Positions 1 to 55,362 of a stretch of 55,362 bases of DNA are shown one piece after another. The stretch spans positions 1 through 55,362 of the forward strand of contig CAIOAO010000021.1 of the NCBI GenBank assembly GCA_903855985.1, read 5' to 3'. Positions within the stretch are counted from its first letter, which is position 1. Every line of letters starts with the position of its first letter. Position numbers and translations under genes: made by a program. This DNA is from an uncultured Opitutia bacterium (GTDB lineage Bacteria; Verrucomicrobiota; Verrucomicrobiia; Opitutales; Opitutaceae). The notes beneath the pieces are model-generated. The model saw nothing but the letters and a program-made list of their open reading frames with translations. It ran no database searches and was not told the origin of the DNA.

Positions 1-408
1 AATCCGCCGCTGTAACTCGCGCGCCCGCGCGCGCCCGAGGCGCGTGGCGGGAATTTCCACGATCCCCGCGCTCGCCTCGGTCAGGGATGGATACAAGGAG
101 AAATGCACCCACATGTGCTCCGCCCCCGGCCGACTGCCGCAATTGAACGCCACCCCATCCGGCACGAGGAGAAACCGGGCCGGCGTCAGCGGATACCGCC
201 GGCCGGCCGACTCGATCCACGCGCCCGGAGTCCGGTCATAATAGAGGCGCCAGTACGGGCTGCACACGTCCCGGTAATTCCATCCGGCCCCCAGCCGCAG
301 CAGCCCGCATTCATGGATCTGGAAACTGTCGCCCCCCTCCCCCACCGGCGGCTTCAGGCCATGCGGCGTAAAGGGGTTATGCCAGAGGTGATGGTCAGTT
401 TTAGGCAC
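1..408 (-). CDS. AraC-family regulator, N-terminal sensing domain (partial)
   Basis: The frame is open from a GTG at 408 to the left edge, 136 codons with no stop, and AAGGG lies eight bases before the GTG. The translation contains blocks such as LLRLGAGWNYRDVCSPYW, PLTPARFLLVPDGVAFNC and EHMWVHFSLYP. These match the cupin-like ligand domain of AraC regulators that sense sugars; the arginine and aromatic residues after the first strand are typical. The DNA-binding half would lie beyond the window. It is divergent from the ferritin-like gene at 465, with 56 bases between the two starts that hold two small palindromes, so it may control that gene and itself. The ligand cannot be read from the sequence. 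The family call is fairly firm, the start less so. Confidence 0.75.
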   Translation of the reverse strand, partial: MPKTDHHLWHNPFTPHGLKPPVGEGGDSFQIHECGLLRLGAGWNYRDVCSPYWRLYYDRTPGAWIESAGRRYPLTPARFLLVPDGVAFNCGSRPGAEHMWVHFSLYPSLTEASAGIVEIPATRLGRARARELQRRI

Positions 409-428
409 AAATAAAACCCTTGCAGACA

Positions 429-453
429 TTGCCAGATGGCAAGCGTTAATGCT
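429..453. promoter_or_regulatory. Two abutting palindromes between divergent genes
   Basis: Positions 429-442 form an inverted repeat with arms TTGCCA and TGGCAA separated by GA. Positions 442-453 form a second, imperfect 12-base palindrome, AGCGTTAATGCT (10 of 12 positions symmetric). They lie between the AraC-type regulator and the ferritin-like gene, which places them where an operator would be. Binding by the neighbouring regulator is inference only; AraC proteins more often bind direct repeats. Confidence 0.35.
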
Positions 454-464
454 AGTGTAATACT

Positions 465-1949
465 ATGAGTCCTGTCGCCGCCGCCCCCGTCGCCACCCCT
501 CCCCGCCGCGTTGTCGTCACGCCCGAGTCCAAGCAGAAGCCCACGATCGTGGACCTGCTCAACGACTGGCAGTACCTGGAAAAAGCCACGCACCGGCTCA
601 TCTGCGGCTGGGGTCGCGCCGTCGCGCCGTGGGCCGACAAGAGCGTCATCCATCGCCACGTCTGGGACCAGGCCGAGTGCGTCCGCCGCCTCCGCGAGCG
701 CGTTGCCCAGTTCCCGGGCGGCAAACCCGACGCCCCCGTCTCCAGCCGCCTCGAACACATCGCCAACACCGTCCTGCTCGCCCCGAACCACAACGATGCC
801 CTCGACGGCATCTATGAGATTCTCCTCAAGGCCCTGCTCACCGCCTACGGCGAATACTCGACCCACGCGCACCCCGTGCACGATGCGCCCACGGTCGCCC
901 TGCTCCACGAGATCAACCAGATCAAGAGCCAGGAATTCCTCTGGTACCGGGACTACCGCCGCCGCCACCCGCACCCGACCACCGCCGCCTACCGCGAGGC
1001 CGTCGAGCGCGCGATCGCCGAGTGCGGCGGTTTCCATGCGGCGCTGCCTATCGCTGCCGGTGACGCGGGCGCCCAGCCCGCCGGGGCCCGCACCGATTTC
1101 AAGTACCCCCGCTTCGGCGCCCGCGACACCCCGATGTGGCCCCAGCACGACTTCATGGAGTATGTCCGCGTCGACTTCCCCACGAGCATCGAGGCCCGCC
1201 GGCTCTTCTGGGCCTACGGCTACATGATGGAGAAGAACCTGCCCGACGACCAGCTGCTCTGGATCTACGACGGCCACTACCTCCCCTGGGAATGGCACCA
1301 CGACATCTCGCGGCACCTGTGGGATGAATCCCGCCACGGTGACTCGGGCTACTCCCGCATGCGGGACTTTGGCATCGATTTCAGCGACACCGGCTTCCCT
1401 GGCTACGACCAGGCGACACGCGTCACGGTGCTCGAGGCCATCGCCAAGGAGCGCGGCCTCCCCCTGGAACAGGTCTATCGCGACTACCCGAAGTACCTCG
1501 ACGGCCTCCGCTCGGACACCCACATCACGCGCGCCCAGATGTACGAGCACGTCTTCATGATCGGCCTCGTCGCCGAGACCGGCCACTTCATCGTCAAGCA
1601 GGAGGGCTACCAGGACTTCAAGGAGGGCCACGACCTCGAGTCCGCCGAGATGATGCTCTTCGACATCATCGACGAGACCGCGCACGTCCAGTACGCCCAC
1701 AAGTGGCTGCCCCTGCTCGCCGAGTTCGCCGGCATCGACAACACCAACTACCGCGAGCGCGGCGCCCAGGTCCGGGCGGAATACCAGAAGAAGCACGACG
1801 ACGTCTCCGCCGAGCTCGCCAGGAAACTCATTCGGAAACCCGGCCACGCACCCTACGACTTCTATCAGGACCTGCTGGGCCGCATCCGCCGCGCCAAGCC
1901 CCTGGCCAACGCGACCACCTGCGGCCCGCGCTCGCCGAAGCCGATGTGA
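465..1949 (+). CDS. Ferritin-like diiron protein, uncharacterised (paralogue A)
   Basis: 494 residues, no signal peptide, rich in charged helices. Three ExxH pairs are visible: E288/H291 (WDESRH), E371/H374 (AETGH) and E404/H407 (DETAH). The first and third resemble the ligand helices of ferritin-like diiron proteins. The 467-residue protein at 17191 shows the same layout (WDEARH about residue 326 and ADERTH about residue 407), so I read the two as paralogues. Function is unknown: oxidase, oxygenase and iron storage are all possible, although the length is more than double that of a ferritin. The ATG follows the operator-like palindromes closely, and no good Shine-Dalgarno sequence is visible. 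It is the first gene of a same-strand run that continues with the XRE/MBL fusion. Metal binding is inferred from motif spacing only. Confidence 0.6.
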   Translation: MSPVAAAPVATPPRRVVVTPESKQKPTIVDLLNDWQYLEKATHRLICGWGRAVAPWADKSVIHRHVWDQAECVRRLRERVAQFPGGKPDAPVSSRLEHIANTVLLAPNHNDALDGIYEILLKALLTAYGEYSTHAHPVHDAPTVALLHEINQIKSQEFLWYRDYRRRHPHPTTAAYREAVERAIAECGGFHAALPIAAGDAGAQPAGARTDFKYPRFGARDTPMWPQHDFMEYVRVDFPTSIEARRLFWAYGYMMEKNLPDDQLLWIYDGHYLPWEWHHDISRHLWDESRHGDSGYSRMRDFGIDFSDTGFPGYDQATRVTVLEAIAKERGLPLEQVYRDYPKYLDGLRSDTHITRAQMYEHVFMIGLVAETGHFIVKQEGYQDFKEGHDLESAEMMLFDIIDETAHVQYAHKWLPLLAEFAGIDNTNYRERGAQVRAEYQKKHDDVSAELARKLIRKPGHAPYDFYQDLLGRIRRAKPLANATTCGPRSPKPM

Positions 1950-2053
1950 ACAGCGCCCCGGGGCGGAGCCGCGATCCCGCCCGAGCCCGCCGGTAAATTT
2001 TCACCCGCATTCAGCTTGCGCGCCGCTCGCGCGGCCAGCTTTACTGGCGGTGC

Positions 2054-2881
2054 ATGGCCCGCATTCCCCTCGAGGATAATTTCAACGACGTCATCAACAA
2101 GACCCAGCGCGGGCTCAAGATCTCCGACGAGGATCTCGCCAAGCGTGCCGAGGTCTCCGCCGCCGACCTGGCCGCCGTGAAGGGCGGCACGCCCATCATC
2201 GCCGTCATCCGCCGCGTCGCCCGCCATCTCCACCTCGGCCCCGACGCCCTCGAGGTGCTCACCGCCAAGTCCTGGTACCCCGAGCAGCCGAATTTCCCCA
2301 CGGGTTTCGCGGCGTTCAACACCGCGTTCGAGGACATGACCGTGAACAGCTACCTCGTGTGGGACTCCCGCACGAAGCTCGCCGCCGCCTTCGACACCGG
2401 GGCCAATTGCGACGCGATGCTCGACACCATCCACGCCGAGAAGCTGAAGCTGGAATACATCTTCATCACGCACACCCACATCGACCACATCGCCGACCTG
2501 AAGAAGCTCGCCGCCGGGACCAAGGCCGAGGTCTGGGCCGGCGAACTCGAGCCCGTGGACTTCCCCGGCGCCAAGACCTTCAAGGAGAACGCCCACTTCC
2601 ACATCGGGAAGCTCGCAATCAAGACGCTGTTCACCTGGGGCCACTCGCCCGGCATGACGACGTTCTACATCACCGGCCTCAGCTGGCCGCTCGCCATCGT
2701 CGGCGACTCCATCTTCGCCAGCTCGATGGGCGGCAGCCCGACCCACTTCGCCGAGCAGTACCGCAACAACAAGGAGAAGATCCTGACGCTCCCCAACGAC
2801 ACCGTCCTCGCCTGCGGCCACGGCCCGCTGACCACCCTCGGCCAGGAAAAGCGCAACAATCCCTTTTTCACCTCCAAATAA
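2054..2881 (+). CDS. XRE-type HTH fused to metallo-beta-lactamase hydrolase
   Basis: 275 residues. Residues about 20-70 (LKISDEDLAKRAEVSAADL and following) have the helix pattern of an XRE/Cro helix-turn-helix. Residues about 85-270 are a metallo-beta-lactamase fold with a full ligand set: H140, H142, D144, H145 (THTHIDH), H197 (WGHSPG), D218 (VGDSIF) and H256 (CGHGP). That set matches glyoxalase II-type dinuclear hydrolases. The substrate is not known. The HTH-hydrolase fusion suggests either a DNA-bound sensor enzyme or a helical domain reused for dimerisation. It lies 104 bases after the ferritin-like gene and 23 bases before the dehydrogenase, so it is probably cotranscribed with the latter. 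The ATG at 2054 is the only start that keeps the HTH. Confidence 0.8.
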   Translation: MARIPLEDNFNDVINKTQRGLKISDEDLAKRAEVSAADLAAVKGGTPIIAVIRRVARHLHLGPDALEVLTAKSWYPEQPNFPTGFAAFNTAFEDMTVNSYLVWDSRTKLAAAFDTGANCDAMLDTIHAEKLKLEYIFITHTHIDHIADLKKLAAGTKAEVWAGELEPVDFPGAKTFKENAHFHIGKLAIKTLFTWGHSPGMTTFYITGLSWPLAIVGDSIFASSMGGSPTHFAEQYRNNKEKILTLPNDTVLACGHGPLTTLGQEKRNNPFFTSK

Positions 2882-2904
2882 TCCTTCAACCCCCACCTAA
2901 ATAC

Positions 2905-3789
2905 ATGTCGCAGAAAATTGCCTTCGTCGGAGTCGGTCGCATGGGCGCCAACATGGCGCGCCGCCTCAAGGATACCGGTCACACCGTCACCGCGGTTTAT
3001 GATGTGCACGCGCCCAGCGCGGCCGAGCTCGCCAAGGAGATCGGCGCCACGCACGCCGCCAAGCTCGCCGATGTCACCGCCGCGGCCGACATCATCTTCA
3101 CCGTCGTCACCGACGACGCCGCCCAGCTGGGGGTGTTCGCCGAGAGCGGCGACTCCCTCCTCACCGGCGCCAAGGGCAAGATCTTCATCAACTGCGCCAC
3201 GCTCACCCCGAAGGTCCACGTCGAGGTCGAGAAGCGCGCGAAAAAGGCCGGCGCCGTCTCCCTCGAGGGCTGCATGGCCTCGTCCATCCCCCAGGCCCGC
3301 AACGGCACGCTCTACCTGATGTGCGCCGGCGACAAGGCCACCTTCGACCAGGTGAAGCCCATCCTCGACCAGCTCAGCACCGCCCTCCGCTACATCGGCC
3401 ACACCGGCCAGGCCGCGCAGGTCAAGGCGCTCGTCAACATGGTCATGAACATCAACACCGCCGGCCTCGCCGAGGGCCTCGGCCTCGGCGCCGCGCTCGG
3501 GCTCGACCTGACGATGCTCCGCGAGGTGTTCCTCCAGACCGGCGCCAACTCGCAGGTCCTCAAGACCGACGGCGAGGACATGCAGAACCGCGACCACTCC
3601 TGCTTCTTCTCCGGCGCCCACGCCGCCAAGGACAGCGGCATCGCCGCCCAGCTCGGCAAGGACGTCGGCCTCAACCTCCCGCTCGCCAACGCCACCAAGG
3701 CCCAGTTCGACCAGATGGTGAAGCTCGGCCTCGGCGGCCTCGACAAATCCGGCGTCGCCGAACTCACCTTCAAGGGCCGTCACGGCTGA
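2905..3789 (+). CDS. NAD(P)-dependent beta-hydroxyacid dehydrogenase family
   Basis: 294 residues, the usual length for 3-hydroxyisobutyrate / tartronate-semialdehyde reductases. The N-terminus holds the Rossmann motif GVGRMGANMA, and the C-terminal helical domain carries the expected catalytic lysine (K174 in QVKALVNMVMN). An oddity is the substrate loop near residue 120: where the family normally has DAPVSGG, this protein reads LEGCMASSIPQARNGTL, so the glycine pair is lost. The substrate may therefore differ from the textbook ones. The start at 2905 gives the dinucleotide motif at the expected distance from the N-terminus. It follows the XRE/MBL gene by 23 bases and precedes a long hairpin and a sugar-isomerase-like gene. 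Confidence 0.85.
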   Translation: MSQKIAFVGVGRMGANMARRLKDTGHTVTAVYDVHAPSAAELAKEIGATHAAKLADVTAAADIIFTVVTDDAAQLGVFAESGDSLLTGAKGKIFINCATLTPKVHVEVEKRAKKAGAVSLEGCMASSIPQARNGTLYLMCAGDKATFDQVKPILDQLSTALRYIGHTGQAAQVKALVNMVMNINTAGLAEGLGLGAALGLDLTMLREVFLQTGANSQVLKTDGEDMQNRDHSCFFSGAHAAKDSGIAAQLGKDVGLNLPLANATKAQFDQMVKLGLGGLDKSGVAELTFKGRHG

Positions 3790-3800
3790 CCCTAATTTCG

Positions 3801-3892
3801 ATTTTCGATTTGGGATTTTCGATTGCCCCGCAATCCAACTCCCCAGCGAAAATCGAAGCCTTCTCCCCAATCGAAAATCCAAAATCGAAAAT
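3801..3892 (+). repeat. 25-bp inverted repeat that pairs with the next start codon
   Basis: Arms at 3801-3825 and 3868-3892 are complementary at 24 of 25 positions (units like ATTTTCGATTT and CAATCGAAAAT), with a 43-base loop. The second arm ends on the A and T of the ATG at 3891, so in an mRNA the start codon would be at the base of the stem. The loop also holds a third copy of the core (about 3846-3857), which could pair alternatively with 3797-3808. The arms are far more AT-rich than their surroundings. Confidence 0.8.
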
Positions 3893-4736
3893 GCCTAAGA
3901 TCGCCCACATCGCCAACCTCTGGTCCCTCGTCAATTACCCCTCGGCCGCCAAGCAGTGGTCGCTCGACAAGAAGATCCGGGCCGTCAAGGCCGCCGGCTT
4001 TGACGGTTTCACCACCGGCCTCACGCCCGAGTGTGGCATCCTCGCCAAGAAATACGGCCTGAAGCATGTGCTGGGCTTCGTCTCCACCTCCTCGGGCGAC
4101 CCCAAGGACTTCGCCAAGCGCATCCAGTCCCAGAAGGACGCCGGCGCCGTGCAGATCAACGTCCAGCTTGACGACCATGACACCCCGCCCGCCCTCGCGA
4201 CCAAGCACTGGATCGCGATGGAAAAGGAAGCCGCCAAGATCGGCGGCGTGGTGCTCTCCCTCGAGGTTCACCGCGATTGCTGCACCGAGACCCCGGAGAA
4301 GACCTACGAGATCGCCCGCCTCTACAAAAAGGCCACGGGCAAGATGATCAAAATCAACTTCGACTTCTCGCACTTCTCCGTCGTGAAGCACCTCGGGCCC
4401 GGCAACTACGCCGAGCGTCTCCTCGACCATCCCGCCCTCGTGCAAAACGGCGAACAGTCGCACTGCCGCCCGTTCAACGGCCACCACTGCCAGGTGCCCG
4501 TCACCTACAAGGGCAAGCTCAGCGACGAGGCCAAGAGCTACCTCGATTTCTGCGTCGCCCTCTTCAAGGTCTGGAAGGCCGCGCCGAAGAACAAGAACCG
4601 CACCCTCTACGTCTGCCCGGAAATGGGGCCGTACCACGAGGGTGGCGCCGGCTACAACATCAGCGGCCTCCCGCCTGCGTGGCCCGACGCCGTTATCCTG
4701 CGCCGCGAGCTCGACAAGGCCTGGAAGCGGGCTTGA
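3891..4736 (+). CDS. Sugar phosphate isomerase/epimerase-like TIM barrel
   Basis: 281 residues. The pattern of the xylose-isomerase-like TIM-barrel family is visible: ...GVVLSLEVHRDCC with a candidate metal ligand E125, KINFDFSHFS near residue 155, a histidine-rich stretch SHCRPFNGHHC near 190, and YVCPEMGP with E244 late in the barrel. These enzymes usually bind a divalent metal and isomerise or epimerise sugars or inositols. The exact substrate cannot be told. The longer open frame upstream is a GC artefact inside the previous gene. The ATG at 3891 is embedded in a long hairpin, so translation may be structure-controlled. Its neighbour is a hydroxyacid dehydrogenase, which fits a carbohydrate breakdown route. 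Confidence 0.75.
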   Translation: MPKIAHIANLWSLVNYPSAAKQWSLDKKIRAVKAAGFDGFTTGLTPECGILAKKYGLKHVLGFVSTSSGDPKDFAKRIQSQKDAGAVQINVQLDDHDTPPALATKHWIAMEKEAAKIGGVVLSLEVHRDCCTETPEKTYEIARLYKKATGKMIKINFDFSHFSVVKHLGPGNYAERLLDHPALVQNGEQSHCRPFNGHHCQVPVTYKGKLSDEAKSYLDFCVALFKVWKAAPKNKNRTLYVCPEMGPYHEGGAGYNISGLPPAWPDAVILRRELDKAWKRA

Positions 4737-4741
4737 GGGGT

Positions 4742-4813
4742 TGAAAGGCGGCAGGCGAAAGCGGAAGGTTAAAACCATGAAACTCTTCCGCCTTCGTCGC
4801 TTCCGCCTTTCAC
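4742..4813 (+). repeat. Imperfect inverted repeat enclosing a start codon
   Basis: Arms at about 4742-4769 and 4783-4813 are near-complementary (units TGAAAGGCGG and CCGCCTTTCA pair exactly; the rest with a few mismatches and a two-base bulge). The ATG of the crystallin gene (4777) lies in the short loop, and the second arm encodes the first part of its signal peptide. The sequence is unrelated to the hairpin at 3801 but occupies the same position relative to the gene. Confidence 0.65.
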
Positions 4814-5754
4814 CTTCCGCCGGGCTTCTGGCCGCGCTGTGGGTCGGGGCGTTCGCCGTCCTCTCGGCCCAGGCCCAACCCGTCTCCCGGCCCGGCCCGT
4901 TGCCCGGTACCCCGTATGGCCCGCCCCCGGGGCGCGTGCTGTTTTTCCCGGGCCCCAATTTCAGCGGCGAACCCCTCGTCGTGCCGGCTGCCGGCGCCCT
5001 CGAGAACCTGGAGTACGTCCGCGACTCCCGCGGCCGCAAGTGGAACGACCGCATCGCCTCCATCCGGGTCGAGGGCCCGGTGCTGCTCCTCATGTATGAA
5101 CACGCCGACTTCCAGGGCGCCACGGCGACCCTGACCCGCGATGCCGCCGACCTCAATGCCCTCTCCCTCGGCGACCGCCGCGGCACGACCTGGTCCCAGC
5201 GGATTTCCTCCGTCCGCGTCGAACCCATCCAACCGGCCGCCCCCGGTTTCATCCAGTGGGAGCGCCGTGACGCCGAGCGCGCCGTCCGGGCCGCCTACCG
5301 CGATATCCTCGGCCGTGATCCCGACGAGCGCGGCCAGCGCGATTACCGCGACCGGCTGATGAGCCGCGGGTGGACCGAGGACCAGCTGCGCGACGCCATC
5401 CGCCACAGCCCCGAATTCCGCAACCGCGACGTCAGCGAAATCATCCGCCGGCTCTACCGCGAGGTGCTCCGGCGCGAACCCGATCCCGCCGGCAGCGCCA
5501 AGTACTCCCGCACCCTGCGCGAGGGCATGTCGGAATCCGAACTGCGGGCCGAACTCCTGCGCAGCCGCGAATATGCCGAACTCCACGCCCGGGAAGTCAT
5601 CGCCCGCGCCTACCGCGAAATCCTCCGCCGCGAGGCCGACCCCGCCGGCTTCGCCACCTACCTGAAGCGCATGATCGAACAGGGCTGGGACGAAAACCGC
5701 GTCCGCGACGCCCTCCGCTCGAGCGACGAATACCGGCGGCTGCCGAGGCGATAG
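4777..5754 (+). CDS. Secreted beta/gamma-crystallin + DUF4214 protein
   Basis: 325 residues. Residues 1-33 form a signal peptide (basic start, hydrophobic core, ending LSAQA). A proline-rich linker follows, then a beta/gamma-crystallin domain at about 52-150 with two Greek-key motifs ending WNDRIASIRV and WSQRISSVRV. The first resembles the Ca2+-binding N/D-N/D-x-x-S/T-S signature except for alanine at position five; the second is degenerate. Residues about 165-320 hold three repeats of the DUF4214 type (AAYRDILGRDPDERG, LYREVLRREPDPAG, AYREILRREADPAG). Both domains are typical of exported or surface proteins, so a cell-surface or matrix role is likely. The start codon lies in a hairpin loop, and the signal-peptide codons are part of that repeat, which may have reshaped the N-terminus. 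Confidence 0.8.
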   Translation: MKLFRLRRFRLSPSAGLLAALWVGAFAVLSAQAQPVSRPGPLPGTPYGPPPGRVLFFPGPNFSGEPLVVPAAGALENLEYVRDSRGRKWNDRIASIRVEGPVLLLMYEHADFQGATATLTRDAADLNALSLGDRRGTTWSQRISSVRVEPIQPAAPGFIQWERRDAERAVRAAYRDILGRDPDERGQRDYRDRLMSRGWTEDQLRDAIRHSPEFRNRDVSEIIRRLYREVLRREPDPAGSAKYSRTLREGMSESELRAELLRSREYAELHAREVIARAYREILRREADPAGFATYLKRMIEQGWDENRVRDALRSSDEYRRLPRR

Positions 5755-5761
5755 CCGGTGG

Positions 5762-5783
5762 AACGCGTTGTCCCCAACGCGTT
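5762..5783. repeat. 9-bp stem hairpin with TCCC (GGGA) loop
   Basis: A perfect nine-base stem, arm AACGCGTTG, closes on a four-base loop TCCC. On the minus strand the loop reads GGGA, which fits the GNRA tetraloop rule. It follows the crystallin gene by seven bases and has no T-run. The hairpin at 29613-29634 has the same stem length and loop but a different stem sequence. Confidence 0.75.
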
Positions 5784-5838
5784 TGCCTGGGAGGGCCGGG
5801 TAAGCGGGCTGTAGCCCACTCGCTCGACCCGCCTTCCC

Positions 5839-6873
5839 TTACCCGTATTTCGCCTTCAGCGTCCGCCCTTCGCTAGCGCTGCGGTCGGCGAGGTCGAGGA
5901 TGTGGATCGGGCGGCGCGCCCACTCCGCGGTGATGATCAGCGGCACGCCCTTCACGAGGTGCGCCGCGACGTTCGCGTAATATTTTTCCCACTGCGTCGG
6001 GGGATTCTTGGCCTTGGTGACCGTGGTCTGGTCACCGTCGCGCACGATGATCTCGTGGGTGTCGTACTCCCACAGGAACGTGCCCTTGGTGCCGGTCACC
6101 TCGACCATGCCGCGCTTCATGTTGGCATCGATCTGGGAGATGCAGAGCGTCGCCCACGTGCCGCTCTTGAAGCGCACCACGGCAAAGCCCTCGTCCTCGA
6201 TCGTGTCCTGCCCCCACTTGGACTGCGGCGCCCAGAAACCTTTTTTGGCAAAACCCGTGACCTCGGTGATCTCCGAGTTCACGAGCTGCAGCGTGTATTC
6301 CAGGACGTGTACGCCCCAATCGTAGAGGATGCCGCCGGAAATGGTCTTGCTGGAGCGCCACCAGTCACCGGGCTTGTTCCAGCCGCCCATGTGGCATTCG
6401 ACGCGGACGAGGTCGCCGATCACGCCGGACTTCAGCACTTCCAGCGCCTTCATGATCGAGCCGTCCCAGTGGCGGTTGTGGTAGGTCGAAAGCATCACGC
6501 CGGCCTTCTTCGCCGCGGCGATCATCGCATCGCACTCCGCCGTCGTGATCGCAAAGGGCTTCTCGCACACCACGTGCCGGCCTGCCTTCAGGCACTGCAG
6601 CGCCAGCGGGGCGTGGGTGTTGTGCGGGGTGATGATCACGACGAGGTTCACGTCCGAACCCGCCAGCATCGCGTCCACGCTCGGAAAGGTCTGGATGCCG
6701 GGAAAATCCGCCGCGGCCACGGCCAGGCGCGTTGCATCCGGCTCGGCCACGGCCCAGGGCGTCATGCCCGCCTTCTGCATTTCCAGCAGATGGGAGCGGC
6801 CCATGTTAAAGGCGCCACCGTAACCGATGACGCCAACCTTGATTTCCTTGGCCTGCTTGTAGCGTGATTTCAT
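5839..6873 (-). CDS. Gfo/Idh/MocA-family oxidoreductase
   Basis: 344 residues, normal for the family. The N-terminal Rossmann domain has IKVGVIGYGGAFNMG, the EKP motif appears as VCEKPFAI, and the C-terminal domain has DWGVHVLEY, which holds the aspartate-histidine pair used in catalysis. Such enzymes oxidise or reduce sugars, inositols or their derivatives with NAD(P). It ends about 85 bases from the crystallin gene, which it faces, and is divergent from the first UroD-like gene. The ATG at 6873 was chosen because it puts the dinucleotide motif some 14 residues in; longer frames upstream add GC-rich non-family sequence. Substrate is unknown. Confidence 0.88.
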   Translation of the reverse strand: MKSRYKQAKEIKVGVIGYGGAFNMGRSHLLEMQKAGMTPWAVAEPDATRLAVAAADFPGIQTFPSVDAMLAGSDVNLVVIITPHNTHAPLALQCLKAGRHVVCEKPFAITTAECDAMIAAAKKAGVMLSTYHNRHWDGSIMKALEVLKSGVIGDLVRVECHMGGWNKPGDWWRSSKTISGGILYDWGVHVLEYTLQLVNSEITEVTGFAKKGFWAPQSKWGQDTIEDEGFAVVRFKSGTWATLCISQIDANMKRGMVEVTGTKGTFLWEYDTHEIIVRDGDQTTVTKAKNPPTQWEKYYANVAAHLVKGVPLIITAEWARRPIHILDLADRSASEGRTLKAKYG

Positions 6874-7223
6874 GGGGATTCCGAAAAAAGCCGCCGGGGT
6901 GATGTTCGGCGAAGCCCAGTGACCTAAGGCCGCCAACGCCGGCTTCAAAGCTATTCGCACCGGCGGTCCGGGAGCCCGGGGGCCCGACCTCTGCGCCCCG
7001 CCAAAAAATGCGCCGATTGCGGCAAGGGCTGCGGAGCGGTGGCCCCGATTAGCGCGCATGATGAAATCGTCGAGCCGCTTTCGACGTTCCGCGTGCCAAC
7101 TGTGACCAGCACCCCGAGACCGAGTCGGACGAAACCTGTCCACACCGCGGACCACTCCGATCGCGCCCGGCTCCGGACCCGCAACCCGGCGGGTGGATTT
7201 GACCCGCCCGACCCTCTCGCAAA
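6874..7223. other. 350-base divergent intergenic region
   Basis: This is the space between the Gfo/Idh/MocA gene (leftwards) and the first UroD-like gene (rightwards). I see no convincing protein frame. A seven-base inverted repeat, GGCGGGT / ACCCGCC at 7188-7208, lies 15 bases before the TTG start at 7224 and could be an operator or leader hairpin. A run of A bases at 7012-7017 is otherwise unremarkable. Confidence 0.5.
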
Positions 7224-8390
7224 TTGACCAGCCCGGCAAATTCCCTGGTCCCGCCCCCGGAACTCCGCCCGCAGCGGTGTCTGAACACCCTGGGTTGCCG
7301 CCCGGTTGATCGCGCGCCGTTCCATGTTCCCGCGATCGCCTGCAGCGTCTCGTCCGCCATCCTGGGCCGGTCCGTCCACACCGGCACCGGGTCCCTGCGC
7401 TACGCCGAGGTGGCCGCGTGGGCCCGGGGCGAGGCGGCCCATGCGGAGTTCGAGGCCCGGTTGTACGACGATGTCGTGGCGGTCCACCGCGCTCTGGACG
7501 TGGATGTGCTGCGGATGCCGTGGCGCATGAACGAGCGGCCGGATGCGCAACTGGACGAGTTCACCTTTCGGTTCGGACCCGAATCCGGCGAGCACACCCT
7601 TTGGCAGTATCACCCGGCCGCGGCTGACTTCAGCCCGGTCTACCAATCACCCCGCACCCAGTCAGCCGAGGCCCGCTTGCGGGCCGAAATCGCGCAGCTG
7701 GAAGCGCGGGCGGCCGATTCCGCGGCCGCAGCGCAGGCCTCGATCGCCGAGGCGTTGATGCTCTGCCGGCAATATGGCCGGGAATTCATGGTGCGCAGCG
7801 TGGGTGCAGGCATCGGCATCGGCTACGACCCCGACGACCTTGAGCTGATGGTGACCATGCCGGAGTTGTTCCGCCGCAAGGTCCTCCTCCAGGCCGACCA
7901 TGCCATCGCGGTGGGCCGGGCGATCGTGGCGGCGGGCCTGCCGCCGGTGATGTCGGGCGGCGGCGATCTGGCCGGCACCCAAGGTCCCATATATTCACCC
8001 GCAATGTTCCGCGCGGTGGTGCTCCCGGGGTATGTCAAGGCGCTCACCGCGCTGAACCGGATGGGCGTGCACTACTACTTCTGCAGCGACGGCAACCTGT
8101 GGTCGCTGATGGATATGCTCTTCGGCGAGGCCGGCATCCCGGGTTACGGCGAGACGGATCGCGACGCCACGATGACCGTCGCGGCGATCCGCGCCCGGTT
8201 TCCGCAGCTGGTCATCTGGGGCAATGTATCATCCTCCCTGCTGATGCACGGCACCCCGGCGGAAGTCCGCGAACAGGCCCACGCCTCCCTGGCGGAGGGC
8301 GGCGGCCGGGGCTACTTCCAAGGCTGCTCCAACGCCATCGTGCACGGCACGCCCGTCGAGAACGTGCTGGCGATGCTCGGCGAGCGCTGA
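7224..8390 (+). CDS. UroD-superfamily protein (not HemE)
   Basis: 388 residues from a TTG start; no ATG or GTG fits better upstream of the conserved LGCRPVDRAPFH block, so the start is uncertain. The C-terminal half has the uroporphyrinogen-decarboxylase barrel pattern: SGGGDLAGTQGPIYSPAMFR, HYYFCSDGNLW (the H-x-x-x-C position used as zinc ligands in related corrinoid methyltransferases) and WGNVSSSLLMHGTPAEV. The arginine-rich N-terminal signature of true HemE is missing, so haem synthesis is unlikely. Related proteins are methyltransferases (MtaA/MtbA/CmuA type) or uncharacterised carbohydrate-locus proteins. It has a helical insert at about 145-185. The next gene, 30 bases downstream, is another member. 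Confidence 0.75.
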   Translation: MTSPANSLVPPPELRPQRCLNTLGCRPVDRAPFHVPAIACSVSSAILGRSVHTGTGSLRYAEVAAWARGEAAHAEFEARLYDDVVAVHRALDVDVLRMPWRMNERPDAQLDEFTFRFGPESGEHTLWQYHPAAADFSPVYQSPRTQSAEARLRAEIAQLEARAADSAAAAQASIAEALMLCRQYGREFMVRSVGAGIGIGYDPDDLELMVTMPELFRRKVLLQADHAIAVGRAIVAAGLPPVMSGGGDLAGTQGPIYSPAMFRAVVLPGYVKALTALNRMGVHYYFCSDGNLWSLMDMLFGEAGIPGYGETDRDATMTVAAIRARFPQLVIWGNVSSSLLMHGTPAEVREQAHASLAEGGGRGYFQGCSNAIVHGTPVENVLAMLGER

Positions 8391-8420
8391 CGCATACCGC
8401 GACTTGACCAACCTTTCCCC

Positions 8421-9434
8421 ATGACCAAACGCGACGTCATCCGCCAAGTCCTCTCGCACCAGCGCCCGCCCTACGTGCCGTGGTCGTTCTCGTTCACGCT
8501 GGAGGCCAAGGAGAAGCTCGAGCGCCACTTCGGCTCCACCAGCCTCGACCTGCTGCTGCATGATCACCTCGCCTGGGCCGTGAATCCCGCGGGCAGCTTT
8601 GTGGACCTGGGGCACGATCAGTTCCGCGATCCCTTCGGCGTCGTGTGGGACCGCTCGGTGGACAAGGACATCGGCCAGGTGGTCAGCCCGCAGCTCGGCG
8701 AGCCGACCCTCTCCGGCTACCAGTTTCCGGATCCGACCGACGCCACCTTTTTTAACGCCGTGCCCGAGATGATCGCGCGCCAGCCCGACTGCTTCCGGGT
8801 GTTTCCGATCGGCTTTTCACTCTACGAGCGCGCCTGGACCCTGCGGGGCATGGAGAACCTGATGATGGACTTCGTCGAGAACCCGGACTTTGTGCGCCAG
8901 CTGCTGCGCGCGATCGCGGATTTCAACCTGGCCCAGGTCCGGCATGCCCTGACCTTCGACATCGACGGCGTGTACTTCGGCGACGACTGGGGCCAGCAGC
9001 AGGGCCTGCAAATGGGGCCGGGGCTCTGGCACGAGTTCATCGAACCCGAGCTGAAGCGCATGTACGCCGCGGTGCGGTCGGCCGGGAAATTTGTGTTCAT
9101 CCACTCGTGCGGCGACGTGGACGAGCTGTTCGACTCGCTCGTCGCGGACGGCGTGAACTGCTTCAATCCCTTCCAGCCCGAGGTGATGAACGTGGCCGAG
9201 CTGATCCCGCGCTTTCACGGCCGGCTCGCGTTCCACGGCGGCCTTTCGACCCAGCGGACCCTCCCCTATGGTACGACCGACGACGTGCGGGCGGAAACGC
9301 GCCGCCTGATCGCGCTCGGGCGCGACGGCGGCTACATCCTCGCCCCGGCGCATGCCGTCGAGGGCGATGTGCCGCTGGAGAACATGCTGGCCTTTATCGA
9401 CGAGGCGCTGGGCCAACCGGGCTTCAAGCGCTGA
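8421..9434 (+). CDS. UroD-superfamily protein (not HemE), second copy
   Basis: 337 residues. The family is shown by HQRPPYVPWSFSFT near the N-terminus, GVYFGDDWGQQQGLQMGP in mid-protein, FIHSCGDVDELFDSL (H-x-C zinc-ligand position) and LAFHGGLSTQRTLPYGT. The last part (GGYILAPAHAVEGDVPLENM) is characteristic of the superfamily. Like its neighbour it lacks the HemE substrate signature. It is closer to the short UroD-like proteins found in many Verrucomicrobiota and Planctomycetota sugar loci (from memory). It starts 30 bases after the previous gene and probably shares its transcript. The two proteins are clearly different in sequence, so this is an old duplication or a two-component pair. Confidence 0.8.
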   Translation: MTKRDVIRQVLSHQRPPYVPWSFSFTLEAKEKLERHFGSTSLDLLLHDHLAWAVNPAGSFVDLGHDQFRDPFGVVWDRSVDKDIGQVVSPQLGEPTLSGYQFPDPTDATFFNAVPEMIARQPDCFRVFPIGFSLYERAWTLRGMENLMMDFVENPDFVRQLLRAIADFNLAQVRHALTFDIDGVYFGDDWGQQQGLQMGPGLWHEFIEPELKRMYAAVRSAGKFVFIHSCGDVDELFDSLVADGVNCFNPFQPEVMNVAELIPRFHGRLAFHGGLSTQRTLPYGTTDDVRAETRRLIALGRDGGYILAPAHAVEGDVPLENMLAFIDEALGQPGFKR

Positions 9435-9550
9435 GCGGTTCCTGGCCTGTAGGATTGAGTCCCTCGTATCCACGCGCGGACGAGATGATTTCCCTCCAAC
9501 GGTGGCCGGACCGTGCAACTTGCGTGCTTACTCCCTAACCGAAGCGGGGA

Positions 9551-9877
9551 TCAGGCCTTTTTCACGAAGCAGGCCTTCAGCGCCAGGGCCACGCCGTCGA
9601 TCTTGCCGTCGATTTCGTGGTCCCCCTCGACCAGCCGGATGCTCTTCATCTTCGCGCCCTGCTTGAGCACGCCGGAGCCGCCCCGGAGCTTGAGGTCCTT
9701 GATCAGGATCACGGCGTCACCGTCGGCCAGCACGGTTCCATGCGCGTCGCGCACCTCGCGCGGTGCCTCGGCCACCGCCGCTTTCGGCCATTCATGGCCG
9801 CAGGTCGCGCACTCCCAGTGGTCGGGGTGGCTGATGACATCTTCCATCGTGCAGGCGGGGCAGGGAGTCTTGTCCAT
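9551..9877 (-). CDS. PhnA/YjdM-family zinc-ribbon protein
   Basis: 108 residues from the ATG at 9877. The N-terminus has the paired-cysteine zinc ribbon CPACTMED...CATCGHEW, followed by the conserved VRDAHGTVLADGDAVILIKD and LKLRGGSGVLKQG blocks. These are hallmarks of the YjdM (PhnA) family. Despite the name it is not a phosphonoacetate hydrolase, and its cellular role is unsettled. It stands alone between the UroD pair and tRNA-Cys and is transcribed away from the tRNA. Confidence 0.92.
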   Translation of the reverse strand: MDKTPCPACTMEDVISHPDHWECATCGHEWPKAAVAEAPREVRDAHGTVLADGDAVILIKDLKLRGGSGVLKQGAKMKSIRLVEGDHEIDGKIDGVALALKACFVKKA

Positions 9878-10016
9878 GGTTAATCCGCGACGATGAACCC
9901 CCGGCGGTCCCACAGGCAAGAGCCGAGCCCGCGCCGCCGCCGGAGCGGGTGGGCGCTGATTTCAGTACTTGCGGCAGGATTTTTTTTGCTGCAACGTGCG
10001 CCCCCTTGTCAGTCAA

Positions 10017-10091
10017 GGCGCGGTAGCCAAGTGGTAAGGCCGAGCTCTGCAAAAGCTCTATGCGCCGGTTCAATTCCGGCCCGCGCCTCCA
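10017..10091 (+). tRNA. tRNA-Cys (GCA), CCA encoded
   Basis: The cloverleaf folds cleanly. The acceptor stem is GGCGCGG with CCGCGCC, the D-stem is GCC/GGC, the anticodon stem is GAGCT/AGCTC around anticodon GCA at 10049-10051, and the T-stem is GCCGG/CCGGC with loop TTCAATT. The discriminator is U, as expected for tRNA-Cys, and the 3' CCA is encoded at 10089-10091. Confidence 0.97.
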
Positions 10092-10609
10092 ATTTCATCC
10101 TGCCCGGTGGCAGCGTCGGAATCGAACGGCCCGGGCAGCTCTTAGACGGGCAAAAAATCGTGGTTCCACTCGCTGCAACTGAAGCGGCTGCTCGCCGCAC
10201 CACGCGATTGACGGCCGTGGGCCTCGACCAATGGAACTCTAATGAGTCCCATGGCAGAAGCGTCACCTGGGGTCGGGATAGCTCATCGACCGGCCGTAAG
10301 TAGTATAGCGGCCAGAGTGAAAGTGCTCATCAACCTTGATCGGTGCTCCGGGCTTCAACAGCATGCTGGGCAGCGACGAAGTGTACCATGCGCCGATGTC
10401 ATGCTGGGTGGCCGCTCCCAGCAGCATTCCGTTGGCTTCACCGGGCTTGGGGTCATTTCCAGATTTTATCCGACCAGAGCTCCCGGAGACCTCCTTTCAG
10501 GACAAGATATGCGGAGCCTTGGGCTTAAATTGCGGCGTAGCACAGGGACCAATCTGTCAGGATTGGAAACCCCTCCGAGAAGTCGCGCCCTTCTCACTCC
10601 GCTGCGCCC
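10092..10609. other. 518-base gap after tRNA-Cys
   Basis: No intact gene is convincing here. Its codon pattern and base composition differ from the flanking genes, being less GC-rich with several stops in all frames. It lies directly 3' of a tRNA gene, a common integration site, and contains one short protein-like stretch on the minus strand (10263-10427). I saw no obvious direct repeat of the tRNA 3' end. Confidence 0.45.
10263..10427 (-). pseudogene. Possible gene remnant or 54-codon ORF
   Basis: On the minus strand an ATG at 10427 opens 54 codons ending at TGA 10263. The same frame extends upstream without a stop for about 20 more codons, to just after a strong AAAGGAGGT sequence (around 10490-10500). 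The translation (for example IGAWYTSSLPSMLLKPGAP and HFHSGRYTTYGRSMSYPD) has the composition of a folded protein end rather than of a GC shadow. I do not recognise the family. It could be the decayed 3' end of a larger gene. Confidence 0.25.
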
Positions 10610-13600
10610 ATGAAACGACCTGCTGCAACCCTGCGAATTTTCCGCTGGCTGACCCTCGTGGTTCTCGCCGCGACGCTGGCCGCCGCCGCTCCGCCTGCCC
10701 GCCAGAAGATCCGCATCGGTATCGAGAACGATTCGCCGCCCCTGTCGTATGTCGATGCCAAGGGGAAGGCGATTGGTTTCACGCCCGAGCTCCTAAAGGC
10801 AGTCAGCCAGGCCAACGACATCGATTTTGAGATCACGGTCAGCACTTGGACTTATATTTCACATGAGTTCTCCGCCGGCCGGTTGGACGCCTTGGCCAAT
10901 GTGGTGTGCACCCCGGAGCGAGCCCTAACGATGGATTTCACGGTCGGGCACGCTAAAGTCCATCTCCGCAGCTATGCGCGCAACGGAAAGCCGGTTACAC
11001 GGCACACGCGGGACTTCGCCGGCAAGCAAGTCGCCGTCGTGGATGGTTCCATCATTCACAAGACGGTGGTCATGCGAGGCCCCTGGGGCGCAACCATTCA
11101 CCCTCTTCCGAGCCGCCAGGCCGCCTTGGAGGCGGTGGTGCGTGGAGACTGTGACTTCGCCCTCTTGCTCCTGGCTGGGCCAAAGAATGATGAACTGATG
11201 CTGCCGGTGCACTCCGACTTCGTCGATGATCTCACGCTGACGTATCATGTCGCCGTTCATCAGGGCGACACAGCCGCACAGGACCAAATCAACGAAGGCC
11301 TCCGCATCGTCTTGAGCAATGGCGCCCTAGACCAGCTCTATGAGAAATGGGTGGGTCCGACCGAGCCGCGCCCCATCCGCGCCACGGACCTGCGGCCCTA
11401 TTTCTGGCCGATGCTCTTGTCGGCGATCTTCCTCAGCCTCGTCCTGATCGCTCAACAGTGGTCCATCGCCGTGCGCCGGCGCGCCCAAGCCACCGCCCAG
11501 GCCCGCGCCGACGAACTCGATACCTTCATGAATGCCAGCCTGAGTCTGATCTTCATCGCTCACGACTTGCATTCCCGTCGCATGACCGGCAACGACGCCG
11601 CCTGCGCGTTCGTGGGCATGCCCGCCGATGCCAACATCTCCCAGGATGCCATGTTGGCCGCTGGCAAAAAATTCACCTACCGCGATCGTGCGGGGAGGGA
11701 AATACCGGCCGAGGACCTGCCCATCGAGCAGGCCATGCGCTTGGGTCGGGCCATCAAAGGAGCCGAAATGGCCCTCGCTTTCCCTGATGGGACGGTCCGT
11801 GAGCTCTATGGCAATGCCGCCCCGCTCTTCGATGACAAAGGCCAGGTGCGCGGCGGGATCGGGACTTTCCTCGATGTCACCGAGCGCCAGCAAGCGGAGC
11901 GAAAACTGCGGGAAAGCCTGATCCTGATGAACGAGGCGCAACGCATCGCCCACATGGGCAGCTGGCGCCTGGAACTGGCGACCAACCGGATGGTGTGGTC
12001 CGATGAACTTTGCCGCATGTCCGGCCTCGATCCCGCCAAGCCGGTGCCGCCCCTGGCGGAACGGCAGAAACTCTACCTGCCGGAGAGCAGAAAGAAGCTG
12101 ATGGAGGGCATCGCCCAGATCAGCCACGCCGGCGGCAGTTTCACCATTGAGGTGGAGGTGCAGCCGGTGGGGCGCGAACAACGCTGCATGCTCGTGACCG
12201 GTGAGGCCGAACGCAACGCCGAGGGCACCGTGATCGCCCTCCATGGCATGGCCCAGGACATCACCGCGCATAAGCGCGCCGCCGCGGCGCTCCGGGCCAA
12301 CGAGCGGGAAATCCGGCTGCAGGCCGCGGCCCTGGAGGCCACCATCAACAGCGTCGTGATCACGGACCCCCAGGGCGACATCCAGTGGGTCAATTCGGCA
12401 TTCACCCGCATCACGGGTTACACCCTGGCCGAGGTCCTGGGGAAAAACCCCCGGATCCTGCAATCAGGCGAGCAGACGCATGACTATTACGCGGACATGT
12501 GGCGCACCATCAGTTCCGGCCGCAGCTGGTCCGGTGAATTCGTCAACCTGCGCAAGGATGGCAGCCGCTACACCGAGGAGGTCACCATCACCCCGGTCCG
12601 GGCCGAAGGCCGTGACATCACCCACTATGTCGCGGTGAAGCAGGACATCACGGAAAGGAAGTCCCTCGAGAAACAGCTCATCGAGACCCAGCGCCTGGAA
12701 AGCGTCGGGTTGCTGGCCAGTGGCATCGCCCATGACCTGAACAACATCATCGCCCCGATCACCCTCTCCATCGAGCTGCTCCGCCACAAATACCCGGGCG
12801 AGCAGCGCACCCTCGAGATGGTGGAGCAGTGTGCTCGCCGCGGCGCCGAGGTCGTGCGGCAGGTTCTCACGTTTTCCCGCGGCATGGATGGCACCCGGGT
12901 GCCCCTGCGCGTTAGCCGCCTGGTCAAGGAAATGGGCCACCTGATGAGTGAGACCCTCCCGCGCAACATCGAGTTTTCCTACGATGTGAACGTGAAGGAG
13001 GACACCGTCCGGGCCGATCACACCCAGATCCACCAGGTCATCCTGAACCTGGGCGTCAACGCCCGCGACGCGATGCCCAAGGGGGGCAAGCTCTCCATCA
13101 ATCTGACCAATGAGACCATGCAGAAGGAAGACGTGGCCGGCACTTCCAGCAAGCCGGGCCCATACCTGGTGATTGCCGTCGCCGACTCCGGCATGGGCAT
13201 CCCACCCGAGGTCCTGCCCCTCATCTTTGAGCCCTTCTTCACCACGAAGGCCCGCGGCGTGGGCACGGGACTCGGACTCTCCACGGTGCACGGCATCGTC
13301 CGGAGCCATGGCGGCTTCATCAAGGTCCAGAGCGAGGTCGGGATCGGCACGATTTTCAAAGTCTATCTGCCGCTGGACGCCCAGGCCGCGGCGACAAGCA
13401 AGGCCGCCAGCGCCACGCCCTTTGCCCAGGGCGAGGGCCGCCTCGTGCTCGTCGCCGATGACGAGCCCACCATCCGGGACAGCGCCCGGCTCGTGCTGGA
13501 GGCTTCCGGCTACAAGGTGATCACCGCGGAGAACGGCCTCGAGGCGGTCACCCTGTTTCGGGCCCACGAGCAGGAGGTGAAGTACGTCGTCCTTGACCGC

Positions 13601-13801
13601 ATGATGCCGGTCATGAACGGGGAAAGCGCCGCCCTCATCATCCATCAGCTTGCACCTACCCTCCCGATCATCCTGGCCACCAGTTTGCTCAGCACGGGAC
13701 TAAAGACCGGGCTGTCGGAAGAATTGAAGGCGGCGGGCATCACCGATGTCCTGAGCAAGCCCTTCACCGCGGACCAGCTGCTGCGCCGGCTCACCCGGTA
13801 G
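10610..13801 (+). CDS. Hybrid sensor histidine kinase with periplasmic SBP domain
   Basis: 1063 residues. Layout: signal peptide (1-25); family-3 solute-binding domain (about 30-255, opening IRIGIENDSPPLSYVDAKG); a transmembrane helix (about 262-283); PAS-like regions (about 300-425, 430-560 and 575-690, the last with VVITDPQGDIQWVNSAF); a HisKA domain with phospho-acceptor H708 in SGIAHDLNN; a HATPase (N-box NLGVNARDAM, G1 DSGMGIP, G2 VGTGLGL); and a C-terminal receiver with D996 in VVLDRMMP. It should sense a small polar ligand such as an amino acid outside the membrane and pass phosphate to its own receiver and then to a partner that is not in the window. A sugar importer starts 122 bases downstream. 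All catalytic residues appear intact. Confidence 0.92.
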   Translation: MKRPAATLRIFRWLTLVVLAATLAAAAPPARQKIRIGIENDSPPLSYVDAKGKAIGFTPELLKAVSQANDIDFEITVSTWTYISHEFSAGRLDALANVVCTPERALTMDFTVGHAKVHLRSYARNGKPVTRHTRDFAGKQVAVVDGSIIHKTVVMRGPWGATIHPLPSRQAALEAVVRGDCDFALLLLAGPKNDELMLPVHSDFVDDLTLTYHVAVHQGDTAAQDQINEGLRIVLSNGALDQLYEKWVGPTEPRPIRATDLRPYFWPMLLSAIFLSLVLIAQQWSIAVRRRAQATAQARADELDTFMNASLSLIFIAHDLHSRRMTGNDAACAFVGMPADANISQDAMLAAGKKFTYRDRAGREIPAEDLPIEQAMRLGRAIKGAEMALAFPDGTVRELYGNAAPLFDDKGQVRGGIGTFLDVTERQQAERKLRESLILMNEAQRIAHMGSWRLELATNRMVWSDELCRMSGLDPAKPVPPLAERQKLYLPESRKKLMEGIAQISHAGGSFTIEVEVQPVGREQRCMLVTGEAERNAEGTVIALHGMAQDITAHKRAAAALRANEREIRLQAAALEATINSVVITDPQGDIQWVNSAFTRITGYTLAEVLGKNPRILQSGEQTHDYYADMWRTISSGRSWSGEFVNLRKDGSRYTEEVTITPVRAEGRDITHYVAVKQDITERKSLEKQLIETQRLESVGLLASGIAHDLNNIIAPITLSIELLRHKYPGEQRTLEMVEQCARRGAEVVRQVLTFSRGMDGTRVPLRVSRLVKEMGHLMSETLPRNIEFSYDVNVKEDTVRADHTQIHQVILNLGVNARDAMPKGGKLSINLTNETMQKEDVAGTSSKPGPYLVIAVADSGMGIPPEVLPLIFEPFFTTKARGVGTGLGLSTVHGIVRSHGGFIKVQSEVGIGTIFKVYLPLDAQAAATSKAASATPFAQGEGRLVLVADDEPTIRDSARLVLEASGYKVITAENGLEAVTLFRAHEQEVKYVVLDRMMPVMNGESAALIIHQLAPTLPIILATSLLSTGLKTGLSEELKAAGITDVLSKPFTADQLLRRLTR

Positions 13802-13923
13802 CGGGGACGGGGCGGCCAGCCCGCCGCCTCCGCCGGGCCCGGCCTTTCGGGTGTTTCGCGCGGATTTCGCTTTTCCCCGCGGCGGTTGCTTCGCACGGTG
13901 GCGGGGGCCTTTTACCCCGCGCG

Positions 13924-15294
13924 ATGCTGAAAATGTTCTCCCCCGGACTCTGGATCGTGCTGCTGATGGCAGCCGGTTCCTCCGTGCTGATCGCACTGCT
14001 GCCGGTCCCCACCCACCCCGGCATGGAAATGTGGGTCTTCGACCCGAATCACGCCAAGATCGCCCGCTTCATCGCCGAGGACTGGAACCATGGTCACGCC
14101 TCGAACCCCGTGACAATCCACCTGATCACCGGCGCCGCCATCCAGTCGCGCATGATGAGCGGGTTCTACTCCGACACCCCGGTCGCCGACCTGATCGAGG
14201 TCGAGCGCGGCATGATCGGCCAGGTGTTTGCCGGCCCTGTCGCGGACGTGGGGTTTATGGAACTGACCGGCCGCCTGGACCGGGAAAATCTGCGCACCGG
14301 CATCAACGGGCCGTCCTTCAGCCCTTGGACCACCCGCGGCCACATCTTCGGCCTGCCCCACGACGTCCATCCGGCCATGCTGCTCTACCGCGCCGACCTC
14401 GTGGAGGCCGCCGGCATTGATGTGTCGAAGATTGAGACGTGGGACGATTATTTCCGCATGCTGCGTCCGCTGATGCAGGACCTGGACGGCGACGGCCGCG
14501 TCGACCGCTTCCTCCTCAACGCCTCGCCCACCAGCATTTATTACCAGGAGGTCCTGTTGCTGCAGGCGGGCGGCCGGATGTTCGACGAAATGAACCAGCC
14601 GACGCTCAACGAGCCGGTCAACGCCCGCAGCATCGCGCGGCTGGCGACCTGGTACGCCGGGCCCGGCCACGTCGCGAGCGAGATCACCCTCGGGGGCGCC
14701 TCCTCCATGCGTCTCGTGCGCGAGGGCTACGTTGTGGGCCTGCTCGCGCCGGACTGGTTCGCCGGCAGCATCCGCACCAGCCTCCCGGACATGGCGGGCA
14801 AGTTCAAGGTCATGCCCCTGCCGGCCTGGGAGAAGGGCGGCCGGCGCACGTCCGTGCTCGGCGGCACCATGCTGGGCATCACCAAGGCCGGCCGCACCCC
14901 CGAGGACGCCTGGGCCTTCGCGAAGCAGCTCTATCTCTCCCCCGCCACCGCCCAACGCCTCTACGAGGAGGCCCGGATCGTCACTCCCATCAAGGCCAAC
15001 TGGTCCCAGTCGTTCTACGACGTCCCCGATCCCTACTTCTGCGGGCAGGCGATCGGCCGGATGTACATCCGGCTCGCACCCGACGTCCCACTCCGGCCGT
15101 CGTCCCCGTATTACGGCCTGGCCCAGCAGCTGCTGAATCAATCCGTTTCCCAGCTCTGCACGTACGCCGACGATCACCGGCTCTACGACGCGGCCGCCCT
15201 CGTGCCGGAGGCCCAGCGGCTGCTGAACGAGGCCCAGCGCCAGCTCCAGGCGCAGATGGACCGCAACGCGTTTCTCCGCCCCGCCGCCCGATGA
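13924..15294 (+). CDS. ABC sugar-transporter solute-binding protein (family 1)
   Basis: 456 residues. A hydrophobic N-terminal segment (about 8-27) serves as membrane anchor or uncleaved signal; there is no lipobox cysteine. The body has the family-1 extracellular sugar-binding pattern: HIFGLPHDVHPAMLLYRADL, WDDYFRMLRPL, GGRMFDEMNQPTLNEP and GGTMLGITKAGRTPEDAWAF. It overlaps the first permease by four bases (ATGA at 15291), so the three importer genes are translationally coupled. Its ligand is probably an oligo- or monosaccharide, not identifiable from sequence. Confidence 0.9.
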   Translation: MLKMFSPGLWIVLLMAAGSSVLIALLPVPTHPGMEMWVFDPNHAKIARFIAEDWNHGHASNPVTIHLITGAAIQSRMMSGFYSDTPVADLIEVERGMIGQVFAGPVADVGFMELTGRLDRENLRTGINGPSFSPWTTRGHIFGLPHDVHPAMLLYRADLVEAAGIDVSKIETWDDYFRMLRPLMQDLDGDGRVDRFLLNASPTSIYYQEVLLLQAGGRMFDEMNQPTLNEPVNARSIARLATWYAGPGHVASEITLGGASSMRLVREGYVVGLLAPDWFAGSIRTSLPDMAGKFKVMPLPAWEKGGRRTSVLGGTMLGITKAGRTPEDAWAFAKQLYLSPATAQRLYEEARIVTPIKANWSQSFYDVPDPYFCGQAIGRMYIRLAPDVPLRPSSPYYGLAQQLLNQSVSQLCTYADDHRLYDAAALVPEAQRLLNEAQRQLQAQMDRNAFLRPAAR

Positions 15295-16181
15295 AACCCT
15301 CCCGCCTCCATTCCGCCTGGACGCCCTGGATTTTCCTCGCGCCGTTCCTGCTCAGCTTCACGGCCTTCATCGCCTGGCCGGCGGTCCGCTCACTCATGCT
15401 GGCGTTCGAGCAGACGTTCGGCCCCCGGACGACGGCATTCGTCGGCCTCACCAACTTCCGGTTCATGCTGCATGATCCGTTCTTCTGGACCGCTGTCGGC
15501 AACACCGTGCTCTTCACCGTCGCCGCCGTCGTCACGCAGATTCCCGCCGCACTCGGTCTCGCCCTGCTGCTCAACCGCGCCGATCTGCGCGGGCGGCGCC
15601 TGTTCCGCGTCATCTTCTTCGCCCCCTCGATCGTGGGCCTGGCCTTCGTGGCCATCATCTACTCCATCATGCTCGAGAAGCGCACCGGGTTCATCAACAG
15701 CTCGCTGCATTCGCTCCTGCCCGCGTGGGATCCCGACTTTCCCTGGCTGGATCACTACGTGATGCCCTCCCTGATCCTCGCCGTGCTCTGGCTCTCCGCC
15801 GGCTTCTACATGGTCTACTTCCTCGCCGCGCTGCAGAATGTCCCGGGCGAACTCCTCGACGCCGCCAACATCGACGGCGCCAGCCCCTGGCAGCGCTTCC
15901 GGCACGTGACGCTCCCGGAGATCCGTCCCGTGCTGAACATCATCCTGCTCCTCGTCGTCACCGGCAGCTTCCAGCTCTTCGAACTGCCTTACCTGCTCTA
16001 CAACGAAACCAACGGCAACGGACCCGACAACAAGGCCCTCACCATCGTGACCTATCTCTACCAGACCGGTTTCCGCAGCGGCGACCTCGGTTATGCCAGC
16101 GCCATCGGCTGGCTGCTCACCCTCGTGCTGGTCGGCCTGGCGCTGGTGCAGCGGCGGCTGACGCAAAAGGAGGAACTGTGA
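15291..16181 (+). CDS. ABC sugar-transporter permease (MalF/UgpA type)
   Basis: 296 residues with six hydrophobic segments. The cytoplasmic EAA loop reads ELLDAANIDGASPWQRFRHVTLPEIRP, which docks the ATPase. Its start overlaps the end of the binding-protein gene, and its own stop overlaps the GTG of the next permease. The N-terminal WIFLAPFLLSFTAFIAWP block is typical of MalF/UgpA-type subunits. Confidence 0.93.
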   Translation: MKPSRLHSAWTPWIFLAPFLLSFTAFIAWPAVRSLMLAFEQTFGPRTTAFVGLTNFRFMLHDPFFWTAVGNTVLFTVAAVVTQIPAALGLALLLNRADLRGRRLFRVIFFAPSIVGLAFVAIIYSIMLEKRTGFINSSLHSLLPAWDPDFPWLDHYVMPSLILAVLWLSAGFYMVYFLAALQNVPGELLDAANIDGASPWQRFRHVTLPEIRPVLNIILLLVVTGSFQLFELPYLLYNETNGNGPDNKALTIVTYLYQTGFRSGDLGYASAIGWLLTLVLVGLALVQRRLTQKEEL

Positions 16182-17047
16182 GCCCCGCCCCCGCCTCCCG
16201 CCTGTTCCGGCCCGCGACCCTCCTGATCTACCTGCTGCTCGGGTTCTACGCGCTGCTCACCCTGCTGCCCTTCGTCTGGATGGTCTGCGCCGCCGTGAAG
16301 ACCAAGGAGGACTTTTTCACCTCGCAGTTCCTCCCGCGCGGCCCCGGGTTTCTCGGCATCGCCTGGGACCACCTCACGCTGCACCAGTTTGTCCGGCTCT
16401 TCCGCGATCTCCCGGTCCCGCGGGCGCTGCTCAACTCGATCTTCTTCGCCTCCGTCGGCAGCGTGCTTGCCACGCTGTTCTGCGCCATGGGCGGTTACGG
16501 CCTGAGCAAATTCAAGTTCAGCGGCCGCCACACCCTCACCACCGCCATCCTCGGGACCGTGGTGCTGCCCGGCGCCCTGCTGCTGGTGCCGCGGTTCGAG
16601 ACGCTCTACCACCTCGGCCTCGTGGACCGCTACCTGGGCATCTTCCTCCCGGCGGTGGCCCCGGCCTTTGGCCTCTACCTGTTTCGCCAGGCTATGCTCA
16701 ACAGCGTGCCGGCCGACATCCTCGAGTCCGCCCGCATCGACGGCTGCGGGGAGATCCGGATCTTCTTCCAGATCGTCCTGCCCATCGTCCGCCCGATGAT
16801 CAGCGCCTATCTCATCATCTCCTTCATCGCCCTCTGGAACGACTACATCACCCCCCAGATCATGCTCCAGTCGCCCGAGCGCCAGCCGCTGTCCGTGGTG
16901 ATCTTCAGCCTCAAGGGCCTGTACGCTGACGACTACAGCCTGATGCTGGCCGGCACCCTCGTGTCCATCGCCCCGGTCATGCTCCTGTTCTTCCTCCTCC
17001 AGCGCGAATTCATCTCCGGCCTCACCAGCGGCGCGGTGAAGGGCTGA
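16178..17047 (+). CDS. ABC sugar-transporter permease (MalG/UgpE type)
   Basis: 289 residues from a GTG at 16178 that overlaps the previous stop by four bases, with AAAAGGAGG ahead of it. Six hydrophobic segments are visible, and the EAA loop reads ILESARIDGCGEIRIFFQIVLP. FVWMVCAAVKTKEDFF near the N-terminus is typical of MalG/UgpE subunits. No ATPase gene follows; such importers often share one MsmK/UgpC-type ATPase encoded elsewhere. The next gene, a ferritin-like protein, lies 143 bases away and is probably not part of the unit. Confidence 0.93.
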   Translation: MSPAPASRLFRPATLLIYLLLGFYALLTLLPFVWMVCAAVKTKEDFFTSQFLPRGPGFLGIAWDHLTLHQFVRLFRDLPVPRALLNSIFFASVGSVLATLFCAMGGYGLSKFKFSGRHTLTTAILGTVVLPGALLLVPRFETLYHLGLVDRYLGIFLPAVAPAFGLYLFRQAMLNSVPADILESARIDGCGEIRIFFQIVLPIVRPMISAYLIISFIALWNDYITPQIMLQSPERQPLSVVIFSLKGLYADDYSLMLAGTLVSIAPVMLLFFLLQREFISGLTSGAVKG

Positions 17048-17190
17048 GCCGGCCCGGGCGCATGATTGGCCCCGGCGCAACATTCTGCACCTTTCCCGGC
17101 AATAATCTGAACGCCGCCCACGGCCCCGCCGTCTAAGATGACGCGCCCCGGAATCTTTCCTCCCCACCCCAACCACCAACCGCTTTACCC

Positions 17191-18594
17191 ATGAAATCCC
17201 CCTCCGACTCCACCCCCGGCCCCGCCGGTTCGCCCACGCTCGATCCCCTCAGCCTCACCGGTCAGCGTGAGGCCGCCGCCGCGCGCCGCGCCCTGTACCC
17301 CTATCGTTTCCCCACCGACCGCCGCCAGCTCGGCGGCAAGTTCACCGTGAAGGAAAACAGCCGCCGCCTGCTGCGCTTTTTCTATCTCGAGCGCCGGCTG
17401 ATGCACGGCCTCGGCTCGTGGACGCTCACCATCCCGGACTACGAGGTGAAGCTCGAGACCGGCCGCCATATTTTCTACCACGCCGACGCCGCCCGCGCCC
17501 TCCGCGAGCGCCTCACCGAGCAGGAATACCGCCCCAAGGCCATTGACGAGCACCGCGATCCCGAGATCGACCGCTTCATTGACGAGCTGCTCAGCGCCAA
17601 CTCCCCGGCCGAGCTGCTCGTCGGTGTGCACCAGGTCGTCGGCCAGGCCATCGCCACAACCTATCGCCACCACATTGACGACACCGACCAGGTAACCGAC
17701 GTCCCCACCATCCGCTGCCTCCGCCGCATCCTCACCGACTACGAGCCCATGCTCGCGTGGGCGGATAACGCGGTCGAAGCGTACATCGCCGGCGGCGTGG
17801 ACGAGGCCGGACTCTCCACGTGGCGCTGGCATATCTCCCGCCTGCTGGCGTCCATCGGCGGCATCACCGGCTCCGACCCCCGCGCCGAGGCGCCCAAGCC
17901 CCTGCGCACCGACACCCAGCCGTACGAGCGCGGCACCGTGCCGCGGCGCGACTCGCGCTTCGACACCTTCCGCCACACCGGCGACTACGAGGTCGCCGAC
18001 GGCGCCAAGCGCTTCGACAAGGATTCCTACGAGGCCCTCCGCCTGCGCTTCATCCGCACGCAGCGCGACGAGGTGGACGCCATCGAGGCCTTCGGCACCT
18101 TCGTCTGGGACATCCGCTTCAAGGACTTCAACGCCGAGTACGACCTCGCGCGCATCACTTGGGACGAGGCCCGCCACACCGAGATCGGCCACCGCGCCAT
18201 GCTCGCGTCGGGCTACGATCCCTACGAGCTGCGCAACCGGCTCACGAGCTCCACCTGCCGCGGCCCGATGGACCCGGCGTTCGCGATGGCCGAGATCAAC
18301 CTCTTCGGCGAGGTTGGCGTGCTCAAGACCATCAACGACCTCATCGACACCGCCGCCAGCCGCAACGACGAGCTGCTCCGCCACATCTCGGACTACATCC
18401 GGGCCGACGAGCGCACCCACGTCCGCAAGGGCACGCGCATCATCGAGATCATGACCACCCTCGACGCCAAGGCCCTGGAGCTGCGCACCCGCGAGTTGTT
18501 CACCGAGTGCCTCGTCAGCCTCGGCGCGATCAAGAACGACATCGACATGAAGACCCTCACCCGCGAGGAGATCGAGCACCTGGTCGGCGAGTAG
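17191..18594 (+). CDS. Ferritin-like diiron protein, uncharacterised (paralogue B)
   Basis: 467 residues, soluble. Candidate ligands are arranged as in class-II diiron proteins: E294 (RDEVDAIEAF), E326/H329 (WDEARH), a glutamate in AEINLFGEVG and E407/H410 (ADERTH). The spacing of acidic helices, ExxH, acidic helix, ExxH is the usual four-helix layout. The N-terminal 200 residues are helical but match nothing I know. It shares its layout with the protein at 465. The substrate is unknown. A GC hairpin (18598-18619) follows the stop. No neighbour clarifies the role. Confidence 0.6.
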   Translation: MKSPSDSTPGPAGSPTLDPLSLTGQREAAAARRALYPYRFPTDRRQLGGKFTVKENSRRLLRFFYLERRLMHGLGSWTLTIPDYEVKLETGRHIFYHADAARALRERLTEQEYRPKAIDEHRDPEIDRFIDELLSANSPAELLVGVHQVVGQAIATTYRHHIDDTDQVTDVPTIRCLRRILTDYEPMLAWADNAVEAYIAGGVDEAGLSTWRWHISRLLASIGGITGSDPRAEAPKPLRTDTQPYERGTVPRRDSRFDTFRHTGDYEVADGAKRFDKDSYEALRLRFIRTQRDEVDAIEAFGTFVWDIRFKDFNAEYDLARITWDEARHTEIGHRAMLASGYDPYELRNRLTSSTCRGPMDPAFAMAEINLFGEVGVLKTINDLIDTAASRNDELLRHISDYIRADERTHVRKGTRIIEIMTTLDAKALELRTRELFTECLVSLGAIKNDIDMKTLTREEIEHLVGE

Positions 18595-18597
18595 GCG

Positions 18598-18619
18598 CCC
18601 TGCCTGTTAGCCGGCAGGG
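18598..18619 (+). terminator. GC hairpin after ferritin-like gene (no T-run)
   Basis: Arms CCCTGCC (18598-18604) and GGCAGGG (18613-18619) flank an eight-base loop just after the stop at 18594. There is no T-run, so a role in termination or mRNA stability is only possible. Confidence 0.35.
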
Positions 18620-18622
18620 TGG

Positions 18623-18682
18623 GACCGCTGGGCCCGCCGTTCGACGAGTCCGCAATGCATTGCATCGGCGCGCCCAGCGGTC
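18623..18682. repeat. 11-bp inverted repeat around a 12-bp palindrome
   Basis: GACCGCTGGGC (18623-18633) and GCCCAGCGGTC (18672-18682) are perfect inverted repeats separated by 38 bases. The spacer contains the perfect palindrome GCAATGCATTGC. The structure lies 73 bases before the parA-like gene and could be an operator or a site recognised by its product or partner. Confidence 0.6.
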
Positions 18683-18755
18683 GCGCCCGACCCGCGCAAC
18701 CAAAGCGACGCGACGCTTGCGGCGCCGCCCGATTCGCCCTTACTCAGGCGGATTC

Positions 18756-19541
18756 ATGGCCACCACCGTTTTCACCATCGCCAATCAAAAGGGCGGCGTC
18801 GGCAAGACCACCACCGCGGTCAACCTCGCCGCCGCGCTGGCCGAGAAGAAGATCCACACGCTGCTGATTGACCTCGATCCCCAGGCCAACGCCACCAGCG
18901 CCATCGGCATCGAGAAGCAGGCCGGCCGGAGCCTCTACGGCCCGCTCCGGGGCGAGGGCACCGCGCTCGAGATGATCACGCCCACCGCCTACGAGCACCT
19001 CGCGCTCATCCCGAGCGAGGAGGACCTCGCCGCCGCCGAGATCGAGCTCGCGCAGACGGAGAATTACCTGATGCGGCTCCGCACCGTGCTGGAGACCATC
19101 CGCGCCTCCAACGGCTACCGCGCCATCATCATCGACTGCCCGCCCGCCCTCGGGATGCTCTCGATGAACAGCCTCGCCGCCGCCGACTGGCTGCTCATCA
19201 CCCTCCAGTGCGAGTACATGGCCCTCGAGGGCCTCGGCCAGATCCTCCGCAACGTCGAGCGGCTCAAGTCCGCCCACGTCAACGACGGCCTCCAGCTCGG
19301 CGGCGTCGTCATGACGATGTTCGACTCGCGCACCAACCTCGCGAAACAGGTCGTGGACGAGGTCAAGCAGCACCTGCCGGACAAGATCTTCAAGACCGTC
19401 ATCCCGCGCACCGTCCGCCTCAGCGAGGCCCCGAGCTTCGGCAAACCCATCTTCGCCTACGACCCCTCCGGCCCCGGCGCCACCGCGTACCGCGCCCTCG
19501 CCGTGGAAGTCATCGAGCGTTTCGGCCTGTCGGCTTCCTGA
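18756..19541 (+). CDS. ParA/Soj-family ATPase
   Basis: 261 residues. The deviant Walker A motif KGGVGKTTT starts at residue 12; IDLDPQAN and IIDCPPALGMLSMNSL are the switch regions. The C-terminal RTVRLSEAPSFGKPI block is that of chromosomal Soj/ParA. The family normally partners ParB at parS sites, but no parB follows. Instead the stop overlaps (TGATG) the start of an ABC-2 permease. A perfect inverted repeat lies upstream. The ATG at 18756 was chosen because it leaves the usual short strand before Walker A. Confidence 0.92.
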   Translation: MATTVFTIANQKGGVGKTTTAVNLAAALAEKKIHTLLIDLDPQANATSAIGIEKQAGRSLYGPLRGEGTALEMITPTAYEHLALIPSEEDLAAAEIELAQTENYLMRLRTVLETIRASNGYRAIIIDCPPALGMLSMNSLAAADWLLITLQCEYMALEGLGQILRNVERLKSAHVNDGLQLGGVVMTMFDSRTNLAKQVVDEVKQHLPDKIFKTVIPRTVRLSEAPSFGKPIFAYDPSGPGATAYRALAVEVIERFGLSAS

Positions 19542-20353
19542 TGTTCGCCGCGCTGACCAAATACCGGCACGCCTTCCTGCTGGGGCTGCAAAGCAACCTC
19601 GTCTATCGCGCGAACTTCGCGGTGCGCGGCTTCTTCTCCCTGTTCCACCTCACGGTCGTCTTCATCCTTTGGGGCGCCGCCTACGCCGGCTCGCCCAGCA
19701 TCGGCGGCTTCAGCTTCGGGCAGACGCTCACGTACTTCCTCGTGATGCTCGTCATGCAGTTCTTCGTCGGGGCGTTCAACGAGGACTACCAGATCAGCGA
19801 GGAAATCCGCAACGGCCTCATCAACCAGTTCCTGCTGAAGCCCATCAACTATTTCCTCTACCGCTTCAGCATCTTCGTCGCCGCCCGCCTCGTCACTGGC
19901 GTGCTCATCCTGCTGCCCCTGCTCGTCGCCGTGCCCCTGCTGCACGACTACCTCACCCTGCCGCATGACCTGTGGCGGATCGCCCTGGGCGTCCCCGCGA
20001 TGGCCCTCTCCGCCGTGATCCAGTTCAGCATCGCCTACTGCTTCGGCATGCTGACGTTCTGGTTCCTCGACATCCAGGGCTTCGTCATCCTCTCCATGGC
20101 CGTGGAATCCATCCTCGGCGGCCAGATGTTCCCGCTCGACCTGCTGCCCGCCGGGGTCTTCCGGGTCGCGCAGTTCCTGCCGTTCTACTACCAGACCTAC
20201 TTCCCCGTCGCGATCCTCACGGGCCGCATCCAGGACATCGGGCTCGTCTGGCAGGGCCTCGGCGTCCAGCTCGGCTGGGTGGTCCTGCTGCTCGGCCTCA
20301 ACCAGGTCCTCTGGACCCGCGGCCTGCGCCGCCACACCGCCGTCGGCGGGTGA
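19541..20353 (+). CDS. ABC-2-type permease, first of a pair
   Basis: 270 residues with about six membrane helices. The sequence (VYRANFAVRGFFSLFHLT, NGLINQFLLKPINYFLYRF and GGQMFPLDLLPAGVF) fits the ABC-2 family of paired permeases that normally sit with one ATP-binding subunit. No ATP-binding subunit is encoded here; the gene upstream is ParA-like. Start and stop overlap both neighbours by one base or more, so it is cotranscribed with them. The substrate is unknown. Confidence 0.88.
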   Translation: MFAALTKYRHAFLLGLQSNLVYRANFAVRGFFSLFHLTVVFILWGAAYAGSPSIGGFSFGQTLTYFLVMLVMQFFVGAFNEDYQISEEIRNGLINQFLLKPINYFLYRFSIFVAARLVTGVLILLPLLVAVPLLHDYLTLPHDLWRIALGVPAMALSAVIQFSIAYCFGMLTFWFLDIQGFVILSMAVESILGGQMFPLDLLPAGVFRVAQFLPFYYQTYFPVAILTGRIQDIGLVWQGLGVQLGWVVLLLGLNQVLWTRGLRRHTAVGG

Positions 20354-21147
20354 TGCCCATGACTCACTACCTGCAAATCTGGCTGGCCAGCGCGCGCTAC
20401 TCGGTCACGCGCACCCTGATGTTCCGCTTCGATTTCTTCCTCTGGGCCACCGTGGAGCTCTTCTGGATGAGTGTGAACCTGCTCCTGATCTCGGTGATCT
20501 ACGAGCACACCACCTCCATCGCCGGCTGGACCAAGTACGAGATGCTCCTCCTCGTCGGCACCTCGCTGCTGGTCCAGCGCTTCCTCATGGGCTTCTTCTG
20601 GAGCAGCATCTTCGAGATGGGCCGCAACATCCGCAGCGGGCACTTCGACTACTTCCTCGCCCAGCCCGGCAACATCCTGTTCATGGCGTCCACGCGGAAG
20701 GTTGACCTCGACGGCCTGGCCAACTCCCTCGTCGCCATGGGTGTCGTCACCTACGCCGCGCACAAACTCGGGCTCCACCCCTCGGCCTGGGACCTCGTCG
20801 CGTACGCGCTGATGATCGTCTGCGGCCTCGCCATCCACTACAGCATGCTCGTGCTCTCCATCTCGCTGGCCTTCTGGATCACCAGCGCCCAGGGCATGGA
20901 GGGCATCTATTTCACGCTGTCGGAGTTTTCCCGCCTGCCCCGCGAGGCGTTCAAGGGCCTCGCCAGCCTCGCGTTTGTCTGGCTCCTGCCCGTCGTCGTC
21001 GTCAGCAACGCCCCCGCCCGCACCCTCCTGCACGGCATCGAGCCGCGCTGGGTGCTCGCCCTGGTCGCCGCGGCCTCCCTCTGGCTCACCGCGGCCATCT
21101 TTGTCTTCAACCGCGGCCTCAAGCGCTACTCCAGCGCCAGCTCATGA
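20353..21147 (+). CDS. ABC-2-type permease, second of a pair
   Basis: 264 residues with about six membrane helices, of the same architecture as the preceding gene (RYSVTRTLMFRFDFFLWATV, NIRSGHFDYFLAQPGNILFM). Such pairs form a heterodimeric exporter core. An alternative ATG lies two codons in. It overlaps rnc by four bases (ATGA at 21144), so the permeases, parA-like gene and rnc form one translationally coupled set. Confidence 0.88.
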   Translation: MPMTHYLQIWLASARYSVTRTLMFRFDFFLWATVELFWMSVNLLLISVIYEHTTSIAGWTKYEMLLLVGTSLLVQRFLMGFFWSSIFEMGRNIRSGHFDYFLAQPGNILFMASTRKVDLDGLANSLVAMGVVTYAAHKLGLHPSAWDLVAYALMIVCGLAIHYSMLVLSISLAFWITSAQGMEGIYFTLSEFSRLPREAFKGLASLAFVWLLPVVVVSNAPARTLLHGIEPRWVLALVAAASLWLTAAIFVFNRGLKRYSSASS

Positions 21148-21833
21148 GCGCCGCGCTGACCCAGCTGCAGGACCGGATCGGCTATGCGTTTCGCGATGCG
21201 AACTTGCTGGCCACTGCCGTCACGCACCCGTCCTGGCTGCAGGACCACCCCGGCGAGACCGAGACCAACCAGCGGCTCGAGTTCCTCGGTGACGCCGTGC
21301 TGCAGCTCGTGCTGACCGAGGCGCTCTTCCACCATTTCCCCGCGGATCGCGAAGGCGAGCTCAGCCAGCGCCGCGCCTCGCTTACCAAGGGCGTGTTTCT
21401 CTTCCAACTCGCGCGCGAACTCGGGCTCGACGCCTGCCTGCGTCTCGGCCGCAGCGAGGAATCCGGCGGCGGCCGCACCCGCGCAGCGGCACTGGAGGAT
21501 GCGTTTGAGGCCGTCGTCGGCGCGCTCTACCTCGACAGCGACCTGCCCACCGCCCGCCGCGTCGTGCTGGGCATCTATGGCCCGCTGGCCGAGCGGCTCT
21601 CCTACGCGACCGCCGACAACCCCAAGGGCCGGCTGCAGGAACTCGTGCAGCCCCGCCATGGCAATGACGCCCTCCGCTACGAGGTCACCCGTACTGAGGG
21701 CGCCGACCACGCGCGCGCCTACGAGGTCAGCGTGTTTTTGCTCACCCGCCACCTCGGCACCGGCCGCGGCACCTCGAAGAAGCTCGCCGAGGAGGCCGCC
21801 GCCCACGAGGCGCTGAAAACCCTCGGCGCCTGA
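21144..21833 (+). CDS. rnc: Ribonuclease III
   Basis: 229 residues, normal length. The signature NQRLEFLGDAVL spans about 41-52 and the second acidic site is LEDAFEAVVGALYLD. The C-terminal dsRNA-binding domain runs from about residue 153 (NPKGRLQELVQ...GTSKKLAEEAAAHEALKTL). It cleaves double-stranded RNA, for example rRNA precursors and hairpins, which makes its proximity to hairpin-rich leaders of interest. Its start overlaps the permease gene. Confidence 0.97.
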   Translation: MSAALTQLQDRIGYAFRDANLLATAVTHPSWLQDHPGETETNQRLEFLGDAVLQLVLTEALFHHFPADREGELSQRRASLTKGVFLFQLARELGLDACLRLGRSEESGGGRTRAAALEDAFEAVVGALYLDSDLPTARRVVLGIYGPLAERLSYATADNPKGRLQELVQPRHGNDALRYEVTRTEGADHARAYEVSVFLLTRHLGTGRGTSKKLAEEAAAHEALKTLGA

Positions 21834-21850
21834 GGGCCGCCCAGGCGGCT

Positions 21851-21933
21851 GGTGTTAAGGGTTAGGTTTTAGGTGTTACGCAATTTTGCATAATTCCTCC
21901 TTCCGTAACACTTAACACCTGGCACATAACACT
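21851..21933 (+). repeat. 30-bp imperfect inverted repeat before mfd
   Basis: Arms at 21851-21880 and 21904-21933 match at about 22 of 30 positions; the inner seven bases (GTTACG side) pair perfectly. The loop is 23 bases. The units (GGTGTTA / TAACACC) are AT-richer than the region and recur within the arms. It fills most of the 106-base gap between rnc and mfd and ends six bases before the mfd ATG. Confidence 0.65.
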
Positions 21934-21939
21934 CGTCCG

Positions 21940-24900
21940 ATGTCTTCCGCCTCTCCGCGTCACAAGCTGACCGGCGTCTGCCCGCCTGCCCGCGGCGCGG
22001 TCGTTGCGGAACTTGCGCGCACCCATGCCGCGCCCGTGTGGCTGGTCGTGGCCGAGGACCTGAAGGCCGCCGAGCAGCTCGCCGAGGACATCGCGTTTTT
22101 CTCCGCCGCCTCGGGCAGTCCGCGGCCGCTGCACGCGCTCGTTTTCCCCGAGTCCATGCGCGACAGCCGCGACATGCGCGAGGCCTTCGCCGCGTCGAGC
22201 GAACGTGTCACCGTCCTCTCCCGCCTCCGCGCCACGCGCGCGCTCACGGCCGCGCCCGACACGCTCGTCGTCGTCACCACGCCCGCCGCCCTTCTCCAAC
22301 CCGTGCCCGCGCTCGAGGAATTCACCGCCCGCGAATTCACCCTCGCCCGCGGACAGAAACAATCCTTCCAAGGCCTGCTCGAGCAGCTCCAGTCGCTCGA
22401 CTACGACTCCGAGGCCGTCTGCGAGGCCCCCGGCCACTACGCCATCCGGGGCGGCATCATCGACGTCTACCCGGTGACCGCCAACCAGCCCTACCGGCTC
22501 GACTTCTTTGGCGACGAACTCGAGGAAATCCGCGAGTTCGACCCCGTCACCCAGCGTTCCGGCGCCAGCGTGGGCAGCATCACGCTCTCCGCGTCGCCGC
22601 GGGTGCGCCTGGCCGAGTCGACCACCGGCATCGCCGACTATCTCTCCACCCACACCCAGCTCGCCTTCATCGAGCCCGCCTCGCTCGAGGAGGAATTCAG
22701 TTCCTTCGCCCGCGAGGGCACCAACGGCCTGACGCCCCTGCTCGCGCGCTGCGCCGCGGCGTTCGGCATCAGCGACCTCGACGAGGCCAGCGCGCTCTTT
22801 GATGCCGGCAGCGCCGAGGCCACCTGGGACACCGAAAGCCTCGCCCACCACCGCACCTATCCCGAGGGCGCCCTCGTCGCGCAGGAGCGGCTGCAGGTCG
22901 AGGAGGACGCCCGGCTGAAATTCCTCCTGCAGGTCGCCGCCTGGCGCAAGGCCGGCTACGACATCGCCCTGGTCACCGGCAAGGAGGGCGAGGAACAGCG
23001 CATCAAGGAAATCCTCGCCGAAACCGCGGCCCTCAAATCCATCCGCCCCCGTTTTCTTCGCGGCACATTGAACGAGGGCTTCCGTATCACCGGCCGCGCC
23101 TCCGCCGCCCTCGGCTGGATCGATTCCGGCGCTACTGGCCTCGTGGTCGTCACCGAGACGGAAATCTTCGGCCGCCAGCGCCAGCGGCGCCCCGCGCTCA
23201 ATCCCCGCGCCATCGCCCAACGCGCCCAGATCGACCAGCTGCTGGACTTCTCCGAGCTGGTCGAGGGCGACTTCGTGGTGCACCTGCAGCACGGTATCGC
23301 GCTCTACCGCGGGCTGACGAAACTCGACACCGCCCAGGGCCTGCGCGAGGTCATCTCGCTCGAGTTCGACGACCATGTCACCCTGCACGTGCCGCTGCAG
23401 GAGTCGCACCTCATCAGCCGCTACGTCGGCCTCAGCAAGACCAAGCCCCAGCTCGGCCGCATCGGCTCCGGCCGCTGGGAAAAGGCCCGCAAGGCCGCCG
23501 AGCTCGCCACCATTGACCTCGCCGCCGAGCTGCTGCGGATCCACGCCGCCCGCGAGGCCCAGCCGGGACACCAGTTTCCGCCCGATACGACGTGGCAGAA
23601 GGAGTTTGAGGCGTCGTTTCCGTTCACCGAGACCCGCGATCAGCTCAAGGCCATCGGCGAGACCAAGACCGACATGGAAAACACCCGGCCGATGGACCGG
23701 CTTATCTGCGGCGACGTGGGCTTTGGCAAGACCGAGGTCGCCATCCGCGCCGCGTTCAAGGCCGTGCAGGGCGGCCGGCAGGTCGCCGTCCTCGTCCCCA
23801 CCACCGTCCTCGCCCAGCAGCACCTCAATACCTTTCGCGAGCGCATGGCCGGCTACCCCGTCGCCGTGGAGATGCTCAGCCGTTTCCGCACCCCCGCCGA
23901 GCAGAAGAAAATCCTCACCGCCACCGCCGCCGGGCAGGTGGACATCCTGATCGGCACACACCGGTTGCTGCAGCGCGACGTTGTTTTCCAGGAACTCGGC
24001 CTTGTCGTGATCGACGAGGAGCAGCGCTTCGGCGTGAAGCACAAGGAGCGCTTCAAGGCCATGCGCGCCACCGTGGACGTGCTCTCAATGAGCGCCACGC
24101 CCATCCCCCGCACGCTCTACCTCGCCCTCACCGGCGCGCGCGACCTGAGCGTGATCGAGACGGCGCCGACCAACCGCCACCCGATCCAGACCATCGTCAA
24201 AACCTACGACGAAAAGATCGTCGTGGACGCCATCCACCACGAGATCCGCCGCGGCGGCCAGGTGTTCTACCTGCACAACCGCGTGCAGACCATTGATATT
24301 GTCGCCGCGCAGCTGCGCACGCTCCTCCCCGGCATCACGATCGGCGTCGGCCACGGGCAGATGAACGCCGACCAGCTTGAGGAAATGATGACGGAGTTCG
24401 TCGCCGGCCGCTACCAGGTGCTGGTGTGCACGACCATCATCGAGAGCGGACTCGATATCCCGAACTGCAACACGATCATCATCGAGGGCGCGGACCGCTT
24501 CGGCCTCTCGCAGCTCTACCAACTCCGCGGCCGCGTCGGCCGGTTCAAGCACCAGGCCTACGCCTACCTCCTGCTCCACCGCCACACCCGCCTGCTCGAC
24601 ATCGCCCGCCAGCGGCTCACCGCCATGCGCCAGCACACGCAGCTCGGCGCCGGCTTCCGCATCGCCATGCGCGACCTGGAGCTGCGCGGCGCGGGCAACC
24701 TCCTCGGCGCCGAGCAAAGCGGCCACATTGTCGGCGTCGGCTTTGAGCTCTATTGCCAGCTCCTCCGCCAGTCCGTGGCCCGGTTGAAGGGCGAAAAGAC
24801 CGCCGCCGCCATCCGCGCGAACGTGAAACTCGATTTTGTGTTCGTCGGTGAAAGCGGCGGTACCGGCGGCGCCCCGGTGCGTGGACGCCACGAGGACAGC

Positions 24901-25323
24901 TACACGGCCATCAAGGACGCCGAAAACCAGAGCGGCGCCCCCGAGGTCGCCCGCATCCAAGCCCGCATTCCCTCCAGCTACCTCGGCGAGACCCGGCTGC
25001 GCATCGATTTCTATCGTAAACTGGCCCTGGCCGACACCTTGCCCGCGTTGAAGCAAATCAGCAGCGATCTGAAGGACCGGTTTGGCAAGTTTGGCGACGA
25101 GGTGAAGGCCCTCCTGCTGGTCACGGAAATCCGCATTCGGGCGGAACAAAAAGGTATCGTTTCCGTCGAAACGGAGTCCACCCGTTTGAAGTGTCTGCGC
25201 AACAGCGGCCGCCGGGACGACTGGGTCCAGGTGGGCACCCGGTTTCCAAGGTTGACCGCCCCCCGCCCCCTTCTACGGTTAAGTGAAATCGTCTCATTTT
25301 TGAACAACCTGCCCACGCCATGA
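21940..25323 (+). CDS. mfd: Transcription-repair coupling factor
   Basis: 1127 residues (E. coli Mfd is 1148). The N-terminus is UvrB-like (YAIRGGIIDVYPVTANQPYRLDFFG near 170-190). A CarD-type RNA-polymerase-binding domain begins near 437 (GDFVVHLQHGIALYRG). Helicase motifs follow: I (CGDVGFGKTEVA about 590), II (DEEQRFG about 692), and VI region (QLRGRVGR). The C-terminal TRCF domain is near 970-1090. It removes RNA polymerase stalled at lesions and recruits UvrA. A long hairpin precedes the start. It overlaps the next gene by four bases. Confidence 0.97.
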   Translation: MSSASPRHKLTGVCPPARGAVVAELARTHAAPVWLVVAEDLKAAEQLAEDIAFFSAASGSPRPLHALVFPESMRDSRDMREAFAASSERVTVLSRLRATRALTAAPDTLVVVTTPAALLQPVPALEEFTAREFTLARGQKQSFQGLLEQLQSLDYDSEAVCEAPGHYAIRGGIIDVYPVTANQPYRLDFFGDELEEIREFDPVTQRSGASVGSITLSASPRVRLAESTTGIADYLSTHTQLAFIEPASLEEEFSSFAREGTNGLTPLLARCAAAFGISDLDEASALFDAGSAEATWDTESLAHHRTYPEGALVAQERLQVEEDARLKFLLQVAAWRKAGYDIALVTGKEGEEQRIKEILAETAALKSIRPRFLRGTLNEGFRITGRASAALGWIDSGATGLVVVTETEIFGRQRQRRPALNPRAIAQRAQIDQLLDFSELVEGDFVVHLQHGIALYRGLTKLDTAQGLREVISLEFDDHVTLHVPLQESHLISRYVGLSKTKPQLGRIGSGRWEKARKAAELATIDLAAELLRIHAAREAQPGHQFPPDTTWQKEFEASFPFTETRDQLKAIGETKTDMENTRPMDRLICGDVGFGKTEVAIRAAFKAVQGGRQVAVLVPTTVLAQQHLNTFRERMAGYPVAVEMLSRFRTPAEQKKILTATAAGQVDILIGTHRLLQRDVVFQELGLVVIDEEQRFGVKHKERFKAMRATVDVLSMSATPIPRTLYLALTGARDLSVIETAPTNRHPIQTIVKTYDEKIVVDAIHHEIRRGGQVFYLHNRVQTIDIVAAQLRTLLPGITIGVGHGQMNADQLEEMMTEFVAGRYQVLVCTTIIESGLDIPNCNTIIIEGADRFGLSQLYQLRGRVGRFKHQAYAYLLLHRHTRLLDIARQRLTAMRQHTQLGAGFRIAMRDLELRGAGNLLGAEQSGHIVGVGFELYCQLLRQSVARLKGEKTAAAIRANVKLDFVFVGESGGTGGAPVRGRHEDSYTAIKDAENQSGAPEVARIQARIPSSYLGETRLRIDFYRKLALADTLPALKQISSDLKDRFGKFGDEVKALLLVTEIRIRAEQKGIVSVETESTRLKCLRNSGRRDDWVQVGTRFPRLTAPRPLLRLSEIVSFLNNLPTP

Positions 25324-26312
25324 TGTTAGGCCGCCGCCTTGCCCTCACCCTTCTTGCCACCGGACTCATTTCGACCGGTTTCGCGCAATCCGCCCCCAAC
25401 GACGGGCTGAACCTGCGCTTTGCCAACGGCATCGCGGCCATCGCCGAGGAGAAGGTCATCACCGTGGACGACGTCCGCCGCGAAATCTCCCCGCTGATCC
25501 CCCAGCTGCAGCGCGAGGCCAAGAACGAGAAGGAATTCAACGAGAAGCTCGAGGCCCTGCAGGATGACGTCATCCAGCAGCTCATTGACCGCGTGCTCAT
25601 CGTAAAGGAGTTCCGCAAGGACGAGAAAAAGCACATCCCCCTCAGTTTCATTGAGAACCGCATCGCCGAGATCCAGAGCGAGCAGTTCGACAACGACCGC
25701 TCCAAGTTCCTCGCCTACCTGCGCGGCCGCGGCATCACCCTGCGCGACTACCACCGCGAGGTCGAGGAGGACACCATTTACCAGTACATGCGCCAGCAGC
25801 AGCGCAAGTCCCAGAGCGTCGTCAGCCCCGTCCGCATCGAGACGTTCTACAAGGAAAACAAGGACCGCTTTTACCAGGAGGACAGCGTCCATCTGCGCCT
25901 GATGCAGTTCACCCACGCCAACAACGAGACTGACGCCGAGCTGAAGGCGAAGGCCGACGTCGTCCTGGCCCGCCTGAAGGCCGGCGTGAAGTTCGAGGAT
26001 CTGGCCAAGGAGTTCAGCCAGGACTCCCGCCGCAGCAAGGGTGGCGACTGGGGCTGGGTCAAACGCTCCGATTTCCGCAAGGACTTCACCGACATCGTCT
26101 TCAACTTGAAGAAGGACCAGTGCTCCGACGCGGTCGTCCTTCCCGAAGGCGTATTCCTCCTTTACGTGCAGGACCGCAAATACGCCGGCATCCAGCAGCT
26201 GGATGACGTCCGCGACCAGATCGAACGCATGCTCGTGCAACAGATGAGCCAGATCAGCCAGGAAAAGTGGCTGGAGCGCCTCCGTCGCAACGGGTACGTG
26301 AAGCACTTCTGA
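25320..26312 (+). CDS. SurA-like parvulin peptidyl-prolyl isomerase
   Basis: 330 residues: signal peptide 1-23 (ending GFAQS), a SurA-type N-terminal helical domain about 33-185 (IAAIAEEKVITVDDVRRE), one parvulin domain about 185-285 (HLRLMQFTHAN, FEDLAKEFSQDSRRSKGGDWGWV, VVLPEGVFLLYVQDR) and a C-terminal helix. It should chaperone or isomerise outer-membrane proteins in the periplasm. E. coli SurA has two parvulin domains; here there is one. The start (ATGATG) overlaps the mfd stop, so the two are translationally coupled. Confidence 0.9.
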   Translation: MMLGRRLALTLLATGLISTGFAQSAPNDGLNLRFANGIAAIAEEKVITVDDVRREISPLIPQLQREAKNEKEFNEKLEALQDDVIQQLIDRVLIVKEFRKDEKKHIPLSFIENRIAEIQSEQFDNDRSKFLAYLRGRGITLRDYHREVEEDTIYQYMRQQQRKSQSVVSPVRIETFYKENKDRFYQEDSVHLRLMQFTHANNETDAELKAKADVVLARLKAGVKFEDLAKEFSQDSRRSKGGDWGWVKRSDFRKDFTDIVFNLKKDQCSDAVVLPEGVFLLYVQDRKYAGIQQLDDVRDQIERMLVQQMSQISQEKWLERLRRNGYVKHF

Positions 26313-26339
26313 GCAGCGAAGCCGCTCAGCGGTGGCCGG

Positions 26340-27080
26340 TTACTTTTTGACCCCAATCTTCTCCGGCGGGTTCTTCGCGTTCGGGCAGGAGTCGATCCAG
26401 ACACCCGCGGGTCGCGCCCACTCCACTGCGTTGGCGATGACCTTGCGGACGTTTTTGTCGAGGTACGTCGGGTAGGTTTCGTGGCCGGGGCGGAAGTAGA
26501 AAATCTTCCCGTTGCCGCGCCGCCAGCAGCAGCCGCTGCGAAACACCTCGCCGCCCTCGAACCACGAGATGAACACCTGTTCCTCGGGCGCGGGAATGGC
26601 GAAAGGCTCTCCGTACATCTCCTCCTGCGGCAGCTCGAAGTACGTGCCGAGCCCCTGCGCGATCGGGTGACCCGGATTGCAGACCCACAGGCGCTCCTTC
26701 TCATCGGCCTCGCGCCAGGCCAGCGAGCAGGTCGTACCCAGCAGGCGCTTGAAGATCTTCGAGTAGTGACCCGAGTGCAGCACGATCAGGCCCATGCCCT
26801 CGAGCACGCGCTTCTGGACCCGGTCCACGATCGCATCGCTCACGTCGTTGTGGGCCATGTGACCCCACCAGGTCAGTACGTCCGTCGCCGCAAGCTTCTC
26901 CACCGTCAGCCCGTGCTCCGACTCCTGCAGCGTCGCCGTCGTGACCACGGCGCCTGGAATCAGCTCGCGTACGCCCTCGGCGATCGCGCTGTGCATGCCG
27001 CGCGGGTAGATCGCGCCGACCTTGGGATTCTTGTGCTCGTGGACGTTCTCGCCCCAGACGGTGACGCGGAGAGGTTGCAT
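26340..27080 (-). CDS. ThuA-like protein (trehalose-utilisation family)
   Basis: 246 residues. The ThuA pattern is visible: [21 protein letters not shown] at the start, [13 protein letters not shown] and [21 protein letters not shown], and the class-I glutamine-amidotransferase-like fold with FRPGHETYP near the end. Such proteins are found in carbohydrate loci; a 3-keto-sugar-related role has been proposed, but the biochemistry is uncertain. It is convergent with the PPIase gene (27 bases) and divergent from radC (54 bases). Confidence 0.88.
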
Positions 27081-27134
27081 AAAAATTACATCCACGAATA
27101 CGCAGATTAGGAAAATCCTGTCCAAGACATTCCG

Positions 27135-27860
27135 GTGGCCGATTCCACCGAATATTCCGCCCCCAACCGCCTCCGCGAACTGGCCGCCGGCGAGCGGCCG
27201 CAAGAGCGGCTCGTGCGACTTGGCCCGGGTGCGCTCAGCGACACCGAACTGCTCGCCATGCTCCTGCGCAACGGCACCCGCGGGCAGGACGTGATGACCC
27301 TCGCCGCCCGGCTGCTGGCCGAGGCGGGGGCACTCGCGGGCCTGATGGCCTGGCGGGAGCCGGAATTCCGGAAGCTGAAAGGAATCGGCCGGGTGAAAGC
27401 CCTGCAGCTCATGGCGGTGGTTGAAATCGCCCGGCGGGTCGTGGGCCAGAAGGCGGAGGACTCACCCCTGCTCAACCGCGCCGACCGCGTGGCGGAGTTT
27501 TTCCAGCCTGCAATTTTCGGGCTCGAGGTGGAGAAATTCTGGGTGCTTTGCCTGAACCGCAAAAACCGCCTGCTCAAAAAGGTGGAGGTCAGCTCCGGCA
27601 CCGCCACCTCCGCCCTCGCCCACCCGCGCGAAGTCTTCCGGGAGGCCATCCGGGAGGCCGCCACGGCCGTCGTTTGCGCCCACAACCACCCCAGTGGCGA
27701 CCCCGCGCCCAGCGCCGCCGACCTCCAGATCACCCGCCAGCTCCGCGAGGCCGCCAAGGCCGTGGATATCGATCTATTGGATCACGTTATCTTGGGGCGG
27801 CCCAATGCGGATCCGGCGGGACGGGGGTACTACAGTTTTCGGGAGGCGGGGCTGATTTGA
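27135..27860 (+). CDS. radC: RadC/JAB-domain protein
   Basis: 241 residues from a GTG. The N-terminal helix-hairpin-helix region ([39 protein letters not shown]) precedes a JAB/MPN metalloprotease-like domain with H-x-H-P-S-G-D in [10 protein letters not shown] and a late LLDHVILGR. The metal ligands are intact. A role in DNA repair has been questioned for this family. No strong Shine-Dalgarno sequence precedes the GTG, and the start is uncertain. Confidence 0.92.
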
Positions 27861-27935
27861 GGCCGGAAATGGGCCGGATGGGCCGGAAATTGCCAGGACT
27901 GAGCGTATGCCCTCCTTCGCCGAGCCTACGGCGGG

Positions 27936-27961
27936 CCATTCTTCACCCACAGGGTGAAGAA

Positions 27962-27964
<3 letters not shown>
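27936..27964 (-). terminator. 13-bp stem-loop fused to the tRNA-Tyr 3' end
   Basis: CCATTCTTCACCC (27936-27948) and GGGTGAAGAATGG (27952-27964) form a perfect 13-base stem with a three-base loop. On the minus strand it begins inside the last bases of tRNA-Tyr (28044-27962), so the tRNA 3' end is part of the stem. It lacks a T-run. It may act as a processing or termination signal. A second GC palindrome (around 27915-27935) follows. Confidence 0.6.
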
Positions 27965-28044
<80 letters not shown>

Positions 28045-28147
28045 AAATGGGGAGCGCGAACGCTCTCGGCTCGTCCCCGGTAGTTCAAGGCTTTTTTCAG
28101 CGTCGCCTTGCATCTCCGTTCTGGCTTCCTGACTTCACCCTCAGGCC

Positions 28148-29593
28148 ATGCTCATCGATGCGAAAGAACTGTTCTCGGAATTCGTCGCCCGGGGGCTGCT
28201 GAACGACCTGCTCACCATCGGCGGTTTCGGCCTCGCCCTGCTCCTCGTCGCCCGCCTGATGAGCCAAAAGAAGGCCCCGGCAAACACGTTTGCCTGGCTT
28301 TTGGTCATCGTCCTCCTGCCCTACGTGGGGGTCCCGCTGTACCTGATCTTCGGCGGCCGCAAACTGCGCCGGCTCGCCGCCCGCAAGGCGCCCCTGACCC
28401 CCCACCTGCCCAATCCGCCGGAATCCGCTTCCGTTTACGCCGACCGGCCGGTCGCCCACACCATCATGTCCAGCGGCGCCGGCGCCCCGGTCGCGGGCAA
28501 CCGCCTCCAATTGCTCACTACGGGCGAAGAGACCTTTGCCGCGCTTGAATATCAGATCCGCGCCGCCCGCGAGACCATCCACCTCAGCACATTCATTCTG
28601 GGTCGCGACGACACCGGCCGGCGCCTGATCCAGCTGCTGACCGAGCGCGCCCGCGAGGGCGTCAAGGTGCGGCTCCTCCTCGATGCCGTGGGCTGCATGT
28701 TTGTCCGCCGGAGTTTTCACGCCGCCCTCCGTGCGGCCGGCGGCGAGGTCGTCACGTTCATGCCCGTGCTGCCGTTCACCTCCCGTGGCTCGGCCAACCT
28801 GCGCAACCACCGCAAGATCGCCGTGTTTGACCACGCCACCGCCATCGTCGGCGGTCACAACCTCGCCAATGAATACATGGGGCCGACCCCTTTCCGTAAG
28901 CGCTTTCGCGACCTCGGCGCCCTTATCGAGGGTCCCGCCGCCACCCTCCTGAACGAGGTCTTCATCGCGGATTGGTGTTTCGCGAGCCGCCAGTCACCGG
29001 AAAAGATCCGCCCCGGCGTCAGGCCGGATGCGGCGCCCAACCGCGGCAAGGCCGAGCTGCAGGTGGTTGCCAGCGGACCGGACGTGCCCGGCGACCCGCT
29101 GTATGAGGGCATCATCTCCATGATCCAGGAAGCCGAGCACAGCATCTGGATCGTCACGCCGTACTTCATCCCCGACGACGTCCTGCTGCGCTCCCTCATC
29201 GTCAAGGCCCGCGCGGGTCGTGAGGTGACCCTGATCGTCCCCGAGCATTCCAACCACCCGGTGACGGACTTCGCGCGCCGGCACTATATCCGGGAACTCT
29301 GCCTGGCCGGCGGTCGCGTACTGCTCTTCCAGCCCGGCATGATGCACAGCAAGGCCGTCATCGTGGACGACCGCATCGGCCTCCTCGGCTCGGCTAATTT
29401 CGACCTGCGCAGCCTGTTCGTAAACTTTGAAATCGGCGTGGTGGTCCACACGAGGGCGGACGCGCTCGCGATCAAGGACTGGGCCCGGAAGCAGGCCGAG
29501 AGTTGCCGGGAATTCATCAATCGGAAGCGCCCGCACCGCCTGTGGTCGGGCCTGCTCGAGGATTTCAGCCGCCTGCTCGCGCCCCTGCTCTAA
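28148..29593 (+). CDS. cls: Cardiolipin synthase-like phospholipase D
   Basis: 481 residues. Two membrane helices (about 20-38 and 45-68) are followed by two PLD catalytic sites: NHRKIAVFD (H221, K223, D228) and MHSKAVIVD (H400, K402, D407). The layout equals ClsA: N-terminal membrane anchor, then the two HKD domains. It should condense phosphatidylglycerol into cardiolipin at the inner membrane. Length and motifs are normal. It stands alone between tRNA-Tyr and the desaturase, with which it converges. Confidence 0.93.
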   Translation: MLIDAKELFSEFVARGLLNDLLTIGGFGLALLLVARLMSQKKAPANTFAWLLVIVLLPYVGVPLYLIFGGRKLRRLAARKAPLTPHLPNPPESASVYADRPVAHTIMSSGAGAPVAGNRLQLLTTGEETFAALEYQIRAARETIHLSTFILGRDDTGRRLIQLLTERAREGVKVRLLLDAVGCMFVRRSFHAALRAAGGEVVTFMPVLPFTSRGSANLRNHRKIAVFDHATAIVGGHNLANEYMGPTPFRKRFRDLGALIEGPAATLLNEVFIADWCFASRQSPEKIRPGVRPDAAPNRGKAELQVVASGPDVPGDPLYEGIISMIQEAEHSIWIVTPYFIPDDVLLRSLIVKARAGREVTLIVPEHSNHPVTDFARRHYIRELCLAGGRVLLFQPGMMHSKAVIVDDRIGLLGSANFDLRSLFVNFEIGVVVHTRADALAIKDWARKQAESCREFINRKRPHRLWSGLLEDFSRLLAPLL

Positions 29594-29612
29594 GCCGGAA
29601 GCCGTAAGCTGG

Positions 29613-29634
29613 GCGGGCATGTCCCCGTGCCCGC
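29613..29634. repeat. 9-bp stem hairpin with TCCC (GGGA) loop, second copy
   Basis: Arms GCGGGCATG and CGTGCCCGC pair over nine positions with one G-T wobble and enclose the loop TCCC. It follows the cls stop by 20 bases. It shares stem length and loop with the hairpin at 5762 although the stem sequence is unrelated. No T-run follows. Confidence 0.7.
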
Positions 29635-29693
29635 GTTCCCGGGTCAGACAAAAAGAGCCGCCCTTGCCTCGACGAAGCCTTGGCGAAGGCGGG

Positions 29694-30809
29694 TCAGGCC
29701 GTCGCGCTGGCCAGCTCGAGCAGGTCGAACGCGTGGCTGACCTCACGCCGGATCTCGGCGAGGGCGGCCCGGGCGTGCTCGACCTGGACATCCTTCTTCT
29801 CGGCGTACTCGGCCTTGAGCAATTCCCAGCGATCGCCGAGGCGGTGCAGCTTGGCGCCGGAATTTTGCAGCAGCAGGCGCATGCGGCCCTGCAGCGGCGT
29901 CACCTGGCAGGCGAGACGATCGTCCAGCCGGCGGCGGGCCTCGGCCAGCTGCATCAGGAGGATTTTCTCCTCGGACACGCGGCGCAGGCCGGTGACGAGG
30001 CGGAGTTTTTCGAGGGTCCAGATGGACCACTTCGTCGGATCCCACTGCCACCATTTCACGCCGTTGCGATAGTCGTGCTGAAACTCGTGGTGATAGTTGT
30101 GATAGCCCTCGCCAAAGGTGAAGAAGGCCATGAACCAGCTGTCGCGGGCGCTGCAGCGGTCGGAGTACGGCCGGTCACCGACAGTGTGGCAGAGCGAGTT
30201 GATGAAAAACGTCATGTGCTGCACCAGGGTCACGCGGGCCACACCAGCGAGGAGTAAACCACCGAGGGCACCCGTCCAACCCGCATGCAGGTAGCCGAGA
30301 CCGGCGGGGATCAGGAAGCCGACCACCACCGCGATGGGGACGTAATAATCCATCTGGAAACGAACCAGCGGGTCCTTGCGGAGGTCGGCGACGTTGTCCT
30401 GCGGCGGCTCGGGATCGAGCTTGAAGAGGATCCAGCCCATGTGGGCGTACCAGAAACCCTGCGTGATGTCATACGGGTCATCCTTCCCGTCCACATGCTT
30501 GTGATGCCGGCGGTGGTCGGAGACCCAGGCCAGGGCGGCGTTCTCGAACGCGGCCGCACCGAACAGCAGAGTGAGCAGACGCACGGGCCAGCGCGCCTCA
30601 AAGGCCTTGTGCGCAAACAGCCGGTGATAGCCGAGCGTGATGCTCAGGCCCGTGGCGACGCAGAAAAAGGCGAACATCCCGAGCTGGAACGCATCCACAT
30701 GGAAGCGCCAGAGATACAGCGGGACCGCTGTAACGGTGGTGATGGCGGTCCCGATCAGGAACGCACTGTTGGTCCAGTTGATGCGAGCGGCAGGTAGGCG
30801 GAATGGCAC
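29694..30809 (-). CDS. Acyl-CoA/delta-9-type fatty acid desaturase
   Basis: 371 residues. Three histidine boxes are present: HRLFAH (62-67), HRRHHKH (99-105) and HNYHH (237-241). Four hydrophobic stretches match the membrane topology of the family. This diiron enzyme inserts a double bond in a fatty acyl chain. It resembles the eukaryotic-type stearoyl-CoA desaturases that occur in some bacteria. The C-terminal tail from about 275 is a long charged helical region (coiled-coil-like), longer than the minimal enzyme. It is the last gene of the minus-strand block, 72 bases after the TMTC-like trio, and could belong to the same transcript. Confidence 0.92.
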   Translation of the reverse strand: MPFRLPAARINWTNSAFLIGTAITTVTAVPLYLWRFHVDAFQLGMFAFFCVATGLSITLGYHRLFAHKAFEARWPVRLLTLLFGAAAFENAALAWVSDHRRHHKHVDGKDDPYDITQGFWYAHMGWILFKLDPEPPQDNVADLRKDPLVRFQMDYYVPIAVVVGFLIPAGLGYLHAGWTGALGGLLLAGVARVTLVQHMTFFINSLCHTVGDRPYSDRCSARDSWFMAFFTFGEGYHNYHHEFQHDYRNGVKWWQWDPTKWSIWTLEKLRLVTGLRRVSEEKILLMQLAEARRRLDDRLACQVTPLQGRMRLLLQNSGAKLHRLGDRWELLKAEYAEKKDVQVEHARAALAEIRREVSHAFDLLELASATA

Positions 30810-30881
30810 AACGCAGGCAACCCCACCAAGCCCGCCGGGGCAATGGGAATCTCCGGCTAAAACTTCCCTAACTTCAGGCCA

Positions 30882-32942
30882 TTATTGCGCAGCTCCCGCG
30901 GCCCGCATCGCCTGTAGCCGCGCCAGGTTGTTGCGCGCCGGGGCATAGTCCGGCTTCAGCCGCAGGGTTTCCTCGTACTGCGCCTGCGCCTCATCAAGCC
31001 GGCCGAGCTGCCGCAGCGCGTTGCCCAGATTGTTGTGCGCCTCCGCGAAGTCCGGCCGCAGCCGCACCACCTCGGCGTACTGCTCCGCCGCGTCGGCATA
31101 GCGGTGCAGCGCGAAGAGCGCGTTGCCAAAATTGAAGTGCGCCGGGATGGACCCGGGGTCGAGCCGCACCGCCGTCGCAAAATGCCCGGCCGCCTCCTCG
31201 ACCCGGCCGGCCCGCGCCAGCACGCCACCCATTTCCCCGTGCAGCAGCGGACTGTCCGGCTGCAGCCGCAGCGCGGCCTCGTAGTGCTCCAGCGCCTCGG
31301 CCGTCCGCCCGTTCATCGCCAGGGTCCCCGCCAGCGTGTGCTGCACGTCGGCAAAATCCGGCCGCAACCGCAGCGCCGTTTCGTACTGCGCCACCGCCGC
31401 CTCCACCTGACGCTGCTGCAGCAGGGTCGTCCCGAGCACGTAATGCGCCTCGGCCTGGTCCGGCTTTAGCCGCACCGCCTGCTCCGCGGCCGCCTGGGCC
31501 TCCGCCGGCCGGTGCAATTGGACCAGCACGCCCGCGAGGCTGAAATGTGCCTCCGCCAATCCGGGCGAGAGCTGCGCTGCCGCGGCATAATGCCCGGCCG
31601 CCTCCTCAAAGCGGCCCGCGGCGGACAGCGCCGTGCCGAGATTCATCTGCGCTCGAACGTTGTCCGGCTGCGCGGCCACGGTCACCCACCAGAGCGTCAC
31701 CGCATCGCGGTAATCCCGGTTGCGCACCGCCGTGCCCACCCCGGCGGCCACCGCCAGCACCAGCCATACCGGCAGGGTGCGCGTTCCCAGCCAGCGATAG
31801 CTGCCCAGCACCCCCAGGACCAGTACCGCCGCCAGCGGGAGGTACATGCGGTGCTCGGCGATCGTCTGGGAGATGAGCGGCACAAAGCTCGAACTCGGCG
31901 CCAGGATCGCAAAGAACCAGAAAGCCGTGAACCCGACCACCGGTCTGCGCACCAGCGCGAAAAAGGTCCCCGCCACCAGCGCCAGCAGCAACACGCCTTG
32001 CGGCCAGACGTCCCCGAGTTTCGCCACGCCAACCCCGTAATCCACCACCAGCGGGTTCGGCCAGATCGAGAGCCGCAGATAGAGGATGATCGCGCGACAC
32101 TGGGTCACCGCGTAATCCCACGAGCTCATACCCAGCCCAAACCCGGCCATGCCGGCGCGCTGACCCGAGTGCGTCGCCAGCCAGAAGAGCAGCAGCCAGG
32201 TCGCCGCCAGTCCGGCGTACAACTTCCACCGCGCCTGCCACGCCGCCCGGAAAGTCCCCGCCACAAAGGTGCGGTCGTACAGCAGGACCAGCACCGGGGC
32301 CGAGACCATCAACTCCTTCGCCGCCATGCCCAGCAGGCAGGCCGCCACGGTGAAGATTTCCCAACGGCTGGATGCGGGCGACTCCACCGACCGGATAAAG
32401 CCGTAGAGCGTCAGCAGATAAAAGAGCCCCACCAGCGACTCCGAACGCTGCACCACGCAGGTCACCGACTCGGTCTGGAGCGGATGCAGCGCCCACAGCA
32501 ATGCCACGACGAACGCCAGGGGTCGCGCCGCCGCGCCGAACCGCTCCCGCAGAACTGGACGGAGCAGTGTTCGCCGCACGATGCCGAACAGCGTCAGCGC
32601 CGCCAGCGCGTGGATCAGCGTGTTCATCACGTGATAACCACGGACGTTGATTCCGCCGAGGGCGTAATTGACCGCCAGCGAGAGATTCACCAGCGGTCGG
32701 CCCACGGCGCCGGTGGCGTCACCGGGGGGCGACAGCACATCCGTCAGCGGCCACAGGTGGCGGATCGTCACGTTTTGGACGACTGATTTCAGGTCATCGA
32801 ACACGAACGGCGCGGACCAGCTGTTCGCGTAGACCGCCCACACCGCGAGCACGATCACGATCGCCGCGGTGAGGTTGCCCCAGCGCGCCAGGAATCCGGG
32901 TGTTTCGCCCGCAGCAGGTGTCCGGTTGGGTGTCGCGCTCAT
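30882..32942 (-). CDS. TMTC-like membrane protein with TPR tail, copy 1
   Basis: 686 residues. The first ~415 residues hold about ten hydrophobic segments with GT-C glycosyltransferase features: an acidic pair in FVFDDLKS in the first outer loop, then HPLQTESVTCVVQRSE, AAKELMVSAPVLVLLYDR and NRDYRDAVTLW. The same landmarks occur in eukaryotic TMTC protein O-mannosyltransferases (HP-x-HTE, CKE, R-x-W). From about 420 there are seven to eight TPR repeats (AEAHFSLA, AEAHYVLG, ADVQHTLA, IPAHFNFG, AEAHNNLG). The likely role is transfer of a sugar from a lipid carrier onto exported protein, with TPRs binding the acceptor; this is inference from the fold. It is the last of three tandem paralogues. 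Confidence 0.8.
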   Translation of the reverse strand: MSATPNRTPAAGETPGFLARWGNLTAAIVIVLAVWAVYANSWSAPFVFDDLKSVVQNVTIRHLWPLTDVLSPPGDATGAVGRPLVNLSLAVNYALGGINVRGYHVMNTLIHALAALTLFGIVRRTLLRPVLRERFGAAARPLAFVVALLWALHPLQTESVTCVVQRSESLVGLFYLLTLYGFIRSVESPASSRWEIFTVAACLLGMAAKELMVSAPVLVLLYDRTFVAGTFRAAWQARWKLYAGLAATWLLLFWLATHSGQRAGMAGFGLGMSSWDYAVTQCRAIILYLRLSIWPNPLVVDYGVGVAKLGDVWPQGVLLLALVAGTFFALVRRPVVGFTAFWFFAILAPSSSFVPLISQTIAEHRMYLPLAAVLVLGVLGSYRWLGTRTLPVWLVLAVAAGVGTAVRNRDYRDAVTLWWVTVAAQPDNVRAQMNLGTALSAAGRFEEAAGHYAAAAQLSPGLAEAHFSLAGVLVQLHRPAEAQAAAEQAVRLKPDQAEAHYVLGTTLLQQRQVEAAVAQYETALRLRPDFADVQHTLAGTLAMNGRTAEALEHYEAALRLQPDSPLLHGEMGGVLARAGRVEEAAGHFATAVRLDPGSIPAHFNFGNALFALHRYADAAEQYAEVVRLRPDFAEAHNNLGNALRQLGRLDEAQAQYEETLRLKPDYAPARNNLARLQAMRAAGAAQ

Positions 32943-32963
32943 GGTCGGTAGAATATCATTCGC

Positions 32964-35132
32964 TCAACGCGGAGCCCGGGCCGCCCGGATGGCCTCGAGG
33001 CGGGCAAGGTTGTTGCGCGCCGGCAGGTAATCCGGCTTCAGCCGCAGCGTTGCCTCGTACTGCACCTGCGCCTCGTCGAGCCGGCCGAGCTGCATCAGCG
33101 TGTTGCCGAGATTATTGTGCACCTCGGCAAAGTCGGGCCGCAACCGCACGACTTCGCCATACTGCTCGGCCGCCTCGGCAAATCGCCGCAGGGCGAAGAG
33201 GGCATTGCCGTAATTGAAGTGCGCCGGGATGGAATCGGGATCGAGCCGGGCCGCCGCCTCAAAATGTCCGGCCGCCTCCTCCACCCGCCCGAGCCGGCCG
33301 AGCGCGGCCCCAAGGGCGGTCTGCGCCTCGGCCGAGTCCGGCTTGAGCTGCACCACCGCCGCATAATGCGGCACGGCATCCGCCCAGCGCTGCTGTGCCG
33401 CCAGCACATTTCCGAAGCCGGCCTGCAGCCCGGGATTGCCCGGTGCCTGGCGCACGGCCTGCTCGAACTGCTCCAGCGCCTCGGGGAGGCGGCCCGCGGA
33501 CGCCAGGGTTTCCGCGTACATCTGCCGCGCCTCCACGTAATCCGGCCGGATCTTGAGCGTGGTCTCGAAATGCTCCAGCGCCTCTGCGGTCCGATTCAGC
33601 CGCAACAGCACGCCGGCGAGGACGAAATGCGCCTCGAAATACGGCGGACGCAGCCGCACCGCCGCCTCAAGATGTTCCAGCGCCTCCGCCGGCCGGTACG
33701 CGCGGAAGAGGAAATTACCCAGGTTGTAGCGCGGCTCGGCATAGTCCGGGTTGAGCCGCACCGCCTCGGCCAGGTGGACGAGGGCCTCGTCATTCCGGCC
33801 CGCCAGCATGAGCGCGCAGCCGAGGCTCGATTGCGCCCGGGCGTTCTCCGGCAGCACCGTCACGGTGACGGTCCAGAGCTTGACGTTGGTCTCATAGTCC
33901 CGGTTGCGGGCCACGGTGAGCGCCCCCGCAGCCACGGCCAGGGCCAACCCCGCCGGCAGCGTGAAGCGTCCCACCCAGCGATACGCCCCGAGCACCACCA
34001 GCGCGATCACCGCCGCCAGTGGCAGGTACATCCGGTGCTCGGCCATGGTCTGGGTGATGAGCGGCACGATGCTCGAGCTCGGCGCCAGGATCGCAAAAAA
34101 AGCAAAGCCCAGGAACCCGGCCGCCTGCCGGCGGCGCAGTGCGATGAAAGTGCCCACGGCGAGCAGCACCAACAGGCCGGCCTGCAGCCAGACGTCCGCC
34201 AGGCTGCGCACCACCGTCGTGCCGTAGTCCACGACGAGCGGGCTCGGCCAGAACACGAGCCCCAGGTACATCACGATCGCACGGCACGAGGTCAGCAGAT
34301 ACTCCCACGAACTCACGCCGCCACCCAGGCTCCCGCCGCGTTGGTGCGAACCGGCCACGAGGTACGCGAGCAGCAGCCAGGTCGCCGCCAGGCCTGCATA
34401 CAGTTTTCCGCGCACCTGCCACGCCGCCCGGAAGGTGCCGGCCACGAACATACGGTCATACAGCAGCACCAGCACGGGCGCCGTCACCATGACTTCCTTC
34501 GTCGCCATGCCGAACAGGCAGACGGTCACGGTGAAAATCTCCCAGCGTCGCGAGGCAGGCGATTCCACCGCGCGGATGAATCCGTAGAGTGTCAGCAGGT
34601 AAAACAATCCCATCAGGGACTCCGAGCGCTGGATGACAAACGTCACCGATTCGGTCAGCAACGGGTGCACCGCCCAGAGCAGCGCCACCGTCAGCGCCAG
34701 CGTCAGCGCCGCCGCCCCGTATTTTTCCCGCAGCGCCGGCCGTAGCAGTGTGCGCCGCACAATCCCGAACAGCACCAGCGCCGCCAGCGCGTGAAACAGC
34801 GTGTTGGCCAAGTGGTAGCCCGTGACGTTGTAGCCCCCGAGGGCGTAATTGATCGCCAGCGAGAGGCTCACCATTGGCCGGCCCGTCGCACCCGTCGCAA
34901 ACATCGGCGAGGACAGCACGTCGCCCAGCCGGCTGAGGTGCCGGATGGTCGGGTTCTGCGTGATCGCCATGAAATCATCGAAGACGAACGGCGTGAACCA
35001 GCTGTTCGCATAGACCCCCCAGACCGCGAGCACGATGACCGCCCCGGCCAGGACAACACCCCGGCGCGCGGTCGGCGCGGAGGGGTTGGGCGGAGTCAAC
35101 GAGGACCCGGGAATCGCGCGCGGCTTGGCCAT
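32964..35132 (-). CDS. TMTC-like membrane protein with TPR tail, copy 2
   Basis: 722 residues, the longest of the three. The membrane half has FVFDDFMAITQNPTIRHLS, HPLLTESVTFVIQRSE, ATKEVMVTAPVLVLLYDR and NRDYETNVKLW. The tail holds about eight to nine TPRs (AEPRYNLG, FEAHFVLA, VEARQMYA, AEAQTALG, IPAHFNYG, AEVHNNLG). It is nearly colinear with copy 1 in the membrane part and in the last repeats but has extra repeats between. The gaps are 21 bases to copy 1 and 50 bases to copy 3, so the three are likely cotranscribed. Copy 2 is the most divergent near the first loop (MAITQ in place of KSVVQ). Confidence 0.8.
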   Translation of the reverse strand: MAKPRAIPGSSLTPPNPSAPTARRGVVLAGAVIVLAVWGVYANSWFTPFVFDDFMAITQNPTIRHLSRLGDVLSSPMFATGATGRPMVSLSLAINYALGGYNVTGYHLANTLFHALAALVLFGIVRRTLLRPALREKYGAAALTLALTVALLWAVHPLLTESVTFVIQRSESLMGLFYLLTLYGFIRAVESPASRRWEIFTVTVCLFGMATKEVMVTAPVLVLLYDRMFVAGTFRAAWQVRGKLYAGLAATWLLLAYLVAGSHQRGGSLGGGVSSWEYLLTSCRAIVMYLGLVFWPSPLVVDYGTTVVRSLADVWLQAGLLVLLAVGTFIALRRRQAAGFLGFAFFAILAPSSSIVPLITQTMAEHRMYLPLAAVIALVVLGAYRWVGRFTLPAGLALAVAAGALTVARNRDYETNVKLWTVTVTVLPENARAQSSLGCALMLAGRNDEALVHLAEAVRLNPDYAEPRYNLGNFLFRAYRPAEALEHLEAAVRLRPPYFEAHFVLAGVLLRLNRTAEALEHFETTLKIRPDYVEARQMYAETLASAGRLPEALEQFEQAVRQAPGNPGLQAGFGNVLAAQQRWADAVPHYAAVVQLKPDSAEAQTALGAALGRLGRVEEAAGHFEAAARLDPDSIPAHFNYGNALFALRRFAEAAEQYGEVVRLRPDFAEVHNNLGNTLMQLGRLDEAQVQYEATLRLKPDYLPARNNLARLEAIRAARAPR

Positions 35133-35182
35133 GGATGATTGCCGTCAGCGTTGGCGGACGCCCTCAGGCAGGCAAGGCACAC

Positions 35183-37054
35183 TTAATGACCGGCGGCCGG
35201 CGGCGGGCGGGCCGCCAGGCGGTGCAGATTATCCCGGGCCTGCGCGTAGCCCGGCCACTGCCGCAGCGCCATCTCGAACTCGTCCCGCGCCTCGTCGAAC
35301 CGGCCCAGCTGGACGAAGGCCTCGCCGAGGTCGTTGTGGGCCCGGGCGAATTTCGGCTGGAGCCGCAGGGTCGCCAGGTAGTGCTGCGCCGCTTCCGGCC
35401 AGCGCCGCAGCTGCGCCAGTGCCGTGGCGAGGTTGTAATGTCCCGGCAGCGAACCGGGATCGATCCGCACCGCCGCCTGCAGTTGAACCACCGCATCCTC
35501 GAGCCGGTCCACCTGGGCCAGTGTGCTGCCGAGGGCGATGCGGGCATCAACGGAATCCGGCTTGAGCCGCACCGCCGCCTCGCACTGGGGCAGCGCCTCC
35601 ACGGGCCGGCCCAGCTCGAGCAGCACGTTGCCCAGGTTGCACCGGGCGGCGTCATCGTCCGGGTCGTGCGCCACCACGAACGCAAAATGCCCGCGCGCTT
35701 CCTCCAGCCGCCGGGCCTCCGCCAGCGCCGTGCCCAGGTTCATGTGCACCCGCAAATTGTCGGGCTGTTGCGCCACCGTCACACTCCAGAGCGTGATCGC
35801 ATCGCGGTAATCCTGGTTGCGCACCACCGTGAGCGCGCCCGCCCCCGCGGCCAGCGCCAGCCACACCGGCAGCGTGCGCACCCCCAGCCAGCGATAACCG
35901 CTGAGTACCACCGCGCCGACCACCGCCGCCAGTGGCAGGTACATCCGGTGTTCGGCCATGGTCTGGGACGTCAGCGGCACAAAACTCGAACTGGGAGCCA
36001 GGATCGCAAAAAACCAGAACCCGAGAAACCCCAGCACCGGCCGCCGAACCAGCGCCACGCCTGTGCCCGCGACCAGCGCGAGCAGGAGCAGTGCCTGCGG
36101 CCAGACGTCTCCTGCGGATGAGACGACGCCGGTGCCGTAGTCGACGACCAGCGGACTCGGCCAAAACGCGAGGCGCAGGTAGAGGATGATCGCCCGGCAT
36201 TGCGTCAGCGCATACTCCCACGCGCTCACCCCCAGGCCGAAGCCTGCGACCCCGCCGCGCTGTCCGTTCTGCAGGCTCAGCCAAGCCAGCAGCAACCAGG
36301 TGCCCGCCAGCCAAAGGTAAAATGACCGGCGTTGCTGCCAGGCGGCGCGAAACGTTCCGGCCACAAACGTGCGGTCGTAGAGCAGCACCAGCAGGGGTGC
36401 CGAGACCATCACTTCCTTCGTCGCCATGCCGAGCAGGCACATGACGACGGCGAAGCTCTGCCAGCGTCGCTGCGCAGGCGCCTCCACCGCGCGAATGAAG
36501 CCATACAGCGTGAGCAGGTAAAACAGCCCCATCAGCGACTCCGAGCGTTGGACCACGCAGGTGACTGACTCCGTCTGCAACGGATGCAGCGCCCAGAGCA
36601 GCGCCACCCCGAGTGCGAGGGGCACGGCCGCGGACCCAAACCGCTCCCGCAGCAAGGGACGTCGCAGCGTCCGCCGCACGATGCCGAACAGCGCCAGCGC
36701 CGCCAGCGCGTGAATCAGCGTGTTCATCACGTGATATCCGCGCCCATCGAGGCCACCGAGGGCGTAGTTGAGGGCGAGGCTGAGGTTCACCACGGGACGC
36801 CCGCCCGCCCCGGTCGCGTGGTTCGGCGGTGCCAGCACATCCGTCAGCGGCCACAGGTGGCGGATTGTCGGGTTTTGAATGACCGACTTCAGGTCATCGA
36901 ACACGAACGGCGCCGAAAAACTGTTCGCATACGCCGCCCACACCGTGAGCACGATCACCGCCACGGGCAGCCATCCACCCCCGCGGGACAGCAGCGAGGA
37001 AAACGGGCCCTCCTGGCCGGTGGCGGGCTCGGGCGCTGGGACCACTTTCGGCAT
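35183..37054 (-). CDS. TMTC-like membrane protein with TPR tail, copy 3
   Basis: 623 residues, the shortest. The membrane half has FVFDDLKSVIQNPTIRHLW, HPLQTESVTCVVQRSE, ATKEVMVSAPLLVLLYDR and NQDYRDAITLW. The tail has about five to six TPRs (NLRVHMNLG, DAARCNLG, VDARIALG, LPGHYNLA, ARAHNDLG). It follows thrC by only 10 bases, so the trio may be read from the amino-acid operon. The ATG at 37054 starts a short cytoplasmic stretch before the first helix. Comparing the three tails shows TPR number changing while the membrane half is kept, as expected after duplication with repeat gain and loss. Confidence 0.8.
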   Translation of the reverse strand: MPKVVPAPEPATGQEGPFSSLLSRGGGWLPVAVIVLTVWAAYANSFSAPFVFDDLKSVIQNPTIRHLWPLTDVLAPPNHATGAGGRPVVNLSLALNYALGGLDGRGYHVMNTLIHALAALALFGIVRRTLRRPLLRERFGSAAVPLALGVALLWALHPLQTESVTCVVQRSESLMGLFYLLTLYGFIRAVEAPAQRRWQSFAVVMCLLGMATKEVMVSAPLLVLLYDRTFVAGTFRAAWQQRRSFYLWLAGTWLLLAWLSLQNGQRGGVAGFGLGVSAWEYALTQCRAIILYLRLAFWPSPLVVDYGTGVVSSAGDVWPQALLLLALVAGTGVALVRRPVLGFLGFWFFAILAPSSSFVPLTSQTMAEHRMYLPLAAVVGAVVLSGYRWLGVRTLPVWLALAAGAGALTVVRNQDYRDAITLWSVTVAQQPDNLRVHMNLGTALAEARRLEEARGHFAFVVAHDPDDDAARCNLGNVLLELGRPVEALPQCEAAVRLKPDSVDARIALGSTLAQVDRLEDAVVQLQAAVRIDPGSLPGHYNLATALAQLRRWPEAAQHYLATLRLQPKFARAHNDLGEAFVQLGRFDEARDEFEMALRQWPGYAQARDNLHRLAARPPPAAGH

Positions 37055-37064
37055 AACCTCCGGC

Positions 37065-38423
37065 TCAGACGGCGTGCTGCGCGATGAATCGCATGATCGC
37101 CGCCGGGTCGGCCCGCAGGCGGTGCTTGATCACCGGCCGGACCTTCAGGGCATCCAGCGAGGGGTCCGTCGGCTCGAGGCCGATCGCCGCGCGGATGGTA
37201 TCCGGGAATTTCGCCGGGCTCGCCGTCGCCAGCACCACGCTCACCCGGCCGGGTGAAAGCGCCTGGAACCCGCACGCCGTGTGCGGATCGACGATGTAGC
37301 CGAGCTCGCGGTGAACCCGGCGGATAATGCCGGGGATCTCCGCGTCGGTGCAGCGCGAGGCCGTGAAACCGCCCCGGTCCCACCCTTCCACCCGGCAGCG
37401 GCCCGTGGCCTTGAACTCGTTCATCAGCGCAAGCAACCGCTCCGGGTCGCGGCCCACGCGGTAGTACAGGAAACGCTCAAAGTTCGAGGCAACCTGGATG
37501 TCCATCGAGGGCGCGAGGCTCGGAGCGACGGCGCCGGCGCGGTATTCCCCGGTGGTGAAAAACCGGTAGAGGATGTCGTTCTGGTTGGTCGCCACCTTGA
37601 AGCCGGGGATCGGCACGCCCATCTGCTGGAGCAGCCACCCGGCGAGCACGTTGCCAAAATTGCCCGTCGGCACGACAAACTCGACACGGCTCCGCTCGCT
37701 CTCGGGCAGTCTCAGCCACGCGTAAAGATAGTACACGCACTGCGCGAGCACCCGGGCCAGGTTGATGGAGTTGACCGCCGAGAGCCGGTGGCCGGTGCGG
37801 AAGGCCTGGTTGGAAAAAATCACCTTCAGCGCCGCCTGCGCGTCGTCAAACGTGCCGTCCAGCGCGAGCGCGAACACGTTCGCGGCCCCCGTGCAGGTCA
37901 TCTGCCGCTCCTGCAGCGGCGACACCCGGCCGTCGGGATAGAGGATGAAGATCGCGGTGCCGGGCTTGCCCAGCAGCCCATGGATCGCCGCTGCGCCCGT
38001 GTCGCCGGAGGTCGCGCCCAGGACATTGATCGTCTCCCCGCGCACCGCGCACTGGTGCTCGTAGAGGTTGCCCAGGAGCTGGAGCGCAAAGTCCTTGAAC
38101 GCGAGCGTGGGCCCGTGGAACAGCTCGAGCACGTACAGGTCAGGCCCGAGCTTTTTCAGCGGCGCGATCTCGGGCGACGCGAAAGTCGTGTAGGATTTCG
38201 CCACGATCATCCGCAGCGTCGTGAGGGGAATATCCGTCGCGAACGCCCGCATGAACTCAAAGCAGAGGTCGGCGTAACCCAGTTTCGCGAGCCGCGGCAG
38301 GTCGGCCGAAAAATCGGGCAGCGCCACCGGCAAAAACAGCCCCCCGTCCGGCGCCAGCCCCGTCGCCACCGCCTCGGAAAAGCCGAGCGCCGGCGTCTGG
38401 CCGCGGGTGGAGAGGAAATTCAT
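37065..38423 (-). CDS. thrC: Threonine synthase
   Basis: 452 residues, the long proteobacterial-type enzyme. It starts MNFLSTRG and has the PLP lysine in PTLAFKDFALQ, the phosphate loop GATSGDTGAAA, the SINLARVLAQ region and the PTGNFGN motif. It makes threonine from O-phosphohomoserine. It lies 68 bases after lysC in the order hom-lysC-thrC. No thrB (homoserine kinase) is in the block, so the phosphorylated substrate must come from a gene elsewhere. Confidence 0.96.
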   Translation of the reverse strand: MNFLSTRGQTPALGFSEAVATGLAPDGGLFLPVALPDFSADLPRLAKLGYADLCFEFMRAFATDIPLTTLRMIVAKSYTTFASPEIAPLKKLGPDLYVLELFHGPTLAFKDFALQLLGNLYEHQCAVRGETINVLGATSGDTGAAAIHGLLGKPGTAIFILYPDGRVSPLQERQMTCTGAANVFALALDGTFDDAQAALKVIFSNQAFRTGHRLSAVNSINLARVLAQCVYYLYAWLRLPESERSRVEFVVPTGNFGNVLAGWLLQQMGVPIPGFKVATNQNDILYRFFTTGEYRAGAVAPSLAPSMDIQVASNFERFLYYRVGRDPERLLALMNEFKATGRCRVEGWDRGGFTASRCTDAEIPGIIRRVHRELGYIVDPHTACGFQALSPGRVSVVLATASPAKFPDTIRAAIGLEPTDPSLDALKVRPVIKHRLRADPAAIMRFIAQHAV

Positions 38424-38491
38424 GGACGTCAGGAGCAGGTTTCAGGATGGGCCCGGCTGACTGCCGACATCTGATCTCTGACCTCTGCGTT

Positions 38492-39709
38492 TCAGCTCTT
38501 ATCGAGCTGAAACGCCGTGTGCGCCACGCGCGCGGCCTCGTCGGCCCGCGCCTGGTCGATGACGATCGAGATCTTGATCTCCGAGGTGCTGATCAGCTCG
38601 ATGTTGATGTCCACGTCGGCCAGCGCCTGGAAGAGCGTGGCGGCGACACCGGAGTGCGTCTTCATGCCGACGCCCACGACCGAGAGCTTGGCAATGTGCT
38701 CGTGAATGGTGACCTGCCCACCGCCGATCGCCGCGAGCACGGGCTTGAGCGCCTTGACCGCCTTCGCCGTCTCGGTCTGCGGCACGGTGAATGTCAGGTT
38801 CGCCACGCCCTGCCGGCCGACGTTCTGCACGATCATGTCCACGTTGATGGTGGAGTCCGACAGCGCCCGGAACACCTTCGCGGCCGAGCCCGGCTTGTCC
38901 GGGATGTTGCTGACGATGACCTTGGCCTGGTCCTTGTCCACGGCCACGCCGCGGACGACGACCTTTTCCATGTAGGCGACTTCTTCTTTCACGATGGTTC
39001 CTGGGTTGTGGTTGAAACTGGAGCGGACTTCGAAAACGACGCCGTACTTCTTGGCGAACTCGACGGAGCGCGACATCATCACCTTCGAGCCGGACGAGGC
39101 GAGTTCGAGCATCTCGTCGTAGGAGATTTCCGCCAGCTTGCGGGCCTGCTTCACCACGCGCGGGTCGGCGGTGTAAACCCCGTCCACGTCGGTGTAGATC
39201 TCGCACTTGTCCGCCTTCAGCGCGGCCGCGAGGGCGATGGCCGTGAGGTCGGAGGCGCCCCGGCCGAAGGTCGTGACATTGCCCTCCTCGTTGATGCCTT
39301 GGAAGCCGGCCACGATGACGACGTTGCCCTTCTTCAGGTCCTTCTCGATGGGCTTGGCGTTGATCGTCCGGATCTTTGCCTTGGTGTGGACCTTGTCGGT
39401 GAAGATGCCCGCCTGCGCGCCGGTGTAGCTCACGGCGCCGAGGCCCAGCGCCTGCAGGGCCATGGCGGTGAGCGCCGAAGTTTCCTGCTCGCCGATCGCG
39501 AGGAGCTGGTCGAGCTCGCGCTCGCTGGGGATCTCACAAATGGACTTGGCCTTGGCGATCAGCTCGTTGGTGACGCCGGACCGCGCGGAGACGACCGCCA
39601 CGACCTCGTGGCCTTCGTCACACGTGGCCTTGATGCGCTTCGCGACAATCTTGATGCGGTCGATGTCACCCACGGAGGTGCCGCCAAATTTTTGAACGAT
39701 GCGTGCCAT
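38492..39709 (-). CDS. lysC: Aspartate kinase
   Basis: 405 residues. The N-terminus has KFGGTSVGD, the kinase domain carries VVAGFQGINEEGNVTTFGRGASD and YTDVDGVYTADPRVV, and the C-terminus has two ACT domains (about 265-400; VSNIPDKPGSAAKVF and VGVGMKTHSGVAATLF). It phosphorylates aspartate as the first step to lysine, threonine and methionine. The ACT pair predicts feedback inhibition by an end-product amino acid. It follows hom by 11 bases. Confidence 0.96.
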   Translation of the reverse strand: MARIVQKFGGTSVGDIDRIKIVAKRIKATCDEGHEVVAVVSARSGVTNELIAKAKSICEIPSERELDQLLAIGEQETSALTAMALQALGLGAVSYTGAQAGIFTDKVHTKAKIRTINAKPIEKDLKKGNVVIVAGFQGINEEGNVTTFGRGASDLTAIALAAALKADKCEIYTDVDGVYTADPRVVKQARKLAEISYDEMLELASSGSKVMMSRSVEFAKKYGVVFEVRSSFNHNPGTIVKEEVAYMEKVVVRGVAVDKDQAKVIVSNIPDKPGSAAKVFRALSDSTINVDMIVQNVGRQGVANLTFTVPQTETAKAVKALKPVLAAIGGGQVTIHEHIAKLSVVGVGMKTHSGVAATLFQALADVDINIELISTSEIKISIVIDQARADEAARVAHTAFQLDKS

Positions 39710-39720
39710 GGTGGAAATTG

Positions 39721-41052
39721 TTACTCGGAGAAGTCGCCGATGCGCAGGAGGAGCGGCTTCTCCAGCACGCAGCTCAGCCGCGAGAGCCGGCGCAGGGTCG
39801 TGCCGATGGCGCGCTCGTCGCTCTGGTGCGTGGTCAGGACCAGCGAAGCCGCGCCGGCGGGCTCCTGGGCGCTTTGGATCACGCTGGCGATGCTCACATG
39901 CTGGGCGGCCAGGGCGGTGGCGATCTTCGCCAGCACGCCGGGTTCGTCGCTGACGGTCAGGCGCAAGTAATAACGGCCGCGGATGTGCTCCGGCGGGGCG
40001 AGACGGCAGGCCAGGGCCGGGCGGGCCGGGCCGGGGCGCTTGCGCGCAGTGATGAAGGCCCGGCGGTCGTTCTTCAGCAGGGAAACCGCGTCCACCAAAT
40101 CGCTGATGACCGCGCTCGCCGTCGCGTCCTGCCCCGCGCCGCGGCCGATGTAGAGCGTCGTGCCGGCGACGTCGCCCTGCACGGAGACGGCGTTGAAGAC
40201 GCCGCTGACCTTCGCAACGACGTGGCTCTCGGGCAGCAGCGTGGGATGCACGCGCACGCTGAGCTCACCGGTGGTAAAGTCGCGGGTGATGACCGCGAGC
40301 AGCTTGATGCCGTAGCCGAGCGCGGAGGCGTTCTTGAAATCGCCGGGCGTGATGCGGTCGATGCCCTCGACGATCATCTGCTCGGGTTTCACCCAGGTGC
40401 CGTGGGCGAGGAAAGTCAGGACGGAAGCCTTGTGCGCAGTGTCCCAGCCCAGCACGTCGAGCGACTCATCGGCCTCGGCATATCCCAGCTGCTTGGCCTC
40501 GCCGAGGATGGCGGAGTACGGCGCGTCCTGCTCCTCCATCTGGGTGAGAATGTAGTTACACGTGCCGTTGAGGATGCCGTAGATGAGCGGAAAGCGGTTA
40601 GCCACGAGCCCCTCGCGCAGCGCCTTGATGAGCGGGATGCCGCCGGCGACGCTCGCCTCGAACAGGAAGTGTCCGCCGTGCCGGCGGGCCGTCTCGAAGA
40701 TCTCCGCGCCGTGCTTGCAGATGAGGGCCTTGTTGGCCGACACGACCACCTTGCCGCACGCCAGGGCGCCGAGCGTGACGTCGCGCGCCACGGTGGTGCC
40801 GCCGATCAGCTCGCAGACGATATCGATGTTCGGGTCGGTCGCGACCGCGAGGGAATCCGTGGTGAGCTTGCCGGCGGGAATCGTGACACTGCGCTTCTTC
40901 CGCCGGTCGCGGACAGACGCGCGGGTGAGTTCGAGCTTCACGCCGAGGCGGGCCTCGAGTTCCGGCCGGATGCGCGAGAGGTGCTTCCAGACGCCCTGCC
41001 CCACCGTGCCGAGGCCGCAGATGCCGATGCGAATGACCATGGGGGTGTTCAT
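39721..41052 (-). CDS. hom: Homoserine dehydrogenase
   Basis: 443 residues from the ATG at 41052; an alternative ATG four codons in (MVIRIG) would move the start. The NAD(P) motif GICGLGTVGQGVW is at the N-terminus, and the family signatures VVSANKALI and FEASVAGGIPLI (catalytic region near LNGTCNYIL, GYAEADESLDVLGWDTAHK) follow. An ACT domain lies at about 355-430. It makes homoserine from aspartate semialdehyde. The start overlaps the plsY stop by four bases (ATGA), so hom is translationally coupled to a phospholipid gene. Confidence 0.95.
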   Translation of the reverse strand: MNTPMVIRIGICGLGTVGQGVWKHLSRIRPELEARLGVKLELTRASVRDRRKKRSVTIPAGKLTTDSLAVATDPNIDIVCELIGGTTVARDVTLGALACGKVVVSANKALICKHGAEIFETARRHGGHFLFEASVAGGIPLIKALREGLVANRFPLIYGILNGTCNYILTQMEEQDAPYSAILGEAKQLGYAEADESLDVLGWDTAHKASVLTFLAHGTWVKPEQMIVEGIDRITPGDFKNASALGYGIKLLAVITRDFTTGELSVRVHPTLLPESHVVAKVSGVFNAVSVQGDVAGTTLYIGRGAGQDATASAVISDLVDAVSLLKNDRRAFITARKRPGPARPALACRLAPPEHIRGRYYLRLTVSDEPGVLAKIATALAAQHVSIASVIQSAQEPAGAASLVLTTHQSDERAIGTTLRRLSRLSCVLEKPLLLRIGDFSE

Positions 41053-41675
41053 CGCGCGACGGGATCCGACTTGGGTTTGCCGACCTTGTTTTCCGTGCCG
41101 GCGAGCAGCCGGGAGATGTTGGAGCGGTGGCGGATGATCACAAAAATCATGACGAGGGCGGAGGCGCCCAGGATGAGCGGCGCGACGTGCCACACCACGG
41201 CGGCGACCGTCAGCGCCACTCCCGCCAGCATCGAGGCCAGCGAGACATAACGCGTGAGGGCGAGGACCAGGCCCCAGGTGACCGCCGCGGTCATGGCGCC
41301 CAACGGGAACAGCACGCAAAACCCGCCGGCAGCGGTTGCCACGCCCTTGCCGCCGCGGAACTGGGTGAAGCACGAGAAACTGTGGCCGAGCAGCGCGGCG
41401 GTGAGCCCGACCACGGACATCAGGGGCCAGGCCGGCATGGGCAGGCCGGTCGCGAGCAACGGCCAGCCGGCCGCGGCGGCACCCTTCAGCCCGTCCAGGG
41501 CCAGCACGAGGTTGCCCGGCCCGTGGCCGAGCACGCGGCGGACGTTGGTCGCACCGGGATTGTTGCTGCCGACCTCGAAGATGTTCACGCCCTTCGCGCG
41601 CGCGACGAGGTAACCAAAGGGCAGCGAGCCCAGCAGGTATCCGACAATCGCAGCAATGAGGAGGGGGACAAACAT
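41049..41675 (-). CDS. plsY: Glycerol-3-phosphate acyltransferase PlsY
   Basis: 208 residues with about five to six membrane helices. Motifs are GSNNPGATNVRRVLG, LALDGLKGAAAAG and FRGGKGVATAAG. It transfers an acyl group from acyl phosphate to glycerol-3-phosphate, the first step of phospholipid synthesis. It is nine bases after serA and overlaps hom by four bases. Confidence 0.95.
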   Translation of the reverse strand: MFVPLLIAAIVGYLLGSLPFGYLVARAKGVNIFEVGSNNPGATNVRRVLGHGPGNLVLALDGLKGAAAAGWPLLATGLPMPAWPLMSVVGLTAALLGHSFSCFTQFRGGKGVATAAGGFCVLFPLGAMTAAVTWGLVLALTRYVSLASMLAGVALTVAAVVWHVAPLILGASALVMIFVIIRHRSNISRLLAGTENKVGKPKSDPVAR

Positions 41676-41684
41676 GGCGGCAAC

Positions 41685-43274
41685 TTACAGCTGCACAAAT
41701 TTCGCGAGTTTGATGGCGGGGTGCGACTTTAATTCCTTCCGCGCCGCCGGGCTCGGCTCGCTGTCGAGATTGATGACCATCAGCGCGGTTTCCCCGGGCT
41801 GCTGGCGGCTGAGCGACATGTTGGCGATGTTCACCTTGTCCTTGCCGAGCAGCGTGCCGACGTAGCCGATCATGCCGGGCTCGTCATGGTTCTCGATGAT
41901 CAGCAGCTTGCCCTGCGCCTCGGCCTCGACGCCGCGGCCGTTGAGCTCCACCAGGCGCGGCGCCCCGGCCTTGCCGATGAGCGTGCCCTTGGCCGAATGC
42001 ACGCTGCCGTCGCCGGCTGTCGCCTCGACGGCGATGAGCTCGGTGTAGTCGGTTTCGTCAGTGGACTTCACCACCTCGAGCTGCACCCCGAGGCGCTGCA
42101 GCGCGAGCGGGGCGTTCACAAAATTCACGGACTCGCCGCTGATGCGGCGCAGCCAGCCGCGCTGGATCGAGCGGGTGACGGCGTTGGCGTCGAGGTCCAC
42201 CATCTTGCCCCAGTAGGTGATGCGGAGTGACGCGACCTGCGCCGGCGCCACCTGCTGTACGAGGGTGCCGAGCTTGTCGCCCAAAGCGAGGTACGGCCCG
42301 AGAATCTTGAGCGCGGCGGCGTCCATGCTGGGCATGTTGACGGCGTTGCGGATGATGCCGCCGGCCAGCACGTCGGTGATCTGCTCGGCAATCTCGAGCC
42401 CGACCGCGTCCTGCGCCTCGGCCGTCGACGCGCCGAGGTGCGGCGTGAGGACGACATTGGGCAGCGCGCGGAATTCGCTCTCCTTGGCCAGGGGCTCGTC
42501 CTCGTACACGTCAAGGCCGGCGGCGGCGACCTGGCCGGACTTGAGCGCGGCCAGCAGCGCGGTTTCCTTGATGATGCCGCCGCGGGCGCAATTGAAGAGG
42601 CGCACGCCCTTCTTGCACTTCGCCAGCGCGGCCTCGTCGATGAGGTACTGGGTCGCATCCGTCAGCGGCATGTGGACCGTGATGTAGTCCGACTGCGCGA
42701 GCAGCTCGTCCAGCGCCACCCCCTCGACCTGCATGGCCTTGGCCCGGCTCGGGGCGAGATACGGATCGTAGGCCAGCACCCGCATCCCAAAGGCCTGGGC
42801 GCGCTTCGCCACCTCGGAGCCGATGCGGCCGAGGCCGACGATGCCGAGGGTCTTCCGGAAAAGTTCGCTGCCCGAGAAGCTCTTGCGATCCCACTGGCCC
42901 GCACGCATGGACGCCGCGGCCTGGGGCACCGGGCGGGCGCCGCAGAGGATGTGCGTAAAGGTCAGCTCCGCCGTCGCGATGGTGTTGCCCGAGGGCGTGT
43001 TCATCACGATCACGCCGCGTTCCGTGGCGGCCTCGACGTCCACATTGTCCACGCCGACGCCCGCCCGACCCACAACCTTCAGCAGCGGCGCGGCGGCAAA
43101 CACCTCGGCGGTGATCTTCGTTTCCGAGCGGACCGCGATGGCGTGGACGTCCTTCACCAGTTCCAGCAGCTTGGCCGGGGTGGCGCCGTAAGCCTCCACG
43201 ACGTCAAAACCCGGCTGCTCGCGCAGATAGGCAACGCCCTTGGGTGAGATCTTGTCGGCAACGAGGACTTTCAT
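41685..43274 (-). CDS. serA: D-3-phosphoglycerate dehydrogenase
   Basis: 529 residues, the long SerA form. The N-terminal MKVLVADKISPKGVAYL starts the substrate domain. The NAD domain has GIVGLGRIGSEVAKRAQ, and the catalytic His follows in LTPHLGASTAEAQ. A C-terminal intervening domain and an ACT domain end the protein (DEPGMIGYVGTLLGKDKVNIANMSL). It opens the serine pathway. The ATG at 43274 was chosen because family sequence begins there; the upstream extension is GC shadow. It is first in the block plsY-hom-lysC-thrC. Confidence 0.96.
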   Translation of the reverse strand: MKVLVADKISPKGVAYLREQPGFDVVEAYGATPAKLLELVKDVHAIAVRSETKITAEVFAAAPLLKVVGRAGVGVDNVDVEAATERGVIVMNTPSGNTIATAELTFTHILCGARPVPQAAASMRAGQWDRKSFSGSELFRKTLGIVGLGRIGSEVAKRAQAFGMRVLAYDPYLAPSRAKAMQVEGVALDELLAQSDYITVHMPLTDATQYLIDEAALAKCKKGVRLFNCARGGIIKETALLAALKSGQVAAAGLDVYEDEPLAKESEFRALPNVVLTPHLGASTAEAQDAVGLEIAEQITDVLAGGIIRNAVNMPSMDAAALKILGPYLALGDKLGTLVQQVAPAQVASLRITYWGKMVDLDANAVTRSIQRGWLRRISGESVNFVNAPLALQRLGVQLEVVKSTDETDYTELIAVEATAGDGSVHSAKGTLIGKAGAPRLVELNGRGVEAEAQGKLLIIENHDEPGMIGYVGTLLGKDKVNIANMSLSRQQPGETALMVINLDSEPSPAARKELKSHPAIKLAKFVQL

Positions 43275-43457
43275 AGGGACAAAGTTGGCCAGCAGCGAAG
43301 AGCGCGGGCCCTCGAAACGCAATGCAAACCAAAGTCAGCCCGGCCTATGACACGGTTCGCCCGGGAGCAGGTAAATAACTCGGGGACTGAGGCTTGCCCG
43401 CACGACCGGGTCCGGAGACCGGGCGGAGTCGGGAGGCCGCCCGACCCCACCCTGAAA

Positions 43458-45605
43458 TTACTTCAGACCCATCCCCAGTTCATGCGCGGTGAAGCCGAAC
43501 ATGTCCGTCCACTCATCGATGGTCTTGGAAACGGGCGTGGTGCCACTCAAGCCCCCATGCCCGGCGTTGGATTCGATCCGGATCAGCGCCGGGTGTTTCG
43601 AGCCGGCCATCGCCGCCTGCAGTGTCGCCGCGTATTTGAAGGAATGCGCCGGGAACACGCGGTCGTCATGGTCGCCCGTCGTGATGAACACCGCCGGATA
43701 CGGCGCGCCGGGTTGGATGGTGTGCAGGGGCGAATACGCCCGCAGGTAGGCCAAGCCCTCCGCGGTGTCGCTCGTGCCATAGTCGCCGGCCCAGCCCGCA
43801 CCGATGGTAAATTTATGATAGCGCAGCATGTCCATCACCCCCACTTGGGGAATCGCGACCCCGGCAAGATCCGGGCGCTGGTTCATCACCGCGCCGATCA
43901 GGAGCCCGCCGTTGGAGCGGCCGTGGATCGCCAGCCGCTCGTGGCTCGTGTACTTCCTGGCCACCAGCCAGTCGGCCGCGGCGATGTAGTCATCGAACAC
44001 ATTCTGCTTGCGGGCCTTCGTGCCCGCCAGATGCCACGCCTCACCGTATTCGCCGCCACCGCGCAGGCACACGTCGGCGTAGACGCCGCCCATCTCGAGC
44101 CACACCAGCGGAGGCGCGGCAAAGGTCGGCTGGTGCGAAATCCGAAAACCACCATAGCCGTACAGCCAGGCGGGAGACTTGCCATCCAGCGCCAGGTCCT
44201 TCCGGCGCGTCACAAACATGGGGATTTTCGTGCCGTCCTTCGACGTCACCCAGACTTGCTCCGTCACATAGCGCGACGCGTCGAACGCAACCTTGGCCGC
44301 CTGGAAAACCTCGCCCCGGCCGGTGTCCAGGTCGTGACGCAGGATGGTGGGAGCTACGAGATAGGACGAGAAGTCGTAGAATATTTCCGCCTCGTCTTCC
44401 CGCCCGCTCATGCCGGTCACGCTCCCAAGGCCCGGAAGCGCAATCTCGCCGAGCGGCTTGCCGTCGGAGCCAAACACCCCCAGGCGGCTCGTGGCGTCGT
44501 GCAGGTACTCGAGGATGAACCGCCCGCCAAAAAAGTGGGCCACGTTGAAATTGTCCCCCGACTCCGGGATCAGCGTTTTCCAGTCCGCCGGCGCCGGCGA
44601 CTTCAGGTCGAGGGCAACAATCCGGCCCCGGACCGCGCCGAGGGTGGTGGAAACGAAGAAGGTGTCAGACCGGTTCCCCACCACGATGTAGTCGGCGTCG
44701 AAATTACCGAGCAACTTGATGACCGGGCCATCGAGCCTGGGCTGCAACGGATCCCCCAGGTCGCGATAATAGATTCCATTATGCGTCGCCCCCGGCGGGT
44801 TCAGGTAGATCACCAAGTAACGACCGTCCTCGGTCACGCCGGCGCCCAAAAACCACTCGGGGTGGTCCGGCTGTTCATACACCAGCTGGTCCGCGCTCTG
44901 GTCCGTCCCCAGGCGGTGATAATAAATTTTTCCGTTGAGCAGCTTGCCGAAGAGCTTTTCGCCCTTCGCCACCTCGGGATAGCGCCCGTAAAAAAAGCCC
45001 CGGCTGTCCTTCGTCCAGCTCAGGTTGGAAAACTTCACCCACTTGAGATGGTCCGCCGTGTCCTTGCCCGTAGCGATGTCGCGCACAAAGAACTCCTCCC
45101 AGTCCGACCCGGCCGCCTTCAGCGCGTAACCCAGCCACTTGCCGTCCGGCGAAGCCGAGGCGGCCCCGAGCGCCACCGTGCCGTCTTTCGACAGGGTGTT
45201 CGGGTCGATCAGCACGCGCGGCGGTCCCGTCAGCGATTCCTGCACGTAGAGCACGGCCTGGTTTTGCAGGCCGTCATTCTTGGTGAAAAAATAGTGCCCG
45301 CCCTCCTTGCCCGGCAGGCTGAGCCGCGGGTAGTTCCACAGCTGTGTGAGCCGCGCCCTGATTGCTGCGCGCTCCGGCAGCTGCGCGAGCGCACTCGCGG
45401 TCAGCGCCCGCTCGGCGGCGATCCATGCCGACGTCTCGGGCGAGTCAATCGCCTCCATCCAGCGATACGGGTCGGCGACCTTCGCGCCGCCGGGATATTC
45501 ATCGACGACGTTGCCGCGCGGGGCGGCCGGATAAATCCACTGGGCAGGGGCCGCCGCCAGTGAAATCGAACCGAGGGCCCACAGGAGCGAAAGCGTTTGG
45601 CGCAT
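43458..45605 (-). CDS. Prolyl oligopeptidase (S9A), secreted
   Basis: 715 residues. A signal peptide spans 1-19 (LLWALGSISLAAAPA). A seven-bladed propeller spans about 75-420. The catalytic domain follows with the nucleophile in GRSNGG (about S564), the aspartate in TTGDHDDRVFPAHS (about 648) and the histidine in NAGHGG (about 681). It cleaves proline-containing oligopeptides and likely acts in the periplasm. GC-rich palindromes lie downstream. It is convergent with no gene; serA runs in the same direction beyond a 183-base gap. Confidence 0.94.
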   Translation of the reverse strand: MRQTLSLLWALGSISLAAAPAQWIYPAAPRGNVVDEYPGGAKVADPYRWMEAIDSPETSAWIAAERALTASALAQLPERAAIRARLTQLWNYPRLSLPGKEGGHYFFTKNDGLQNQAVLYVQESLTGPPRVLIDPNTLSKDGTVALGAASASPDGKWLGYALKAAGSDWEEFFVRDIATGKDTADHLKWVKFSNLSWTKDSRGFFYGRYPEVAKGEKLFGKLLNGKIYYHRLGTDQSADQLVYEQPDHPEWFLGAGVTEDGRYLVIYLNPPGATHNGIYYRDLGDPLQPRLDGPVIKLLGNFDADYIVVGNRSDTFFVSTTLGAVRGRIVALDLKSPAPADWKTLIPESGDNFNVAHFFGGRFILEYLHDATSRLGVFGSDGKPLGEIALPGLGSVTGMSGREDEAEIFYDFSSYLVAPTILRHDLDTGRGEVFQAAKVAFDASRYVTEQVWVTSKDGTKIPMFVTRRKDLALDGKSPAWLYGYGGFRISHQPTFAAPPLVWLEMGGVYADVCLRGGGEYGEAWHLAGTKARKQNVFDDYIAAADWLVARKYTSHERLAIHGRSNGGLLIGAVMNQRPDLAGVAIPQVGVMDMLRYHKFTIGAGWAGDYGTSDTAEGLAYLRAYSPLHTIQPGAPYPAVFITTGDHDDRVFPAHSFKYAATLQAAMAGSKHPALIRIESNAGHGGLSGTTPVSKTIDEWTDMFGFTAHELGMGLK

Positions 45606-45704
45606 GGACCTGACCTTGGCCCGATGCCCTTTCGTGGCAAGTGAAGTGCGATGAACGGCAACGCCGGGTTGCCACGCGGCCGGCCGGCGGTTTTGGTGGC
45701 GGTC

Positions 45705-46322
45705 ATGGATGCTTCCTCCCCCGCCGCCCGCCTCGCCCGCCAGATCGAGTTCATCTTCGAGGTGGACCAGCTGAAGGAGATTTTCCGGCAGACGATCAAC
45801 ACGCGGAGCCGACGCGCCGAGAACGACGCGGAGCATTCCTGGGCGCTCTGCCTGTGCGTCATCACGCTCGCCGAGCACGCCAACTTCCCCAACTTGAACG
45901 TGCTGCGCGTCCTCAAGATGGTCATTCTCCACGACCTCGTGGAAATCGACGCCGGCGACACCTTCGCGTACGACACCGCCGCGATGGCCGGCCAGCACGA
46001 GCGCGAGGCCCGCGCCGCCGACCGCATCTTCGGCCTCCTGCCCCCCGACCAGGCCCGCGAGTTCCGTGCGCTGTGGGATGAGTTCGAGGAGAAACAGACC
46101 CCCGAGGCCAAGTTCGCGACCGCCGTGGACCGTTTCCAGCCGATGCTGCTCAACTGCCGCACCGAGGGCGCCGCGTGGAACCGCCACGGCGTCACGCAGG
46201 ACCGCGTCCTTGCCCGGAACAAACACATTGCCGACGGCTGCGCCGAACTCTGGCGCTACGCCGAGAACATGGTCCAGGAAGCCGTCAACGCCGGCCATCT
46301 GAAGCCCAAGCCAGTCGCCTGA
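45705..46322 (+). CDS. HD-domain hydrolase (YfbR-like nucleotidase)
   Basis: 205 residues from the ATG at 45705 (an ATG at 45651 would add 18 residues without family likeness). The HD metal ligands are in the set NDAEHSW, LHDLVEIDAGD and KFATAVDRFQP. The pattern fits 5'-deoxynucleotidases of the YfbR/HDDC2 type, which remove phosphate from deoxynucleoside monophosphates. It lies divergent from the prolyl oligopeptidase, 99 bases away, and convergent with the dNTPase (two bases). Confidence 0.88.
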   Translation: MDASSPAARLARQIEFIFEVDQLKEIFRQTINTRSRRAENDAEHSWALCLCVITLAEHANFPNLNVLRVLKMVILHDLVEIDAGDTFAYDTAAMAGQHEREARAADRIFGLLPPDQAREFRALWDEFEEKQTPEAKFATAVDRFQPMLLNCRTEGAAWNRHGVTQDRVLARNKHIADGCAELWRYAENMVQEAVNAGHLKPKPVA

Positions 46323-46324
46323 CG

Positions 46325-47593
46325 TCAACTCAGGTCGCGGATCGACCCGAACTCCGGGTCGAACAAGCGCCGGTACGTCCGCACGATCATGCCGTCGGTC
46401 AGGCCGGCCAGGTAGTCGCAAATCTGCCGCGCCTTGCCGGCGTGGGTCGTCTCGGCGTCGATCAGCTTCCCGACGCGGGTCGGCAGGATGTTGATCACGC
46501 GCGGACCCTTCTCGACGTAGTTGCTCCAGCAGGAATTCCACAGGTCGAACAGCACGCGCCGCGCCTTGTGCTCGATCTGCTGCAGCTGCGGGCTCTCGAA
46601 GATGATGTCGTTCGCCATCTTCTTGAAGAAGTGCGCCTCGCGCTCCGCCGCCGGCTCCACCACCAGCTCAAAGCGGTAGCGGTTGGTCTTCGCCGCCATG
46701 AAATTCTCCCGTTCCCGCAGCCGGCACGCCTTGATGAAGGCGCCGATTTTCTGCGAGAAAACGCTCTCCAGCCGGTCGCCGCGCATCGCGTCGAACAGCC
46801 CGTCGAGCAGCTTCTGCTGCTGTGGCCCGATCGCCTCGTTCGCCGCCCAGGCCTCGATCTTCTCGAAGGAGAGCACACCCGCCTTCACGCCGTCCACGAT
46901 GTCGTTGAGCGAGTACGCCGCGTCATCCGCCCAGTCCATGATCTGGCACTCAACGCTTTTGAACGAATTCAGCTTCTCGTCCACGTGCAGCTCCCGCGGG
47001 ATCTTCGCCCCGCCCAGCACAAAGCCGCGCACCTCGACCTGTGGGTCGTAGAGGAAATGGTTTTGCGGCGGCTGCGGGAACTCCTTGAAGAGCTTCTTGT
47101 ACTTCAGCACGCCGTCGAGCAGCGCGCGCGTCGGCTGCATGCCGCGGACGCTCGTCTCGTTCTGGTAAATTGTCGCCGTGAGCAGGTGCAGTGTCTGCGC
47201 GTTCCCCTCGAACCCGCCCCACTTCACCATCAGTTCCTGCAGCGTACGTTCGCCGGAGTGACCGAACGGCGGATGCCCGAGGTCATGCGACAGGCACACC
47301 GCCTCGACGAGGTCGCTGTCGATGAAGAAGTCCTCCTGTAACAGCCCGCCGCGTGAACTCAGGAAGTGGCAGATGGAGCGGCCGATCTGCGCGACCTCCA
47401 TCGAGTGCGTGAGCCGGGTGCGGTAAAAGTCGTACTCACCCGAGAGGAACACCTGCGTCTTCGACTGCAGCTTCCGGAAGGCATGCGCATGGATGATGCG
47501 GTCGCGGTCGATCTGGAACGCACTGCGGTAGTCGGGCTTGCGCCCCGCCCCGTAGGCCTCGGTGTCGAACGCGTTGTAAAAGCGGTTCTGCAT
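46325..47593 (-). CDS. dgt: dGTPase-like dNTP triphosphohydrolase
   Basis: 422 residues. HD ligands are in RTRLTHSMEVAQIGR, SHDLGHPPFGHSGE and later IMDWADDAAYSLND. The N-terminus has DRDRIIHAHAFRKLQSKTQVF, diagnostic of the family. The enzyme hydrolyses dNTPs to nucleosides and triphosphate. It stops two bases after the convergent HD-hydrolase stop and is divergent from the methyltransferase gene (34 bases). Two enzymes of deoxynucleotide removal next to each other suggest a shared role in dNTP pool control. Confidence 0.94.
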   Translation of the reverse strand: MQNRFYNAFDTEAYGAGRKPDYRSAFQIDRDRIIHAHAFRKLQSKTQVFLSGEYDFYRTRLTHSMEVAQIGRSICHFLSSRGGLLQEDFFIDSDLVEAVCLSHDLGHPPFGHSGERTLQELMVKWGGFEGNAQTLHLLTATIYQNETSVRGMQPTRALLDGVLKYKKLFKEFPQPPQNHFLYDPQVEVRGFVLGGAKIPRELHVDEKLNSFKSVECQIMDWADDAAYSLNDIVDGVKAGVLSFEKIEAWAANEAIGPQQQKLLDGLFDAMRGDRLESVFSQKIGAFIKACRLRERENFMAAKTNRYRFELVVEPAAEREAHFFKKMANDIIFESPQLQQIEHKARRVLFDLWNSCWSNYVEKGPRVINILPTRVGKLIDAETTHAGKARQICDYLAGLTDGMIVRTYRRLFDPEFGSIRDLS

Positions 47594-47626
47594 GGAAATC
47601 GCTTCGACACGAAAGCCAACGCGCCC

Positions 47627-48133
47627 ATGATGCAATTTGATTCCATGCCCCGCGCCACGTTCCCCACGGCCCTCGGCACCTGTGCCGTTTCCTGGAGTGA
47701 AACCGGCCTTACCGGCTTCGAACTGCCCGACGCGCCCACCCAGGCCGACGATACCGCCCAACCGCCCGCCGCCCTCGCCGCCCTGATCGCGCGCGTGCAG
47801 CGCCACCTGACCGGCGAGCTGCAGGATTTCACCGACGTGCGCTACGATTTGAGCCGGGTGCCGGAGTTTGCCCGCGAGGTCTACCACGCGACCCTGGCCG
47901 TGAAGGCCGGCCAGACCTCCAGCTACGGAGAAATTGCCTCTGTGCTCGGCTACGCCCCCGGCATGAGCCGGGCCGTGGGCACCGCGCTGGGCGCCAACCC
48001 GTGGCCGCTGCTTGTGCCGTGTCATCGCATCGTCTCCGCCGACGGTAAAATGACCGGATTTTCCGGCCCCGGCGGCGTGAAGACCAAGCTCCGCCTCCTC
48101 GCGCTCGAGGGCGCGCAGCTCTTCGCCGAGTGA
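47627..48133 (+). CDS. ogt: Methylated-DNA--[protein]-cysteine S-methyltransferase
   Basis: 168 residues. The active-site motif PCHRIV is present with the helix-turn-helix region SSYGEIASVLGYAPGMSRAVGTALG before it. It removes the alkyl group from O6-methylguanine by transfer to its own cysteine. The N-terminal domain is short and lacks the Ada-type zinc region. The ATGATG start at 47627 is divergent from dgt. Confidence 0.95.
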   Translation: MMQFDSMPRATFPTALGTCAVSWSETGLTGFELPDAPTQADDTAQPPAALAALIARVQRHLTGELQDFTDVRYDLSRVPEFAREVYHATLAVKAGQTSSYGEIASVLGYAPGMSRAVGTALGANPWPLLVPCHRIVSADGKMTGFSGPGGVKTKLRLLALEGAQLFAE

Positions 48134-48238
48134 CGCGACGCTAACGCCGGCCATTAACCCCGCTACGAGACCCGAAAATCTCGGCTTCGGGGTTGTTTCG
48201 CGAACGAGTGCAGCCACACTGTGGGCAATCTTATCTCC

Positions 48239-49279
48239 ATGCCTGCCCAAATGATGCGCGCCATTGCCAAGCTAACCCCCGGCCCCGGGGTCCAGATGAC
48301 CGAGGTCCCGGTGCCCAAGCCCGGCATCAACGACGTCCTCATCAAGATCCGCAAGACGTCCATCTGTGGCACGGATGTCCACATCTACAACTGGGACGCC
48401 TGGGCCGAGAAAACCATCCAGACTCCCATGGTCATCGGCCATGAATTCGTCGGCGTCATCGAGGAGGTCGGCAGCAACGTGGTCGGCTTCACCAAGGGCG
48501 ACCTCGTGGACGGCGAAGGCCACATCGTCTGCGGCGTCTGCCGCAACTGCCTCGCCGGCCGCCGCCACCTCTGCAAGGACACCAAGGGCGTCGGCGTGAA
48601 CCGCCAGGGCGCGTTCGCCGAGTACCTCTGCATTCCCGCCAGCAACGCCGTCCACGTGGACCCTGCCATCCCGCTCGACGTGCTCTCCTGCTTTGACCCG
48701 CTCGGCAACGCCACCCACACCGCGCTGCAGTACGACCTCGTCGGCGAGGACGTGCTCATCACCGGCGCCGGTCCCATCGGCTGCATGGCCGTCGCCATCG
48801 CCCGCCACGCCGGCGCGCGCAAGATCGTCGTCACGGACGTCAATCCCGACCGCCTCGCCCTCGCCAAGAAAATGGGCGCGACGCGCACCGTGGATGTTTC
48901 CAAGGAGAAGCTCCCCGACGTGCAGCGCGAAATCGGCATGAAGGAGGGCTTCGACATCGGCCTTGAGATGTCCGGCAATCCGCGCGCGCTGAACGACATG
49001 ATCGACAACATGTCCCACGGCGGCCGCATCGCCCTGCTCGGCATCATGCCGGGCGCCGCCGCGGTGGACTGGAACAAGGTCGTCTTCAACATGCTGACGA
49101 TCCGCGGCATCTACGGCCGGGAGATGTACGAGACCTGGTACAAGATGACCGCCATGATCCAGAGTGGCCTCGATATCTCCCCCGTCATCACCCACCGCTT
49201 CCCCTACACGGAGTTCCAGCAGGGCTTCGACCTGATGCGCTCCGGCAAGAGCGGCAAGATCGTGCTGACCTGGAGCTGA
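48239..49279 (+). CDS. tdh: L-threonine 3-dehydrogenase
   Basis: 346 residues from 48239. The second in-frame ATG at 48254 would give 341, the length of the E. coli enzyme, and aligns with its first residues (MKALSKL against MRAIAKL). The catalytic zinc pocket is [14 protein letters not shown]...IGHEFVG, the structural zinc site is [16 protein letters not shown], and the NAD motif is [13 protein letters not shown]. It oxidises threonine to 2-amino-3-ketobutyrate. The gene is followed after three bases by kbl, which uses that product. Confidence 0.96.
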
Positions 49280-49282
49280 GCC

Positions 49283-50497
49283 ATGACGCCCGCCTACCTC
49301 GCCCACCTCCAGAAAACCCTCGCCGACATCGAGTCGGCGGGCCTCTTCAAGCGCGAGCGTGTCATCACCACGCCGCAGAGTGCACACATCACGGTCGCCC
49401 CTTCGACCAGCTCAGGGCAGGCGGCGGGGAAACAGGTCCTCAACTTCTGCGCCAACAACTACCTCGGCCTCGCCGACCACCCCGAGATCATCGCCGCCGC
49501 CCACGCCACGCTCGACCGCTGGGGCTACGGCCTCGCCTCGGTGCGCTTCATTTGCGGCACGCAGCAGATCCACAAGGAACTTGAGGCCAAGCTCAGCGCG
49601 TTTCTCGGCACCGACGACACGATCCTCTACGGCTCGTGCTTCGACGCCAACGGCGGCGTGTTTGAGACGATGCTGGCCGCCGAGGATGCCGTTATCAGCG
49701 ACGAGCTGAACCACGCCTCGATCATTGACGGCATTCGCCTCTGCAAGGCCCAGCGCTACCGTTACAAGAACAACGACATGGCCGACCTCGAGGCCAAGCT
49801 CAAGGAGGCCGACGCCGCCAAGGCCCGCTTCAAGCTCATCGCGACCGATGGCGTGTTCTCGATGGACGGCTACATCGCCAACATGAAGGCGATCTGCGAC
49901 CTCGCCGACAAATATGGCGCGCTCGTCATGATGGACGACAGCCACGCCGTCGGCTTCATGGGCAAAACCGGCCGCGGCACGCACGAACACTGCGGCGTGA
50001 TGGGCCGGGTGGACATCATCTCCGGCACGCTCGGCAAGGCCCTCGGCGGCGCCAGCGGCGGCTACCTCAGCGGCAAAAAGGAGATCATCGACCTCCTCCG
50101 CCAGCGTTCCCGTCCCTACCTGTTTTCCAACACCCTCGCGCCGGTCATCGCCGCCGCGTCGATCACCACGCTCGAACTCATCACGCGCTCGACCGCCCTG
50201 CGCGACAAGCTCGAGGCCAGCACCACCTACTTCCGCGCAGGCCTGACCAAGGCCGGCCTCACCCTCCGGCCCGGCACCCACCCCATCGTCCCCGTCATGC
50301 TCGGGGATGCCGCCCTCTCGCAGAAATTCGCCGCCAGGATGCTGGAGAAGGGCGTGTACGTCATCGGCTTTTTCTACCCCGTCGTGCCGCAGGGCACCGC
50401 GCGCATTCGCACACAGGTCAGCGCCGCGCACAGCCGCGAGGATCTCGACTTCGCGATCAAGGCCTTCTCTGATGTGAAGCAGGAACTGGGACTCTGA
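49283..50497 (+). CDS. kbl: Glycine C-acetyltransferase with inserted repeat peptide
   Basis: 404 residues. The PLP lysine K252 is in [10 protein letters not shown], with the conserved [25 protein letters not shown] and [12 protein letters not shown]. It converts 2-amino-3-ketobutyrate and CoA to glycine and acetyl-CoA. Residues 40-51 ([12 protein letters not shown]) are absent from the E. coli enzyme, where the alignment runs ITVADGSHVINFC; the DNA here, 49400-49435, contains a palindromic repeat-like stretch. The rest of the sequence is intact, so the enzyme is probably active. Three bases separate it from both tdh and cdd, so all three are one transcript. Confidence 0.96.
49398..49421 (+). 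repeat. Palindromic repeat inside kbl
   Basis: The stretch CCCTTCGACCAGCTCAGGG is bordered by CCC/CAGG and resembles a palindromic element (CCCT...AGGG arms) that I recall from many environmental bacterial genomes, usually in intergenic DNA. Here it lies in frame within the coding sequence and encodes PSTSSGQA. It is the only copy I noticed in the window. Confidence 0.6.
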
Positions 50498-50499
50498 CC

Positions 50500-50928
50500 A
50501 TGCCCGCCAACCTCCCCACCCCGATTTGCCGCAAACTCGAGAAGGCCGCGCGCACCGCCGCGAAGGCGTCGTATTCGCCCTACTCCAAGTTCCGCGTCGG
50601 CGCCGCCGTCCTCACCGGCTCGGGCCGGATCTACTCCGGCACCAACGTCGAGAACGCCTCCTACGGGCTCTGCAACTGTGCCGAGCGCACCGCCATTTTC
50701 ACCGCCATCGCCGCGGGAGAACGCACCGTGAAAGCCGTCGCCGTCTACACGCCGACCAAGCTCGCCACCTCCCCCTGCGGCGCCTGCCGCCAGGTGATCA
50801 ACGAATTCGGTCCCACCGCCCTCGTCATCAGCGTGTGCAACTCCGCCTCGCGCAGCGAAACCACGCTCGACCGCCTGCTCCCGGCCGCGTTCGGACCCAA
50901 GGACTTGAAGCGGCGGAAGAAATCCTGA
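50500..50928 (+). CDS. cdd: Cytidine deaminase
   Basis: 142 residues, the homotetrameric class. Zinc and catalytic motifs are NCAERTAIF and SPCGACRQVINEF. It deaminates cytidine and deoxycytidine to uridine forms for pyrimidine salvage. It starts three bases after kbl. The C-terminus is a lysine-rich tail (FGPKDLKRRKKS). Confidence 0.95.
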   Translation: MPANLPTPICRKLEKAARTAAKASYSPYSKFRVGAAVLTGSGRIYSGTNVENASYGLCNCAERTAIFTAIAAGERTVKAVAVYTPTKLATSPCGACRQVINEFGPTALVISVCNSASRSETTLDRLLPAAFGPKDLKRRKKS

Positions 50929-50943
50929 GACCCGACCCGGTCG

Positions 50944-51243
50944 TCAGGACTTGACCAGCACGCTGGCCATCGGGTGCACGTCCACCCGGAAACCCAGCCG
51001 GGCCTGGATCACGGGATCGCCGTCCGCCATGGCGCGGGCTTGGGCGGCATCGACGGCGCAGATGATTCCGATGCCATAGGCACCCGCCGGATCCATCACC
51101 GGTCCAAGCGCAATCGCCCGGTCCTGGTTCACCAACGCGCGCCAGTAATCGGCGTGCTGCTGCATGAACTTTGCCTCCACCGGCGTCATGTCGCCCGGAA
51201 ACGTGGTCCGCGGCGGAATGAGCTTGGTGAAGAAATGGTTCAC
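50944..51243 (-). CDS. YciI-like protein
   Basis: 99 residues. The YciI pattern is visible: ENHFFTKLIPPRTTFPGD-like start, HADYWRALVNQDRAIALGPVMDP and ARAMADGDPVIQARLGF. The histidine and aspartate (H30 and the DGDP aspartate) match the proposed active-site pair of the family. Biochemical role is unsettled. Its start overlaps the hisS stop by four bases (ATGA), so it is coupled to hisS; it is convergent with cdd. Confidence 0.88.
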   Translation of the reverse strand: MNHFFTKLIPPRTTFPGDMTPVEAKFMQQHADYWRALVNQDRAIALGPVMDPAGAYGIGIICAVDAAQARAMADGDPVIQARLGFRVDVHPMASVLVKS

Positions 51244-52556
51244 GACCGCGTGGTAAAGAAGTCCCGCACCACCGCCTGGACATCCGCGCGCGCCACCTCG
51301 TGCTCGGTGCGGTCGCTGAGATCACGGATCTTCACGACGCCCTTGGCCAGCTCGTCATCGCCGTAAATGAGCGCGAGCCTGGCGCCCGAGTCGGCGGCCA
51401 GCTTGAACTGCTTCCCAAAGGCGACTTCCTTCATCGGGTAATCCACGCGGCGTCCGGCGGCCCGTAGCGCCTGGACGTCGGCAAACGCCGCTTTCCGTCC
51501 CGCCTCGCCGCCGATCACGCAATAGACATCCGGCGCCGACACGAACGCCGGGGCCAGCCCGCGCTGCTCCAGCAGCAGTGCCGTGGTCACATCGCCGATG
51601 GCAAAACCCACCGCCGGCAGGGCCGGACCGCCGAGTTTTTCGACCAAATCGTCATAGCGCCCGCCGCCCGCCAGCGCGCGCAGCTCGCCCTTGCGGTCAA
51701 AGGCCTCGAACACGAAGCCCGTGTAATAGGCCAGCCCGCGCACCACCCCGAGATCGACCTCGATGAACCGCGTCAGCCCCATCGCATCGAGTCCACCCAG
51801 GAGTTTTTTCCAGTCGGCCAGGCGCGCGACGAGTTTGTCGCTGTTGAGCGTGGCAAAGGTCAGCTCGAGCGCCGCAAAGGTCTTGATTTGCAGAAACGCC
51901 AGCACCTTCGCCTTCAGGTCGGGGTCGAGCGCCCCAAACTGCTCCTGGTAGGCCTTGAACGCGTCGTCGCCATACTTCTCGTGCTTGTCCACCGCCACGA
52001 GCATCGCGCGGATCCGGGATTCATCCAGGCCGAGCGCCTCAAGGTAATAAAACCACAGGTTCCGGTCGCTGAGCCGCACGTAAAAGTCCTGCTCGGTCAG
52101 CCCGAAGGCGCAGAACGACTGCACCAGGAACGCAATCAGCTCGATCTCAGCCTCGGGACCCGGTTCGCCAAAAATATCCACGTTGAGCTGCCGGAACGCC
52201 CGGTCGCGTCCCTTCTGCATCCGCTCATACCGGTAAAACTCCGCGATGCTGAACCACTTGATCGGCCGCTTGAGCGCATTGGCCTTGGCGCCGACCAGCC
52301 GGCAGACCGTGGGGGTCATTTCCGGGCGCAAGGCGACCTCGCGGCCGCCCTTGTCCGTGAAGCTGAACAGCTGCCCCTCGATTTCGTCGCCCGACTTGGC
52401 CTTGTAGAGCTCCAACGGCTCCAGCACCGGGGCGTCATATTCCGCAAAGCCAAAGACATGGGCGGTGCGCCGCCAGAGATCGAAGATGTGCTTCCGGCGC
52501 GAGAAGTCCTCAGGGTAAAACTCGCGGAAGCCAGGGAGTGACTGAAACGTCGCCAT
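51240..52556 (-). CDS. hisS: Histidyl-tRNA synthetase, organellar-like type
   Basis: 438 residues. Class-II motif 2 reads ALRPEMTPTVCR; most bacterial enzymes have RPEGT here. The histidine motif reads RGLAYYTGFVFEAFD, and GGGRYDDLVEKLGG is motif-3-adjacent. The anticodon-binding domain is at about 340-435. The RGLAYYTG form resembles plant organellar HisRS more than the E. coli enzyme (RGLDYYNRTVFE); that comparison is from memory. No tRNA-His is in the window. The gene follows the HU-like gene, separated by a clear terminator, and overlaps the YciI gene by four bases. Confidence 0.95.
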   Translation of the reverse strand: MATFQSLPGFREFYPEDFSRRKHIFDLWRRTAHVFGFAEYDAPVLEPLELYKAKSGDEIEGQLFSFTDKGGREVALRPEMTPTVCRLVGAKANALKRPIKWFSIAEFYRYERMQKGRDRAFRQLNVDIFGEPGPEAEIELIAFLVQSFCAFGLTEQDFYVRLSDRNLWFYYLEALGLDESRIRAMLVAVDKHEKYGDDAFKAYQEQFGALDPDLKAKVLAFLQIKTFAALELTFATLNSDKLVARLADWKKLLGGLDAMGLTRFIEVDLGVVRGLAYYTGFVFEAFDRKGELRALAGGGRYDDLVEKLGGPALPAVGFAIGDVTTALLLEQRGLAPAFVSAPDVYCVIGGEAGRKAAFADVQALRAAGRRVDYPMKEVAFGKQFKLAADSGARLALIYGDDELAKGVVKIRDLSDRTEHEVARADVQAVVRDFFTTRS

Positions 52557-52614
52557 TGGGTCGAAAATGGCGAATCGGCCCGAGGCAGGGCGATGCTAAT
52601 TTTTGCCCGTCCAC

Positions 52615-52641
52615 AAAAAAGGCCGGGCTTAGCCCGGCCTT
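52615..52641 (-). terminator. Intrinsic terminator of the HU-like gene
   Basis: A ten-base stem (AAGGCCGGGC with GCCCGGCCTT, loop of three bases at 52629-52631) is followed on the minus strand by six Ts (52620-52615). It lies 27 bases after the HU-like gene stop and before hisS. This is the clearest terminator in the window. Confidence 0.92.
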
Positions 52642-52667
52642 GGAATAGAGTATTGCTGGGACCGGAC

Positions 52668-52988
52668 TTAGGGACCCGTCTGCAACTTGGCGAGGTCGAG
52701 CTTCTTGAGCTGCTGCTTGAGAATCTTGCCCGACTTGAACTTCACCACGGCCCGCTGGGGAATGACCACCTCAGCCTCGGGCTTGTTGGGGTTGCGGCCG
52801 ATGCGCGCCTTGCGCACCTGGACCTCGAGCACGCCGAAGTTGCGCAACTCGACGTTGCGACCGTCCGCGAGCGCCTTCTGAATGATGTCGAGGGTGAGCT
52901 GAACGGTCTCGACGACCTGTTTCTGGGGGAAACTGGTCTTTTTGTAGATTTCCAAGACGATCTCTCGTTTGGTGAGGTTGGTGGACAT
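52668..52988 (-). CDS. HU/IHF-family DNA-bending protein
   Basis: 106 residues. MSTNLTKREIVLEIYKKT starts the helical body, VELRNFGVLEVQVRKARIGRNPNKPE is the conserved core and arm (the proline in GRNPNKP intercalates DNA), and VVIPQRAVVKFKSGKILKQQL ends it. It binds and bends DNA as a dimer. Closer subtype (HU or IHF) cannot be decided. The promoter (53031-53060) and terminator (52615-52641) are both clear, so the gene is transcribed alone. RBS AAGGAA lies about six bases before the ATG. Confidence 0.94.
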   Translation of the reverse strand: MSTNLTKREIVLEIYKKTSFPQKQVVETVQLTLDIIQKALADGRNVELRNFGVLEVQVRKARIGRNPNKPEAEVVIPQRAVVKFKSGKILKQQLKKLDLAKLQTGP

Positions 52989-53030
52989 GGGTTTTCCTTT
53001 GTTTCGTAAAAGCCTGTTCCAGACACCTCT

Positions 53031-53060
53031 AAATTACTCGCAGATGTGGAATTGCGTCAA
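53031..53060 (-). promoter_or_regulatory. Sigma-70-type promoter for the HU-like gene
   Basis: On the minus strand TTGACG (53060-53055) and TAATTT (53036-53031) are separated by 18 bases. This is a near-consensus -35 and an acceptable -10, 42 bases before the ATG at 52988. It also overlaps the upstream region of the divergent ubiE-like gene. Confidence 0.7.
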
Positions 53061-53105
53061 CTAATATGGGTGAGATTATTACCTAGCCCTCAAAAGCCCC
53101 TTTCC

Positions 53106-53807
53106 ATGCCCGATCCCACTGCCGTCAATTCCATGTTCGCCCGCATCGCCGGGCGCTATGACCTGGCCAACCACCTGCTCAGCGGCGGGCTGGACGTCTG
53201 GTGGCGGCGCTGCCTGGTGAAGGCCGTAGCACGCCAGGCCCCGGCCGATGTGCTGGATCTCGCTACCGGGAGCGGAGATGTGGCGTTTGCGCTCAGTCGC
53301 GGACTGCCCGCCGGGACGGTTATCACCGGCATGGACTTCTGCCAGCCGATGCTGGACCAGGCCGATGCCAAAAAGACCTCCCTTCCGGCCGATCGCCAGG
53401 CCACCCTCACTTTCCGCGCCGGCGACGGGCTGGCCCTGCCACTGCCGGACGCCTGTTTCGATGCCGTTACCATCTCGTTCGGGCTGCGCAACATGGCGGA
53501 CCGGGATCGATCCCTCCGCGAGATGCACCGCGTGCTGCGCCCGAATGGTCGGCTGTATGTGCTCGAGTTTTCCCAGCCCTCGGCCTGGTTCCGCCCGCTC
53601 TACTACTTTTACCTGCGCCGGCTGCTGCCGCGGATCGCGGGTGTCGTCACGGGCGACCGCGCCGCGTACGTCTATCTCAACGAGACCATTGAGCAATTTC
53701 CCGGGAGCGAAGCACTGGCGGCGCAAATTAGTGCCGCGGGCTTCAGCCAGGTGGCCGCACGCGGGCTGACTTTTGGCACCGTGGCGCTGCACGAGGCGGC
53801 CAAATAG
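53106..53807 (+). CDS. ubiE: Demethylmenaquinone/ubiquinone methyltransferase
   Basis: 233 residues. NSMFARIAGRYDLANHLLSGGLD begins the family pattern, followed by the SAM motif DLATGSGDVAFAL, and TISFGLRNMADRDRSL and GRLYVLEFSQP. It methylates the quinone ring in menaquinone or ubiquinone synthesis. Menaquinone is the more likely in this phylum. The gene is divergent from the HU-like gene. Confidence 0.94.
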   Translation: MPDPTAVNSMFARIAGRYDLANHLLSGGLDVWWRRCLVKAVARQAPADVLDLATGSGDVAFALSRGLPAGTVITGMDFCQPMLDQADAKKTSLPADRQATLTFRAGDGLALPLPDACFDAVTISFGLRNMADRDRSLREMHRVLRPNGRLYVLEFSQPSAWFRPLYYFYLRRLLPRIAGVVTGDRAAYVYLNETIEQFPGSEALAAQISAAGFSQVAARGLTFGTVALHEAAK

Positions 53808-53821
53808 GCCGCGCGGGCGGC

Positions 53822-54139
53822 TTAGTTGAAGGATTTGCCGCAGCCGCAGGTGCTCTGGGCCTGGGGATTGTTGATCGCAAACCCCTTGCCGTGCAGTCCG
53901 TCGTCAAAGTCGATGGCCGATCCATCCAGGTAGGCCAGGCTCGAGGGATCCACGAGGAAGCTCACGCCCTCGCTCTCCAACTCGGCATCGCCGTCCTTCC
54001 GCTCGTCAAAGGACATGCCGTATTGAAATCCCGAGCATCCGCCGGTTTCGACAAAGACGCGCAGGCGCTTCGCCGGGGCGTTGAGCTCGGCCTGCATGGT
54101 GCGCACGCGATCCGCGGCGCGACTGGAAAGGGTGATCAT
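53822..54139 (-). CDS. A-type iron-sulphur carrier (IscA/ErpA/HesB)
   Basis: 105 residues. The three cluster-binding cysteines are C35 (GGCSGFQYG), C98 and C100 (STCGCGKSF). LDGSAIDFDDGLHGKGFAINNP is the family signature. It carries iron-sulphur clusters to target enzymes. It is convergent with ubiE (14 bases). No isc or suf genes are adjacent. Confidence 0.94.
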   Translation of the reverse strand: MITLSSRAADRVRTMQAELNAPAKRLRVFVETGGCSGFQYGMSFDERKDGDAELESEGVSFLVDPSSLAYLDGSAIDFDDGLHGKGFAINNPQAQSTCGCGKSFN

Positions 54140-54252
54140 CCCCTCACTGTGGAACGGGAAAACCCCCTGTCAAATTCCGGTGAAGCAGATTCCGCGCCGA
54201 ATTCCGATTGAACACTTGCCAGTCACCGCAACGGGCCCTTTCCTCACCCCCC

Positions 54253-55242
54253 GTGGCGTCCATCAAACACCTCTTCAACGAAATCCACTACGAGATGCTG
54301 CGCAAGCTGGCCGAGGGCGGCATGGGCGTGGTGTACGAGGCCGTGCAGCTCGGCGCCGGCAATTTCCGGAAGACCGTCGCGGTGAAGCTCATCCGCGAGG
54401 AGTTCTCCGCCATTGAGGAGTTCCAGAAAAATTTCATCGGCGAGGCCCGGCTCGTGGCCGACCTCATCCATACCAACATCGTCCAGACCTACCACCTCGG
54501 CCAGGTCGGCGGGCAGTATTTCATGGTCATGGAGTTCGTGCGCGGCGTGAACCTCGAGGTGTTCATCGACAAGCACCGCGAGCTCCGGAAGCAGATCCCC
54601 GTCGATCTCGCCGCCTTCATCGTGTCGCGCGTCGCGCGCGGCCTCGCCTACGCCCACCAGAAGAACGACCGCGAGGGCCGCCATCTCAACATCGTCCACC
54701 GCGACATCGGCCCGAAGAACGTCCTCATGGCCCACGAGGGCGACGTGAAGCTCACGGACTTCGGCATCGCGAAGGCCCTCGACCTGATGTACAACGAGGA
54801 AGGCAAGGTCATCGCGGGCAAGGATGAGTACCTCTCGCCCGAGCAGGCCAACTACGCCGTGACCGACGCCCGCGCCGACCTCTTCCCCCTCGGCATCGTC
54901 CTCACCGAACTGCTGCTGGGCAAAAACATCTTCCGCTCCGCGGACCGCGCCCAGTCGCGCCGGAACATCCTCACGATGCCCATCCCGCAGTTCTCCACGC
55001 TGCGCCCGGACATCAACCCCAAGCTCGAGGCCATCATCCAGAAAGCGCTCACGCGTGATCGCGACCAGCGCTACCAGTCCGCGTTCGCCATGCTGACGGA
55101 CCTGGAAATGTACCTCTACAGCGACGGCTACGGCCCCACCAACGAGAAGCTCGGCGTCTACCTGAAGGATATCTTCGGCGTGACCGAACTCGGCGGCACC
55201 TCGGTTTCTTCCCGCCCCCCCTACCCCACGCCCCTGCGATGA
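54253..55242 (+). CDS. Ser/Thr protein kinase with divergent catalytic loop
   Basis: 329 residues from a GTG at 54253; a TTG at 54208 would add 15 residues. The glycine loop is [10 protein letters not shown], the ATP lysine is K45 (VAVKLI), the catalytic loop is HRDIGPKN (149-156) and the magnesium motif is DFG (169-171). In most kinases the loop reads HRDLKP; here glycine (G153) replaces the lysine two after the aspartate, and the activation-segment end reads [11 protein letters not shown]. Myxobacterial kinases with HRDVSPQN show that this lysine can be lost. No membrane segment or sensor domain is seen. The C-terminal tail is a short proline-rich stretch. It sits 24 bases before the sigma-54 start. 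Confidence 0.85.
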
Positions 55243-55266
55243 TAACCGACAGCATTCATCCAGTAC

Positions 55267-55362
55267 ATGAGCGGGCCCGGATTTAGCCACGACCTCCGCC
55301 AGCGCCAGACCCAGTCCCTTGTTCTCGCGCCGCAGCGTCGGCATTAGCTGAAAATCCAGATC
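55267..55362 (+). CDS. rpoN: Sigma-54 factor region I, interrupted by TAG at the right edge
   Basis: The ATG at 55267 opens MSGPGFSHDLRQRQTQSLVL and APQRRH, then a TAG at 55345, and the frame continues LKIQI to the edge. The sequence equals the start of sigma-54 region I, where APQ is normally followed by L-x-Q-S-L-K-I-L-Q. Several substitutions at the end (leucine to arginine, glutamine to histidine, serine to stop) cluster in the last ~20 bases, which suggests a low-quality contig end rather than a real stop. Only the N-terminal region is present. Confidence 0.55.

Follow-up and report, generated by a model that had tools for sequence, protein, structure and literature searches.

Three tandem genes predicted to encode TMTC-like GT-C glycosyltransferases with TPR tails of different length in an Opitutaceae bacterium

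The window analyzed here is a stretch of 55,362 nucleotides from an uncultured Opitutia bacterium (GCA_903855985.1, contig CAIOAO010000021.1). It carries three adjacent genes whose products are, with reasonable probability, best explained as a tandem-duplicated trio of TMTC-type inner-membrane GT-C enzymes that transfer sugar to exported proteins recruited by tetratricopeptide repeats (TPRs). Sequences and models give good support to the prediction of a TMTC-like GT-C enzyme that depends on a polyprenyl-phosphate sugar and carries its TPR tail in the periplasm; a protein is the likely, though putative, acceptor. The genes and residues discussed below are located as follows:

37065..38423, minus strand: threonine synthase, upstream context, 10 bases before the first trio gene
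35183..37054, minus strand: first trio gene, 623 aa, GT-C membrane half and 5 TPRs
32964..35132, minus strand: second trio gene, 722 aa, GT-C membrane half and 8 TPRs
30882..32942, minus strand: third trio gene, 686 aa, GT-C membrane half, 7 TPRs and a capping helix (modelled)
31659..32942, minus strand: third gene, membrane half of 428 residues, modelled alone, GT-C fold
32793..32798, minus strand: third gene, D49-D50 codons, TMTC motif M1, two acidic residues in the first outer loop
32313..32318, minus strand: third gene, K209-E210 codons, TMTC motif M4, E a predicted metal ligand
32037..32042, minus strand: third gene, D301-Y302 codons, matching TMTC motif M5 (DW), D a predicted metal ligand
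31842..31856, minus strand: third gene, E363-H364-R365-M366-Y367 codons, compared with TMTC motif M7 (ERxxY), arginine one residue later
30882..31658, minus strand: third gene, TPR tail
29694..30809, minus strand: fatty acid desaturase, downstream context, 72 bases past the trio

The trio consists of three intact open reading frames on the minus strand (623, 722, and 686 aa in transcription order), separated by 50 and 21 bases. As described in the initial annotation, they share a membrane half of about 430 residues; pairwise identities are 69.6, 75.4, and 68.0%. A second species carries the same three genes at equal lengths and 91–94% identity, so the trio is neither a chance arrangement nor an assembly artefact. 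In a quick FastTree phylogeny with midpoint root, which was used both for dating the trio and for the slot analysis below, the trio genes form one clade of 13 (support 1.00) with three orthologue subclades (1.00 each). The best explanation is that the genes were duplicated in tandem in the common ancestor of several congeneric species, with every copy retained since. The flanking genes in the window are housekeeping genes, with no glycan genes among them. Threonine synthase was considered as a partner of the trio, being encoded on the same strand and kept beside it in related genomes, yet position is the sole reason for the link; it was set aside as a coincidence of the slot, and a functional connection probably does not exist.

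A fold search with a whole protein returned a match list filled by TPR proteins, and the membrane half of the 686-aa protein was therefore folded alone (pLDDT 94.4). The model has 11 membrane helices, counted by eye from the helix list, and long loops at residues 44–99 and 259–312. Each of the 50 matches listed in a structure search (VIA) was a GT-C enzyme, a complex that includes such an enzyme, or PIG-U. Z scores ran from 10.8 to 20.3 over 249–344 residues, and OST, PMT, and ArnT were among the matches; 56 chains were found at Z of at least 5 and an equal number at Z of at least 8. The model and the matches listed identify the GT-C fold that had been proposed for this half. Foldseek alone gave a single match at E ≤ 0.001, PIG-U, which was also its best match. 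PIG-U is a GT-C-fold subunit termed non-enzymatic (PMC7801869, in part), so the fold is no proof of catalysis.

The initial annotation had called for a GT-C or TMTC profile match, and none of the three trio proteins gives one: PF08409 (TMTC_DUF1736), PF02366 (PMT), and PF13231 (PMT_2) were each matched by none of them in the Pfam scan, the NCBIfam scan listed TPR-type models only, all but one under the cut-off, and a sequence profile of the membrane halves found no chain in the PDB. The homologues do match. Pfam detected PMT_2 in 29 of 97 homologue membrane halves (best 1.5e-10), TMTC_DUF1736 in 7 (best 5.3e-6), and PMT in 4; for the 47 closest relatives the numbers were 10, 3 (weakly, best 0.0024), and 2, respectively. 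One protein of genome G034, similar to the window protein at E 1e-11, is encoded by a frame that scores above the PF08409 cut-off. The homologue set comprises 99 sequences kept from 121, after removal of duplicates (six by name), end-open frames, and tail-less matches. The gene calls used in the comparisons were home-made. Homologues occur in several phyla, and a genome of this bacterial family can carry as many as 21 matches. Prokaryotic TMTC homologues of full length have been published before, for example AMJ42_05695 of a deltaproteobacterium with the same architecture of GT-C half and TPRs (PMC7801869, in part). The kind of protein is thus already known, and the earlier view of the family as unexpected in a bacterium was too strong.

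Most of the sequence landmarks listed initially were recovered: FDD, HPxxTESV, and (A/T)KE are present in all three proteins, while NRDY is found in two and reads NQDY in the 623-aa protein. Among the 47 close relatives, DD, RP, RxE, and KE are each conserved in 47/47, as are Y302, P349, and E363; D301 is found in 45 (E in the other two) and Y367 in 45. Both members of the anticipated acidic pair, D49 and D50 in the first outer loop, are therefore invariant in this set, and in 50 distant rows D49 is kept in 46 and D50 in 48. TMTC motifs M1, M3, M4, and M5 are all represented, M3 as R-x-E versus R-x-D in TMTCs. Three others depart from the TMTC form. Of M2 (SHKSYRP) RP alone is conserved, in 47/47 close relatives; of M6 (PxxP) the second proline is present in 47/47 and the first position is I, L, or V; M7 (ERxxY) reads E-H-R-M-Y, with the arginine one residue later in 47/47. 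Some distant relatives (e.g., L068, L074, and L080) retain ER..Y. In the 50 distant rows E210 and D301 occur together in 8, E210 only in 5, D301 only in none, and neither in 37 (Fisher 2.4e-6, a statistic that ignores relatedness).

These residues bear on the reading that the trio proteins are GT-C-fold membrane proteins without catalysis, serving like PIG-U as TPR scaffolds. The best Foldseek match and the displaced M7 arginine would fit such a role, but DD, K209, E210, and R365 are invariant in 47/47 close relatives and the two predicted metal ligands co-vary, and we regard it as very improbable. The preferred reading remains that of an active TMTC-type enzyme. Lysine and arginine make up 24.3% of predicted cytoplasmic loops versus 6.6% of those outside, with the same direction in 47/47 close relatives; this positive-inside bias places the active site and the TPRs outside the cytoplasm, in line with the export-side location suggested earlier. 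Comparison shows that the conserved acidic, lysine, and arginine residues of the GT-C-fold membrane half lie in stretches assigned by this topology to the outside of the cytoplasm, and that a C-terminal TPR superhelix follows this half.

The TPR tails measure 211, 313, and 279 aa in transcription order and differ by 34 and 68 residues, that is, by whole TPRs. Seven TPR helix pairs and a capping helix were modelled in the 686-aa protein; by length, the trio therefore has 5, 8, and 7 TPRs, within the ranges first estimated (about 5–6, 8–9, and 7–8). Between orthologues of the two species, which are identical in length, dN/dS was 0.17–0.18 for the membrane half and 0.14–0.19 for the tail. Between paralogues it was 0.21–0.34 and 0.42–0.54, the tail distances being possibly inflated because the aligned tails differ in repeat number. 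Recruitment of acceptors by TPRs has been proposed for TMTC1-4 (PMC11292533, in part), and two-hybrid data show it for FlmG, a bacterial glycosyltransferase (PMC7591256, in part). Each trio protein is probably a TMTC-type GT-C glycosyltransferase of the inner membrane. On the periplasmic side it would draw its sugar from a polyprenyl-phosphate carrier and pass it to exported proteins recruited by the tail; the tails, whose repeat number differs between copies but is constant within each, may define the proteins served by each copy.

The same chemistry could instead be directed at a glycan or lipid (exopolysaccharide, O-antigen, or a lipid A-like carrier), with the TPRs merely assembling the enzyme into an envelope complex. 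GT-C enzymes use many acceptors, and the fold matches include the lipid A-modifying ArnT (Z 19.2). Large genes flanking family members include one each with rhamnogalacturonan lyase, GH31, or alpha-L-rhamnosidase domains, but control regions contain polysaccharide-degrading genes too, so such neighbours say little, and those in the window are not glycan genes. Long copy-specific tails under purifying selection are also a better fit to protein ligands. We consider a glycan or lipid acceptor possible but rather unlikely.

Among the nearest known systems, eukaryotic TMTC1-4 (CAZy GT105), which glycosylate secreted proteins, share with the trio the 11-helix GT-C half, then outer-side C-terminal TPRs, the order DD, RP, R-x-acid, KE, D-aromatic, and E...Y, and a TPR number that varies between paralogues. 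Unlike these O-mannosyltransferases of cadherins, the trio is bacterial, none of its members reaches PF08409, the M7 arginine stands one residue later, and SHKS of M2 and the first M6 proline are absent. PMT/POMT enzymes (GT39) share the fold (Z 19.8 to Pmt1-Pmt2 and Pmt4), and the PMT_2 model matches the homologues noted above; the trio lacks their MIR domain and has the TPR tail in its place. ArnT (PDB 5ezm/5f15) shares the fold, aligning over 344 residues, and is also bacterial, with an undecaprenyl-phosphate donor, but its acceptor is lipid A and it has no TPRs. FlmG of Caulobacter, another bacterial enzyme, glycosylates protein and binds its acceptor through a TPR domain (PMC7591256, in part), but it is cytoplasmic with a GT-B fold.

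The organism's own genome encodes GT2 proteins, below curated cut-offs, as candidates for donor synthesis. A dedicated synthase beside family genes was discounted, as a single case was found, a GT2 gene between two family genes (L133:7416-8198). A link to PEP-CTERM/exosortase was likewise rejected; across 57 genomes gene number and PEP-CTERM number gave rho 0.16 (p 0.23), and 0.01 after genome size.

Neighbourhoods were compared in 100 family regions, of which three (L158, L189, and L217) yielded no family gene; the family places G018:C1, G025:C309, G055:C1, G003:C43, and G052:C6 lie outside this set. Controls were 20 stretches of 20 kb, hand-picked at round coordinates from G017, G033, G024, G031, and G009. 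TonB-receptor genes are enriched approximately 9-fold beside family genes. Around 92 runs of close family genes, the Plug domain occurs in 24 of 176 flanking genes, compared with 5 of 292 in the control regions (Fisher 3.6e-7; 51 of 53 flank genes of at least 600 aa were scanned, the other two, excluded for size, being by eye kinase-like and GT-C/TPR-like). Two home-made receptor profiles gave 25/176 versus 4/292, and 17 of the 25 lie upstream of the family gene on the same strand (naive binomial 7.4e-6). The loci are not independent, since clustering at 40% identity reduces 29 flanking receptors to 12 groups. In 14 genomes, the best 11 matches to one receptor group include 9 that adjoin a family gene, in 8 genomes, the 14 being partly selected for having the receptor-enzyme pair.

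Some family members might form a unit with the neighbouring outer-membrane receptor and glycosylate it. The enrichment, the orientation, and the single receptor group speak for this idea. Against it, the window trio has no receptor neighbour and sits between threonine synthase and the desaturase. Nor does the number of copies follow the number of receptors; in 57 genomes rho was 0.35 (p 0.008) and fell to 0.03 after genome size, with a partial rho of -0.08 in 37 genomes of the bacterium's own family, Plug numbers per genome being counted to about 67 at most. A Mantel test correlates receptor with enzyme distances (r 0.36, p 0.008, n=11), yet the enzymes paired with that receptor group do not cluster in the tree, where 62 of 500 random draws proved equally tight. 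With non-independent loci and hand-picked controls from five genomes, we judge the idea unlikely. The Oar-like protein PF25183 is paired exclusively with a family gene in 8 genomes chosen for showing it. Across 57 genomes, 28 separate places were counted for it, including one fragment. Three lie in genomes with no family match; of the remaining 25, 7 directly adjoin a family gene and an eighth (G031) is separated from one by a single gene. The idea of a pairing is thereby weakened but not discarded.

The receptor and other recurrent neighbours may be mere slots in which family genes are gained or exchanged, with no functional link, a reading that falls only a little short of being probable. 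The same slots (threonine synthase-desaturase, lipoyl synthase, ribonucleotide reductase) recur, and the genes that fill them come from separate parts of the tree: the lipoyl-synthase slot requires 6 tree changes for 7 genes (shuffled mean 6.9) and the receptor slot 14 for 19 (18.0). Replacement may be overstated, because deep branches are poorly supported, and inheritance is tighter in two slots, with 4 changes for 16 genes (threonine synthase) and 1 for 4. The strand bias of the receptors also argues against slots alone.

CarboxypepD_reg types stand at the start of some flanking receptors (9 and 6 of 51 scanned proteins). The carboxypeptidase regulatory domain is Ig-like, and this domain could be the acceptor in such receptors. 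Human TMTCs act on Ig-like EC domains (PMC11292533, in part). A multi-copy, TMTC-type glycosylation of envelope proteins in this bacterial family, with a subset acting on neighbouring TonB-dependent receptors, is quite doubtful as a combined claim.

Several features are apparently new: the large expansion in this bacterial family, the TPR number fixed per copy, the strict co-occurrence of the two predicted metal-ligand residues, the arginine displaced by one residue from the TMTC motif, and the enrichment of TonB-receptor genes beside family genes. The available part of PMC7801869 gives one prokaryotic example, without the class structure, expansion, slots, or neighbours described here, and bases TMTC catalysis mainly on indirect data and modelling. 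The family includes members that have and members that lack the two predicted metal ligands, and its TPR number varies naturally; it offers relatives for tests of donor, metal, and acceptor, and these bacterial proteins are small and perhaps genetically tractable. Our literature search found no report of a protein-glycosylation system for the phylum. If the acceptors are exported proteins, the family would represent an additional protein-glycosylation system there.

The three genes are consecutive and intact on the minus strand of a 55,362-nt contig, part of a 2.9 Mb genome:

35183-37054, minus strand, first gene, intact, 623 aa, 5 TPRs
32964-35132, minus strand, second gene, intact, 722 aa, 8 TPRs
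30882-32942, minus strand, third gene, intact, 686 aa, 7 TPRs

The TPR counts follow from tail lengths, which differ by whole 34-residue units. Pairwise identity is 68-75% in the N-terminal membrane halves and 47-60% in the TPR tails. Threonine synthase, preceded by aspartate kinase, ends 10 bases upstream, and a fatty acid desaturase starts 72 bases downstream, all on the same strand as the trio.

No GT-C or TMTC model in Pfam was matched by the three whole proteins (E<=1) or by their membrane halves alone (E<=10). A model of the third membrane half, built with 97 homologous halves, reached a pLDDT of 94.4 and a pTM of 0.93. Foldseek alone gave the weaker signal: a single match at E<=0.001 (PIG-U, 5.4e-4) and TM-scores to GT-C enzymes of about 0.4-0.5. 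When the 1000 top-ranked Foldseek chains were compared a second time, every one of the 50 chains listed was PIG-U, a GT-C enzyme or a complex that includes such an enzyme, with Z of 20.3 for yeast OST, 19.8 for both Pmt4 and Pmt1-Pmt2, 19.2 for ArnT and 18.3 for PglB; 56 chains had Z>=5 and the same number Z>=8, leaving a clear gap to the remainder. Searches with the whole protein retrieved TPR proteins, with designed TPRs and the TPR domain of O-GlcNAc transferase at the top of the list. Sequence links were detected among the 97 homologous halves, where PMT_2 was matched by 29 (best 1.5e-10), TMTC_DUF1736 by seven (best 5.3e-6) and PMT by four; the corresponding numbers for the closest 47 were 10 (best 1.2e-8), three (best 0.0024) and two (best 0.0041). 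PF08409 matches occurred in five of 100 genomes of the same bacterial family, above cut-off in three. BLAST also relates one of the frames above cut-off (G034:C124, 806 aa) to the window protein (E 1e-11). With inside and outside loops assigned by us from the model, K+R make up 24.3% of cytoplasmic-side loops vs 6.6% of outside loops, a bias of the same direction in 47/47 close relatives, which puts the TPRs and the loops of the active site on the periplasmic side.

Seven TMTC motifs are listed in PMC7801869. In all 47 close relatives M1 (DD) and M4 (KE) are kept, M2 is kept but reduced to RP, and M3 appears as R-x-E. M5 appears as D-Y (D in 45, E in two; Y in 47), M6 has its second proline in 47/47 and lacks the first, and M7 appears as E-H-R-x-Y (E 47/47, Y 45/47), with arginine in 47/47 one position after the TMTC arginine. 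Unlike TMTC proteins, the trio has neither a PF08409 match nor M7 as defined, and was therefore classed as a TMTC-like GT-C variant, outside TMTC itself. Among 50 more distant bacterial halves, the DD residues were found in 46 and 48, K209 in 49, E210 in 13 and D301 in eight (numbering of the third protein). E210 and D301 occurred together in eight, E210 alone in five, D301 alone in none and neither in 37 (Fisher 2.4e-6, a value uncorrected for kinship among these related sequences). Since PMC7801869 models the TMTC equivalents of both as metal ligands, their co-occurrence gives independent support for a joint role; it also suggests metal-type and non-metal-type subfamilies. By eye the distant halves fall into three types, KE/D-Y/ER-or-EHR, KP/DRYTY and KS-or-KT/DHFQY, and each type is represented in this genome, by the trio, L005 and L006 respectively. 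The latter two, on contigs 82 (DRYSY) and 60 (DHFQY), are distant GT-C/TPR relatives whose active-site motif types differ from that of the trio.

Family matches to the third membrane half (E<=1e-10) were found in 34 of 57 related genomes, 31/37 within the same bacterial family and 3/20 elsewhere in the order, with up to 21 per genome (a few genes were split over two matches). Besides the trio, this genome carries a fourth copy on contig 10 (61% identity) and a further two that are distant (about 30%). Among the best 80 of 425 named-genome loci, some matching in TPRs only, the closest outside this genome were Verrucomicrobia/Opitutae metagenome assemblies (93-94% identity), suggesting a freshwater-type Opitutaceae (Verrucomicrobiota) as the source of the window; Verrucomicrobiota, Desulfobacterota, Nitrospirae, Planctomycetota, Acidobacteria and others were represented. 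Essentially full-length homologues with transferase and TPRs have been noted in many prokaryotes, with one example given (PMC7801869), so the architecture was already known in bacteria. No literature on such a family in Verrucomicrobiota was found among the top-ranking, mostly non-subscription papers.

A tree built from 118 membrane halves places the trio inside one clade of 13 (support 1.00), where each gene forms its own subclade across three species (support 1.00 each) and members from two further species are added; we conclude that the trio goes back to an old tandem duplication in this genus. Recurrent family slots (regions L120-L219) adjoin threonine synthase-desaturase, lipoyl synthase, ribonucleotide reductase and one receptor group; the clade of the occupant varies, as if paralogues replaced one another in place. 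The threonine synthase-desaturase slot is filled in seven genomes; in G004 and G008, and in part in G009 and G011, its occupants belong to other clades.

Neighbouring genes were sampled in 100 regions with family genes and 20 control stretches, giving 92 runs of close family genes with 176 flanking genes. Of the flanking genes, 25/176 are TonB-receptor-like vs 4/292 in controls (two receptor profiles built here). With Pfam, Plug was found in 24/51 scanned large flanking genes vs 5/48 large control genes (24/176 vs 5/292 of all genes; Fisher 3.6e-7), and the OMP_b-brl_4 barrel, possibly overlapping the Plug carriers, in 6/51. Seventeen of the 25 lie upstream on the same strand, five are convergent, two downstream on the same strand and one divergent. 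In one receptor group (14 genomes), 9/11 best matches (E<=7.3e-223) adjoin a family gene, in eight genomes. Several results speak against a partnership with the receptors: once genome size is allowed for, the numbers of family genes and of receptors show no relation, receptor-slot occupants belong to separate parts of the tree, the Oar-like protein lies close to a family gene in just 8/25 cases, and the trio itself has no receptor neighbour. The contig 10 paralogue adjoins an Oar-like outer-membrane protein (L136:9104-12193) carrying PF25183 and CarboxypepD_reg, a neighbourhood that recurs in other genomes. A recurrent membrane protein of 828-834 aa also adjoins family genes (L127:1665-4151, L130:10005-12509, L187:7438-9939); its L127 copy had no Pfam match at E<=0.001, and by eye we take it to resemble STT3-type GT-C enzymes.

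Comparison shows the fold, motifs and topology; donor, acceptor, linkage and sugar are inferred. Candidate donor synthases in this genome are a 229-aa GT2 (best NCBIfam match AglJ, 122 bits vs a cut-off of 325) and a second GT2 domain. A GT2 resembling polyprenyl-phosphate hexose synthases lies between two family genes (L133:7416-8198) and is a possible donor supplier. The TPR-as-reader idea has precedents: TPRs have been proposed as acceptor readers for TMTC1-4 (PMC11292533), and the FlmG TPR domain binds flagellins (PMC7591256). Between this genome and G003, where all three protein lengths are identical, dN/dS is 0.17-0.18 for membrane halves and 0.14-0.19 for tails; between paralogues it is 0.21-0.34 and 0.42-0.54, the tail value possibly inflated by imperfect alignment of unequal repeat numbers. 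Tails diverged between copies and conserved within each are as expected if every copy had a separate ligand. The best-supported reading of the mechanism is that the enzyme would take a polyprenyl-phosphate sugar while its TPRs would recruit a periplasmic protein acceptor.
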